DNA from: Chelativorans sp. Marseille-P2723
GTDB taxonomy: Bacteria > Pseudomonadota > Alphaproteobacteria > Rhizobiales > Rhizobiaceae
Assembly: GCF_902809845.1 (NCBI RefSeq)
Contig: NZ_CADDWI010000012.1
Coordinates: 20,001 to 64,800 of the forward strand
Length of the DNA stretch: 44,800 bases
Direction of reading: 5' to 3'
The notes under the pieces were generated by a model. That model saw only the letters and a program-made list of their open reading frames with translations, did no database searches and was not told where the DNA came from. Positions 1 to 44,800 of this stretch are shown piece after piece. Each line of letters begins with the position of its first letter. Positions within the stretch are counted from its first letter, which is position 1. A program made the position numbers and the translations under genes.

Positions 1-902
1 GCTACGTGCGCGCCCAGGCGGCGGAAATCGGTCCCGAGCTTCTCGCCATGTTCGAGGATGAGCCGGTACGGCAGACGGCGCGCGCCGATTTGCCCCGCAC
101 CTATGACGGCATCTATAATGCGGCTTATTCCTATGGCCTTACGCGGTCGATGACACAGCAGCTCATCCGCCTGCTGGCTGCCGATGTGGATTACCAGTCC
201 CGGGTCTCGCCGACCGATCAGCTCGAGGTCTTCTTCTCGCAGCCCAATGAAGACGGCAGCGCCTCGGAGTCCTCCGAGATCCTGTATGTGTCAGCAAGCT
301 TCGGCGGCGAGAAGCGCACCTACTACCGATTCGGGCTTCCGGACGACACCATTGACTATTTCGATTCGGAAGGGCGCAGCGCGCGGCCCTTCCTGTTGCG
401 CAATCCCGTCCCGAACGGGCGCTTTACCTCCGGTTTCGGCATGCGCCGCCACCCGATACTTGGCTATTCCCGCATGCATACCGGTGTCGACTGGGCTGCG
501 CCGCGCGGCACGCCAATCATTGCCTCGGGTGACGGCGTAGTGGAAAGTGCCGGTTGGGCGGCCGGCTACGGGCGCCAGACGATCATTCGCCACGCGAATG
601 GGTACCGCACCTCCTATAATCACCAGAGCGGCATCGCCAAAGGCGTCGTGCCAGGCGCAAATATTCGCCAGGGTCAGGTCATCGGCTATGTGGGTTCAAC
701 CGGACAATCCACCGGCAATCATCTGCATTACGAGCTGATCGTAAACGGGCGAAAGGTCGACCCGATGCGCGTACGGCTTCCCAACAGCCGGGAACTGAAG
801 GACGAGGTCCTTGAAGCTTTCCTGCGCGAAAAGGAGCGGATTGACGACCTCCTTAAGGACTCCTTCACCAACCCGGTTTCCGTTGCCCGTGTGACGCGGT
901 AA
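1..902 (+). CDS. M23 family metallopeptidase (LytM-type murein endopeptidase), 5'-truncated by the window edge
   Basis: This is the C-terminal part of a zinc-dependent peptidoglycan endopeptidase. The reading frame is open from base 3 at the left edge, so the GTG at 6 is probably internal and the N-terminus lies outside. Counting from that codon, the M23/LytM motifs are H158-x3-D162 (in RMHTGVDW) and H239-L-H241 (in GNHLHYELI), which together provide the zinc ligands and catalytic histidine of the family. The roughly 120 residues before the domain fit the long N-terminal region usual for alphaproteobacterial membrane-anchored M23 proteins. Such enzymes cut stem-peptide cross-links in the periplasm during growth or division. 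The gene converges on an L,D-transpeptidase gene 35 bp away, another wall enzyme. Family assignment is firm; the exact substrate bond is unknown. Confidence 0.9.
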   Translation, partial: YVRAQAAEIGPELLAMFEDEPVRQTARADLPRTYDGIYNAAYSYGLTRSMTQQLIRLLAADVDYQSRVSPTDQLEVFFSQPNEDGSASESSEILYVSASFGGEKRTYYRFGLPDDTIDYFDSEGRSARPFLLRNPVPNGRFTSGFGMRRHPILGYSRMHTGVDWAAPRGTPIIASGDGVVESAGWAAGYGRQTIIRHANGYRTSYNHQSGIAKGVVPGANIRQGQVIGYVGSTGQSTGNHLHYELIVNGRKVDPMRVRLPNSRELKDEVLEAFLREKERIDDLLKDSFTNPVSVARVTR

Positions 903-937
903 GCTGAAGGCTAGAAAGAACGGTAGAGCCGGAGCGG

Positions 938-2449
938 TTACTCCACGAACTCCACCGTTACGCTTGGCTTGACCCGTTTTGCAAGCTCCTCGGCATCCCA
1001 GTTAGTCAGCCGCACACAACCGTTCGAGTAAGTCTTTCCGATCTGGGAAGGCTCCGGCGTTCCATGAATTCCATAGGTCGGCTTGGAAAGAGCAATCCAC
1101 ACGCTGCCGACAGGCCCGTTGGGACCCGGGGGAATCGTCAGAACCCGATCATTATCGCCCTGCTTGAAGTTCTTGTTCGGATCATAGGTATAGTTCGGAT
1201 TGAAGGCGACGCGTGTCACCTCATGAGTACCTGACGGGGAAGGCGTATTCACAGAGCCGATCGTTGCGGGGTAGGCCGCGAGCAGCCGCCCCCCTTCATC
1301 ATAGGCACGAACCTGTTTGCGGCTCTTGTCAGCGACAATACGAGCGACCGGCGTTTCGTCCGGCTTGCCCGGATTGGCGACCCGGATGATCGTACCGGGC
1401 CGGTTGAAATTCAGGCCGCGGTTGAGATCCAAAAGATACTTCTCGTCCATATGGAAGCGCTCGGCCAGCATCTCGCTTACACGCGTAAAGCTCAGCCGCT
1501 CCAGCTTGGCCTTTTCCCCATAGTCCTCCGGCACCGACGCGACGTAAGGTCCGGCAACATCTTCCGGCGTAATCGTATACTCCTTGAAGGCAGGGCCGCC
1601 CGTCCTCTCCAACTCCGCCTCTATCCACGCCTTGTCATAGGTCCGAAGCCGTTGGCCGGCGATCTCGCGATAAGCATCAATTGCCTTGTTCACATTGTCG
1701 CCGATCCGTCCGTCGATCACGCCCGGCGAGGCGCCCACCCGGTCGAGCAAGACCTGGAAAGCGGCAACGTCTTCGCTGGCGCCCCTTGCACTGGGCACCG
1801 ATATGCCGTCATTGCGAGGCGTTAGCGGCTCCATTTCCCGCGGCTCCCTTATCCCTTCCTCTCCGGGAGGCACGGACGCAAAACTATCGTGTTCGGATGG
1901 AGGGGGAAGCGGTGCCCGGCTTACGCCATAATCGTCGGAGAACCCGCCATAATCAGGCTGCTCCCGCGCAAGCCCGTCATAATCATATTCGTCATATTCC
2001 TCATAAGGATCGAGCGGAGCATCGTAACGGTCCCTTGGTCCAACGAAACGCTCGCTACCGCCGCCCCGTCCGCCTCTAATGGCGGCTTCACGGTCGCGAT
2101 GAAACCTCTCCAGGTCCCGCGGGTCGGTAAAATCGTAGGAGCGAGCGCGGCTCCGCCATTCAATTTCAGGGACCGGAGGTGGTGGCGGCGGCTGCAGTGC
2201 CGGGGCACGTATTTCGACTACCCGGCCGGTGCGGGGATCAACGATGATCTCCCGGCCATATTGATCGATATAGACGTCGAAGTCATAGGTCTGTGCAAGG
2301 TGCACCTGCCCGGCAACTGGCCCGGCTGGCTGGCCGCCCGCCGGTTCATCCACATTCCCCACCGCCGCTGCAAACGCCTGCGGTGCTAAAAGAAGTCCGG
2401 ACAGAAATACCAGCGGATGTCTTTTCAAAACTGGGCTCCCCGCGAACAA
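938..2449 (-). CDS. L,D-transpeptidase (YkuD domain) with long N-terminal region
   Basis: The 503-aa product looks like a periplasmic peptidoglycan cross-linking enzyme. It begins with a signal-peptide-like stretch (KRHPLVFLSGLLLAPQAFA). A low-complexity Pro/Asp/Tyr/Arg-rich linker follows, then a putative peptidoglycan-binding segment near residues 230-270 (FQVLLDR...GVIDGRIGDN), a LysM-like region near 325-355, and a C-terminal YkuD catalytic domain. The catalytic motif is H462-G-T followed by S-N-G-C478-V-R-L. The usual motif is SHGC, so the residue two before the nucleophilic cysteine is Asn here, not His. Such enzymes form 3-3 cross-links or attach lipoproteins; which applies cannot be told from sequence. 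The gene lies downstream of clpB on the same strand, but a strong terminator separates them. Confidence 0.9.
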   Translation of the reverse strand: MFAGSPVLKRHPLVFLSGLLLAPQAFAAAVGNVDEPAGGQPAGPVAGQVHLAQTYDFDVYIDQYGREIIVDPRTGRVVEIRAPALQPPPPPPVPEIEWRSRARSYDFTDPRDLERFHRDREAAIRGGRGGGSERFVGPRDRYDAPLDPYEEYDEYDYDGLAREQPDYGGFSDDYGVSRAPLPPPSEHDSFASVPPGEEGIREPREMEPLTPRNDGISVPSARGASEDVAAFQVLLDRVGASPGVIDGRIGDNVNKAIDAYREIAGQRLRTYDKAWIEAELERTGGPAFKEYTITPEDVAGPYVASVPEDYGEKAKLERLSFTRVSEMLAERFHMDEKYLLDLNRGLNFNRPGTIIRVANPGKPDETPVARIVADKSRKQVRAYDEGGRLLAAYPATIGSVNTPSPSGTHEVTRVAFNPNYTYDPNKNFKQGDNDRVLTIPPGPNGPVGSVWIALSKPTYGIHGTPEPSQIGKTYSNGCVRLTNWDAEELAKRVKPSVTVEFVE

Positions 2450-2521
2450 GAAACGGCTGCGCCAGGCGATCCGCGCCTGCGCGCTATTTGAACATGGCCG
2501 CTAATACATGAACCTGGCATG

Positions 2522-2550
2522 AAAATGGCCGGAGGACACGCCTCCGGCCA
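2522..2550 (-). terminator. Rho-independent terminator of clpB
   Basis: A perfect 10-bp stem (2526-2535 with 2541-2550, five-base loop) is followed, reading leftward, by TTTTC. It lies 82 bp past the clpB stop codon and upstream of the L,D-transpeptidase gene, so the two genes are probably separate transcription units. Confidence 0.8.
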
Positions 2551-2631
2551 CGGAAAGAGCTGAAAGGAGAAAGGAGGAGCGCAGTTCTGTCGCGATCCTG
2601 AAACGCAAGCTCCACCTTCCGCTTCCATCGA

Positions 2632-5241
2632 TCAGGCGGCTTCTTCCACCGCAGCCTCGTCATTTCTACGCGGGCGGAAGATCAGCCGGTCGGACCCTGC
2701 GGTCACCTTTACCGTAGAGTTGTCAAAGATCTCACCCATCAGGATCTTCTCTGCCAGCGGGTCCTGCAACTCCTTCTGCATGACGCGCTTCAGGGGCCGA
2801 GCGCCATAGGCAGGATCGTAACCCTTCTCGGCCAGCCAGTTGATTGCCTCCTCGTCGAGATCGAGGACAATCTTGCGATCCTCCAGCAGCTGCTCAAGGC
2901 GCTTGAGCTGGATATGAACGATTTCGCCCATATCCTGCCGGCGCAGGCGCTGGAACAGAATGATCTCGTCCACGCGGTTCAGGAACTCCGGACGGAAAGA
3001 TGCCTGCACCACGGCCATCACCTCTCCGCGTACCTTCTCCACCTCCTCGCCATCGGCGAGATTGACAAGGTACTCGGCACCCAGATTCGAGGTCATGATG
3101 ATGAGCGTGTTGCGGAAGTCCACCGTGCGGCCCTGACCGTCAGTGAGCCTGCCGTCGTCGAGCACCTGAAGCAGCACGTTGAACACGTCCGTATGTGCCT
3201 TTTCGATCTCATCGAACAGGATCACCTGATAAGGCCTGCGGCGAACCGCCTCCGTGAGCACGCCGCCTTCCTCATAACCCACATAGCCAGGCGGCGCTCC
3301 TATAAGCCGTGCAACGGAGTGCTTTTCCATGAACTCGGACATGTCTATGCGCACCATCGCGTGCTCGTCATCGAACAGGAAGGCCGCTAGCGCCTTGGTC
3401 AGCTCCGTCTTGCCCACGCCGGTGGGACCAAGGAACATGAAGGAGCCGATGGGCCGGTTGGGGTCCTGAAGCCCGGCGCGTGCGCGGCGCACCGCCTTCG
3501 AGACGGCCTGTACCGCCTCGCCCTGGCCGACAACGCGCTTGGCGAGCTCGTCTTCCATGCGCAGCAGTTTCTCGCGTTCGCCTTCGAGCATCTTGTCCAC
3601 CGGGATGCCCGTCCAGCGGGAGACGATGTGGGCCACATGATCCGGCGTCACGGTCTCCTCGACCATGCTGCCGCCATCGGTGGTAGCTTCCGCCTCGGCC
3701 AGCTTCTTCTCCAGCTCCGGGATAACGCCATAAGCCAGTTCGCCAGCGCGCTGGAACTCGCCTTTACGTTGGGCGATGGCAAGCTCATTACGTGCCTCCT
3801 CAAGCTGACGCTTGAGATCCGCAGCAAGGCCGAGCTTGTCCTTCTCCGCCTTCCAGGCGCTGGTTAGTCGGGCAGACTCCTCTTCAAGATCGGCAAGCTC
3901 CTTCTCCAGCTTTTCCAGCCGGTCCTTGGAGGCTTCGTCCGTTTCTACACGCAGCGCTTCGCGCTCGATCTTGAGCTGCATGATGCGGCGGTCGACCTCA
4001 TCGAGTTCCTCCGGCTTGGAGTCGACCTGCATCCTCAGACGAGAAGCCGCTTCGTCGACAAGGTCAATGGCCTTATCTGGCAGAAAGCGATCGGTGATGT
4101 AGCGGTTCGACAAGTTCGCCGCCGCCACCAATGCCGAGTCGGAGACGCGCACCTTATGATGCTGCTCATACTTTTCCTTGAGCCCGCGCAGGATCGAAAT
4201 CGTATCCTCTACGGTCGGTTCATTCACATAAACGGGCTGGAAACGGCGGGCGAGCGCCGCATCCTTCTCCACATGCTTACGGTATTCGTCCAGCGTCGTG
4301 GCGCCAACGCAGTGGAGCTCGCCACGCGCAAGGGCAGGCTTGAGGAGGTTGGAGGCGTCCATTGCCCCTTCTGCCCTTCCTGCGCCTACCAGCGTGTGCA
4401 TCTCATCAATGAAGAGGATAACGCCGCCGGCGGCTGCCTGAATCTCGGAAAGCACCGCTTTAAGGCGCTCCTCAAACTCGCCGCGATATTTCGCGCCAGC
4501 AATCAGCGCGCCCATATCGAGCGCCATGAGCTCTTTGTCCTTGAGCGATTCGGGAACGTCGCCATTGACGATCCGCAGCGCCAGACCTTCGGCGATCGCC
4601 GTCTTGCCGACACCAGGCTCGCCGATCAGCACGGGATTGTTCTTGGTGCGGCGGGAGAGGACCTGGATCGTGCGGCGAATCTCGTCGTCACGGCCGATTA
4701 CCGGATCGAGTTTCCCCGCACGCGCGTCGGCGGTAAGATCGCGCGCATATTTCTTAAGGGCGTCATAGCTCTGCTCGGCGGTGGCAGAATCTGCGGTGCG
4801 CCCCTTTCGAAGCTCGTTAATTACCTGATTTAGCGCTGTGGCGGTCACACCCGCCTTTGTCAGGATTTCGGAAGTCTTGGCAGATTTTTCTACAACAAGC
4901 GCGGTCAACAGCCTCTCGACCGTTACGTAGCTGTCCCCGGCCTTCCTTGCGATTTCCTCCGCAGTAGCAAAAACCTTGGCGAGCGGCTGAGCCATGTAAA
5001 GCTGTCCGCTTCCACCCTCCACCCTGGGCAGCGCCTGCAAGATAGCCTCGACCCCCAGCTTTACATCATTCGGTCGGCCACCCGCACGCTCGATGAGCGA
5101 GGCGGCCAGTCCTTCATCATCATCCACGAGCACCTTCAAAATGTGCTCCGGCGTGAACTGCTGGTGATTTCTGGAAAGAGCAAGCGTCTGGGCGGACTGG
5201 ATGAAGCCGCGCACCCGCTCGGAATATTTCTCAATGTTCAT
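2632..5241 (-). CDS. clpB: ATP-dependent chaperone ClpB (protein disaggregase)
   Basis: ClpB is a cytosolic hexameric AAA+ machine that pulls polypeptides out of aggregates together with DnaK. The 869-aa length matches the family. Visible in order are the N-terminal Clp repeat domain (about 1-145), NBD1 with Walker A GEPGVGKT at 207-214, and the charged coiled-coil middle domain (about 410-530) that docks DnaK and distinguishes ClpB from ClpA/ClpC. NBD2 follows with Walker A GPTGVGKT near residue 607 and the pore-loop sequence GYVGYEEGG. The C-terminus ends in acidic residues and alanines. It is monocistronic: a heat-shock-type promoter lies about 90 bp upstream and an intrinsic terminator follows. 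Nothing in the sequence looks damaged. Confidence 0.98.
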
Positions 5242-5332
5242 TACCGTGTCTCCATCTCCCTGCCGACCCGCTTTGCGGCATCGGGCAGGCTAATGTGACG
5301 GACCCCCAAGACGGCAGGTACCGATGACACAG

Positions 5333-5361
5333 ATATGGGAGCAGTTTGGCAAACCAGCAAG
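5333..5361 (-). promoter_or_regulatory. Putative sigma-32 (RpoH) promoter of clpB
   Basis: Read on the minus strand: CTTGCTG (5361-5355), a 14-bp spacer, then TCCCATAT (5340-5333). The heat-shock sigma factor consensus is CTTGAAA, 11-16 bp, CCCCATnT, so the -10 box matches at all but one defined position and the -35 keeps the diagnostic CTTG. The implied start near 5326 leaves an 85-nt leader before the clpB ATG. clpB is a classical RpoH target. Confidence 0.62.
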
Positions 5362-5412
5362 GTCAAAGCGGAAGAAAAAAAGATGCACGCACGAAAAAGG
5401 AAAAGGCTATTT

Positions 5413-6219
5413 TCACCCGCCATAAGACAGGAATCGGCGAGTTTCCCCGGTAGCGTCGGAAGCCCTCCGGCTGGCTGCGGCGCGGGGTGTCACTCCAGCC
5501 GCACCTTGCGGCGCCAACGCTGGCACAAGGACTCGCCGGAAGCGGCGCGCCATAGCCGGGATGCCCTGGTGCAGCCGTTTTTCCGCCTCCACTACGAGTA
5601 CGCCTGCAAAGAGCGGCCAGAAGCGCCGCCCTGCCCGCTCCAACACCTTGTGCAACCGCATGACCCAGCGGCGCCTCGCAGGCGGGAAGTGCAGCGAATC
5701 GGCCCATGCCCCCGGCGTGAAATTCGCCTCCCGTAACAGATCGACAAGCTGGGCACGTGAATAGGGCCTGCCCGTGCCGAATGGGGTGTGCTCGAAACGA
5801 GCCCACAAGCCGCGCCGGTTGGGAACGACGATGACAAGGCGGCCGCCCGGCGCCAGCACCCTCCAGAGCTCCAGAAGCATCTGCTCCGGATTTTCCGCAT
5901 GCTCCAGCGCATGCACGAGCAGAATCCGGTCCAGCGCGGCATCGGGCAAGGGCAATTCTTCCTCAAAGACGAGCACTGTAGAAGAAGGCCGCCCCGAGGG
6001 CCAGCACACGGCTCCCTGGCGTGCTGGCATCATGGCGAATGCCCGCTCGGCGTCCGGCCCGAAACGGTCCAGCCAGGGCAAGGCATAGCCGAGCCCCATA
6101 AGGCGCTCTTCCGGCAGCTTGTTCCAGATGGAGGATAGAGCCATGGCGATCGAACGCTCCGCAAGCCTGCCGAGCAATGTCGCGTAGAAAGTCTTGAGAT
6201 CGACGATATCGGAATTCAT
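5413..6219 (-). CDS. Class I SAM-dependent methyltransferase (Methyltransf_11 type)
   Basis: The protein is about 268 aa with a Rossmann-like methyltransferase core. Features include DRILLVHALEHAENPEQML and ELWRVLAPGGRLVIVVPNR, which are the motif II/III regions of the ubiE/Methyltransf_11 superfamily. The glycine-rich motif I seems weak: where GxGxG is expected the protein reads LPWLDRFGP. The substrate is unknown. I chose the ATG at 6219; an in-frame ATG at 6282 would extend the protein into the start region of the divergent gloB gene and adds unconserved-looking sequence. From memory, this gene is often divergent from gloB in Rhizobiales, but that does not reveal its substrate. Confidence 0.8.
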   Translation of the reverse strand: MNSDIVDLKTFYATLLGRLAERSIAMALSSIWNKLPEERLMGLGYALPWLDRFGPDAERAFAMMPARQGAVCWPSGRPSSTVLVFEEELPLPDAALDRILLVHALEHAENPEQMLLELWRVLAPGGRLVIVVPNRRGLWARFEHTPFGTGRPYSRAQLVDLLREANFTPGAWADSLHFPPARRRWVMRLHKVLERAGRRFWPLFAGVLVVEAEKRLHQGIPAMARRFRRVLVPALAPQGAAGVTPRAAASRRASDATGETRRFLSYGG

Positions 6220-6319
6220 ATGACGAACGGTAAGCGCCGATCGTGTCTCCCGCAAGTCGCCCTTGGCGGGTGACAAAACCACTCGTCCGCCCTATCGTTC
6301 TGCCACAATGGAGGTTCCC

Positions 6320-7087
6320 ATGACGCTTGAAATTGAACAGTTCATGTGCCGCAGCGACAATTTCGGCATTCTAGCACGGGATAGGGAGACAGGCGCAACG
6401 GCGCTGATCGATGCGCCGGAAGAGCACACCATTCTGGAGGCAATAGAGCGAACGGGCTGGACGCCTTCACTGCTTTTGATCACGCATCACCATGTGGACC
6501 ATGTGGAAGCCAACCTGGCGCTGAAGGAACGCTTCGGACTGACGATCTATGGGCCAGCAAAGGAAGCGGACAAGATTCCCGGCATCGACTGGCAACTGAA
6601 GGAAGGCGATACGGTTACTGTCGGCGGGCAAGATGCACTGGTCATCGAGACGCCGGGCCACACGGCAGGCCACATCTCATACCATTTTGCCAAGGCGGGC
6701 ATTGCGTTTACTGCCGACACGCTCTTCGCGCTCGGATGCGGCAGGCTTCTAGAATGCGAGCCGGCCGCCATGTTGGAATCGCTGAAGAAAATCGCAGCGC
6801 TTCCACCAGAGACCACCATCTATTGTGGCCACGAATATACCGAATCAAACGCCCAATTCGCGCTCTCCGTCGACCCGGAGAACGCCGCATTGAGGGAGAG
6901 AGCTAGGAAAATCGAGGCATTGCGGAGCGAAGGCAAGCCCACACTTCCAACCACGCTTGCCGAAGAGCTTGCAACAAACCCCTTCCTGCGCTGGCACGAT
7001 CCGGACATCCGCCGTAATCTCGGCATGGAAAATGCCCCCGATGTGGAGGTCTTCGCCGAGATCCGCAAACGCAAGGACACATTCTGA
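6320..7087 (+). CDS. gloB: Hydroxyacylglutathione hydrolase (glyoxalase II)
   Basis: Glyoxalase II hydrolyses S-D-lactoylglutathione to D-lactate and glutathione, the second step of methylglyoxal detoxification in the cytosol. The 255-aa protein has the metallo-beta-lactamase signature T-H56-H-H58-x-D60-H61, then the later metal ligands in ETPGHTAGH, FTADTLFALGCGR and YCGHEYT. The C-terminal HAGH domain, which binds glutathione, ends in RNLGMENAPDVEVFAEIRKRKD. The ATG at 6320 is chosen because GGAGG (6310-6314) stands five bases before it; the open frame reaches back to 6263 without such a site. The stop codon abuts the stop of the convergent permease gene with no base between them. Confidence 0.95.
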   Translation: MTLEIEQFMCRSDNFGILARDRETGATALIDAPEEHTILEAIERTGWTPSLLLITHHHVDHVEANLALKERFGLTIYGPAKEADKIPGIDWQLKEGDTVTVGGQDALVIETPGHTAGHISYHFAKAGIAFTADTLFALGCGRLLECEPAAMLESLKKIAALPPETTIYCGHEYTESNAQFALSVDPENAALRERARKIEALRSEGKPTLPTTLAEELATNPFLRWHDPDIRRNLGMENAPDVEVFAEIRKRKDTF

Positions 7088-7981
7088 TCAGGCAGTATCG
7101 CCAGCCGGAGCTGCGCGCCGCCCGAGCATGCCTGTGGCTGCAAGAACGGCACCGCCGGTGATGAGAAGACACGCGATCAGGATAATTGCCGTCGGCTCCG
7201 CCGCGCCGGCGGCGATCAGAATCAGAGTGGACAATAAAGGTGCGGCATAACTGGAAGCCCCAAGCACCTGAATGTTCCCACGCTTTACCCCATAGTCCCA
7301 GACATAGAAGGCCGCCCCGACAGGAAGCAGGCCAAGCCCCGCCACTGCCAGCCACTCCCCCAGACCGGATGGCCACACCGTTTCTTCCAGCAGCAGATGA
7401 CACAGGGCCGATAAAATGGAAGTGGCAGCACAGAACCACGTGACCATTCCTGTCGGCACATCCATGAAGCGGCGCGACAGGAGCGAGTAGCCGGACCAGC
7501 ATAGCGCACAGGTGGCGGCCGCGGCGTAGCCGAGCCCGTATTGTTTTTCAAAGGTGAAGCCTTGCCCCTTCGTGAGGATGAGGAAAGTGCCGGCCAGCCC
7601 CAGAACGGCGCCGGCAACATGATGCCATCCTATCCGTTCGCCCGGCATCAATGCAGAACCCAGAACAATCAGGAGTGGCCAGAGATAGGCAATCAGGCTT
7701 GCCTCCACCGCAGGCGCATTGCGAAGTGCCGTGAAGTAGAGAAAGTGATAGCCGAAGAGCCCGCCAATGCCAACGAGCCAGACCGGCAGCGGCACCGGAA
7801 AGCGTGCGCGCAGGGCAGGTACTTTGAGCTGTGCGAAGATCCCTACGACGGTTCCAACCGCAAAGGTCATTGCAGAAAGCTGGAAGGGAGGAACCATGCC
7901 GGAGGCGGCTGTGAACAGCGCAAGTAACGCCCACATCACGACGGCCGAAAAACCGATCAAGGTGGCCCGCGCCAATTTCAT
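7088..7981 (-). CDS. DMT-superfamily permease (EamA domains; YddG-like)
   Basis: The 297-aa integral inner-membrane protein has about ten hydrophobic segments arranged as two EamA repeats, the layout of drug/metabolite transporters. The N-terminus (ATLIGFSAVVMWALLALFTA) and overall pattern resemble the YddG aromatic amino-acid exporter group. Substrate prediction inside this superfamily is unreliable, so only export of a small metabolite is suggested. A GGGGAGG sequence directly abuts the ATG. The gene sits 15 bp downstream of the DUF3108 gene on the same strand, so the two are probably co-transcribed. It ends back to back with gloB. Confidence 0.85.
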   Translation of the reverse strand: MKLARATLIGFSAVVMWALLALFTAASGMVPPFQLSAMTFAVGTVVGIFAQLKVPALRARFPVPLPVWLVGIGGLFGYHFLYFTALRNAPAVEASLIAYLWPLLIVLGSALMPGERIGWHHVAGAVLGLAGTFLILTKGQGFTFEKQYGLGYAAAATCALCWSGYSLLSRRFMDVPTGMVTWFCAATSILSALCHLLLEETVWPSGLGEWLAVAGLGLLPVGAAFYVWDYGVKRGNIQVLGASSYAAPLLSTLILIAAGAAEPTAIILIACLLITGGAVLAATGMLGRRAAPAGDTA

Positions 7982-7996
7982 CCTCCCCTACCCCGA

Positions 7997-8791
7997 CTAC
8001 ATGGATCGTGCCTTGATGTGCACCGTTCCGACCTTGGTGGCAATGGTAGCCTCGACGGGGGAGTAGATACCGCCGCCGGCCACGGGTTGGAAGCCAATGC
8101 GGATATCGCCGCGGTCGCGCAGGAATCTTATAGTGGAGTGGTTCTTGCGGTAGCCGGCGACCGGTACGAAACGAGCACGGCAAGTAATGGTGGCGCCGGC
8201 GAAGCTTTCACTGCCTGCTGCTGGCTGTAGCACGATGTCCGCGCGGGTCTCGCCATCGTAGACCCTGACGGTCCGGTTGCAGACCCTTTCCGGATCGGAG
8301 GCAGGCAGCATCAGGGCCGAAAGCGGGTCAACGACACCGGAAAGATGGCGCTGTCCAAGTGGAACCCAATCCGACCCGCGTTTTTTGAGTTCGGGCCGGT
8401 TTACCGTCTCCGCCACCCTGTCGCGGGCAAAGCGTATCTCGGTCATCTGCTTCTTCCGCCCGCTGCGATAGTCAAGCGTGTAACGCTCCGGTCGGCTTGC
8501 GCCACGACCGAATCGGCCCATAACGGTCACGGTTCCATCGGTACGGTCAAAGATGCGGGCGATGCCGGCGCTGGAAAAGCGGCCCGACACTGCAAAACCC
8601 TGGCCCTCGAACCGGCTTTCAAAAATCGCCCGGCCAACGGGTAGCCCGTAAAGAGAGATGTCGTAACGGGTCTGGTAGGATTGTGTCGCTGCGGAGAGCG
8701 GAGAGACTGCGGCCGCGAGCAGGACGACCGCCAGCGCGCCACGCAATGCCGCTCCGCGCGTTCGCAAGGGCGTATAAAGGTTACTTTGCAT
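7997..8791 (-). CDS. DUF3108 domain protein, probably exported
   Basis: The 264-aa product begins with a twin-arginine-containing basic start and a hydrophobic stretch (LRGALAVVLLAAAVSPLSAATQ) typical of a Sec signal peptide. A DUF3108-like beta-rich region follows (YDISLYGLPVGRAIFESRFEGQGFAVSGRFSSAG). Family members are periplasmic or outer-membrane-associated proteins of unknown function. I chose the ATG at 8789-8791, preceded by GGAAAG; an in-frame start at 8953 adds 54 residues that do not look like a signal sequence. The gene is followed 15 bp later by the DMT permease gene, suggesting a two-gene operon. No specific function can be assigned. Confidence 0.8.
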   Translation of the reverse strand: MQSNLYTPLRTRGAALRGALAVVLLAAAVSPLSAATQSYQTRYDISLYGLPVGRAIFESRFEGQGFAVSGRFSSAGIARIFDRTDGTVTVMGRFGRGASRPERYTLDYRSGRKKQMTEIRFARDRVAETVNRPELKKRGSDWVPLGQRHLSGVVDPLSALMLPASDPERVCNRTVRVYDGETRADIVLQPAAGSESFAGATITCRARFVPVAGYRKNHSTIRFLRDRGDIRIGFQPVAGGGIYSPVEATIATKVGTVHIKARSM

Positions 8792-9543
8792 CGTTCTTTC
8801 CGGATGCGCATTCCGGTTTTCGGGCCAGCGCCATAGGATGCGCACTACCGGCCTCCAATTCATGCGGCACGGGCCGCTTGCATCCCTTCCATTCAGGCAA
8901 AGACGGTAAAATGAGGCGGATGTAAGGAAGCGCAGTTTTGCAGGCACAACCAATCAGGTTCATACCGTTGTGAGACGGTTGAACGAAGGAAAGGCTCTCC
9001 GAAGCTCGGATTGTTAAAGCTGGAGACAGGAAGGACAACCTTATGTCACGTATTCTGCCGGCCAGACCACGTTATCAGAAGCGGCGGCGTCACGTCGGGC
9101 GGCGAAAGCTCTCCTGCAAAGCAGCTTGGCGTGGAGCCTTGATGCGGCGCTGACGCCATGCGAACGGCCACGGCTGATGGCAGACCGGGTTGCGCATGCC
9201 GCGGGCGCTAGCTGCGCCAGACCTTATCGCTGCGAAAAGCGCCCAAACCGCGCTCGTGCCGGCCCCGCCAGCTCTGCATCCGCCGCCGGCCGCCGATTTC
9301 GTCGAGGGGGCCGGGCGGCTGCGTTTCCGATGTGGAGCGCCTGACAAGCTATCAAGTACGTCACCACTACGGCCCGGCCGCGCGCTGGAGCGTTGCGAAG
9401 GCGGCAACCTATCCACGACAGCTTCAGCAACCACCACCCGCCCCTATGGCGCCCTTGCACGACTCATCCCCGTCAAGTACCTCGATAAGCTCCGAACCAG
9501 TGAAGCCAACACGGTCTCATATGTCCTGAACCCGGACAACAAC
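8792..9543. other. Long stretch with no supportable gene (upstream of rpmB)
   Basis: About 750 bp without a convincing gene. Open frames exist on both strands (for example 9190-9657 plus and 9090-9437 minus), but their products are Ala/Pro/Arg/Ser-rich, resemble no family I recognise, and overlap each other. I see no tRNA or transposase trace. The left end presumably holds the promoter of the DUF3108-permease operon and the right end that of rpmB. Confidence 0.5.
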
Positions 9544-9572
9544 TTGACCGGATGCGGAAAAATCTCTATGGC
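9544..9572 (+). promoter_or_regulatory. Candidate housekeeping promoter of rpmB
   Basis: TTGACC (9544-9549), a 17-bp spacer, and TATGGC (9567-9572). The -35 box is near consensus; the -10 box is weak (first three bases match TATAAT). It would start transcription near 9579 and give a leader of about 85 nt holding two small hairpins (9575-9593 and 9611-9628). Confidence 0.35.
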
Positions 9573-9664
9573 AAGCCTCGATTTCCACGAGGCCGCAAGT
9601 ATGTCCGCGCGTCGCCAACTGGTGCGACAATGGAGTTCGGCCCGAAAGATAAGGTAGAAAAAAG

Positions 9665-9961
9665 ATGTCCCGCGCTTGCGAACTGACTGGCAAGGCCGTG
9701 ATGAGCGGCAACCATGTGAGCCACGCCAACAACAAGACTCGCCGCCGCTTCCTGCCCAACCTTTGCGATGTCACGCTAATGTCCGATGTGCTTGGGCAAA
9801 GGTTTCGCCTGCGCATTTCAGCCAGCGCCCTTCGCTCGGTTGAGCACCGGGGAGGGCTCGACGCCTTCCTCATGAAGGCCAAGTCAAACGAGCTTTCGCA
9901 GCGCGCTCGCCTCTTGAAGAAGCAGATTGCCAAGAAGCTCGGCGAACAGGCGGAAGCCTAA
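9665..9961 (+). CDS. rpmB: 50S ribosomal protein L28
   Basis: L28 is a small basic protein of the large ribosomal subunit. The 98-aa sequence opens with [10 protein letters not shown] and continues with [18 protein letters not shown], both characteristic of bacterial L28. The C-terminal half is slightly longer than in E. coli (78 aa), as usual in alphaproteobacteria. Only one cysteine remains in the N-terminal region, so this is not the zinc-ribbon (C+) form. The purine-rich run GGTAGAAAAAAG before the ATG serves as ribosome binding site. A GC-rich hairpin and a candidate preQ1 riboswitch fill the 55 bp between this gene and yhhQ. Confidence 0.97.
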
Positions 9962-9972
9962 TCATACCTTTG

Positions 9973-9989
9973 GGGCGGCCTTGCCGCCC
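9973..9989 (+). other. GC-rich hairpin between rpmB and yhhQ
   Basis: A perfect 7-bp stem (GGGCGGC with GCCGCCC, three-base loop) lies 11 bp after the rpmB stop. No U-run follows, so it is not a standard terminator. It directly precedes the candidate preQ1 aptamer and may stabilise the rpmB mRNA end or stack on the aptamer. Confidence 0.45.
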
Positions 9990-9990
9990 A

Positions 9991-10019
9991 CTGGTTCCAT
10001 AACCCAGGATAAAAAAATG
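9991..10019 (+). promoter_or_regulatory. Candidate preQ1 class-I riboswitch overlapping the yhhQ start codon
   Basis: The order is a P1 5' strand CUGG (9991-9994), loop UUC-CAU-AAC (9995-10003), P1 3' strand CCAG (10004-10007), then an A-rich tail GAUAAAAAA ending in AUG (10017-10019). This reproduces the preQ1-I layout: GG-UUC before the loop, AACCC at its end with C10003 where the ligand-pairing cytosine belongs, and an A-tract that docks into P1. The pseudoknot (CAU 9998-10000 with AUG 10017-10019) replaces the UAG/CUA pairing that I recall from the Bacillus example, as a covariation would. AGGA (10006-10009) is the Shine-Dalgarno sequence, so ligand binding would hide both it and the start codon. 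P1 is only 4 bp. The downstream gene is a queuosine-precursor transporter, the expected target. Confidence 0.75.
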
Positions 10020-10640
10020 CTTCGCGCAGGCAATGTCTTGCCCTTCATGGCCGCCATGGCGGCCATAGTGGTTGCGTCCAATTTTCTGGTTCAGTTTCCG
10101 TTCCAGCATTTCGGCCTTGGCGAGATTCTCACCTGGGGCGCCTTCACCTATCCGGTTGCCTTTCTCGTCAATGACCTGACCAATCGTCGTTTCGGCCCTG
10201 CGGCGGCGCGCCGGGTGGTGATGGTCGGATTTGCGCTGGCGGTTGTACTGTCGGTCTGGTTGGCCGGCCCGCGGATTGCGCTCGCTTCAGGAACAGCGTT
10301 CCTTTCAGCCCAGCTTCTCGATGTCGCGATATTCAACCGGCTGCGGAACAGCGCCTGGTGGCGCGCCCCACTGATCTCGTCGCTCGCCGGCTCAGTACTC
10401 GACACGGTAATATTTTTCTCGCTGGCGTTTGCAGCGGCATTTGCCTTCCTCGATACCGGCTTCGGTCAGCCCGACACCTCGCTCGGCCTGGCGGTTCCGC
10501 TTCTTGGCTTCGGGATGAATGTACCGCTTTGGGTATCGCTGGCGTTGGGCGATTTCGGCGTGAAGCTGCTGATCAGCCTAGCAATGCTGGCGCCGTACGG
10601 CGCACTTCTATCCTTTCTGCGGCCTGTCGAAGCCGCATAA
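10017..10640 (+). CDS. yhhQ: Queuosine precursor (preQ0/preQ1) transporter, VUT family
   Basis: The 207-aa inner-membrane protein has about six hydrophobic helices and matches the YhhQ/VUT-1 family, which imports 7-deazaguanine precursors used to make queuosine in tRNA anticodons. Recognisable segments are GAFTYPVAFLVNDLTNRRFG near residues 40-60, GTAFLSAQLLDVAIFNRLR, and APLISSLAGSVLDTVIFFSLAF. I chose the ATG at 10017, which lies at the end of an A-run seven bases after AGGA and forms one half of the pseudoknot of the upstream riboswitch candidate. An open frame extends to 9927 but overlaps rpmB and the RNA structures. Translation is probably repressed when precursor is plentiful. Confidence 0.92.
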   Translation: MLRAGNVLPFMAAMAAIVVASNFLVQFPFQHFGLGEILTWGAFTYPVAFLVNDLTNRRFGPAAARRVVMVGFALAVVLSVWLAGPRIALASGTAFLSAQLLDVAIFNRLRNSAWWRAPLISSLAGSVLDTVIFFSLAFAAAFAFLDTGFGQPDTSLGLAVPLLGFGMNVPLWVSLALGDFGVKLLISLAMLAPYGALLSFLRPVEAA

Positions 10641-10672
10641 GAAAAGGCGCCGGACACCGCTGACCCTTCTTT

Positions 10673-11434
10673 TCAGTTCAGATCGCCCAGCGCGGGCTTC
10701 TCCGCCATAACCATGTAATTGACGTCCATGTCACGCGAGCGATTCCAACGGTCGGTCAGCGGATTGTAGACGACGCCCGTGCGGTCCTTCGTCACAAGGC
10801 CGGCGGCGGAAAGGGCACGATCCAGTTCCTCCGGCCGCACCAGCTTGCCGTATTGATGTGTGCCCCGCGGCAGCCAGCGCAGCACATATTCCGCGCCGAT
10901 GATGGCAAGCCCCAGCGCCTTCAATGTCCTGTTGATGGTGGCGACGAACATGATGCCGCCGGGCGTCAGCATCTCAGCACATTTGGCAATGAAGTAGTCT
11001 ATGTCAGCCACATGCTCGACGACCTCCATATTGAGGATAACGTCGAACTTTTCACCTTGCTCTGCAAGCGCCTCTGCTGTCTCGGCACGATAATCGACCT
11101 TCACTCCACTTTCAGCCGCGTGGAGCCGAGCCACCTCGATATTCGTTTCCGAAGCATCGGCGCCGACAACCTCCGCGCCAAGCCTGGCCATCGGCTCGCA
11201 CAACAGGCCGCCCCCACAGCCAATGTCGAGAAAACGCAGCCCCTCGAAGGGCTTCGCAGCTCGAGGATCGCGCCCAAAACGGGCTGCAACATGATCGCGG
11301 ATATAGGCCAGCCGCACCGGATTGAACTTGTGCAGCGGCCGGAATTTTCCATTCGGATTCCACCACTCCGCGGCAAGCGCGGAAAATCGCTCAATCTCAC
11401 CAGCGTCGATGGATGTTCGTCGGGCTTCGGACAT
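10673..11434 (-). CDS. ubiG: Ubiquinone biosynthesis O-methyltransferase
   Basis: UbiG carries out both O-methylation steps of ubiquinone synthesis using S-adenosylmethionine, at the membrane surface. The 253-aa protein shows the SAM-binding motif [15 protein letters not shown] near residue 70, [10 protein letters not shown] (motif II) and the C-terminal tract [19 protein letters not shown] typical of UbiG. The N-terminus [27 protein letters not shown] is diagnostic. The ATG at 11434 is chosen; AGGAG lies ten bases upstream. The frame is open to 11491, but the extra 19 residues look non-conserved. The gene is divergent from lysC, with about 200 bp between start codons. Confidence 0.95.
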
Positions 11435-11557
11435 AGATGCATTTCTCCTGTCGCGACGCAATGAAGTCGTGCGAGAAACCGCCAATGTCAACCCTGCTGG
11501 CGTTCACAGTTGGTGATATGCATGCGTTGCTTGCGGAATCTGCCCGCTTTGGATAAG

Positions 11558-11606
11558 GGAAGGCCCGTCTTTCGTAAGGCAAAGAATTCACAATGGCGGG
11601 TCTTCC
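11558..11606 (+). other. Inverted repeat in the lysC leader
   Basis: GGAAGGCCCG (11558-11567) can pair with CGGGTCTTCC (11597-11606) through nine standard pairs and one G-U pair, enclosing a 29-base loop. It lies 35 bp before the lysC ATG and has no following U-run. It could be a leader RNA structure or a protein-binding inverted repeat. Confidence 0.35.
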
Positions 11607-11640
11607 GCTGATCCAACAATAAGAAGGCACATCCCGAACT

Positions 11641-12915
11641 ATGGCGCGCCTCGTGATGAAATTCGGCGGATCTTCCGTCGCCGATCTTGACCGCATTCAC
11701 AATGTGGCACGTCACGTTAAACGCGAGGTGGATGCGGGACATCAAGTTGCGGTTGTCGTCTCTGCCATGGCCGGCAAGACGAACGAACTGGTATCCTGGG
11801 CGCAGGGCATGCCGAAGGCGACGGGTGCCTCCTCCCTCGTCTATGACGCCCGTGAATACGATGCAATCATCGCCTCGGGCGAACAGGTAACGAGCGGCCT
11901 GCTTGCAATCGCGCTTCAATCCATCGGTGTCGATGCCCGCTCCTGGCAGGGCTGGCAAATTCCCATACGTACGGACAACGCGCATGGCGCCGCCCGCATC
12001 CGTGAAATAGACGGAGAAGAGATAGTCCGCCGCATGAAGATGGGCCAGGTGGCTGTCGTGACCGGCTTTCAGGGTTTGGCGCCCGACAACCGTATTGCCA
12101 CACTTGGGCGCGGAGGTTCCGATACGAGCGCAGTTGCGCTGGCCGCGGCACTCAGGGCCGACCGCTGCGACATCTATACAGATGTGGACGGCGTCTACAC
12201 GACCGATCCCCGGATCGTGCCTGCGGCGCGGCGGCTTGCCAAAATTTCTTTCGAGGAAATGCTCGAAATGGCGTCGCTCGGTGCGAAGGTCCTGCAGGTC
12301 CGCTCAGTTGAGCTTGCCATGGTGCACAAGGTCAGGACTTTCGTAAGATCGTCGTTTGAGGATCCCGATGCGCCGGGCATGGGGGATTTTGGAGCTCCTC
12401 CCGGCACGCTCATATGCGATGAGGAAGAAATCGTGGAACAGCAAGTCGTCACCGGCATCGCCTATGCCAAGGATGAGGCTCAGATCTCGCTGCGCCGGGT
12501 GTCGGACCGGCCCGGTGTCTCGGCCGCCATCTTCGGGCCCCTCGCCGAAGCCAACATCAATGTGGACATGATCGTCCAAAACATCTCCGAAGATGGGTCG
12601 AAGACGGATATTACCTTCACGGTGCCTACAGGCGATGTGGAGAAGGCCGTCAAGATCCTTGAAAAAGCGCGCGACAGTGTCGGATTCGATGCGCTTCAGT
12701 CCGAGGCCGGGCTGGTGAAGGTCTCGGTAATCGGCATCGGGATGCGCAGCCATGCAGGCGTTGCCGCCACGGCTTTCAAGGCCCTGGCGGAGAAAGGCAT
12801 CAATATCCGCGCAATCACGACTTCCGAGATAAAAATTTCTATATTGATTGATGGGCCCTATGCGGAACTGGCCGTAAGAACTTTGCATTCCGTCTACGGG
12901 CTCGATAAACAATAA
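11641..12915 (+). CDS. lysC: Aspartate kinase
   Basis: Aspartate kinase phosphorylates L-aspartate, the first committed step towards lysine, methionine, threonine and diaminopimelate. The 424-aa length fits the monofunctional LysC class. The N-terminal kinase domain begins with the nucleotide-binding signature KFGGSSVADLDRI (K7) and contains TLGRGGSDTSAVALAAAL near residues 155-175. The C-terminal part (about 265-420) carries two ACT domains (VSDRPGVSAAIFGPLAEANINVDMI and IGIGMRSHAGVAATAFKALAEKGI), the sites where lysine or threonine inhibits the enzyme. It heads a same-strand series with ptsP, prfA and prmC. No lysine riboswitch is visible, only the leader inverted repeat. Confidence 0.97.
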   Translation: MARLVMKFGGSSVADLDRIHNVARHVKREVDAGHQVAVVVSAMAGKTNELVSWAQGMPKATGASSLVYDAREYDAIIASGEQVTSGLLAIALQSIGVDARSWQGWQIPIRTDNAHGAARIREIDGEEIVRRMKMGQVAVVTGFQGLAPDNRIATLGRGGSDTSAVALAAALRADRCDIYTDVDGVYTTDPRIVPAARRLAKISFEEMLEMASLGAKVLQVRSVELAMVHKVRTFVRSSFEDPDAPGMGDFGAPPGTLICDEEEIVEQQVVTGIAYAKDEAQISLRRVSDRPGVSAAIFGPLAEANINVDMIVQNISEDGSKTDITFTVPTGDVEKAVKILEKARDSVGFDALQSEAGLVKVSVIGIGMRSHAGVAATAFKALAEKGINIRAITTSEIKISILIDGPYAELAVRTLHSVYGLDKQ

Positions 12916-12989
12916 TGCATCAGGGCAGTTTGTCTTGAAGCAACCCGCCGCGCCCACCTGAGGGCCACCGGCCAGTCACTTGGAGCCGC

Positions 12990-15260
12990 ATGCGAGAAAC
13001 CACCGCAGGGCCGCGCGTACTGCTAAAGCGCCTCCGCGAGATCATGGCGGAGCCTGCCGAGCCGCAGCGTCGGCTCGACAGAATCGTACGCGAGATCGCC
13101 CAGAACATGGTGGCAGAAGTCTGCTCGCTCTACATCCTGCGCGCAGACTCGGTGCTGGAGCTGTACGCAACCGAAGGCCTTAACCCCAAGGCTGTCCATC
13201 TTGCGCAGTTACGGCTTGGCCAAGGCCTAGTCGGAACCATTGCGGCCAGCGCAAGGCCCCTCAACCTGAGTGACGCGCAGAAGCATCCGGCTTTTGCCTA
13301 TCTGCCCGAGACGGGAGAAGAAATTTACCACTCCTTCCTTGGCGTGCCTGTTCTGCGGGCCGGGCGGACGCTTGGCGTCCTCGTGGTGCAGAACCGCACC
13401 ATGCGCCATTACCGCGAGGATGAGGTGGAGGCTCTCGAAACGGTTGCCATGGTAATGGCCGAACTGATCGCCACAGGCGACCTTGCGCGGCTTACCCGGC
13501 CCGGAATCGAGCTCGACCTTAGACGCTCGGTGCACCTGAGGGGCCACGTCTTCAATGAGGGCATCGGGCTTGGCCACGTGGTTCTGCACGAGCCGCGGGT
13601 GGTGGTGACCAACCTCTTCAACGAAGACAGTGAGCAGGAACTGGAGCGGCTTGAGCAGGCCCTCTCCTCGTTGCGCCTGTCCATCGACGACATGCTATCG
13701 CGGGGGGATGTCGCCTTTGAAGGCGAGCATCGGGCGGTGCTCGAAGCCTATCGCATGTTCGCCAACGATCATGGCTGGGTGCGGCGGTTGGAAGAAGCCG
13801 TGCGGAACGGGCTGACCGCGGAGGCAGCCGTTGAAAAGGTGCAGAGCGATATGCGCGCTCGCATGCTGCACATGACCGACCCCTATCTGCGCGAGCGCAT
13901 GAGCGACTTCGATGATCTTGCCAACCGGCTCCTGCGCCAGCTTATGGGCCTTGACCCGGAGGCGCTGGCGGAAATCGTTCCGAAGGATGCCATTCTCGTT
14001 GCCCGCTCCATGGGCGCGGCCGAACTGCTCGATTACCCGCGCGAGCGTCTGCGAGGCCTGGTGCTGGAAGAAGGAGCGGCAACCAGCCATATCGTTATCG
14101 TCGCTCGCGCTATCGGCGTTCCGACCGTAGGCCAGGTGAAGGGCGCCGTCGCAATGTCCGAGAATGGCGACGCGATAATTGTAGATGGCGATGACGGGCA
14201 GGTGCATCTGCGGCCGCAGGCCGATATCGAGGCGGTTTATGCGGAGAAAGTGCGTTTCCGCGCCCGCCGCCAGAAGCTTTACCGAGAATTGCGCAATTCG
14301 CCTTCGCGGACCAAGGACGGGGTTTCCATCGAGCTTCTCATGAATGCGGGGCTGGCGGTAGACCTGCCGCAGCTTGCCCAATCGGGCGCTGCCGGAATCG
14401 GGCTGTTCCGCACGGAACTCCAGTTCATGATAGCCTCTACCTTCCCGAAGGTGGAGGCGCAGGAGCGGTTTTATCGTGAGGTGCTCGACGCTGCTGGGGA
14501 CAAGCCAGTGACGTTCCGCACGATCGATATCGGGGGCGACAAGGTGCTGCCCTATTTCAAGAGCGTCCAGCACGAGGAAAACCCTGCCCTTGGATGGCGG
14601 GCGATCAGACTGACACTTGATCGGCCAGGTCTTTTGCGCACCCAGATCAGGGCGCTGCTCAAGGCAGCCGGAGGGCGCGAGCTGAAGCTTATGCTGCCCA
14701 TGGTCACCGAGGTGGATGAAATCCGCAAAGCGCGCGAGATTATCAGCCGTGAAGTCCGGCATCTGTCTAAATTCGCCTATCTACTGCCGACAAGCCTGAA
14801 GCTCGGCGCGATGATCGAGGTGCCGGCGCTGCTTTGGCAGCTTGAGGAGCTGATGCAGGCGGTGGATTTCGTCTCCGTCGGATCGAACGACCTGTTTCAG
14901 TTCGTGACCGCCACCGATAGGGGTAACACGCTGATTGCCGACCGCTTCGACCCGATCGGCGCTCCATTCTTACGACTCCTTCGCCAGATCGCCGAAGCGG
15001 GTCAGGCTGCACACACGCCTGTCACACTATGCGGTGAACTCGCGGGGCGCCCGATCTCGGCCATGGCGCTCCTGGCAATAGGCTTCCGCTCCATCTCCAT
15101 GGCGGCGGCTTCAATAGGCCCTGTGAAGGCAATGGTGCGCGAACTTCCACTCGGCGAACTTACAGACCTGATGGAAAAGGCTCTTGCCAATCACAGCCCC
15201 GTAACCGATATCCGCGCTGAACTGATGCAGTTTGCCTCTAGCCACGACATTCCTCTTTAA
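12990..15260 (+). CDS. ptsP: Phosphoenolpyruvate-protein phosphotransferase of the nitrogen PTS (EI-Ntr)
   Basis: EI-Ntr takes phosphate from phosphoenolpyruvate and passes it to NPr and then EIIA-Ntr, a cytosolic regulatory chain controlling potassium, nitrogen and stress responses. The 756-aa protein begins with a GAF domain (about 20-165), the mark that separates PtsP from sugar-PTS enzyme I and the likely sensor of glutamine. The phosphorylated histidine is H367 in [15 protein letters not shown]. The C-terminal PEP-binding barrel includes [30 protein letters not shown] and the cysteine motif [11 protein letters not shown]. The gene lies 74 bp after lysC and 16 bp before prfA, a gene order I recognise from other Rhizobiales. 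Confidence 0.96.
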
Positions 15261-15276
15261 GACAAGATCTTTTTCG

Positions 15277-16356
15277 ATGACCGAGTTGCCGCGCGAACGC
15301 ATGGATCAGGTTTTGAAGCGTTTTGAACTGATCGAAACGCAGATGGCGGCTGGGCCTGCGCCAGAGGCTTATGTCAAGCTTGCATCGGAATATGCCGAGT
15401 TGAAGGAGATTGCCGACCATATCCGCGCGCTCAAGAAGGCGGAAGCGGAGCTTTCCGACCTGGAGGCGATAATTTCCGATAAGGAAACAGAGCGCGAGAT
15501 GCGCGAACTCGCCGAGGCCGACTTCGAAGAGGTCAAGGAACGTATCCAAAAGCTGCGGGACGAACTACAGATCATGCTGCTGCCCAAGGACGAGGCAGAC
15601 GAAAAGAACGCGATCTTGGAGATCCGGGCAGGCACGGGCGGTGACGAGGCTGCCCTTTTTGCAGGAGACCTGTTCCGCATGTATGAGCGATATGCGGGTG
15701 AACAGGGCTGGAGGGTGGAAGTGGTATCTGCCAGCGAGGGGGAAGCTGGCGGCTATAAGGAAATTATTGCCACCATCTCCGGGCGAGGAGTGTTTTCGCG
15801 GCTCAAGTTCGAATCCGGCGTTCATCGGGTGCAGCGCGTGCCAGCAACCGAGGCCCAGGGCCGCATCCATACATCCGCGGCCACCGTGGCCGTTCTGCCG
15901 GAAGCCGAAGAGGTGGACATCGAGATCAAGCCAGAGGACATCCGCATCGACACCATGCGTGCCTCAGGCGCCGGCGGACAGCACGTCAACACCACCGATT
16001 CGGCCGTCCGTGTCACGCACATACCCACAGGTATCGTGGTTGTGCAATCGGAGAAGTCGCAGCACCAGAACCGTGCCCGGGCAATGCAGATTTTGCGGGC
16101 CCGGCTGTTCGATGCCGAGCGGACGAAAGCAGCGGAAGAACGCTCCGAGACCAGGCGCCTGCAAGTGGGCACTGGCGATCGCTCCGAACGCATCCGGACC
16201 TACAATTTTCCCCAGGGACGTATTACCGATCACCGCATCAACCTTACGCTATACAAGCTCGACCGGGTGATGGAAGGCGAACTCGACGAGGTAATCGACG
16301 CGCTCATCGCAGACCATCAGTCGAAACTTCTGGCTGCGGAAAGTGCCGAAGACTAA
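15277..16356 (+). CDS. prfA: Peptide chain release factor 1
   Basis: RF1 recognises UAA and UAG stop codons and triggers peptide release. The 359-aa length equals the family norm. The codon-reading tripeptide P189-A190-T191 (in [11 protein letters not shown]) is the RF1-specific PxT motif, not the SPF motif of RF2, and the catalytic GGQ is at residues 233-235 ([15 protein letters not shown]). I start at the ATG at 15277, since upstream in-frame codons fall inside ptsP. The 3' end overlaps prmC by 14 bp, so the factor and the enzyme that methylates its GGQ glutamine are translationally linked. Confidence 0.98.
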
Positions 16357-17233
16357 GATTTCCTTCACTCTGGGGACCTTGCTTGACGAAGCCCGTCGAA
16401 GGCTAAGCGAAGCCAAAGTCGACGATCCGGCATTGGAAGCGCGAGTCCTCGTCGAACATTTTACCGGCACAAAGAGGATCGATTCGATTACACGGCCGGC
16501 AAGTCCGGTTGAAACGAGCGCAGTCGATGCCGTTCTTTCGGCTATTGAGCAGCGGCGGGAAGGCATGCCAATCTACCGGAGTCTTGGTTACCGGGAGTTC
16601 TACGGGCTGAAGCTTCTCATGTCGCCCGAAACTCTGGAGCCGCGCCCCGATACCGAAACGCTTGTTGAGCTCGCGTTACCCGTGGTGCAGCGGATAGCGG
16701 AACAGAAAGGCGGATGCCGAATCCTCGATCTTGGCACCGGGACGGGCGCCATTGCGCTGGCTCTTTTGAGTGTCGTCGAGCGTTCCATTGCCGTAGGCAC
16801 GGATATTTCGCGTGAGGCCCTTGCAACGGCGCGGCGGAATTCCGATATCCACGGCCTGGGAGCGCGGTTCACCACGCTTCTTTCGAACTGGCTGGAAAGT
16901 GTAGACGGCCGTTACGATATAATCATCTCCAACCCGCCCTATATATCGGCGGCTGATATGGAGACGCTGCCGCGAGAAGTGCGCCAGCATGATCCAGAAA
17001 TTGCACTCGATGGCGGCTCCGATGGGCTGCTGCCTTATCGTGAAATCGCATCCGGCGCGCACAAGCATTTGTCCGAGGTCGGTCTGATCGCTCTTGAAAC
17101 AGGCTATGACCAGAAAGAGGCGGTTGCACAGATCTTCGCCGCAGAAGGTTATACACTGTTAAGCGCAAGGCGAGATCTCGGCGGTCGTGACAGAGCAATG
17201 CTCTTTGCTCCTGCTGCTTCAGGATGGATTTAG
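16343..17233 (+). CDS. prmC: Peptide chain release factor N5-glutamine methyltransferase
   Basis: PrmC methylates the glutamine of the GGQ motif in release factors with S-adenosylmethionine, raising termination efficiency. The 296-aa protein has an N-terminal helical substrate-binding domain (1-95), the SAM motif [16 protein letters not shown] (127-142) and the catalytic NPPY at residues 197-200, which binds the glutamine side chain. Translation starts at a GTG (16343) inside the end of prfA, a 14-bp overlap that makes coupling likely. The next gene is 312 bp away, so this ends the lysC-ptsP-prfA-prmC series. Confidence 0.96.
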
Positions 17234-17545
17234 TGGGAAAAAAGACTTGGCAAATAGCAGGAATGCCGCTAGGTTCCGGCTACCGATGAGGCGAAGCAGG
17301 CAGCGCCAGTTTCGATTCGGTTTCCGCGGACAGACTGCTTCCTGGCGTTTAAAACGCATATCTTTCGTGCGGGGATCATCGGGTAAATTTGACATGAAGC
17401 GGATCGGGCATGGCATTCGCGGCCATTCGTAAGGACGCGGCACACCGCCAAGGGGAAATGTGAGGGACGGCTCGACGCCCGTTTTCTCCGCCAATCAATA
17501 CGCGAAATTGAAAATACAAGAGTCGTCTCAAGTGAAGAGAATGGA
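17234..17545 (+). other. Intergenic region upstream of the DUF4167 gene
   Basis: A 312-bp stretch without a credible gene. It holds a perfect -35 hexamer TTGACA at 17389-17394, but no convincing -10 box at 16-18 bp. Several A-rich patches lie near 17500-17520. I take it as the promoter and leader region of the DUF4167 gene. Confidence 0.4.
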
Positions 17546-18259
17546 ATGAGGCCACAACAGCAAAACAGGCGCATGCGCGGGCGCGGCGGCAACAATAACC
17601 GCAAGGGTCCCAATCCCCTTACCCGCAGCTATGAAAGCAATGGTCCGGACGTGAAGATCCGAGGCACGGCTCAGCAGATAGCCGACAAATATGCAGCACT
17701 TGCACGAGACGCCCAGAGCGCCGGTGACCGCGTTATGGCGGAAAATTATCTGCAGCATGCCGAGCATTTTAACCGCATCATCGCTGCAGCCATGGCGCAG
17801 ATGCAACCCCAGCAGCAAATGCGGGATACTCGGGGCGAAGATTTCGATAGTGATACGGACGAACGCGAGGATGATGAGGCTCCGGCCGCTGCCAGCCCCG
17901 CGCCTTCAAAGCCGGTCGAGGACGGAATGGGCCCCCAGCCGGTGATCGAGGGGACTCCTGCCGAGGTGGCGCTTAAGGAACAGCCTGTAGCCAACGAGCG
18001 GCAGGCGAGCAGATCAACTCGCACTAAGGCCAATGGCCAGAAGGCCGCCAACGGCAAGGCCGACACCAAGAGCGAAAAGGCCGACACCAAGAACGAAGAA
18101 GTGCCCGAAGCCGCGAAAGCAGCAGAGGAAGCCGAAGCCGCACCGAAACCCAAGCGCACGACGCGGCGCACGCGCACGCGCAAGACGGATGAAGCGGCTG
18201 CAACGGCAGAAACAGGCGATACCTCCCAAGCATCGGAGGAAGCAGCCGCTCAAGGCTGA
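17546..18259 (+). CDS. DUF4167 domain protein
   Basis: The 237-aa protein of unknown function is typical of Rhizobiales. The N-terminal 85 residues form the DUF4167 domain: a Gln/Arg/Asn/Gly-rich start (RPQQQNRRMRGRGGNNNRK), then YESNGPDVKIRGTAQQIADKY and AENYLQHAEHFNRI. The basic RG-rich start resembles RNA-binding segments, which is only a hint. The rest is low-complexity Ala/Glu/Lys/Pro sequence ending in a Lys/Arg/Thr-rich patch, probably disordered. From memory, the gene commonly follows prmC in related genomes. IS debris begins in the following gap. Confidence 0.85.
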   Translation: MRPQQQNRRMRGRGGNNNRKGPNPLTRSYESNGPDVKIRGTAQQIADKYAALARDAQSAGDRVMAENYLQHAEHFNRIIAAAMAQMQPQQQMRDTRGEDFDSDTDEREDDEAPAAASPAPSKPVEDGMGPQPVIEGTPAEVALKEQPVANERQASRSTRTKANGQKAANGKADTKSEKADTKNEEVPEAAKAAEEAEAAPKPKRTTRRTRTRKTDEAAATAETGDTSQASEEAAAQG

Positions 18260-18482
18260 AGCTTCAGAGCCGGGCCGCGCACCAGTATACAACAGGACAT
18301 TGCCCACCTTGCATTGTAGTGGGCGCGATCCAGGCGTCAGGCGTTCTCAAGCAACACCCCATCGCCGAGGAGATCGTATTTCTCCTGGTGCCGCCTGCTA
18401 GGCGGGATGAAGAGGGGCTGAAACGCCTTGGGTTCTCCCTTTGCGGTGAGTTAGTCACCATGCTGGCTTTGGGCCGGCATGG

Positions 18483-18608
18483 ATGACCATGCCGCTTTCC
18501 CGTGATCTTCGCGAACATGTGGCGGCGGTGAAGCAGGAAGGATGTCGCGGCACCAGCAGCCCGCTTCGATATAGCGTCAGCGCGGCTATCAAACGGGTGA
18601 AGCGCTTC
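18483..18608 (+). mobile_element. Remnant of an IS630-family transposase (N-terminal fragment)
   Basis: About 42 codons read MPLSRDLREHVAAV and, after a damaged stretch, RYSVSAAIKRVKRF. These resemble the N-terminal helix-turn-helix of IS630 transposases (PLS-DLRERVVAA... FGVSAATAIRWVK). The stretch between the two helices is changed and everything after KRF is missing; the frame runs straight into IS110-like sequence. No terminal inverted repeats are visible, so this is dead debris. Confidence 0.55.
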
Positions 18609-18662
18609 GCCTGGCCTAACGAGAGGTCATCGGCCAAAGAAGCTTTCACACAAGCATGCCCA

Positions 18663-18853
18663 AGGTTGCGGCGGCGTTGTGCCCTTCACGCTGCCGTTGC
18701 CACCCGGGTCAACCGGGCGCTCAGGGCCAAATACGAAGCTCTCCCGGTAAGCCTGTCAAGGTAGCGATCACCGCCACCATCGTTCCCGCGAACGCTCTCA
18801 TCAGGCACGGCCGCAAGATCGCCTCCCTCTCCGCGTTGACCAGGATCCTTTAG
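18663..18853 (+). mobile_element. Remnant of an IS110-family transposase (C-terminal fragment, frameshifted)
   Basis: RRRCALHAAVATRVNRALRAKYEAL (split by frame at about 18741) and then, one frame over, GKPVKVAITAT, IVPANALIRHGRK match the end of IS110/IS116 transposases (ALYMAAVAATRVNPALRAKYEAL..GKPxKVAITAIMRKLIVLANALLRDGRKW). There is a frameshift near 18741-18746 and a small deletion between ITAT and IVPANAL. The DDE-like catalytic N-terminal half is absent. It stops just beyond the 3' end of metA. Confidence 0.65.
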
Positions 18854-18855
18854 TA

Positions 18856-19800
18856 CTAACCGTCGCCGCGAACTACTTGTGCCAGCGCGCCGATCTGTTC
18901 CAGATCGTAGGGTGTGGTCTGATAGACCTGATTGATCCAGTTGCCAAAGAGCAGATGAGCGTGCGAACGCCAGCGGTTAAGCGGCGGGCTCGTCGGATCA
19001 TCGTCAGGAAAATACCCGTGTGGCACACCGATGGACACGCCAGCGGCCACATCGCGCTCATACTCCTCCTTCAGCGAGGTGGAATCATATTCAATGTGGT
19101 TGAACATGTAGAGGCGGTTACCCGTCGTCTCGGTAAGCAGACACGGCCCCGTGACATCCGACTCCATCAGCACTTCAAGCCCCGAACCGGCAGGGATGTC
19201 AGCACGGCGCACTTCCGTCCAACGTGAGACGGGAATGGCAAAGTCATCCGAGAAGCCAGCCAGATAGGGAGAAGCCGGCGCATTGTTACGATGCCGGAAC
19301 ACGCCGAACGCCTTCTTTTGAAGCGTGTGTTTCGGAATTCGGTGGAAATGCCAGGCAGCGGCCATAGCACCCCAGCAAATGAAGAAGGACGAATGAACAT
19401 TGGATTTCGTCCATTCGAAAATACGGGACAGCTCATCCCAGTAAGTCACCTCCTCGAAGGGCAGCAACTCCACCGGGGCGCCAGTAACGATGAAGCCGTC
19501 GAACTTGCGGTCCGCCACCTCCTCCCATGTCTGGTAGAAGGAAATGAGATGGTCTTCCGGCGTGTTCTTGGCCCTGTGATTGCCGATGCGGATTAGTGTC
19601 AGTTCCACCTGCAGTGGCGTCGCGCCGATCAGCCGGGCAAACTGGGTCTCGGTGCGAATCTTGTTCGGCATGAGGTTGAGGAGCCCGATCTGCAACGGCC
19701 GAATGTCCTGGCGCAGCGCCGTTCCCTCGTCCATCACTGAGATGCCCTCGCGTACAAGCACGTCGCGAGCGGGGAGCTGGTCGGGAATCTTGATGGGCAT
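18856..19800 (-). CDS. metAA: Homoserine O-acetyltransferase, MetA-fold (MetAA)
   Basis: This enzyme activates the hydroxyl of L-homoserine, the first methionine-specific step. The 314-aa protein matches the MetA family exactly in numbering: nucleophile C142 in [12 protein letters not shown], and H235 and E237 in FNHIEYDS. Residue 111, which sets acyl-donor choice in this family, is glutamate (TGAPVELL). Glycine there gives succinyl-CoA use as in E. coli, and glutamate gives acetyl-CoA use. I therefore predict O-acetylhomoserine despite the common label succinyltransferase. The ATG at 19800 is chosen over one at 19818, which falls in the terminator U-tract. Expression is controlled by the upstream SAM-II riboswitch. 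Confidence 0.93.
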
Positions 19801-19811
19801 TCTGCGGCTCC

Positions 19812-19847
19812 AAAACAAAAGACCGGCGGCGAAATCGCGGCCGGTCT
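19812..19847 (-). terminator. Intrinsic terminator between SAM-II aptamer and metA (attenuator)
   Basis: GACCGGC/GCCGGTC stem (19821-19827 with 19840-19846) with a small inner GCG/CGC pairing, followed leftward by TTTTGTTTT (19820-19812). It lies between the riboswitch and the metA start codon, so it fits an expression platform working by transcription attenuation. Confidence 0.75.
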
Positions 19848-19861
19848 CAGCAGATTTGCAT

Positions 19862-19924
19862 CGCTCGGCCTTTTAGCAACTTGTTTTACGTGGCTGCAAG
19901 CCGACCGGCCAAATCACCACGAAC
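19862..19924 (-). promoter_or_regulatory. SAM-II riboswitch (S-adenosylmethionine aptamer) of metA
   Basis: On the minus strand the leader reads CGTGGTGATTTGG, then GGCTTGCAGCCACG, then AAACAAGTTGCTAAA-AGGCCG. This is the SAM-II consensus almost base for base. P1 forms between CGTGG (19921-19917) and CCACG, and the pseudoknot between the GGCC of the first loop and the GGCC after CTAAA. SAM-II elements are typical of alphaproteobacterial metA leaders. SAM binding should shut off methionine synthesis. Confidence 0.93.
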
Positions 19925-19931
19925 TGCAAGT

Positions 19932-19960
19932 TATTTAGGACCGGCTACCCTTTGCGTCAA
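19932..19960 (-). promoter_or_regulatory. Promoter of the metA riboswitch leader
   Basis: TTGACG (19960-19955), exactly 17 bp, then TAAATA (19937-19932) on the minus strand. Transcription would start near 19925, at the 5' edge of the SAM-II aptamer, which supports the call. Confidence 0.6.
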
Positions 19961-20009
19961 TGGACCTGATGAGCTAAAGCAGGCCGCTTCGATCACTGGA
20001 ACTGTTCTG

Positions 20010-21110
20010 ATGACAATGCCCGACCGCCCGCAGCCCAAGCCTGGCATCATGGATATAGCTGCCTATGTGCCCGGCCGCGAGACCGCAGCAGGCGCAGCCA
20101 AGGTTTGGAAGCTATCCTCCAATGAGACGCCTCTCGGCCCCTCCCCGGCGGCTGTTCAGGCAATCGAAGCGGCAAGCCGCCATCTGGAGATTTATCCCGA
20201 TGGCGCTGCGACCAAGCTGCGCGAGGCGATTGCCGAAGTGCACGGGCTCAACCCGGCAAACATCCTGTGCTCCAACGGATCGGACGAATTGCTTGGCCTG
20301 CTTGCCCATACCTATCTGAAGCCCGGCGATGAAGGCATCTATACCGAGCACGGTTTCCTGGTCTACCGCATCCAGATCCTGGCAGCGGGCGCAACGCCTG
20401 TCGTGGCAAAAGAGAAGGATGAGCGGGCCGACGTGGACGCCATTCTCGCCTGCGTGACGGAGCGCACAAGGGTGATCTTCCTTGCCAATCCCAACAATCC
20501 TACCGGCACCTACCTGCCGGTGGACGAGGTGCGTCGCCTGAGGGCGAGCGTGCCTCAGCATGTGCTTCTGGTGCTGGACGCAGCCTATGCCGAGTACGTC
20601 CGGCGCAACGACTACGAGGCGGGAATTGAACTCGTATCCTCCTCGGAAAACGTCGTCATGACGCGGACCTTCTCGAAAATTTACGGGCTGGCGGGCCTTC
20701 GTATCGGCTGGATGTATGCGCCTGCCCATGTGATCAACGCCGTGAACCGGGTGCGCGGACCGTTCAACGTCAACGCGCTTGCCATCGAAGCGGGAGCGGC
20801 GGCTGTTCGCGACAAGGTGCATCTGGAAAATGCAATCGCCCATAACAGAACCTGGTGCGACTGGCTGACGAGGGAATTGACCGAACTCGGTCTGAGGGTA
20901 ACTCCGAGCGTCGGCAATTTTGTCCTGATCCATTTCCCGCATGACAGCGGCAAGTCGGCCGCCGAAGCTGACACCTATCTGACTGCGCGCGGCTATATCT
21001 TGCGGCGGGTAGATGCTTATGGCTTCCCAGACGCATTGCGCATGTCGGTGGGAGCGGAAGAAGCAAACCGCGGCGTGGTTGCGGCCATTACCGAGTTCCT
21101 GAAAGGCTGA
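20010..21110 (+). CDS. hisC: Histidinol-phosphate aminotransferase
   Basis: This PLP enzyme converts imidazole acetol phosphate and glutamate to histidinol phosphate; many bacterial HisC proteins also transaminate aromatic keto acids. The 366-aa protein (start ATG 20010; ATG 20016 also possible) has [13 protein letters not shown] near 34-46, the NPNNPTGT motif near 160-166, the AYAEY tyrosine, PLP lysine K223 in [17 protein letters not shown], and the final RxSxG-like [11 protein letters not shown]. The frame stays open upstream to 19881, but that part is antisense to the SAM-II riboswitch and cannot be trusted. It overlaps tyrC by one base, implying a role in tyrosine synthesis too. Confidence 0.93.
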
Positions 21111-22054
21111 TGCCTGTGCCCAAGTTTGAAAAGATCGCATTGATCGGTATCGGTCTCATCGGCTCCTCGCTGGCGCGCGTCATCCGCCGCGAGGATCTGG
21201 CACAGTCCATAGCGATTTCCACAAGGCGGCCCGAAACACTCGCACGCGCTCGTGAGCTTCGACTTGGGGACGAGTATCACGCAAGAGCAGGCGACGCCGT
21301 CGCCGATGCGGATCTGGTGATCGTATCGGTGCCTGTGGGCGCGTCCGGCCAAGTCGCAGAAGCGATTTCGGACGTTCTCAAACCGGGCGCAATCGTTACC
21401 GATGTCGGCTCCACGAAAGCCTCGGTCATCCGCCAGATGGCGCCGGTTCTGCCGGAATCGGTGCACTTCATCCCCGGCCACCCGATCGCGGGCACGGAGC
21501 ATTCCGGGCCGGATGCCGGCTTTGCCGACCTCTTTGACGGGCGCTGGTGCATCCTCACGCCCCTGCCTGCAACAGACGAGAAGGCACTGCAGAATCTGAC
21601 GCAATTCTGGGAAAGGTGCGGCTCCAAAGTTGATACCATGGGCGCGGAGCACCACGACATGGTGTTAGCCATCGTCTCACACCTGCCGCACCTCATCGCC
21701 TACAATATCGTGGGCACCGCCGATGACCTGGAGACCGTAACCAAATCGGAAGTGATCAAGTATTCAGCTTCCGGTTTCCGCGATTTCACGCGGCTTGCGG
21801 CTTCCGATCCGACCATGTGGCGCGACGTTTGCCTGCACAACCGCGACGCAATTCTGGAGATGCTGGCGCGGTTCTCGGAGGATCTCTCTGCGCTTCAGCG
21901 GGCTATCCGGTGGGGTGACGGGGAGAAGCTTTTCGACCTTTTCACCCGCACCCGCGCGATCCGCCGCTCCATCATCGAAGCGGGGCAGGAAGTGGATGCG
22001 CCCAATTTCGGGCGCCACGCGGCGCTGCATCCGCAAAAATCAGACGTAGAATAA
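21110..22054 (+). CDS. tyrC: Prephenate/arogenate dehydrogenase (cyclohexadienyl dehydrogenase)
   Basis: The 314-aa enzyme oxidatively decarboxylates prephenate or arogenate on the way to tyrosine. It has an N-terminal NAD(P)-binding Rossmann fold (IALIGIGLIGSSLARVIRR, residues 8-26) and conserved TDVGSTKASV. The substrate region includes FIPGHPIAGTEHSGP and EHHDMVLAIVSHLPHLIAYN, with the catalytic histidine in HPIAGTEHSG. Its ATG shares a base with the hisC stop (TGATG), so translation is coupled. No regulatory ACT domain or chorismate mutase fusion is present. The order hisC-tyrC suggests the upstream aminotransferase supplies or consumes the same aromatic intermediates. Confidence 0.93.
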   Translation: MPVPKFEKIALIGIGLIGSSLARVIRREDLAQSIAISTRRPETLARARELRLGDEYHARAGDAVADADLVIVSVPVGASGQVAEAISDVLKPGAIVTDVGSTKASVIRQMAPVLPESVHFIPGHPIAGTEHSGPDAGFADLFDGRWCILTPLPATDEKALQNLTQFWERCGSKVDTMGAEHHDMVLAIVSHLPHLIAYNIVGTADDLETVTKSEVIKYSASGFRDFTRLAASDPTMWRDVCLHNRDAILEMLARFSEDLSALQRAIRWGDGEKLFDLFTRTRAIRRSIIEAGQEVDAPNFGRHAALHPQKSDVE

Positions 22055-22106
22055 AACGCGCCTTCCCCGGCATATTGGATGAGCCGGATCAGCACGCGCT
22101 TGGTCT

Positions 22107-23078
22107 TTAGATCGGGGGAATGCGCCCGAGGGGCATGAACCCAGCAAATACCCGCCCGCGCACAATTTTTAGCTGGATCGGTACATCGTCGAATGCGGTC
22201 GCCATCTTCGCAACTTCGCTGCCCACGCTTGGAAAGAGCTTTGCAAGAATAACGGCCAGCTTTCCGGCGTCCTGCATCCGGATGGTCAGGTCAGCATCTA
22301 TAAGACCATCAAAGCTGATCGAGATAGGACCGGAAAGAGCAAGAGCCGCATCTTCGCCCACAAGGCCAACGACCATTTCCTTCACCAGTGCGGAATGGCC
22401 TTTAACGTCCAGCGATTCGCCCCGAAACAGGCTGATCCCACCATTCACGACAGCAAGCACCCTGCCCTCCAGCGGTGGAACATCGGGGATAACCCCTTCA
22501 CTCAGCATCAGCCCCTGAAAACTGAAGGCCGTCTCCAGATCGTTCTCCTTCTGGCGCGAATGGAGCATCGCGGAAGCAAGGACCGCAATCAACGAGCCAC
22601 CCTCTAGCGGAGCAAGCTCCACGTTGCGCCCTTCAAGCGCAATACTTTCGGGAAGCCGCGAGGCAAGCCTGGTGCTGCCCCTCAGGCTGTCCCAGGATAC
22701 AGTTAGCGGCAGGACAAAAGGAAGCTGGATGGTGGCCGGACCATCCAGCTCGCCCAGGACGCGACGTGGCCGGTAGACATTGGCCGCGGAGCGCAAGGTG
22801 CCAGCCCTGAAGGAAATCCCGCTTCTCACATTTTCATAGAACACGCTGCGGCAGAATATGCCAATTCGGAAGGGGAAGCCTCTTGCCTCCGGCTCTTCGC
22901 AATGCGCGCGCACACCGTCGCCATTGATTGCCGCCACTGACAGCGCGGCGCGGCGCTCCAGCATATTGGCCGCATAGTGCCAAAGGCCGGTATAGGCCAG
23001 AACAGCGACGATAATTGCCGCCGCCAGCCATAAAATGCGACGGGAAAACCGTGAGCCCGTCTGTGTTCTTGACGCCAT
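22107..23078 (-). CDS. DUF2125 domain protein, membrane-anchored
   Basis: The 323-aa protein has a short basic N-terminus, one transmembrane segment (ILWLAAAIIVAVLAYTGLWHYAA, about 14-36), and a long extracytoplasmic part rich in beta-strand patterns. The sequence EEPEARGFPFRIGIFCRSVFYEN is typical of the DUF2125 family, found mainly in alphaproteobacteria; function is unknown. I chose the ATG at 23078, which has GAGG four bases upstream, over the one at 23114. The gene is divergent from the ChaC-like gene (62 bp between starts) and converges on tyrC. Confidence 0.82.
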   Translation of the reverse strand: MASRTQTGSRFSRRILWLAAAIIVAVLAYTGLWHYAANMLERRAALSVAAINGDGVRAHCEEPEARGFPFRIGIFCRSVFYENVRSGISFRAGTLRSAANVYRPRRVLGELDGPATIQLPFVLPLTVSWDSLRGSTRLASRLPESIALEGRNVELAPLEGGSLIAVLASAMLHSRQKENDLETAFSFQGLMLSEGVIPDVPPLEGRVLAVVNGGISLFRGESLDVKGHSALVKEMVVGLVGEDAALALSGPISISFDGLIDADLTIRMQDAGKLAVILAKLFPSVGSEVAKMATAFDDVPIQLKIVRGRVFAGFMPLGRIPPI

Positions 23079-23140
23079 CCCACCTCTCCCGCTACCCGAA
23101 TCAGCTCCTGCCATTCATGGCTTCGTAGAGTTCAGGTTAA

Positions 23141-23656
23141 ATGGACAATTTTTGGGTATTTGGCTACGGATCGCTCATGTGGCGCCCCGGTTTTGCCCAT
23201 GTGGAGACGAGAAAAGCAAGACTTTACGGCTATCGCCGTGCGCTTTGTGTCAAATCCCACATTCACCGCGGCACCCCGCAACGGCCGGGCCTCGTCCTTG
23301 GTCTTGATCGGGGCGGATCATGCCTCGGTCTAGCCTTCTCTGTGCCTGGCGCGCTTTCCGCCGAAGTGCTCGCCTATCTGCGCGAGCGCGAATTGGTGAC
23401 AAATGTGTATCTGGAGCGACGCCTTCCCGTCCGCCTTGAGGGTGGACCGGTCGTGGAAGCGCTGGCCTATGTCGTCGACCGAACGCACTTCCAATATGCG
23501 GGCAAGCTGGACGCCGCGTCCGCCGCTCAGAGGGTTTCTGGAGCCACCGGGCGGTCCGGGCCCAATGAAGAATATGTCATCAACACTGTCCAGCATCTGA
23601 GGGCACTGGGGATCCGGGATCCCTGGCTGGAAGAGGTTGCAGAGCTGATCGCATGA
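23141..23656 (+). CDS. ChaC-type gamma-glutamylcyclotransferase
   Basis: ChaC-type enzymes cleave glutathione to 5-oxoproline and Cys-Gly in the cytosol. The 171-aa product opens with the substrate-binding signature WVFGYGSLMWRPGF (5-18) and contains YLRERELVTNVYLERRLPV, where a glutamate is the catalytic acid/base of the family. The C-terminal AGATGRSGPNEEYVINTVQHLRALGI block is also typical. It is slightly shorter than E. coli ChaC. Together with gloB in this window it touches glutathione turnover, though the two genes are far apart. It converges on the acyltransferase gene. Confidence 0.88.
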   Translation: MDNFWVFGYGSLMWRPGFAHVETRKARLYGYRRALCVKSHIHRGTPQRPGLVLGLDRGGSCLGLAFSVPGALSAEVLAYLRERELVTNVYLERRLPVRLEGGPVVEALAYVVDRTHFQYAGKLDAASAAQRVSGATGRSGPNEEYVINTVQHLRALGIRDPWLEEVAELIA

Positions 23657-23666
23657 TCAGTGAGGT

Positions 23667-24479
23667 TCAGAGAACTGCGGCCCTTGCCGGCGTGCCGATT
23701 TCGATCCCCAGTTCAGCCAACCGGCGGCATGCCGTTTCAGGCAGCGGTGGTGGATTGGGCCCGGTTGCTGCCTCGATCAGCAAGGCGTCGCATGCAGCCT
23801 CGGTTTCACTGATAAGACGATCCCGAAATTCCTCGCGTGGGAGCCCAGGTTCGATCGGCGGCAGGAAGCGGGCGTGAATGGTCCCGGGATGGCGCAGAAA
23901 CTTGCGGCGGGGCCAGTAAAGGCCCGCGACATGGGCAACCGGCACAACCGGCACGCCCAGTTCGGCATAAAGCTCGACTATGCCGTACTTGTAGAGGGGC
24001 TCCGCGCCGGGAGGCCGGCGCGTGCCTTCCGGGTAGATGATGAGTTGGCGATCCTCTTTCATGCGCTCCTTGGCCGCCGCGACGGCCTTTTTCAACGCTC
24101 TTGCTCGGCTTCCACGGTCGATCGGGATCATTCGCATCTTGGCGACATACCAACCAAAGAACGGTATCCATACCAGTTCCCGCTTGAGGATATAGACAGG
24201 ATCGGGGATCCACGGCAGGAAGGCGATCGTGTCCCAGAAGGATTGGTGCTTGGGCGCAATGATGCACGGCCCTTCAGGAAGGTTCTCCAGCCCGGAAATC
24301 TCCACTCGTGTACCTGCCAGAACCTTGTGCAGCCAGAGCGATGAAGCAGCCCAGACCTTCGGTACGAACCAGGCCTTCTTGCGCGGCAGCAGGAAGTAAA
24401 CAGGTGTCCAGAAAATCATCTGGACGATCAGGTTGAGATAGAAAGAAACGTTGAAAGCCAGCGAGCGGAGGATGAGCAT
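23667..24479 (-). CDS. plsC: 1-acyl-sn-glycerol-3-phosphate acyltransferase (PlsC family)
   Basis: PlsC-type enzymes transfer an acyl chain to lysophosphatidic acid at the inner membrane during phospholipid synthesis. The 270-aa protein has hydrophobic N-terminal helices, the catalytic H-x4-D motif in APKHQSFWDTI (about 76-81), the EGTR motif (IIYPEGTRRPPG) and the VPVVPVAHVAG block. Paralogues may use other acyl acceptors such as ornithine lipids, so the symbol is a family-level call. I start at ATG 24479; a GTG at 24509 would add ten residues. It lies 101 bp after ydcF on the same strand, and a tail of about 60 residues follows the conserved domain. Confidence 0.88.
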   Translation of the reverse strand: MLILRSLAFNVSFYLNLIVQMIFWTPVYFLLPRKKAWFVPKVWAASSLWLHKVLAGTRVEISGLENLPEGPCIIAPKHQSFWDTIAFLPWIPDPVYILKRELVWIPFFGWYVAKMRMIPIDRGSRARALKKAVAAAKERMKEDRQLIIYPEGTRRPPGAEPLYKYGIVELYAELGVPVVPVAHVAGLYWPRRKFLRHPGTIHARFLPPIEPGLPREEFRDRLISETEAACDALLIEAATGPNPPPLPETACRRLAELGIEIGTPARAAVL

Positions 24480-24580
24480 TGAAAGTCCCGGATCGAGGCG
24501 CAACTTCACGCCCCGATGCCGTGACTAGCCCAATTGGGCTTACAGGCAAAGTGCGAAGAACTGTACCGCGTGCATAGCAG

Positions 24581-25270
24581 CTACCTTGTTGCAGCCGCTG
24601 CACTGAACTCCTGAACGTGCTCGGTGCCGGAAAACAGCAGGAGACCACGGGCAAGGGATGCCAGATACTTCGCATATTCGGTCATCAGCACCCGCAGTGC
24701 ATCGGGATTGGTCAGCCAAGCGCCGACCGTCAGTGGTGTGTTAACGACAGGGTAAGGATGCAGGTCCGCGCCCGGCAATATGCGGCGCATCTCCAAGAGG
24801 CTGCGGGGTATATGGTAATTGTTGGTGACTATAATGATGCTGCCATAAGTGTTGGCGCTTGCCCACTTCGCACTCTCCTCGGCATTGCCGATGGTATTGA
24901 GCGCGGCACGGTCGATATCGACGCAACATCTGAAGAGGTCCGTGTCACTGCCGGTTGCCATCCGTAGATCGTCCGCGCGCGCGATGGGGTTGACGCCGCT
25001 GATAAGAAGCCGCCGACCCTTCCCCGCCTTCAGAAGTCCTAGTCCGGCATCAATGCGTGACTGACCTCCAGTCAGTACGACGATCCCGTCCGCGGATTGG
25101 AGTTCTCTGGGCGGTTCAAGATGCGCGACATGGTCAGCGAAAACAGCAAATCCGGCCAGGAAAGCACCGATACTAAAAAGGAAAACAGCGGCTACCGCGC
25201 GGAACGCAATGCGCCCGAATCGTCGGCGCTTGTAGCCAGCCCCCGCGTGTAAGGCCGCAAGTTCACTCAT
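24581..25270 (-). CDS. YdcF family protein (DUF218)
   Basis: The 229-aa protein has a single N-terminal transmembrane helix (AVAAVFLFSIGAFLAGFAVFADHV, about 25-48) and a DUF218 domain. Typical pieces are ADGIVVLTGGQSRIDAGLGLLKAGKGRRLLISG and NTIGNAEESAKWASANTYGSIIIVTNNYHIPRS. E. coli relatives (YdcF, ElyC, SanA) are linked to envelope integrity, and ElyC to peptidoglycan-precursor lipid metabolism. The biochemical reaction is uncertain. Its position between ftsEX and plsC, an order I recognise in other Rhizobiales, supports an envelope role. A terminator-like structure lies upstream, so it may have its own promoter. Confidence 0.88.
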   Translation of the reverse strand: MSELAALHAGAGYKRRRFGRIAFRAVAAVFLFSIGAFLAGFAVFADHVAHLEPPRELQSADGIVVLTGGQSRIDAGLGLLKAGKGRRLLISGVNPIARADDLRMATGSDTDLFRCCVDIDRAALNTIGNAEESAKWASANTYGSIIIVTNNYHIPRSLLEMRRILPGADLHPYPVVNTPLTVGAWLTNPDALRVLMTEYAKYLASLARGLLLFSGTEHVQEFSAAAATR

Positions 25271-25328
25271 TCTATATCGCTAACCTCAAAATACAGTAAA
25301 TGCCAGTCCCCGCTGGGGAGAACGGCTT

Positions 25329-25357
25329 AAAAAAAAATTACGGCTGGCTTCAGCCCG
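25329..25357 (-). terminator. Probable intrinsic terminator after ftsX
   Basis: On the minus strand a 5-bp stem GGCTG/CAGCC (loop AAGC) is followed, after GTAA, by nine T residues (25337-25329). The stem is short but the U-tract is long. It lies just past the ftsX stop codon and would separate ftsEX from ydcF-plsC, perhaps partially. Confidence 0.5.
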
Positions 25358-25369
25358 TGATCGGCCCTT

Positions 25370-26368
25370 TCATGGCTCGATCCGCCTAAGATAGGCCATT
25401 ACGGTGACGTGGGAGGTGGCGGCGGTTAAGACGGCGATGAGCAGCACGATCAAGGCCACGCCCAGATAGCCTGAGAGGCCGATGGAGAACGTGCCAAAAA
25501 GGGCGGCAGCCTGGTCGCCCTCCGGTGTGGCGATGTTGCGTGAGGACCACCATGACACGATCACGAAAACAATGACGGCGACCAGCCCTCCCGCCACCGC
25601 GCCGCGTGCGCCAGCCAGAAGGAAATGCCTGCGGAATTGACGGGCAATGAAGATCGCTTCCGCACCCACGAAATGAAGAACTTCTATGACATGTCCGTTA
25701 CCCGCCATCGCGCCTCGCGTGGCAAAGATGACGGTGAGCGCCGTAGCTGAAAGCATCAGAGCCAAGACTCCCATGCCGATCGTGACTGTGGTGCGGGACA
25801 TGGCAACCAGCCTGTCTACCCATGTGCGATGGTCGTCGAGGATCGCATTCGGAACTGCTTGCCGGAGTTCTGCGCGCATGGCGGCAAAATCGGGTTTGTC
25901 TGCCGGATCAATGGTGACGATGATGAGGCGCGGCACCGGCAGTTCGTTGATATCCAGCCCGGGCCCGAGCCACGGCTCAAGAAGACGAGCGGTTGCCGTG
26001 TCGCTCACGATCGAAGCATCGCGCACGCCGTGATAGCTGGCGGCAATTCGCCTGGCGGTAGCCAGAGCTCCCCCCATATCCAGGCCCTCCGCCGGCTTGA
26101 TCTGAATGGTCGCCTCGCGAGCAATCTGCGTCTGCCAGGTGGAAGCGGTATCACGTACCAACGTCACTGCACCGAGTGTGAGGCAGGACAGAAAGGTCAT
26201 GATGGCAATGACAAGCACCATTGCCCGCCCCGCCACATTCTCCCTTGGCACGATTGCTGTCTGTCCATGGCGCAGAAGCGAGCGTTTCCATCTGGCGCCG
26301 ATTGCAGTGCTGACGCGCTGTGCGAGACTCCTGGCGATCGCCCCGGCTCCGCTGGACGCCCTAGTCAT
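25370..26368 (-). CDS. ftsX: Cell division protein FtsX
   Basis: FtsX is the membrane subunit of the FtsEX complex at the division site, which conveys ATP hydrolysis to periplasmic wall hydrolases or their activators. The 332-aa protein has a cytoplasmic N-terminus, TM1 (MVLVIAIMTFLSCLTLGAVTLV, near 50-70), a roughly 100-residue periplasmic domain, and three C-terminal TM helices (GMGVLALMLSATALTVIFA, GAVAGGLVAVIVFVIVSWW, YLGVALIVLLIAVLTAATS). FEVLHFVGA-type sequence (VIEVLHFVGAEAIFIARQF) between TM2 and TM3 is conserved. The ATG at 26368 overlaps the ftsE end by 8 bp (ATGACTAG), so the subunits are translated together. Confidence 0.94.
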   Translation of the reverse strand: MTRASSGAGAIARSLAQRVSTAIGARWKRSLLRHGQTAIVPRENVAGRAMVLVIAIMTFLSCLTLGAVTLVRDTASTWQTQIAREATIQIKPAEGLDMGGALATARRIAASYHGVRDASIVSDTATARLLEPWLGPGLDINELPVPRLIIVTIDPADKPDFAAMRAELRQAVPNAILDDHRTWVDRLVAMSRTTVTIGMGVLALMLSATALTVIFATRGAMAGNGHVIEVLHFVGAEAIFIARQFRRHFLLAGARGAVAGGLVAVIVFVIVSWWSSRNIATPEGDQAAALFGTFSIGLSGYLGVALIVLLIAVLTAATSHVTVMAYLRRIEP

Positions 26369-27020
26369 AGATTTCGAGCCTTCCGCCGGAAAGAACCATG
26401 CGGCGCGCATCCACCTGGTCCATGAGGCCGATGTCGTGCGTCGCGATTAGCACGGCGGTTCCCATACGGTTAAGTTCAATCATGAGGTGCAGGAGCCGCC
26501 GCGCAAGTTGCGGGTCCACATTGCCGGTAGGCTCGTCCGCCAGCAGGATGCGTGGCTGCTCGACAAGCGCGCGTGCGATCGCGGCACGTTGCTTTTCTCC
26601 ACCCGACAGGACCGGTGGCAGCACATGCATGCGGTCGCCCAGGCCAACCCATCGCAGAAGTTCCACCACGTCAGCGCGGTAGCTTGATTCTTCCTTTCCG
26701 CGCACGCGTAGAGGCAAAGCCACATTTTCATAGGTAGTCAGATGATCAAGCAGGCGGAAATCCTGGAAGACCACGCCGATGCGGCGGCGAAGATGCGGCA
26801 GTTCCTCGCGCGTGATCCGCGAGCGATCCTTGCCGAAGATAGTGATAAGGCCTCGCGTCGGCCGCAACGACATGAAAAGAAGCCGGAGCAGGGTCGTCTT
26901 GCCAGTTCCCGATGGCCCACTCAAGAACTGAAAAGACTTGTCAGGCAGGTGAAAGGAGACATCGCGAAGGACCTCCGGACCCATACCATATCTAAGACCT
27001 ACATTCTCGAAGCGGATCAC
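26361..27020 (-). CDS. ftsE: Cell division ATP-binding protein FtsE
   Basis: FtsE is the cytoplasmic ABC ATPase of FtsEX. The 219-aa protein shows Walker A GPSGTGKT (35-42), Q-loop VVFQDFRLLDHLTTYENVALPL, signature LSGGEKQRAAIARAL, Walker B ILLADEPTGNVD and the switch histidine in ATHDIGLMDQV. I start at the GTG at 27020 (product MIRFENVGLRYG), the usual FtsE N-terminus. The open frame extends 44 codons further upstream, but that part would include the CtrA-type site and reads as non-conserved sequence. ftsX follows with an 8-bp overlap. Confidence 0.95.
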   Translation of the reverse strand: MIRFENVGLRYGMGPEVLRDVSFHLPDKSFQFLSGPSGTGKTTLLRLLFMSLRPTRGLITIFGKDRSRITREELPHLRRRIGVVFQDFRLLDHLTTYENVALPLRVRGKEESSYRADVVELLRWVGLGDRMHVLPPVLSGGEKQRAAIARALVEQPRILLADEPTGNVDPQLARRLLHLMIELNRMGTAVLIATHDIGLMDQVDARRMVLSGGRLEIYD

Positions 27021-27411
27021 GTGGACAGACCTGCATTGACGAGGAACGGGGACCGCCGGCGGGAAAGGGGCGGTATCCCACCATTCATAATTTATGGTTA
27101 ACGCATCGTGAAGATAGGTGGTGGGAAGCACCGGGTGCGAAGCATCGTTCATTCATATCCCTTATTGAGGAAGAGCGGAAGGATGATCCGGCGCTTGCGA
27201 CAAAAGACGGTAGAGATCGAGCGCGATCATCGCTCCGTAAATCCCCGCCAACATCCGGAAATGGCGCGGTCTGGCTTGCGCCCTATTTTCTGGGGACAAG
27301 GCGCGGGCAGATTGCGGAGGAAAGCGTGTTGCACTTCTACAGCCGCTGAGCTGTCTCTATTAAAGGTGGTGTGAGATCGGTTCCCGGAAACGTTTGTGGG
27401 AGTAAGGACGG
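27021..27411. other. Divergent ftsE/hpt intergenic region
   Basis: 391 bp with no convincing gene. The open frame 27108-27374 (plus) gives a basic 88-residue product with no recognisable similarity. The ftsE-proximal half holds a CtrA-type motif (27087-27101). The hpt-proximal end has the ribosome binding site AAGGA before the ATG at 27412. I do not see a clear sigma-70 promoter for hpt. Confidence 0.5.
27087..27101 (-). promoter_or_regulatory. CtrA-type binding site upstream of ftsE
   Basis: Minus strand TTAACCATAAATTAT: TTAA, seven bases, TTAT. The CtrA consensus is TTAA-N7-TTAA, often beginning TTAACCAT, so seven of eight defined bases match and the preferred extended half-site is complete. 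It lies 67-81 bp upstream of the ftsE GTG. CtrA is the master cell-cycle regulator of alphaproteobacteria, and ftsE is, as I recall, a reported CtrA target in Brucella. Confidence 0.6.
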
Positions 27412-27960
27412 ATGCCTGTCGTACGCGGCAAGATAATTGAGGTTCTTTACTCCTCATCGGCCATAGCCCGCCGTAACCTTGAACTGGCGAAGGATGTCGC
27501 AGGGCGCGACTATAACGATCTTCTTGTGGTTTCCGTCCTCAAGGGCTCGTTCATCTTCGCGGCTGACCTTATCCGCGCAATGCATGATGCGGGCATCTCT
27601 CCGGAAGTCGAGTTCATCATGATCTCAAGCTATGGCGGAGGCACGACCAGCGGCGAAATCCGCGTACTGCGCGACATTGAAAGCGACGTGAAGGGCCGCG
27701 ATGTCCTTCTGATCGACGACATACTGGAATCGGGCAAGACGTTGAAATTTACCCGCGACCTGCTGCTTTCGCGTGGTGCGCGGTCAGTCTCGACAGCCGT
27801 CCTCCTCGACAAGCGCTCGCGTCGGCAGGCAGAGCTGGAAGCCGATTTCGTCGGTTTCGAATGCCCGGACTATTTTGTCGTCGGTTATGGGATGGATGTC
27901 GCTCACGCCTTCCGGGAACTACCGTTCGTGGGTGTGATCCGGGATGACGCCGAAGAGTGA
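27412..27960 (+). CDS. hpt: Hypoxanthine phosphoribosyltransferase
   Basis: Hpt salvages hypoxanthine and guanine by joining them to PRPP. The 182-aa protein has the PRPP-binding motif VLLIDDILESGKTL (about 100-113), the N-terminal KGSFIFAADLIRAM block and the SSYGGGTTSGEIRV catalytic loop. The C-terminal VGFECPDYFVVGYGMDVAHAFRELPFVGVI holds the purine-binding aromatic and aspartate typical of bacterial Hpt. The ATG follows AAGGACGG. cpdR starts 42 bp downstream on the same strand, so both are likely in one transcript. Confidence 0.96.
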   Translation: MPVVRGKIIEVLYSSSAIARRNLELAKDVAGRDYNDLLVVSVLKGSFIFAADLIRAMHDAGISPEVEFIMISSYGGGTTSGEIRVLRDIESDVKGRDVLLIDDILESGKTLKFTRDLLLSRGARSVSTAVLLDKRSRRQAELEADFVGFECPDYFVVGYGMDVAHAFRELPFVGVIRDDAEE

Positions 27961-28002
27961 CGTGTTCAGCGAACCGTAAGATTTGCGCGCGACAATTGTG
28001 CC

Positions 28003-28368
28003 ATGACCAAAGTGCTTATCGTTGAAGACGATTTTTCTGTCCGAACGTTCACTGCCCGCGCCCTTGCTGCGGCGGGGCATGAGGTGGAAACCGCCGAAGA
28101 CGGGCTGGACGGGCTGAAGAAAATTCAGGAGGCGGACGGGGCCTTCGATCTCGTGCTGTCCGACATACGCATGCCAGCCATGGACGGCATCGAGATGGCG
28201 CGCGCAGCCGCCGCCAGCTTTCCGGGCCTGCGCCTTCTCCTCATGACCGGCTTTGCTGATCAGCGCGAACGCGCAGCGGAACTGGACGGCACCGTCAAGG
28301 GTGTAATCAACAAGCCCTTCACGCTTGCTGAAATCCGCGAACGTGTACATAGAGCCCTGGCCGCCTAG
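28003..28368 (+). CDS. cpdR: Single-domain response regulator CpdR
   Basis: CpdR controls cell-cycle proteolysis: unphosphorylated, it primes or localises ClpXP so that substrates, including those in the CtrA pathway, are degraded; phosphorylation by the CckA-ChpT relay blocks this. The 121-aa protein is a lone receiver domain with acidic pocket E8-D9-D10, phospho-acceptor D54 (LVLSDIRMPAMDG), the switch threonine in LLLMTGFADQRERA, and KPFTLAEIRERV. MTGFADQRERA with KPFTLAEIR is the CpdR hallmark that sets it apart from other CheY-like proteins. It ends in Ala-Ala, a ClpX-friendly C-terminus. It shares a neighbourhood with ftsEX and a CtrA-type site. Confidence 0.9.
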   Translation: MTKVLIVEDDFSVRTFTARALAAAGHEVETAEDGLDGLKKIQEADGAFDLVLSDIRMPAMDGIEMARAAAASFPGLRLLLMTGFADQRERAAELDGTVKGVINKPFTLAEIRERVHRALAA

Positions 28369-28789
28369 CACAGTTCAGGAAAATTCGAGTGTGGAAATTC
28401 GTCCACACCGACGTCTGACGCATAAAAAGGACGCTGATCGCGACGAGCTACGGGATTGCCCCGATATCGCCCGCCAGCGGGAGCGATGGCCCAAGAATCT
28501 GGACGGGACCAGGACCAACATGCAGCGCGGCGCGGCTGTGCCCCGCGCAGGCAGCGGATCAAAGCGAAGGTTGCCCTAAGTTCATACCGCACTACGGGAA
28601 AATCGAGGCGGCCAGGCTGAATTCGTCCCTTCAAGCGGCTCTGGACTCAACGATCCAACCTCGCCATGAGGAAGGGCGTCATTCCTCTTGCAGCGGACCG
28701 TTATCGCCGTGCGCAAGCAGAAGTCGCGAAATGTACCGTTCAGCACAAGATCGTGCAGGCAGAGAGCCTCGCGCTCCTGAAGGACGTGG
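28369..28789. other. Gene-free stretch between cpdR and the SDR gene
   Basis: 421 bp with no supportable gene. Short open frames on both strands (for example 28365-28634 minus) give Arg-rich products without similarity I recognise. No terminator hairpin with U-tract is evident after cpdR, and no tRNA cloverleaf is visible. It may be the eroded remains of a lost gene. Confidence 0.4.
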
Positions 28790-29584
28790 CTAATCTTCGT
28801 CCGCCTTGAGCTCGACCGTGTAGTTGAGCGGCAGGCGCCCGCCATCAGCATAGATGGTCTGCCCGGTGAGATAGCTGGCGTCGTCAGAAGCCAGGAAGGC
28901 TGCGATGGAGGCAATCTCCCGGGGCTCACCGATCCGCCCCATTGGTGTGCGGGAAAGGATGCGGTTGCGCGCCTCAGGGTCGGCGTTCACGCTGGCCAGC
29001 ATGTCCGTCATGATCGATCCCGGGCCGATGGCATTGACACGGATGCCGTAGGGAGCGAGCGAAAGAGCCATGACCTTGGTGAGCTGGTTCACCCCGCCCT
29101 TGGAGACGGAATAGGGAACCTGGTTGGCGATGGCGAACACTGCATTGACGGAGGACATGTTGATGATCGCTCCGGCAGGCCCGCCTTTTTGCACTTTCTC
29201 AACCAGGAAACGAGCTACCGCTTGGCCGACAAGAAAGGCGCCTTTCAGATTCACCTGAAGAACCCGGTCGAAGTCCTCTTCCTTGAGGTCAAGAAAATCC
29301 GCCGCGTGGACGATGCCGGCATTGTTCACAAGGACGTCGATATCGCCGAATGCGTCAATAGCCGACGCCATGAGATTATGCACGTCCAGGCTTTTTCCCA
29401 CATCCGCCTTGACGAACAATACCTGCCCGAGCTTTTCGAGGTCCTTGACTGCACGCTCACCCTTCTGCGCATCGATATCGGCGATGACGACGCGCATTCC
29501 TTCCCGCAGGAAGCGCTCCGCTATGGCATAGCCAATACCTCCTGCCGCTCCCGTGACTATTGCCGTTTTTCCATTGAGTGCCAT
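28790..29584 (-). CDS. SDR family oxidoreductase
   Basis: The 264-aa classical short-chain dehydrogenase/reductase has the cofactor motif TGAAGGIG (residues 11-18), NNAGIV near 91, the catalytic serine in INMSSVNAV and the Tyr-x3-Lys pair in YSVSKGG. The C-terminal region SYLTGQTIYADGGRLP is standard for the family. The Asp after the second strand (VVIADIDAQKGERA) favours NAD(H) over NADP(H). The substrate cannot be told; relatives include 3-hydroxyacyl, sugar and polyol dehydrogenases. I start at the ATG 29584 rather than the upstream in-frame codon at 29668. Confidence 0.88.
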   Translation of the reverse strand: MALNGKTAIVTGAAGGIGYAIAERFLREGMRVVIADIDAQKGERAVKDLEKLGQVLFVKADVGKSLDVHNLMASAIDAFGDIDVLVNNAGIVHAADFLDLKEEDFDRVLQVNLKGAFLVGQAVARFLVEKVQKGGPAGAIINMSSVNAVFAIANQVPYSVSKGGVNQLTKVMALSLAPYGIRVNAIGPGSIMTDMLASVNADPEARNRILSRTPMGRIGEPREIASIAAFLASDDASYLTGQTIYADGGRLPLNYTVELKADED

Positions 29585-29732
29585 TGTCTCACCCCAACGC
29601 GACGGCGCGCACAAGCTGCCAAGCTCCCTGAGGTGTTGTTCGCCTGTTGCACCTGCAGTCTTTGACATCCCGCCGAAAATGCAGTCAAAGCGGCAGTTAC
29701 GTCAACCGCCCTCCGGCTCTCCGCATGATCAA

Positions 29733-29894
29733 ATGACCAAAATCCTGTCGCTCCTGATCGTGGCCATGATGGTCCTGCACATCATTCGGCCCCTCGGCCT
29801 GCCGGGCCTGAGAGAGCGAAGAGACTTCTGGAAGCTGGCTGTAGTCGCCCTGCTGGCGATTGCCCTTACCGCGGTTCTCAGCCACGGCAACTAA
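29733..29894 (+). CDS. Small membrane protein, 53 aa
   Basis: A short open frame with two hydrophobic segments (KILSLLIVAMMVLHIIRPLGLPGL and FWKLAVVALLAIALTAVLS) separated by a charged turn RERRDF. That is a hairpin membrane protein. The stop codon directly abuts the strong bidirectional terminator shared with fba, which supports its being a real transcription unit. I recall similar unnamed proteins in Rhizobiales, but can assign no function. The ATG at 29733 is chosen because upstream sequence in the same frame is not hydrophobic. Confidence 0.6.
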   Translation: MTKILSLLIVAMMVLHIIRPLGLPGLRERRDFWKLAVVALLAIALTAVLSHGN

Positions 29895-29924
29895 AAAAGC
29901 CCTCCCCGGGCGGGGAGGGCTTTT
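29895..29924. terminator. Bidirectional intrinsic terminator between the 53-aa gene and fba
   Basis: A perfect 13-bp stem, AAAAGCCCTCCCC with GGGGAGGGCTTTT, loop GGGC. The A-run on one side and T-run on the other provide a U-tract in either direction. It ends the small-protein gene on the plus strand and fba, whose stop is 6 bp away, on the minus strand. Confidence 0.92.
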
Positions 29925-29930
29925 CCTGCA

Positions 29931-30956
29931 TTATGCAGCAGCTTCGAGTTCTTGCTTCCAGTTTCCGCTGGCGGCCAGGCCGTTCATTTTTGCGCGGTGG
30001 GCAAAGGCGCGCTGAGCGGCGGCGACATTCTCGCTGCGGCCGCTCCATGCCTTCAGCGCGGCGGCCTGTAAGGCGCGTCCGTAAGAGAAAGTAAGCTTCC
30101 ACGGAACGTCATGGGAAGCGTTCATGATGGAAAGGTGCGCAGTCGCTTCCTCATCGGACTGGCCTCCGGAGAGGAAGGCGATCCCTGGGACCGCAGCGGG
30201 CACCGTCGCCTTCAGGCAGCGCACGGTCTTCTCCGCCACTTCTTCGCGGGAAGCCTTGCGCGCATTTTTCCCGTCGATCACCATGTTTGGCTTCAGCACC
30301 ATACCTTCAAGCATAACGCGGGCATCGTAGAGCTCGGCAAAGACAGTCTTCAGCACCCATTCCGTGACCTCATAACAGCGGTCGATGGAATGGTCGCCGG
30401 GCTGACCGTCCATCAGCACTTCAGGCTCGACGATCGGCACGATATTGGCTTCCTGGCAGAGGGCGGCGTAGCGCGCGAGCGCTTGTGCGTTCTGCTTAAC
30501 TGCCGTCGAACTCGGGAGATTGTCGGAAATGGAGATCACGCCGCGCCACTTGGCAAAGCGCGCACCAAGCGAATGATATTCGGCAAGGCGCTCACGCAGC
30601 CCGTCGAGCCCTTCCGTGATCGTTTCGCCGGGAAAGCCTGCCAGCGGCTTGGCGCCCGCATCCACCTTGATGCCGGGAACGGCTCCCGAGCGCGCGATGA
30701 TTTCTACGAGCGGCGTGCCGTCTTTTGCCTTCTGGCGGAGGGTCTCATCGAAAAGGATGACGCCCGAGATGTAGTTCCGCATTGCTTCCTCCGCGGAAAA
30801 AAGCATCTCGCGATAGTCCCGGCGGTTGCCCTCGCTCGACTCCACATTGATCGTGTCGAAGCGTTTCTTGATCGTGCCGCTGCTTTCGTCGGCCGCCAGA
30901 ATGCCTTTGCCATCGGCCACCATACGGGCAGCGATGTCCTCCAGCCGTTCGCTCAT
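29931..30956 (-). CDS. fbaB: Class I fructose-bisphosphate aldolase
   Basis: The enzyme splits fructose-1,6-bisphosphate to dihydroxyacetone phosphate and glyceraldehyde-3-phosphate. The 341-aa protein is of the eukaryote-like class I type: GKGILAADESSGTIKKRF near the start, K136 in ARFAKWRGV and Schiff-base lysine K222 in GMVLKPNMV, and FLSGGQSDEEATAHL. No metal-binding histidine set of class II aldolases is present. AGGAGG precedes the ATG. It is the last gene of the tkt-gap-pgk-fba cluster, 97 bp after pgk, and ends at the bidirectional terminator. The symbol is a matter of convention. Confidence 0.95.
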   Translation of the reverse strand: MSERLEDIAARMVADGKGILAADESSGTIKKRFDTINVESSEGNRRDYREMLFSAEEAMRNYISGVILFDETLRQKAKDGTPLVEIIARSGAVPGIKVDAGAKPLAGFPGETITEGLDGLRERLAEYHSLGARFAKWRGVISISDNLPSSTAVKQNAQALARYAALCQEANIVPIVEPEVLMDGQPGDHSIDRCYEVTEWVLKTVFAELYDARVMLEGMVLKPNMVIDGKNARKASREEVAEKTVRCLKATVPAAVPGIAFLSGGQSDEEATAHLSIMNASHDVPWKLTFSYGRALQAAALKAWSGRSENVAAAQRAFAHRAKMNGLAASGNWKQELEAAA

Positions 30957-31053
30957 TTGTTATGCCTCCTGTCGTGTACCAAAAACGTCGTTATCAGATG
31001 AAGCCTCAAAACGGAATGTCGTCCATAGCTCCTAATCGATTGAAACTAGGGAA

Positions 31054-32250
31054 CTATTTGGAAAGGGCCGCCACCCCGGGGAGGGTCTTGCCTTCCATCC
31101 ACTCCAGGAAGGCGCCGCCCGCGGTCGAAACGTAGGTAAAATCGTCCGTCACGCCCGCCTTGTTGAGTGCCGCCACCGTGTCGCCTCCACCGGCAACAGA
31201 GACCAGTGCGCCTTCGCGAGTGCGTGTGGCAGCATGGCGCGCTGCCGTAAGGGTGGCCGTATCGAAAGGCTCGATTTCAAAGGCACCCAGCGGGCCGTTC
31301 CACACGAGCGTTTTTGCCCTGTCGAGCCACTCCTGCACCTTTTCAGATGTCCTGGGGCCGACATCGAGGATCATCGAATCGGCAGGCACAGCATCGATTT
31401 GTACCGTTTCGCTCTCCGCCCCCGCCTCGAACTTGCGTGCAACAACGGCGTCCTCCGGCAAGATGATGGCGCACCCAGTACCTGCAGCCTCCATCATAAT
31501 CTGCTTGGCGGTCTCGCCAAGGTCGTGCTCGCAAAGCGATTTCCCGACATCGGTGCCGCGCGCCGCCAGGAAGGTATTGGCCATGCCACCGCCGATCACG
31601 AGCGCGTCCACTTTCTTGACGAGGTTCAAGAGCAGGTCGATCTTGGTGGACACCTTTGCACCACCGACAATGGCAATCACGGGGCGCTGCGGACTGCCGA
31701 GCCCCTTTTCGAGTGCCTCCAGTTCAGCCTGCATAACACGACCGGCATAGGCAGGAAGCAGATGGGCGAGCCCCTCGGTCGAGGCATGCGCGCGATGGGC
31801 GGCGGAGAACGCGTCGTTGACGTAGATGTCGCCATTTTCGGCGAGAGCACGGGCAAATTCCCGATCGTTCCTTTCCTCACCCGGATGAAAGCGGGTGTTT
31901 TCAAGCAGCAGGATCGCCCCATTACCCATCTGCGCCACAGCGTCCTTGGCTTCCTGCCCGATGCAGTCAGCCGCAAAACTGACTGGGCGTCTGACAATCC
32001 TCTCCACCGCAGGAGCAATTGGCTTTAGTGATGCTTTCGGATCGCGCGTGCCCTTCGGCCTGCCGAAATGCGCTAGAAGGATCGCTTTCGCCCCGCGGTC
32101 GGTAAGCTCCTTCATGGTAGGAGCCACACGCTCAATGCGCGTCGTATCTGTCACCTCGCCATCCTGAACGGGCACGTTAAGATCAACGCGGACGAGCACG
32201 CGCTTGCCCGTGATATCCTCAAGATCGTCAAGAGTCCTGAAATCGGCCAT
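31054..32250 (-). CDS. pgk: Phosphoglycerate kinase
   Basis: Pgk transfers phosphate from 1,3-bisphosphoglycerate to ADP. The 398-aa length is standard. Features include [20 protein letters not shown] (substrate-binding N-domain), [10 protein letters not shown], the hinge region and the C-terminal nucleotide domain with [25 protein letters not shown] and [17 protein letters not shown] start at the ATG at 32250 ([10 protein letters not shown]), preceded by CAGGAGC; the open frame runs further to 32418, beyond the gap terminator, and is not credible there. Although gap lies upstream on the same strand, an intrinsic terminator separates them, so pgk probably has its own promoter. Confidence 0.97.
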
Positions 32251-32384
32251 CGGTCGCTCCTGGTTAGTGTTGGGGGGAAGATACAGCCAAGCATAAAGGA
32301 GACAAGGCCGCCCCCGGCTCTTTGCGGGCGTCGCGAAGTCTCCTGAAGGGGTTCGGTGCGGGAGAGTGTCACCACAGCGTAATA

Positions 32385-32415
32385 CAAGAACAAAACGCCC
32401 GGCCGGAGCCGGGCG
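32385..32415 (-). terminator. Intrinsic terminator after gap
   Basis: On the minus strand an 8-bp stem CGCCCGGC/GCCGGGCG (32415-32408 with 32403-32396, loop TCCG) is followed by TTTTGTTCTT. It lies 26 bp past the gap stop codon. Confidence 0.88.
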
Positions 32416-32441
32416 CATCGATTAGGAAGTCTTCTTGCGGC

Positions 32442-33455
32442 TCAGCCGATCGTCTTGCCAACCACGGCAGCCACATCGGCCATGCGGTTCGAGAAGCCCC
32501 ATTCGTTGTCATACCAAGACATGACCCTTACCAGATCGCCGTCGATCACCTTGGTCTGCGGCAAGGCAAAGGTCGACGAGGCCGGATCGTGTGACAGATC
32601 AATCGACACTAGCGGCTCGTCAGTATAGGAAAGAATGCCCTTGAGCGGCCCCTCGGTGGCAGCGCTTACAAGGGCCTGATTAACTTCCTCGACCGTGACC
32701 GGGCGCTTTGCCACGAACTTGAAGTCGATGACCGACACATTGGGTACCGGTACGCGGATCGATACGCCGTCCAGCTTACCCTGGAGTTCCGGTAGCACGA
32801 GGCCAACGGCACGGGCGGCGCCTGTTGAGGTGGGGATCATGGATACCCCTGCTGCGCGGGAGCGGTAAAGGTCCTTGTGCATGGTGTCGAGCGTCGGCTG
32901 GTCACCCGTGTAGGCATGTACCGTTGTCATGAAGCCCTTCTCGATGCCAAAGGCATCGTGCAGGACCTTCGCTACCGGAGCGAGGCAGTTGGTGGTGCAG
33001 GAGGCATTCGAGATGACGACATGATCCCGGCTGATCTTCTCATGGTTCACCCCGTAGACCACGGTCAGGTCCGCGCCTTCCGAAGGGGCGGAAACAAGCA
33101 CGCGCTTGGCTCCTGCCTCCAGATGGGCGGACGCCTTCTCCTTGGAGGTGAAGATGCCGGTGCATTCCATCACGATGTCGACGCCAAGATCCTTCCACGG
33201 AAGCTTGGATGGGTCGCGCTCCATCAGCACCTTGAAGGACTTCTCGCCGATGCGGATCGAGTCGCCTTCTACCTTCACCTCAGCGGGGAACCTACCATGC
33301 ACGCTGTCGTAACGCAGCAGATGCGCATTGGATTCGACCGGGCCCAAGTCGTTGACAGCGACGATGTCAATGTCCCTGCGGCCGGATTCATAGATGGCGC
33401 GGACGATGTTGCGCCCTATGCGCCCAAATCCGTTAATGGCTACTTTGATGGTCAT
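32442..33455 (-). CDS. gap: Type I glyceraldehyde-3-phosphate dehydrogenase
   Basis: The enzyme oxidises glyceraldehyde-3-phosphate with phosphate and NAD to 1,3-bisphosphoglycerate. The 337-aa protein has the Rossmann start [20 protein letters not shown] near 33-40, the active-site sequence [12 protein letters not shown] with nucleophile C153, the histidine in TVHAYTGDQ, and the C-terminal [17 protein letters not shown] lies six bases before the ATG. It follows tkt by 151 bp; that gap contains the near-palindrome GAATATTCATATTC (33547-33560), a possible operator or part of a promoter. Confidence 0.97.
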
Positions 33456-33606
33456 ACGCTACCTCCGGCAAGCTGATGCCGCGCAAGGCGGCAGGGGATG
33501 ATTACCGTTCCAAAGGAGGCAGCACGAATAGCTTGCGCCTCCAAAAGAATATTCATATTCGCCGCGTCGCGCGGTTGGACAAGCGCTGCCGCTTGCCCAC
33601 ACAACG

Positions 33607-35601
33607 CTAGCGTGCAGCATTCAAGCGTGCCTCTGCGGCCTTCACTGCCGCTTCCGCTGTAATGCCAAAGTGGCGATAGAGTTCTGGCGCTGGCGCGCTC
33701 GCTCCAAAGCCTGTCATGCCAATGAAGATTCCGTCCACGCCGATGAAGCGGTCCCAACCCTGACGCACTCCGGCCTCGATGGCGATACGGACCGGCGCAG
33801 AGCCTATGACCCCTTTCTGATAGTCCTTCTCTTGCTGCTCGAAAAGTTCGAAACAGGGCACCGAGACGACACGTGTGGCGTGTCCGAGATCCTCAAGGAG
33901 CTGGCGCGCTTCCACAGCTATTTCGACTTCCGACCCACTGGCGAAAATTGTCACTTTCGCCTCGTCGCTTGCCGGCAGAAGTTCATAGGCACCGCGCGCG
34001 CACAAATTCTCCTCGTCGAATTCCTGGCGCACGGGCTGTAACTTCTGGCGCGTCAAGGCCAGTGTGGAAGGGCTCTTTCTGGACTCCAGCGCGATCTGCC
34101 AGCATTCCGCCGTCTCGACCGCATCGGCTGGGCGCAGTACGAGATGATTCGGGATTGCACGCAGCGCCGCCAGATGTTCCACGGGCTGGTGTGTGGGGCC
34201 GTCCTCGCCAAGCCCGATGGAATCATGGGTCATCACGAAGATGGATCGGATGCCCATAAGCGAGGCGAGCCGCATGGCCGGCCGCGCATAATCGGAGAAG
34301 GTGAGGAAGGTGCCCCCATAGGGGATGAATCCGCCATGCAGCGCAATGCCATTCATCGCTGCCGCCATGGCGTGCTCGCGGATGCCGTAATGGATATAGC
34401 GCCCGGAAAAATCCGTCTGCGTGACGGAGGCAGTCTGGCTGGTCTTGGTGTTGTTGGAGCCGGTCAGGTCTGCTGAACCGCCGATCGTTTCCGTCACGCA
34501 ATCATTGATGACTTCGAGCGCCATTTCTGATGCGTTGCGCGTCGCAACGGCGGGTTTCTCCTTGGCTAGCCTCCGCTTGTAGTCGATGATGACTTCCGGC
34601 AGAGTTTCCGGCAGGTCACCGCGAATGCGGCGCTCGAACTCGGCGCGCGTCTCTGCATCCGTGGCGGCCAGCCGTTGATCCCAGGCTACGCGCTCCTTCG
34701 CCGAGCGCAGCCCGGCAAGCCGCCAGTCGTCGAGAATGTCGGACGGGATGGAGAAGGGCGGCGCGTCCCAACGGAGCGCTTCGCGCGTCTTGGCGATCTC
34801 ATCCCCCCCCAACGGCGACCCGTGAACCTTGTTAGTGCCGGCCAATGTGGGAGCACCCCGTCCAATGGTCGTGCGGAATGCGATCAGCGTCGGCCGCTCC
34901 GACTGGCGCGCCGCTTCAATGGCCGAGGCAATAGCCTCCGGGTCGTGCCCGTCGGCCCGCAGCGTGTTCCAGCCGGAAGCGGCGAAGCGCGCGCACTGGT
35001 CGGTGGAATCGGCAAGGGAGACAGGCCCGTCGATGGAGATCTGGTTGTCATCGAACAGGACGATCAGCTTGTTGAGCTTCAGGTGTCCGGCAAGCGTGAG
35101 CGCCTCTTGGCTGATGCCTTCCATCAGGCAACCGTCACCCACCAGCGCATAGGTATAATGGTTCACGAGATCGTCGCCGAAGCGGGCATTGAGCATGCGC
35201 TCGGCAAGCGCCATGCCCACCGCATTGGCAAACCCCTGGCCCAGCGGGCCCGTTGTCGTCTCGATGCCTGCGGCATAGCCGTACTCAGGGTGACCTGCGG
35301 TACGTGAGCCGAGCTGGCGGAAATTCTTGATTTCCTCAATGGTGATGTCCTCGTATCCCAGCAGATAGAGCAAGGAGTAGAGCAGCATCGAGCCGTGGCC
35401 GGCCGACAGCACAAAGCGGTCCCGGTCGGGCCAGTGCGGGTTCTGGGGATCATGCGTTAGGAAACGCGTGAACAGCACTGTTGCAATGTCGGCTGCGCCC
35501 ATTGGCAGGCCGGGATGTCCTGACCTCGCCTTTTCGACGGCGTCCATGGAAAGGAAACGGATCGCATTGGCCATCCGGTTATGTTTTTCACGTGAAGTCA
35601 T
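33607..35601 (-). CDS. tkt: Transketolase
   Basis: Transketolase moves two-carbon units between sugar phosphates in the non-oxidative pentose phosphate pathway, using thiamine diphosphate. The 664-aa length is typical. Visible are the N-terminal [17 protein letters not shown], the TPP-binding [32 protein letters not shown], the pyrimidine-domain [22 protein letters not shown], and [20 protein letters not shown] chose the ATG at 35601 ([16 protein letters not shown]); the frame stays open to 35766 through probable promoter sequence. It heads the tkt-gap-pgk-fba cluster and is divergent from the DUF4164-zapA pair. Confidence 0.97.
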
Positions 35602-35662
35602 GTCTGCTCGCTGATCAGCCTTTGCAGGTGCCTGGCAGCTCGCACCCGGTAAGAGCAGGCGA

Positions 35663-35690
35663 CACATATCAGGTGCGCCGTCCGAGTCAA
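35663..35690 (-). promoter_or_regulatory. Candidate promoter of tkt
   Basis: Minus strand TTGACT (35690-35685), 16 bp, TATGTG (35668-35663). It would give a leader of about 55 nt before the tkt ATG at 35601. The -35 is strong, the -10 partial. Confidence 0.4.
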
Positions 35691-35790
35691 TAAACGGTAA
35701 AGGAAGGGGAAGGTTCGCTCTCCTGCAGCGGCGGTTCGCCGCAAAAGATGTCGATTTGCGCACCAATTCGGGGGATTGCCCGGTCCGATG

Positions 35791-35820
35791 TTGACGCAGC
35801 CTTCACCCGGCGCGTAATCT
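35791..35820 (+). promoter_or_regulatory. Candidate promoter of the DUF4164-zapA genes
   Basis: TTGACG (35791-35796), 18 bp, TAATCT (35815-35820), about 60 bp before the DUF4164 ATG. A second A/T-rich patch with TAAAAT (35829-35834) is nearby but lacks a -35 partner. Confidence 0.35.
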
Positions 35821-35878
35821 TTCTCTGATAAAATCTTCTGATTACGGGCAATTCGCAGGCGGGTTGCTATGGGTTGCA

Positions 35879-36151
35879 ATGAGCGGTGAGACCACACTTA
35901 GGGAAGTCCTCGCTCGCCTCGGCCGGGCTATCGAAGGCCTTGAAGCCTCTGCGGAAGCCCACCTGGAGCGTCGCCGTGAGTTTGCCGAGGCCGAGGCTGA
36001 GGTGCAGCGTATGGGCGCGGACCGTGCCCGTCTCGCCCAGGAAGTTGACAAGGCGGAAGCACGCGCCGAACGGCTTGCCGAGGTGAACCGCGAAGTCTCA
36101 CGGAGATTGGTGACGGCGATGGAAACGATCCGCGCCGTCCTCGACCGGTAG
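35879..36151 (+). CDS. DUF4164 family coiled-coil protein
   Basis: The 90-aa, mostly helical protein has strong heptad character (LGRAIEGLEASAEAHLERR, ADRARLAQEVDKAEARAERL), so a coiled coil is likely. It matches the DUF4164 family of alphaproteobacteria, which is regularly found just before zapA. ATG at 35879 is chosen over one at 35864. Its TAG stop overlaps the first base of a GTG, and the zapA ATG follows 11 bp later, so the two are surely co-transcribed. A role in division alongside ZapA is inference from position only. Confidence 0.82.
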   Translation: MSGETTLREVLARLGRAIEGLEASAEAHLERRREFAEAEAEVQRMGADRARLAQEVDKAEARAERLAEVNREVSRRLVTAMETIRAVLDR

Positions 36152-36162
36152 TGGATGTAAGC

Positions 36163-36522
36163 ATGGCGCAGATAACGGTCTCAATCGACGGGAAAGCCTA
36201 TCGTATGGCCTGCGACGAGGGGCAGGAAGAACATCTGATGGATCTGGCTCACCGCTTCGACCGCTATGTCGGTCATCTTAAGGAAGCGTTCGGTGAGATC
36301 GGAGACCAGCGAATCACCGTCATGGCCGGCATCATGGTTCTCGATGAACTGTCGGAACTGCAGAAACGGGTTCAGGGTCTGGAAGCTGAGATTGCCACCC
36401 TTCGCAAAACGCGCGATGAGGCTCTTGCAAGGGCAGACAAGAACGATGCAACGCTGACCGGGGCGCTGGGGCAGCTTGCCTTACGCATCGAGGCCGTTTC
36501 GGCCAAGCTCGCCAGTTCCTGA
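36163..36522 (+). CDS. zapA: Cell division protein ZapA
   Basis: ZapA binds FtsZ filaments and promotes Z-ring bundling. The 119-aa protein has the ZapA N-terminal head (AQITVSIDGKAYRMACDEGQEEHLMDLAHRFD) and a C-terminal coiled coil (ELSELQKRVQGLEAEIATLRKTRDEAL). The ATG at 36163 gives the usual N-terminus; a GTG at 36151 would add four residues. In many alphaproteobacteria zapA is followed by 6S RNA and the 5-formyltetrahydrofolate cyclo-ligase gene. Here only 26 bp separate it from rimM, an unusual junction. Confidence 0.92.
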   Translation: MAQITVSIDGKAYRMACDEGQEEHLMDLAHRFDRYVGHLKEAFGEIGDQRITVMAGIMVLDELSELQKRVQGLEAEIATLRKTRDEALARADKNDATLTGALGQLALRIEAVSAKLASS

Positions 36523-36548
36523 TCCAGCGTGCAAGCGAGTAGATAATC

Positions 36549-37136
36549 ATGACGAGGCGTAACGCCCCGGCGCATCTGGAAAGGCCGGTCAGACTTGGCG
36601 TTATCGGCGCCGCGCATGGGACGCGCGGCGAGTTACGTGTGAAATGCTTCACCGATGACCCGATGGCCCTCGGCGCCTATGGGCCCCTGCACACGGCTGA
36701 TGGCCGGTCGCTTACCGTGGCCGCCATCCGGGCTGCAAAGGGTGTTGCCATCGTCAGCTTCGCCGGCATTGACGATCGGAACAAGGCAGAAAACCTTAGG
36801 GGTGAGGCGCTTTTTGTCGATCGTTCGGTCTTGCCGGAGGATCTGGAGGAAGAGGAATATTATTACGCCGATCTCGTCGGTCTCGCCGTCGTTGACCAAG
36901 AGGGCGAGGAGGTAGGGAGCATCGTCTCTGTCCACAATTTCGGTGCCGGAGACATCCTGGAGATAAGGCCGGGAAGCGGCGCGACCGTGATGATACCCTT
37001 CACGCAGGACGCAGTTCCGCGAATCGACCTTGCGCAAAAAAGAATCCTCATTGATAGAACCGCTGCCGGCCTTGCGGGGGCGGAGGAAGCTCCGCCAGCC
37101 GAGGCAGAAGCCACGATGAAAAAGCGCAAGCGATGA
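36549..37136 (+). CDS. rimM: Ribosome maturation factor RimM
   Basis: RimM helps assemble the 30S subunit head through S19. The 195-aa protein has an N-terminal RimM beta-barrel ([24 protein letters not shown]) and the PRC barrel ([46 protein letters not shown]). A lysine/arginine tail follows. It overlaps trmD by 4 bp (ATGA). The usual upstream partner rpsP (with ffh) is missing; zapA takes that place. The ribosome binding site before the ATG at 36549 is weak (GCGAG at distance), so the expression signal may come from zapA transcription. Confidence 0.94.
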
Positions 37137-37837
37137 CCTTCCAAGCCACCGTGCTCACGCTCTACCCGGAAATGTTTCCCGGGCAGCTCGGTATTTCGCT
37201 TGCGGGCCGCGCGCTGGCGGAAGGTGCTTGGTCGCTGGAAGCCGTCCAGATCCGCGATTTCGCGACCGACAAGCACCGCAGCGTGGATGACACGCCCGCT
37301 GGGGGCGGGGCCGGCATGGTGATGCGACCAGATGTGCTGGCGCGCGCCATCGACCACGCGGCGCAGGAGGGCGATCAGCGGCCCAGAATTTTCATGAGCC
37401 CGCGCGGCAGGCCGCTTACGCAGGCACGGGTGCGCAAACTTGCTGCAGGTCCCGGCGTCATTATTCTGTGTGGCCGGTTCGAAGGCGTCGATCAACGCGT
37501 AATCGAAGGAAGGTCGCTGGAGGAAATATCGGTGGGTGACTACATCCTTTCCGGTGGCGAACCTGCCGCGCTCGTGCTTCTCGACGCGGTGGTGCGGCTT
37601 CTTCCCGGCGTGATGGGAAACGAATCTTCGGGCATTGAGGAAAGTTTTGAGGACGGGCTTCTGGAGCATCCGCATTACACGCGTCCGCAGGTTTTCGAGG
37701 GCCGCGAAATTCCCCAGGTGCTACTATCCGGCGATCACCGCAAAATTGCCGAGTGGCGCCGGGAGCAAGCCGAAAGGCTGACGCGTGAAAGGCGCCCGGA
37801 CCTGTGGGAAGCTTTTGAAGCGGGGGAAAAGAAGTGA
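37133..37837 (+). CDS. trmD: tRNA (guanine-N1-)-methyltransferase
   Basis: TrmD methylates G37 of tRNAs that read CNN codons, preventing +1 frameshifts. The 234-aa SPOUT-family protein has [43 protein letters not shown], the SAM knot sequence [15 protein letters not shown], and [43 protein letters not shown] near the end carries the G37-recognition loop. It overlaps rimM by 4 bp and the following DUF4260 gene by 4 bp, so the three are one tightly packed unit. Confidence 0.97.
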
Positions 37838-38184
37838 AGATGCTGCTGCGGATCGAAAACGCCGCCCTGCTCTTGGTGATGCTTACCCTCTATCAGCTTA
37901 GCGGGGCCAGTTGGTGGATCTTTCTTCTGCTGATCCTTGCTCCCGATCTTTCCATGCTCGGCTATCTTCGCGGTCCGCGCCTGGGTGCATGGTGCTATAA
38001 CGCGCTACATAGCTGGATCGCCCCTGTTCTTGTCTTTCTTGCGGGACTGGTAGCAAATTCACCTCTCGCCATGCAGATTGCCATCATAATGGGCGCCCAC
38101 ATAGCAGCCGATCGCATGCTTGGTTACGGCCTGAAGCACGAGAGGGGATTTCGGCATACGCATCTCGGCTCCATAGGCGGCTGA
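37834..38184 (+). CDS. DUF4260 family membrane protein
   Basis: The 116-aa protein has about four hydrophobic helices ([57 protein letters not shown]) and matches DUF4260, small membrane proteins of unknown role. [24 protein letters not shown] at the C-terminus is the family's most conserved part. The likely GTG start (37834) lies in the trmD stop region; an ATG at 37840 is possible. GGGGG stands just upstream. Its insertion between trmD and rplS is unlike the usual order and suggests accessory DNA entered here. Confidence 0.8.
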
Positions 38185-38551
38185 AGGAGGAGTATTGCCC
38201 GCCGAGCGTCATAGACACCTTCGCGTTTTTCGACAGCTTTGTGAACGATGGTACCGCTATCCTGGGGTCCTGTATTTCAACCTTCGCCCGGCATGGTACC
38301 TGCTGGTCGAGGAGTTGTAGATCGATCGGGCCAAATGCATCATCAAGAAATTGGACGGATACATTCGCAGCCGGTCCCCTCCGACAGCTCTGACTTAGAA
38401 TTCACACAAGCGCTGGCTGATAGTGACGGCGCCTACGGTTGATTCCCGTTGCGAAGTCGTGTATGTCGCCAGCCCGTAGCTGCCATGGAAGGTCCATGGC
38501 TGAAACCAGCTAAAGAACGTGAATTCGCTCATGCGGCTCTCCTAGGGGACG
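38185..38551. other. Intergenic stretch between the DUF4260 gene and rplS
   Basis: About 370 bp with no gene I can identify. A 45-codon open frame on the minus strand (38395-38532) has a good Shine-Dalgarno sequence (AGGAGA, five bases before ATG) but no recognisable product. The plus-strand frames are short and interrupted. It looks like degraded DNA at a rearrangement junction. Confidence 0.4.
38395..38532 (-). CDS. Possible 45-aa protein, unrecognised
   Basis: Product MSEFTFFSWFQPWTFHGSYG and 25 more residues, ending LCEF. It is rich in aromatic residues at the N-terminus. The only support is the strong AGGAGA five bases before the ATG and lack of a competing gene on either strand. I recognise no family. 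It may be chance or the remains of a longer gene. Confidence 0.2.
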   Translation of the reverse strand: MSEFTFFSWFQPWTFHGSYGLATYTTSQRESTVGAVTISQRLCEF

Positions 38552-38585
38552 CATCCTCCAGGCGGTGTAAACTGCCGGCGGGATG
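38552..38585 (+). other. Possible structured leader of rplS
   Basis: Outer pairing CATCC/GGATG (38552-38556 with 38581-38585) encloses GGCGG/CTGCC (38561-38565 with 38572-38576, one G-U pair). It lies 39 nt before the rplS ATG. It might be an autoregulatory leader hairpin; alternatively TAAACT (38568-38573) inside it could be a -10 box. Confidence 0.3.
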
Positions 38586-38624
38586 AGCGCTCTGACGGTT
38601 CGAGAAGAACAAGAGGAACGTACG

Positions 38625-39152
38625 ATGGACCTTATCCGTCAGCTCGAGGCCGAGCAGGCCGCCAAGATCGAGGCCAAGCGCACCCTTCCCGAATTCTCGC
38701 CAGGCGATACTGTACGGGTCCTTGTGCGCGTTACCGAAGGCAGCCGCACACGCGTGCAGGTCTACGAAGGCGTTTGCATTGCGCGATCCGGCGCCGGCAT
38801 CAACGAGAATTTCACGGTTCGCAAGATTTCCTATGGCGAGGGAGTGGAGCGCGTTTTCCCGGTCTATTCGCCACTCGTAGAGGGTGTCGAGGTGGTGCGC
38901 CGTGGCAAGGTGCGCCGCGCCAAGCTCTATTACCTGCGCGACCGGCGCGGCAAGTCCGCCCGCATCAGCGAGAATACCGGCGCCCGCGCCCGCAAGCTGA
39001 ACGATGCGGAGCGCCAGGCGGTGGCCGACGAACGTGCGCGCGTCGAGGCAGAGAAGGTGGCTGCGGCAGAAGCCCTTGCCGCCGAGAAGGCTGCCGAAGA
39101 AGCCGCGGCAAGCCAGGAGGCTCCTGCGGTGGCGGAGGCCAAGAGCGAATAG
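38625..39152 (+). CDS. rplS: 50S ribosomal protein L19
   Basis: L19 sits at the 30S-50S interface. The 175-aa protein has the complete L19 domain (residues 1-115: [84 protein letters not shown]) plus an Ala/Glu-rich C-terminal extension of about 60 residues, common in Rhizobiales. AAGAGGAA precedes the chosen ATG at 38625; a start at 38583 would add 14 residues. It is separated from trmD by the DUF4260 gene and 440 bp, unlike the usual close trmD-rplS pair. Confidence 0.96.
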
Positions 39153-39174
39153 CTGTTCTGTCTGGGATTACCGA

Positions 39175-39197
39175 AAGGGCGCCGCAAGGGCGCCCTT
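39175..39197 (+). terminator. Hairpin after rplS, probable terminator
   Basis: A perfect 9-bp stem AAGGGCGCC/GGCGCCCTT (39175-39183 with 39189-39197), loop GCAAG, 22 bp past the rplS stop. Only two U residues end the stem, so termination may be partial. Confidence 0.6.
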
Positions 39198-39198
39198 C

Positions 39199-39460
39199 AT
39201 ATCTGGCCGCCAGCGGTGCGGCGGCAGGCTCGTCAGCGCGCAAGCCCTCCCGGACCGGCTCGAACTTTCAGAGCGCACCATCTACCGCGGATATTGCCGT
39301 CCTGCCCATCCAAAGCGGTGCCGATCGATGAAGGGGCGGCGTCGGGCTATCTGATGCGCGAAGGGGTTCGAACCGCCCTTCAGGTTCACCCGTGACTAGA
39401 TCGTAGCGCTGATGGAAGATGCCGGAATGGCGCGTGCCTTCGGCGGCGCTGCCACGGCAA
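39199..39460 (+). pseudogene. Decayed HTH transcriptional regulator of the YafY/DeoR-WYL type
   Basis: Read across frames, this stretch gives VSAQALPDRLELSERTIYR (39231-39289), then after frame changes VPIDEGAASGYLMREG, then GFEPPFRFTRD-stop-IVALMEDAGMARAFGGAA. These match in order the N-terminal helix-turn-helix and linker of YafY-family regulators (QALADRLEVSERTIYRDI... GVPIDGEAGVGYLLREGFELPPLMFTRDEIEALV). At least three frameshifts or small indels and one in-frame TAG are present, and the WYL ligand domain is gone. The gene is clearly dead. It lies between rplS and xerC. Confidence 0.75.
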
Positions 39461-39546
39461 CGCATAGCTCGCAGCCTGTAGCCCCTCGGTTCTTCACCGG
39501 ATGCTAACTTAGGCAGCCCAGAGTGGTGGCGACGGCGGGCCTCCTG

Positions 39547-40507
39547 ATGACCGAAGAATTTCTTGTTTCCGCAAAACCAGACCTGCAGCGCGCACGCGCC
39601 CAGTGGCTTGCATCGCTTAGCTTGGAGCGGCGCCTTGCTCGCCTGACACTGGAAGCCTATGAGCGCGACACGCGGCAGTTCCTCAAGTTTCTTACTGGCC
39701 ATTGCGGCGGAGCGCCGGGCATTTCCGACATTGCAGAGCTGAGACCAGCAGACTTGCGCGCTTTTCTCGCATTTCGCCGTTCAGAAGGAGTTGGCGCGCG
39801 CACATTGGGCCGGAGTTTAGCGGGCATACGCTCATTCCTGCGGCATCTTGAAAGACGGGGGCTCATCAATGCGGCAGGGGCAGCGGCGCTGCGCGCACCC
39901 CGTGCGCCCAAGGGGCTGCCGAAGCCGCTCACGGCTGCCGAAGCCGCTCACAGCCGCGGACGCCCGGCGCGTGGCATCAAACCAGCAGCAACTCGCCGAA
40001 GAACCATGGGTGGCTGCCCGAAACGCAGCTGTCCTGGCGCTGCTTTATGGCTCCGGCCTTCGCATCGGTGAGGCGCTCGGGCTTACCGGCGCAGAACTTT
40101 CCAACCTTGCAGGTGGAACGCTTCGCATTACCGGCAAGGGGGGAAAGACGCGCGTGGTGCCTGTGCTTCCTGTCGTCGCGCAGGCCGTGGCGGAGTACCG
40201 ACGGCTCTGCCCTTACGATCTGAGTAGAGAAAAGCCGCTCTTTCGCGGCGTACGCGGCGGTGCGCTCCAACCGGCGATCATCCAGCGCGAGATGAAGAAG
40301 ATGCGCTCCGCGCTCAACCTGCCGGAGACGGCTACACCCCATGCGCTGCGGCACTCTTTCGCCACACACCTGCTAAACCGCGGAGGAGATTTGCGCGTCA
40401 TACAGGAACTTCTGGGCCATGCGAGCCTTTCCACCACACAGATTTATACAGCCGTCGACACGACGCGCCTTATGGAAATATATGAGAAGGCGCATCCGCG
40501 CGCCTGA
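39547..40507 (+). pseudogene. xerC: Tyrosine recombinase XerC, disrupted by a 19-bp tandem duplication
   Basis: XerC, with XerD, resolves chromosome dimers at dif. The 5' part (39547 to about 39950) encodes the N-terminal SAM-like domain (LTLEAYERDTRQFLKFL ... GARTLGRSLAGIRSFLRHLERRGLI). The 3' part, one frame over, encodes the catalytic domain with all active residues: Arg in YGSGLRIGEAL, Lys in GKGGKTR, HALRHSF, LLGHASLSTTQIY and the nucleophile Tyr. Between them the 19-bp unit 39914-39932 is repeated exactly at 39933-39951. Removing one copy restores a continuous 313-aa protein through KGLPKPLTAADARRVA. As it stands, frame 1 stops at 40071 after 174 aa and lacks the catalytic half. Confidence 0.88.
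39914..39951 (+). repeat. Exact 19-bp tandem duplication inside xerC
   Basis: GGCTGCCGAAGCCGCTCAC occurs twice in direct succession (39914-39932 and 39933-39951). Nineteen is not a multiple of three, so the copy shifts the frame by +1. The reading frames on the two sides join correctly if one copy is deleted. Confidence 0.95.
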
Positions 40508-40531
40508 AAAGAACAAGCCAGCGAAGAGCGA

Positions 40532-41560
40532 ATGCTACGGACCTTATCCCTAAGATGCTTGACAGGGTTTCTTGCTGCATTTCTTGCCGCGTCGAGCCTC
40601 CTGCATCTGCCTGCCCGGGCGCAGGAGAAGAACTGCGAGGCAACCAATCTTTTGGCAGAAGCGGAGGCGGAAAGGCCCCATTTAGTGCGCCAGCTCAGAC
40701 AGGAAGCCGCTGGCATCCCGAACGGGAAAGGGCTTCTATGGCGCATTACAAAGGGATCGGCCCCAACTTCATTTCTTTTCGGCACCATGCACCTTTCTGA
40801 CACGCGTGTGTTGGACATACCGACCTCCGCGCGTGAAGCCTTCAAGGAGGCGCGCGTGGTGGTGATCGAGACAACAGATGTGCTCGATCGCAAGCGGATA
40901 ATGGCCTCCATAGCGGAGAACCCGGATCTTACGATGTTCCCCGCCGAGGAAGATATTACGGACCACCTGGCACCGGATGAGCAAGAACTGCTCGCCGCGG
41001 CGCTGGCAGAGCGGGGCATGTCGCTGGGGAGCGCGGCAAGGATGAAGCCCTGGATATTGATGTCGCTGCTTTCCCTGTCACAGTGCGAGATCAGCCGGCA
41101 GAACAAAGGGAGCGTTGTACTCGACGTGAAGCTTGCCCAGGACGCGCAGGCCAGCGGAAAGCATCTTGAGGGCCTGGAAAGCTTCGCCGAGCAGCTTACC
41201 GCCCTTTCCTCGCTTCCAATGAAGCTTCATGTTCAGGGTCTCGTAGCTTCTCTGCGCCTTGGAAGCCGCGTGGATGACATGGTGGAAACGCTAACCGCCA
41301 TCTACCTTGCAGGTGAGACCGGTCTATTCATGCCCGCAACGATGGGATTGCTCGACCATGGCGAGGAGGCTGCCCAGTCCTACGTCGCCTTCGAGGAAGC
41401 GGTGATCAATTCCCGAAACCGTGTGATGGCAGAGCGAGCGCAGCCTCTTCTGGAAGAAGGAGGAGCTTTCCTTGCAATCGGCACCATGCATCTGCCTGGC
41501 GAGCAGGGTTTGATCGAGCTTCTTCGCGAAGCCGGCTACAGCGTTGAACGGATTGACTAG
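40532..41560 (+). CDS. TraB/GumN family protein
   Basis: The 342-aa protein has an N-terminal signal peptide (CLTGFLAAFLAASSLLHLPARAQ), so it is exported. The TraB/GumN (TIKI-like) family marks are two GxxH motifs, FLFGTMHLSDTRV near residue 85 and FLAIGTMHLPGEQGLIELL near 320, and the acidic VVIETTD near 110. Members resemble metal-dependent proteases such as animal TIKI, but bacterial roles are largely unknown. It is separated from xerC by 24 bp and probably transcribed with it, and precedes the small membrane protein gene by 92 bp. Confidence 0.85.
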   Translation: MLRTLSLRCLTGFLAAFLAASSLLHLPARAQEKNCEATNLLAEAEAERPHLVRQLRQEAAGIPNGKGLLWRITKGSAPTSFLFGTMHLSDTRVLDIPTSAREAFKEARVVVIETTDVLDRKRIMASIAENPDLTMFPAEEDITDHLAPDEQELLAAALAERGMSLGSAARMKPWILMSLLSLSQCEISRQNKGSVVLDVKLAQDAQASGKHLEGLESFAEQLTALSSLPMKLHVQGLVASLRLGSRVDDMVETLTAIYLAGETGLFMPATMGLLDHGEEAAQSYVAFEEAVINSRNRVMAERAQPLLEEGGAFLAIGTMHLPGEQGLIELLREAGYSVERID

Positions 41561-41652
41561 CAACGCCAGCGGTGAACTGAGCCGCGACCGGGCTGACGGA
41601 ACTCTCCAATCCTTCACGAGTTAAGTACTCGATGAAATAAGGAGAATTTTCG

Positions 41653-42081
41653 ATGGCAGACTATGATCGCAATCCCGGCACGCCGCGAAGCGCGCGCGCG
41701 CCGGGTGATAATCCGGCGGATCCCGCGAGCGTCCCGCCTTCGGCAAACCAGACCGTGGTCCGCTCCGGCGGCACAAATATGGCCGTCGTGGTGGCCTTGG
41801 CGGCAGCGGTGCTGGTCATATTGTTCCTGGTGTTTGGCGGCTTCTTCGGCGCTGACGAGACGGCGATGGCACCTGAGGGTGGGGATACGCTGGTGGTGCC
41901 GGAAGGTGATGACACGACGATTGTACCTGCGCCAGGCGGCACGGATGCGCCTGCCGATTCAGCGCCGGCAGATGGTGGTGCGGCTGGTACGGCGCCTGCC
42001 GGCGGTGGCACGACGGACAGTGCGCCTGCAGGCGAAAGCGCACCTGATGCTGGAACGGAAGCTCCCGCAGCTACACCGTGA
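41653..42081 (+). CDS. Small membrane-anchored, Ala/Gly/Pro-rich protein
   Basis: The 142-aa protein of unknown function has a hydrophilic N-terminal 40 residues, one transmembrane helix (MAVVVALAAAVLVILFLVFGGFF, about 43-65) and a C-terminal tail of about 75 residues built of Ala, Pro, Gly, Asp and Thr. The tail has loosely repeated APADS/DSAPAGE-like units, so it is probably a disordered periplasmic stalk. AAGGAG lies eight bases before the ATG, good support for expression. I recognise no named family. Confidence 0.65.
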   Translation: MADYDRNPGTPRSARAPGDNPADPASVPPSANQTVVRSGGTNMAVVVALAAAVLVILFLVFGGFFGADETAMAPEGGDTLVVPEGDDTTIVPAPGGTDAPADSAPADGGAAGTAPAGGGTTDSAPAGESAPDAGTEAPAATP

Positions 42082-42087
42082 CGGTAA

Positions 42088-42144
42088 CGCTCTAGAGCAA
42101 ATCCAGGAAGGACACCCGGTTCCGGTCGGAATTGCACTAGAGCG
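42088..42144. repeat. 57-bp imperfect palindromic repeat element
   Basis: Left arm CGCTCTAGAGCAAATCC (42088-42104) and right arm GGAATTGCACTAGAGCG (42128-42144) are inverted repeats, identical at 15 of 17 positions. They enclose GC-rich sequence containing CCGGTTCCGG. The CTAGAGC...AATTCC...GGAATTGC pattern resembles short intergenic palindromes common in Rhizobiales genomes. It lies just after the small membrane protein gene. Confidence 0.6.
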
Positions 42145-42200
42145 AGTCAGATTGGATCTGAATTGCAGGGAATTCCGGTTTATCGTGCTTTGTAGTTGAG

Positions 42201-42225
42201 ATGCTGGCTGTGCGGTGGCCAGCAT
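42201..42225. other. Intergenic hairpin
   Basis: ATGCTGGC (42201-42208) and GCCAGCAT (42218-42225) form a perfect 8-bp stem with a 9-base loop and no U-run. It may be a transcript-end structure. The remaining sequence to 42334 holds nothing else I can name. Confidence 0.35.
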
Positions 42226-42334
42226 GGGAACGGCGGACCGCCGCGTGTCGTCGGCCTTGATCTGGGGCGCCTTCCCAAAAGGCTCCAGGCTTAAGTCATT
42301 TAGCGTCGCATGCGATGCTGAATGATCTGACTGC

Positions 42335-42365
42335 AAACCATCCCCGCCAAGGCTGGGGATGGTTT
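42335..42365. terminator. Convergent terminator between the small membrane protein gene and lpd
   Basis: AAACCATCCCC/GGGGATGGTTT forms an 11-bp stem (42335-42345 with 42355-42365), nine-base loop. U-runs are only three bases on either side. It lies 6 bp past the lpd stop codon and could end transcription in both directions. Confidence 0.65.
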
Positions 42366-42371
42366 GCCTAT

Positions 42372-43784
42372 CTACGAGTGAATTGGCTTGAAGAAAGCTG
42401 CGAGCGCGGCCTCTTTCACCGCTTCCGACATTGTCGGATGAGCGTGGCAAGTGCGGGCAAGATCCTCTGCGGACCCTCCGAACTCCATAAGCACTGCTGC
42501 CTCATGGATCATCTCACCGGCACCGAAGCCGTGGATATGCACGCCAAGGACGCGATCGGTCGTCTTGTCGGCCAATATCTTTACAAGGCCGTCCGTCTGC
42601 AACATCGAGCGGGCGCGCCCATTGGCGCTGAAGGGAAACTTGCCGACCCTGTACTCGACGCCGGCTTTCTTCAGTTCTTCCTCCGTCTTTCCGACGGAAG
42701 CCACTTCCGGGCTGGTATAGACGACGGAGGGAATAACGTCATAGTTCACATGTCCGGCCTGTCCGGCGATGATCTCGGCCACGGCCACGCCCTCATCCTC
42801 GGCCTTATGTGCAAGCATGGGTCCGGCGATGACATCGCCGATGGCGTAGACACCCTCCACATTGGTGCGCAGATGCCCGTCCGTTTTTATGCGGCCGCGA
42901 TCATCAAGCTCCACGCCGGCTTCCTCAAGGCCGAGGCCCTCGGTGTAGGGCTTCCTGCCCGTAGCAACCAGGACCACGTCAGCCTCAATCGTCTCCGCGT
43001 CGCCACCCTTGGCCGGCTCGAAGGTGACAGCAGCTCCCTTCTTCGTTTTCGCGACATTGGTGACCCGGGCGCCAAGCTTGAACTCGAAGCCTTGCCTCGC
43101 GAGCAGGCGCTGGAACTGCTTGGAAATTTCGCCGTCCATCCCGCCCAGGATCGAATCCAGATACTCGACCACGGTAACCTTGGCGCCGAGCCGCGACCAT
43201 ACCGAACCGAGCTCCAGCCCGATCACACCGCCGCCCACCACGACAAGACGCTCCGGCACCTTTTCCAAATCCAGAGCGCCGGTGGAGGAAACGATCACCT
43301 TCTCGTCAAAGGCGACCTCGACGCCCGGAATGCCCGCAATATCCGAGCCCGTGGCAATAACGACATTCTTTGCTGCGACGGTCTGTTCCTTTCCGTCGTC
43401 GGCGGTCACGATCACCTTGCCTGCCCCGGCCAGCCTGCCTATACCGCGGAAGACATCGATCTTGTTCTTCTTGAACAAGAAATCCAGACCCTTGACGTTC
43501 TGCTCGACTGTCTTGGTCTTGTGGGCCAGCATCTTCTTTAGATCGACCTTCGGCGTGCCGACCTCGATGCCGAGATCGGCGAAGGAACTGCCCGCTTCCG
43601 CAAACATCTCGGTGGCATGCAGAAGCGCCTTGGAGGGAATGCAGCCGACATTCACGCAGGTGCCGCCATGGTTCGGCAGCTTTTCCACCACGGCCGTCTT
43701 CAGGCCGAGTTGCGAAGCCTTGATGGCGCAGACATAGCCACCCGGGCCGGTCCCGATCACGACAAGATCATAGGCGTCGGACAT
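42372..43784 (-). CDS. lpd: Dihydrolipoyl dehydrogenase (E3)
   Basis: E3 reoxidises dihydrolipoamide with NAD in 2-oxo-acid dehydrogenase complexes. The 470-aa flavoprotein has the FAD motif [16 protein letters not shown], the redox disulfide C43-x4-C48 ([13 protein letters not shown]), the NAD motif [41 protein letters not shown], and the C-terminal active-site histidine in [12 protein letters not shown] at 43784 is chosen (MSDAYDLV). It lies 43 bp after odhB on the same strand, so it is probably the E3 of the 2-oxoglutarate dehydrogenase operon. The sequence is intact. Confidence 0.97.
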
Positions 43785-43827
43785 AGGTTCCCTCACTTCA
43801 TCCTTTGTTCAGCGGTGGGGCGAGTGA

Positions 43828-44800
43828 TTACAGGTCCAGCACCAGACGCTCGGGATCCTCCAGCACTTCCTTGACGCGGACGAGGAAGGTTACGGCCTCC
43901 TTGCCGTCAACGATGCGGTGGTCGTAGGAAAGCGCCAGGTACATCATCGGGCGGATAACGATCTGGCCTCCCAGCACCATCGGGCGTTCCTGTATCTTGT
44001 GCATGCCCAGTATGCCGGATTGCGGCGCATTGAGGATCGGCGTCGACATCAGCGAGCCATAGACACCGCCATTAGAGATGGTGAAGGTGCCGCCCTGCAT
44101 ATCGGCCATGGAGAGCTTGCCATCGCGGGCAGCAGCACCCAGCCGCCCGATCTCTCTTTCAATCTCGGCAATGCTCATCCGGTCCGCATCGCGCACGACA
44201 GGAACAACAAGGCCGCGATCCGTGCCTACCGCCACACCGATATGGCAGTAATTCTTGTAGATGATATCCGTACCGTCGATCTCCGCATTGACCGCCGGAA
44301 TCTCCTTCAGCGCGTGGCAGACCGCCTTGGTGAAGAAGCCCATGAAGCCAAGCTTCACACCGTGCTTCTTCTCAAAGAGATCCTTGTATTTCTTGCGAAG
44401 ATCCATCACCGCTGTCATGTCCACCTCGTTGAAGGTGGTAAGCATGGCCGCCGCGTTCTGCGCATCCTTGAGGCGGCGGGCGATCGTCTGGCGCAGACGC
44501 GTCATCTTCACCCGCTCCTCACGAATCCCGTCCTCGGCCGGAACCGGCGGGCGGGCCACCTTCGGCATCTCGGCGGGCTCGCTCGGCGCACCGCGTTCGC
44601 GCCGCCCGATGGCGTCCAGCACGTCGCCCTTGAGGATCTGTCCGTCCTTGCCCGAGCCGGAGACCTCGGAAGGCTTTATTCCCTGCTCCTGCATCAGTTT
44701 GGCGGCAGATGGTGCAGGCGGACGGTCGCGCTCCTGAATTTCCGGCTCGCCGCTGATTTCTGCCGTCTTCCGCTCCGCTTCGCGAGTTGTAGAGGCACCG
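43828..44800 (-). CDS. odhB: Dihydrolipoyllysine-residue succinyltransferase (E2 of 2-oxoglutarate dehydrogenase), 5'-truncated by the window edge
   Basis: The E2o core transfers a succinyl group from lipoamide to CoA. The frame is open to base 44800, so the lipoyl domain and start codon lie outside the window. Visible are a Pro/Glu/Arg linker, the peripheral-subunit-binding domain ([31 protein letters not shown]; its first part precedes the ATG at 44694, which is thus internal), and the catalytic domain. [18 protein letters not shown] opens that domain, and it carries the active-site [13 protein letters not shown]. The pattern [34 protein letters not shown] fits E2o better than pyruvate E2. 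lpd follows. Confidence 0.95.

Follow-up and report, generated by a model that had tools for sequence, protein, structure and literature searches.

A candidate minimal preQ1-I riboswitch whose pseudoknot may bury the yhhQ start codon in an alphaproteobacterial family

What governs the synthesis of the queuosine precursor transporter YhhQ in Chelativorans sp. Marseille-P2723? In the window analysed here, a stretch of 44,800 nucleotides from this organism, the 29 nt at positions 9991-10019 very probably constitute a translational preQ1-I riboswitch that controls yhhQ, that is closest to the type III subtype and whose P2 helix buries the start codon. A preliminary description of the letters had proposed a minimal preQ1-I riboswitch with the start codon in its pseudoknot. 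This proposal gains in silico support from a shared register with the E. coli yhhQ riboswitch, from compensatory changes in P1, from covariation in copies with a UG loop, and from an AUG that lies in frame with yhhQ in every copy of the same type. Beyond that description, we find that the known subtype closest to the element also controls yhhQ, that relatives carry a putative Shine-Dalgarno form of the element, and that pairing appears to extend into codon 2.

The element reads CUGG-UUCCAUAAC-CCAG-GAUAAAAAA-AUG, the last three letters being the start codon of yhhQ. CUGG, UUC-CAU-AAC, CCAG and an A-run ending in AUG all stand where they had been reported: UUC at 9995-9997, CAU at 9998-10000 and AAC at 10001-10003, followed beyond P1 by GAU at 10008-10010, six A at 10011-10016 and AUG at 10017-10019. 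In the numbering used below, 9991 is position 1, the presumed ligand-pairing C is position 13, the start codon occupies positions 27-29, and the base after AUG is position 30. Copies of the motif with C at position 18 are referred to as SD-type, the others as AUG-type. The parts of the element and its neighbours are as follows.

9991..9994, + strand: P1 5' strand CUGG, partner of 10004-10007, with compensatory changes among relatives
9995..10003, + strand: loop UUCCAUAAC, in register letter for letter with E. coli UUCCCUCAC
9998..10000, + strand: proposed P2 5' strand CAU, the anti-start-codon (E. coli has CCU with AGG opposite)
10003, + strand: presumed ligand-pairing C, counterpart of E. coli C14
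10004..10007, + strand: P1 3' strand CCAG, assigned from the letters and from relatives
10006..10009, + strand: Shine-Dalgarno-like AGGA, half within the P1 3' strand, with AUG 7 nt downstream
10008..10016, + strand: L3, the A-rich linker GAUAAAAAA, which aligns with AUAAAAAA of the Rfam PreQ1 model
10017..10019, + strand: AUG, start codon of yhhQ and proposed P2 3' strand, in frame in 115 of 115 AUG-type copies
10017..10640, + strand: yhhQ, queuosine precursor transporter of 207 aa (TIGR00697 match of 93 bits, cut-off 51)
9665..9961, + strand: rpmB (ribosomal protein L28), the gene upstream of yhhQ (profile match)
9972..9989, + strand: GC hairpin in the predicted leader fold, 1 nt before P1, possibly the rpmB end hairpin, lacking a U-run

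By its predicted architecture, the element is a class I preQ1 riboswitch, and its loop, gene and pocket place it closest to type III. The specificity base is present as C10003, directly 5' of the P1 3' strand; this C also occurs in the motif-bearing upstream sequences that were printed without a pattern, while later patterns required it. The rule of a C before CCC, invoked in the preliminary description, holds loosely, as C10003 is followed by CC and the run is CCC in all. Its other observations stood: the AUG opens a queuosine precursor transporter gene preceded by rpmB, placing the element at a gene of queuosine synthesis or salvage as is customary for preQ1-I, and AGGA shares letters with the 3' strand of P1. 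AUAAAAAA would supply the A-rich L3, and an H-type pseudoknot is supported in silico by compensation in P1 and by covariation between positions 7 and 30 (see below). A pseudoknot-free fold of the leader favours other pairings, but such a simple fold cannot display a pseudoknot. P1 comprises only 4 pairs, compared to the 5-6 bp stated for the three preQ1-I subtypes.

The closest known relative is the type III preQ1-I riboswitch of E. coli yhhQ, whose structure has been solved (PMC10622847; PDB 8FZA, cited in PMC11625349). The E. coli K-12 leader reads AUUGGG UUCCCUCAC CCCAAU GGUUAAUC AAAAAGG UACAAU AUG. According to the structural account, U11 pairs with A28, C10 with G29 and C9 with G30, C8 and U7 engage in triples, A13 touches U11, and C14 reads preQ1 (PMC10622847). 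The window has an equivalent of every base so described, each in its proper position (U5 U6 C7 C8 A9 U10 A11 A12 C13 and A26 A27 U28 G29), as seen when the loops of E. coli (UUCCCUCAC), the window (UUCCAUAAC) and its relatives (UUCCAUCAC) are set side by side, together with the tails (AAAAAGG in E. coli, AAAAAAAUG in the window). Within the P2 pairs there is a sole change, E. coli C10-G29 being replaced by A9-U28 in the window, whereby the buried AAGG, a Shine-Dalgarno sequence, becomes AAUG, a start codon. Outside the pairs, E. coli C12 corresponds to A11 in the window and to C in many relatives.

Judged from these alignments, both elements would share control of yhhQ, loop length and register, an A-rich L3, an H-type pseudoknot and a translational platform, and their loops have in common the UUC start, a U at the ceiling, and an A followed by the specificity C. 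In contrast to E. coli, the window carries AGGA at the 3' edge of P1 and represents a start-codon form found in one alphaproteobacterial family; moreover, L3 measures 9 nt in 114 of 126 motif-bearing copies, whereas the linker of type III is variable. Of the hallmarks of type III, UU after P1 (9995-9996) and AC at the specificity base (10002-10003) are present here; UU is absent from the 60 relatives with a UG loop, and position 12 is A in 103/126 copies. The type III loop is pyrimidine-rich, while UUCCAUAAC has A at the sites of E. coli C10 and C12. Lastly, the type III consensus buries AAGG as the 3' strand of P2 (PMC11625349), where the window has AAUG, and the element is therefore best viewed as a start-codon variant nearest to type III rather than as a canonical member.

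Features of other known systems recur as well. Type II preQ1-I riboswitches (Tte, Bsu) likewise have AC before the P1 3' strand, one C as specificity base and an A-rich L3 (PMC11625349), but possess a longer loop and either partly bury the Shine-Dalgarno sequence (Tte) or act on transcription termination (Bsu). In SAM-II-like direct-occlusion riboswitches, ligand pocket and expression platform also form one pseudoknot, with the ribosome-binding site described as the portion that lies within P2 (PMC10907184); in the window, the AUG itself would be the P2 strand. Occlusion of a start codon is already known: in V. vulnificus add and a T-box, the ribosome-binding site and AUG are hidden in a separate sequester hairpin (PMC10907184). 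There, the occluding hairpin is an alternative one outside the aptamer, whereas here the start codon would be a strand of the ligand-stabilised pseudoknot itself, an arrangement that the accessible text of PMC10907184 does not describe. The words 'start codon' do not occur in PMC10622847 and PMC11625349, passages of PMC4448311, PMC2258182, PMC3766115 and PMC13273304 contain nothing on the element, and Brucella abortus and E. coli bear no PreQ1 mark in PMC9495176.

A scan with the Rfam PreQ1 covariance model (RF00522), as the preliminary description had suggested, recovered the expected register GGUUC...CCC...AUAAAAAA with three loop positions deleted, at 10.9 bits and hence below the gathering score of 39. 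None of 15 loci gave a gathering match either, and for the E. coli type III leader nothing was reported at E<=10. Because the model does not find the E. coli element, its miss in the window is uninformative. We attribute to chance the further low-score Rfam matches at this place, among which were mcrA, CRISPR-DR66 and snoRNAs. Our search of the open-access literature returned no title on a Rhizobiaceae preQ1 riboswitch or on one that buries a start codon; McCown et al. 2014, who reportedly defined type III, may list alphaproteobacterial members.

How widespread is this element? Run on the genome from which the window comes, a covariance model of 24 sequences, window included (R1), gave a single match of 51.6 bits, the runner-up reaching 14 bits. 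In the family, it matched 361/394 genomes at E<=0.1, about 355 of them below 1e-4 and six weakly (0.008 to 0.043), and yhhQ (TIGR00697) was present in 372/394. Relatives that keep yhhQ without the element, which the preliminary description had named as evidence that would count against its reading, do exist, both outside the window's family and in certain genera within it; yet comparison of the match tables places a strong element match in 353 of the 372 yhhQ-bearing family genomes. Among the first 80 yhhQ loci fetched, 47 have the element; in all of them, it ends with an ATG in the reading frame of the match and contains CAU, although the search pattern left the loop free. The 33 loci without it include Devosia, Roseibium, Cohaesibacter, Ancylobacter and one 'Rhizobiaceae group'. 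Across 97 of 114 AUG-type copies, those of equal length, mean pairwise identity was 92.8% in the 29 nt (a figure somewhat inflated, as the copies were chosen by a pattern fixing part of the motif), compared to 30.0% over the preceding 30 nt and 36.2% over codons 2-11. The same picture of conservation emerged from the upstream sequences of the 80 loci printed without a pattern.

Comparisons across loci draw on 176 distinct yhhQ loci, 126 with the motif and 50 without, which do not form a random sample: they comprise the 80 nearest by sequence, the 30 best TIGR00697 matches, 30 genomes chosen for a weak or no match (among them 13 of the 33 no-match genomes), 30 selected for their intermediate scores or their genus, and a phylum draw. 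The pattern behind the 126 copies required CAU, the specificity C, four P1 pairs and UG, so that the constancy of these features is by construction, and five elements from outside the family count as 'no motif'. An A-run of 6-8, A of AUG included, is present in 126/126 copies, the pattern having demanded at least 4.

Beyond the family, a model of 12 sequences with E. coli as one of them (R2) matched 20/349 Pseudomonadota genomes at E<=0.01, 15 in the window's family and 5 in others. The latter five elements lie outside the class, directly 5' of yhhQ, and have the loop UUCCCU(C/A)AC and the tail AAAAAGG. In 289 genomes of the class, the convincing R2 match was that in the window only; another match from this draw (G1101, E=0.05) had no yhhQ anchor and was rejected. 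In 297 genomes of the order, R1 gave 32 matches at E<=0.1, of which 12 were strong and all in the window's family, while the other 20 (E>=0.005) were taken as chance. These large draws used stricter filters at which weak matches are lost, and R1 missed the SD-type elements of two genomes (G102 and G174), so that absence outside the family is not proven; within the limits of the searches run, the start-codon form appears only in the window's family.

Within the family, 15 of the compared loci carry yhhQ without the motif. Seven of them come from small genomes of three genera, where yhhQ is kept and the element decayed or gone, one (L128) displaying a remnant, CUGGUUCCAUUACC, with a broken P1. 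Of these small genomes, G006, G091 and G168 are devoid of QueA as well, and G093 and G111 possess it. In L126 (G005), the element (P1 CCGG/CCGG) lies 222 nt 5' of the conserved core and in frame, implying either a YhhQ with a long N-terminal extension or a start elsewhere. One genome (G269) holds two strong copies of the element on contigs C30 and C32, along with six TIGR00697 matches, reflecting duplicate yhhQ or contamination. Seven copies (L037, L057, L078, L190, L191, L193 and L194) contain an additional nucleotide that separates the P2 strand further from the P1 3' strand, for example CAUCAACCCAG and CAUCACCCCAG, and the linker at this place hence tolerates insertion.

Do the proposed helices covary? 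The search for compensatory P1 changes, envisaged in the preliminary description, was successful: CUGG/CCAG is changed to CUAG/CUAG in L184 and L192, which differ in genus code and loop class, and to CCGG/CCGG in L126. In an alignment of 12 sequences including E. coli (A5), P1 and P2 together are 95.5% paired, against 32-45% when the partner is slid, and double changes occur at four pairs, three of which depend on the single E. coli row. The strongest pairing signal in these sequences is the link between positions 7 and 30. Among the 126 copies, UGC loops go with G30 (22/22) and UGG loops with C30 (38/38), while UUC loops never have G30 (0/66). Position 7 complements position 30 in 60/60 UG-loop copies (22 C-G, 38 G-C); as a control, it is complementary to positions 31-38 in only 4 to 26 of the 60. 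P2 in the UG-loop copies would thus be a 4-bp helix, NCAU/AUGN, which in the 49/60 copies whose AUG is the start enters codon 2, so that the RNA would dictate the first letter of that codon. In the UUC class, the window's own, the 7/30 pair is not formed, and C7 is free like C8 in E. coli.

The UG-loop variants (17 of 25 distinct ones, of equal length) are 100% paired, partly by construction given that the pattern demanded four P1 pairs, CAU and UG, as opposed to 25-48% after sliding. Two of five measures were not above shuffles in these variants: double-change pairs were as high in 108/500 shuffles and further pair types in 498/500. On trees, both sites change together, each of them 5 times in the UG class; the supported independent pairs number 3 and 4 (p 0.25 and 0.125), too few for significance. 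As the CAU/AUG core is invariant within AUG-type copies, its covariation rests on the exchange of A-U for the C-G of E. coli and the non-family elements, and on the 7/30 pair next to it.

The same aptamer core seems to serve two expression platforms. SD-type elements make up 11 of the 126 copies, and in 11/11 C18 lies opposite G0 and the tail reads AUGGA. The AUG in this tail is out of frame in 10/11, and in-frame yhhQ starts are located 13 to 16 nt further downstream; in L136, the AUG runs into a stop after five codons, L118 and L177 have nearer start candidates as well, and in L135 the AUG is in frame, with a GTG at +15. The GGA of these copies is likely a Shine-Dalgarno sequence, and the element would then act as a normal type III riboswitch. 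Among the 115 AUG-type copies, 114 have G at position 18 and one has A; AGGA occurs in 92 (AGGU in 14, AGGC in 5, AGGG in 2, others in 2), and the spacing between the in-frame AUG and the conserved core takes 12 different values. The Shine-Dalgarno platform would accordingly bury AUGGA and add a G0-C18 pair to P1, and the start-codon platform would bury AUG, usually with AGGA at the P1 edge. Intermediates exist: 11 AUG-type copies have a UGC loop and keep AUGG, with AGGA present and the AUG in frame. A tree built from the YhhQ of 103 of the 176 loci calls for at least three changes between platforms; many of its branches are weak, and it cannot tell the direction of change. Within the family, the two platforms thus appear to interchange. 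Together, this makes it probable, if less firmly so than the riboswitch assignment itself, that we are dealing with a start-codon-sequestering preQ1-I subtype, near-universal at yhhQ in one large alphaproteobacterial family, in which the RNA determines the letter that opens codon 2 in 49 of 115 AUG-type copies and platforms have been switched with intermediates persisting.

Which ligand would such an RNA sense? It is conceivable, albeit unlikely, that the same fold naturally responds to preQ0, queuine or another 7-deazaguanine rather than to preQ1. E. coli YhhQ prefers to import preQ0 (PMC10622847), and the loop classes of the family differ (UUC, UGC, UGG), so pockets may differ too. The window's genome, however, has no match to QueF, found in 8/14 control genomes, and preQ0 should hence be useless to the host; QueA is present (415 bits), so queuine is not the sole usable precursor; and the UUC class resembles E. 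coli in its loop letters, the E. coli riboswitch favouring preQ1 ~138-fold (PMC10622847). Three matches to the QueC model in the window's genome, two of them just over the cut-off, were identified by NCBIfam as MnmA, GuaA (GMP synthase) and NadE (NAD synthase). Lack of QueF and of a true QueC in the presence of QueA fits preQ1 salvage; without queF, preQ1 is described as the only precursor salvageable via QueA (PMC5372724).

QueA occurs in 195/199 family genomes. Of the four without it, G182 also lacks yhhQ, and G006, G091 and G168 have yhhQ but no intact element. Seven QueA-bearing yhhQ genomes (G004, G056, G082, G093, G111, G124 and G162) are likewise without an intact element, and the three genomes named before are likely close kin, so the association of QueA loss with element loss is only suggestive.

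Even with preQ1 as the ligand, a preQ1-I riboswitch could act via the AGGA in P1 and general occlusion, CAU-AUG pairing being a by-product of where the start happens to lie. AGGA does overlap the highly conserved P1, and the published subtypes operate by full, partial or indirect occlusion of the Shine-Dalgarno sequence (PMC11625349). Yet all 60 UG-loop copies pair the base after AUG, which occlusion of AGGA does not need, and P2 departs from that of E. coli precisely by the C-G to A-U exchange. We consider this reading slightly less probable still than a different ligand, and retain a riboswitch that would bury the start codon itself.

The surroundings of the element hold further candidates for regulation. 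The hairpin at 9972-9989 was not called in a terminator scan. In one relative (L027), an intrinsic terminator with a U-run was called immediately 5' of P1, in which case yhhQ expression may be driven by rpmB read-through or by a promoter that a sigma-70 scan does not detect. In the window, a scan for the sigma-70 consensus only revealed no promoter-like site in 9600-10100. The sole match in an Rfam gathering scan of the whole window was a SAM_alpha (SAM-II) riboswitch at 19853-19930 on the minus strand (74.2 bits, gathering 36), upstream of an ORF at 18856-19818 on the same strand that NCBIfam assigns to homoserine O-acetyltransferase MetA (NF047918, 466 bits, cut-off 460.5).

Might the conserved stretch be no riboswitch at all, and instead bind a regulatory protein or a small RNA, or enhance ribosome binding around the start codon? 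Poly-A before AUG can enhance initiation, and P1 and the A-tract hardly vary, a trait that protein sites may show. Compensatory changes in P1, the swap between positions 7 and 30, and the base-by-base correspondence to a riboswitch of known structure at the same gene all argue against this view, as does, weakly, the lack of an intact element in the three yhhQ-bearing genomes devoid of QueA, and we regard it as very improbable. A DNA-level element (part of an operator or promoter) or chance conservation around the coding start, for which the shortness of the element and its place between two genes might speak, can practically be dismissed given the sharp conservation edges, the covariation of RNA pairs and the outcome of the sigma-70 scan.

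How, then, would the riboswitch operate? We infer that preQ1, paired to C10003, sits atop P1 (CUGG/CCAG), with the A-tract in the P1 minor groove, so that P1 and A-tract together would make up the floor of the site. This bound fold would stabilise the P2 pseudoknot between CAU (9998-10000) and AUG (10017-10019), whose closure would bury the start codon while half of the AGGA Shine-Dalgarno sequence is held in P1. With preQ1 abundant, the 30S subunit could not engage the AUG, and uptake would stop. When preQ1 is scarce, the short P2 would open, and AGGA, 7 nt before AUG, would direct initiation, leading to synthesis of YhhQ.

If true, a ligand-stabilised helix would be built from the start codon itself, not from the Shine-Dalgarno sequence, predicting control of initiation without full sequestering of the anti-Shine-Dalgarno partner. 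At 29 nt, the element would match or undercut that of E. coli, described as the smallest natural preQ1 aptamer. The fact that the Rfam PreQ1 model reports neither of them exposes a blind spot. In many relatives, codon 2 of yhhQ would be under an RNA-imposed constraint. And with both platforms and their intermediates in one family, the re-wiring of an expression platform would become testable by one or two base changes.
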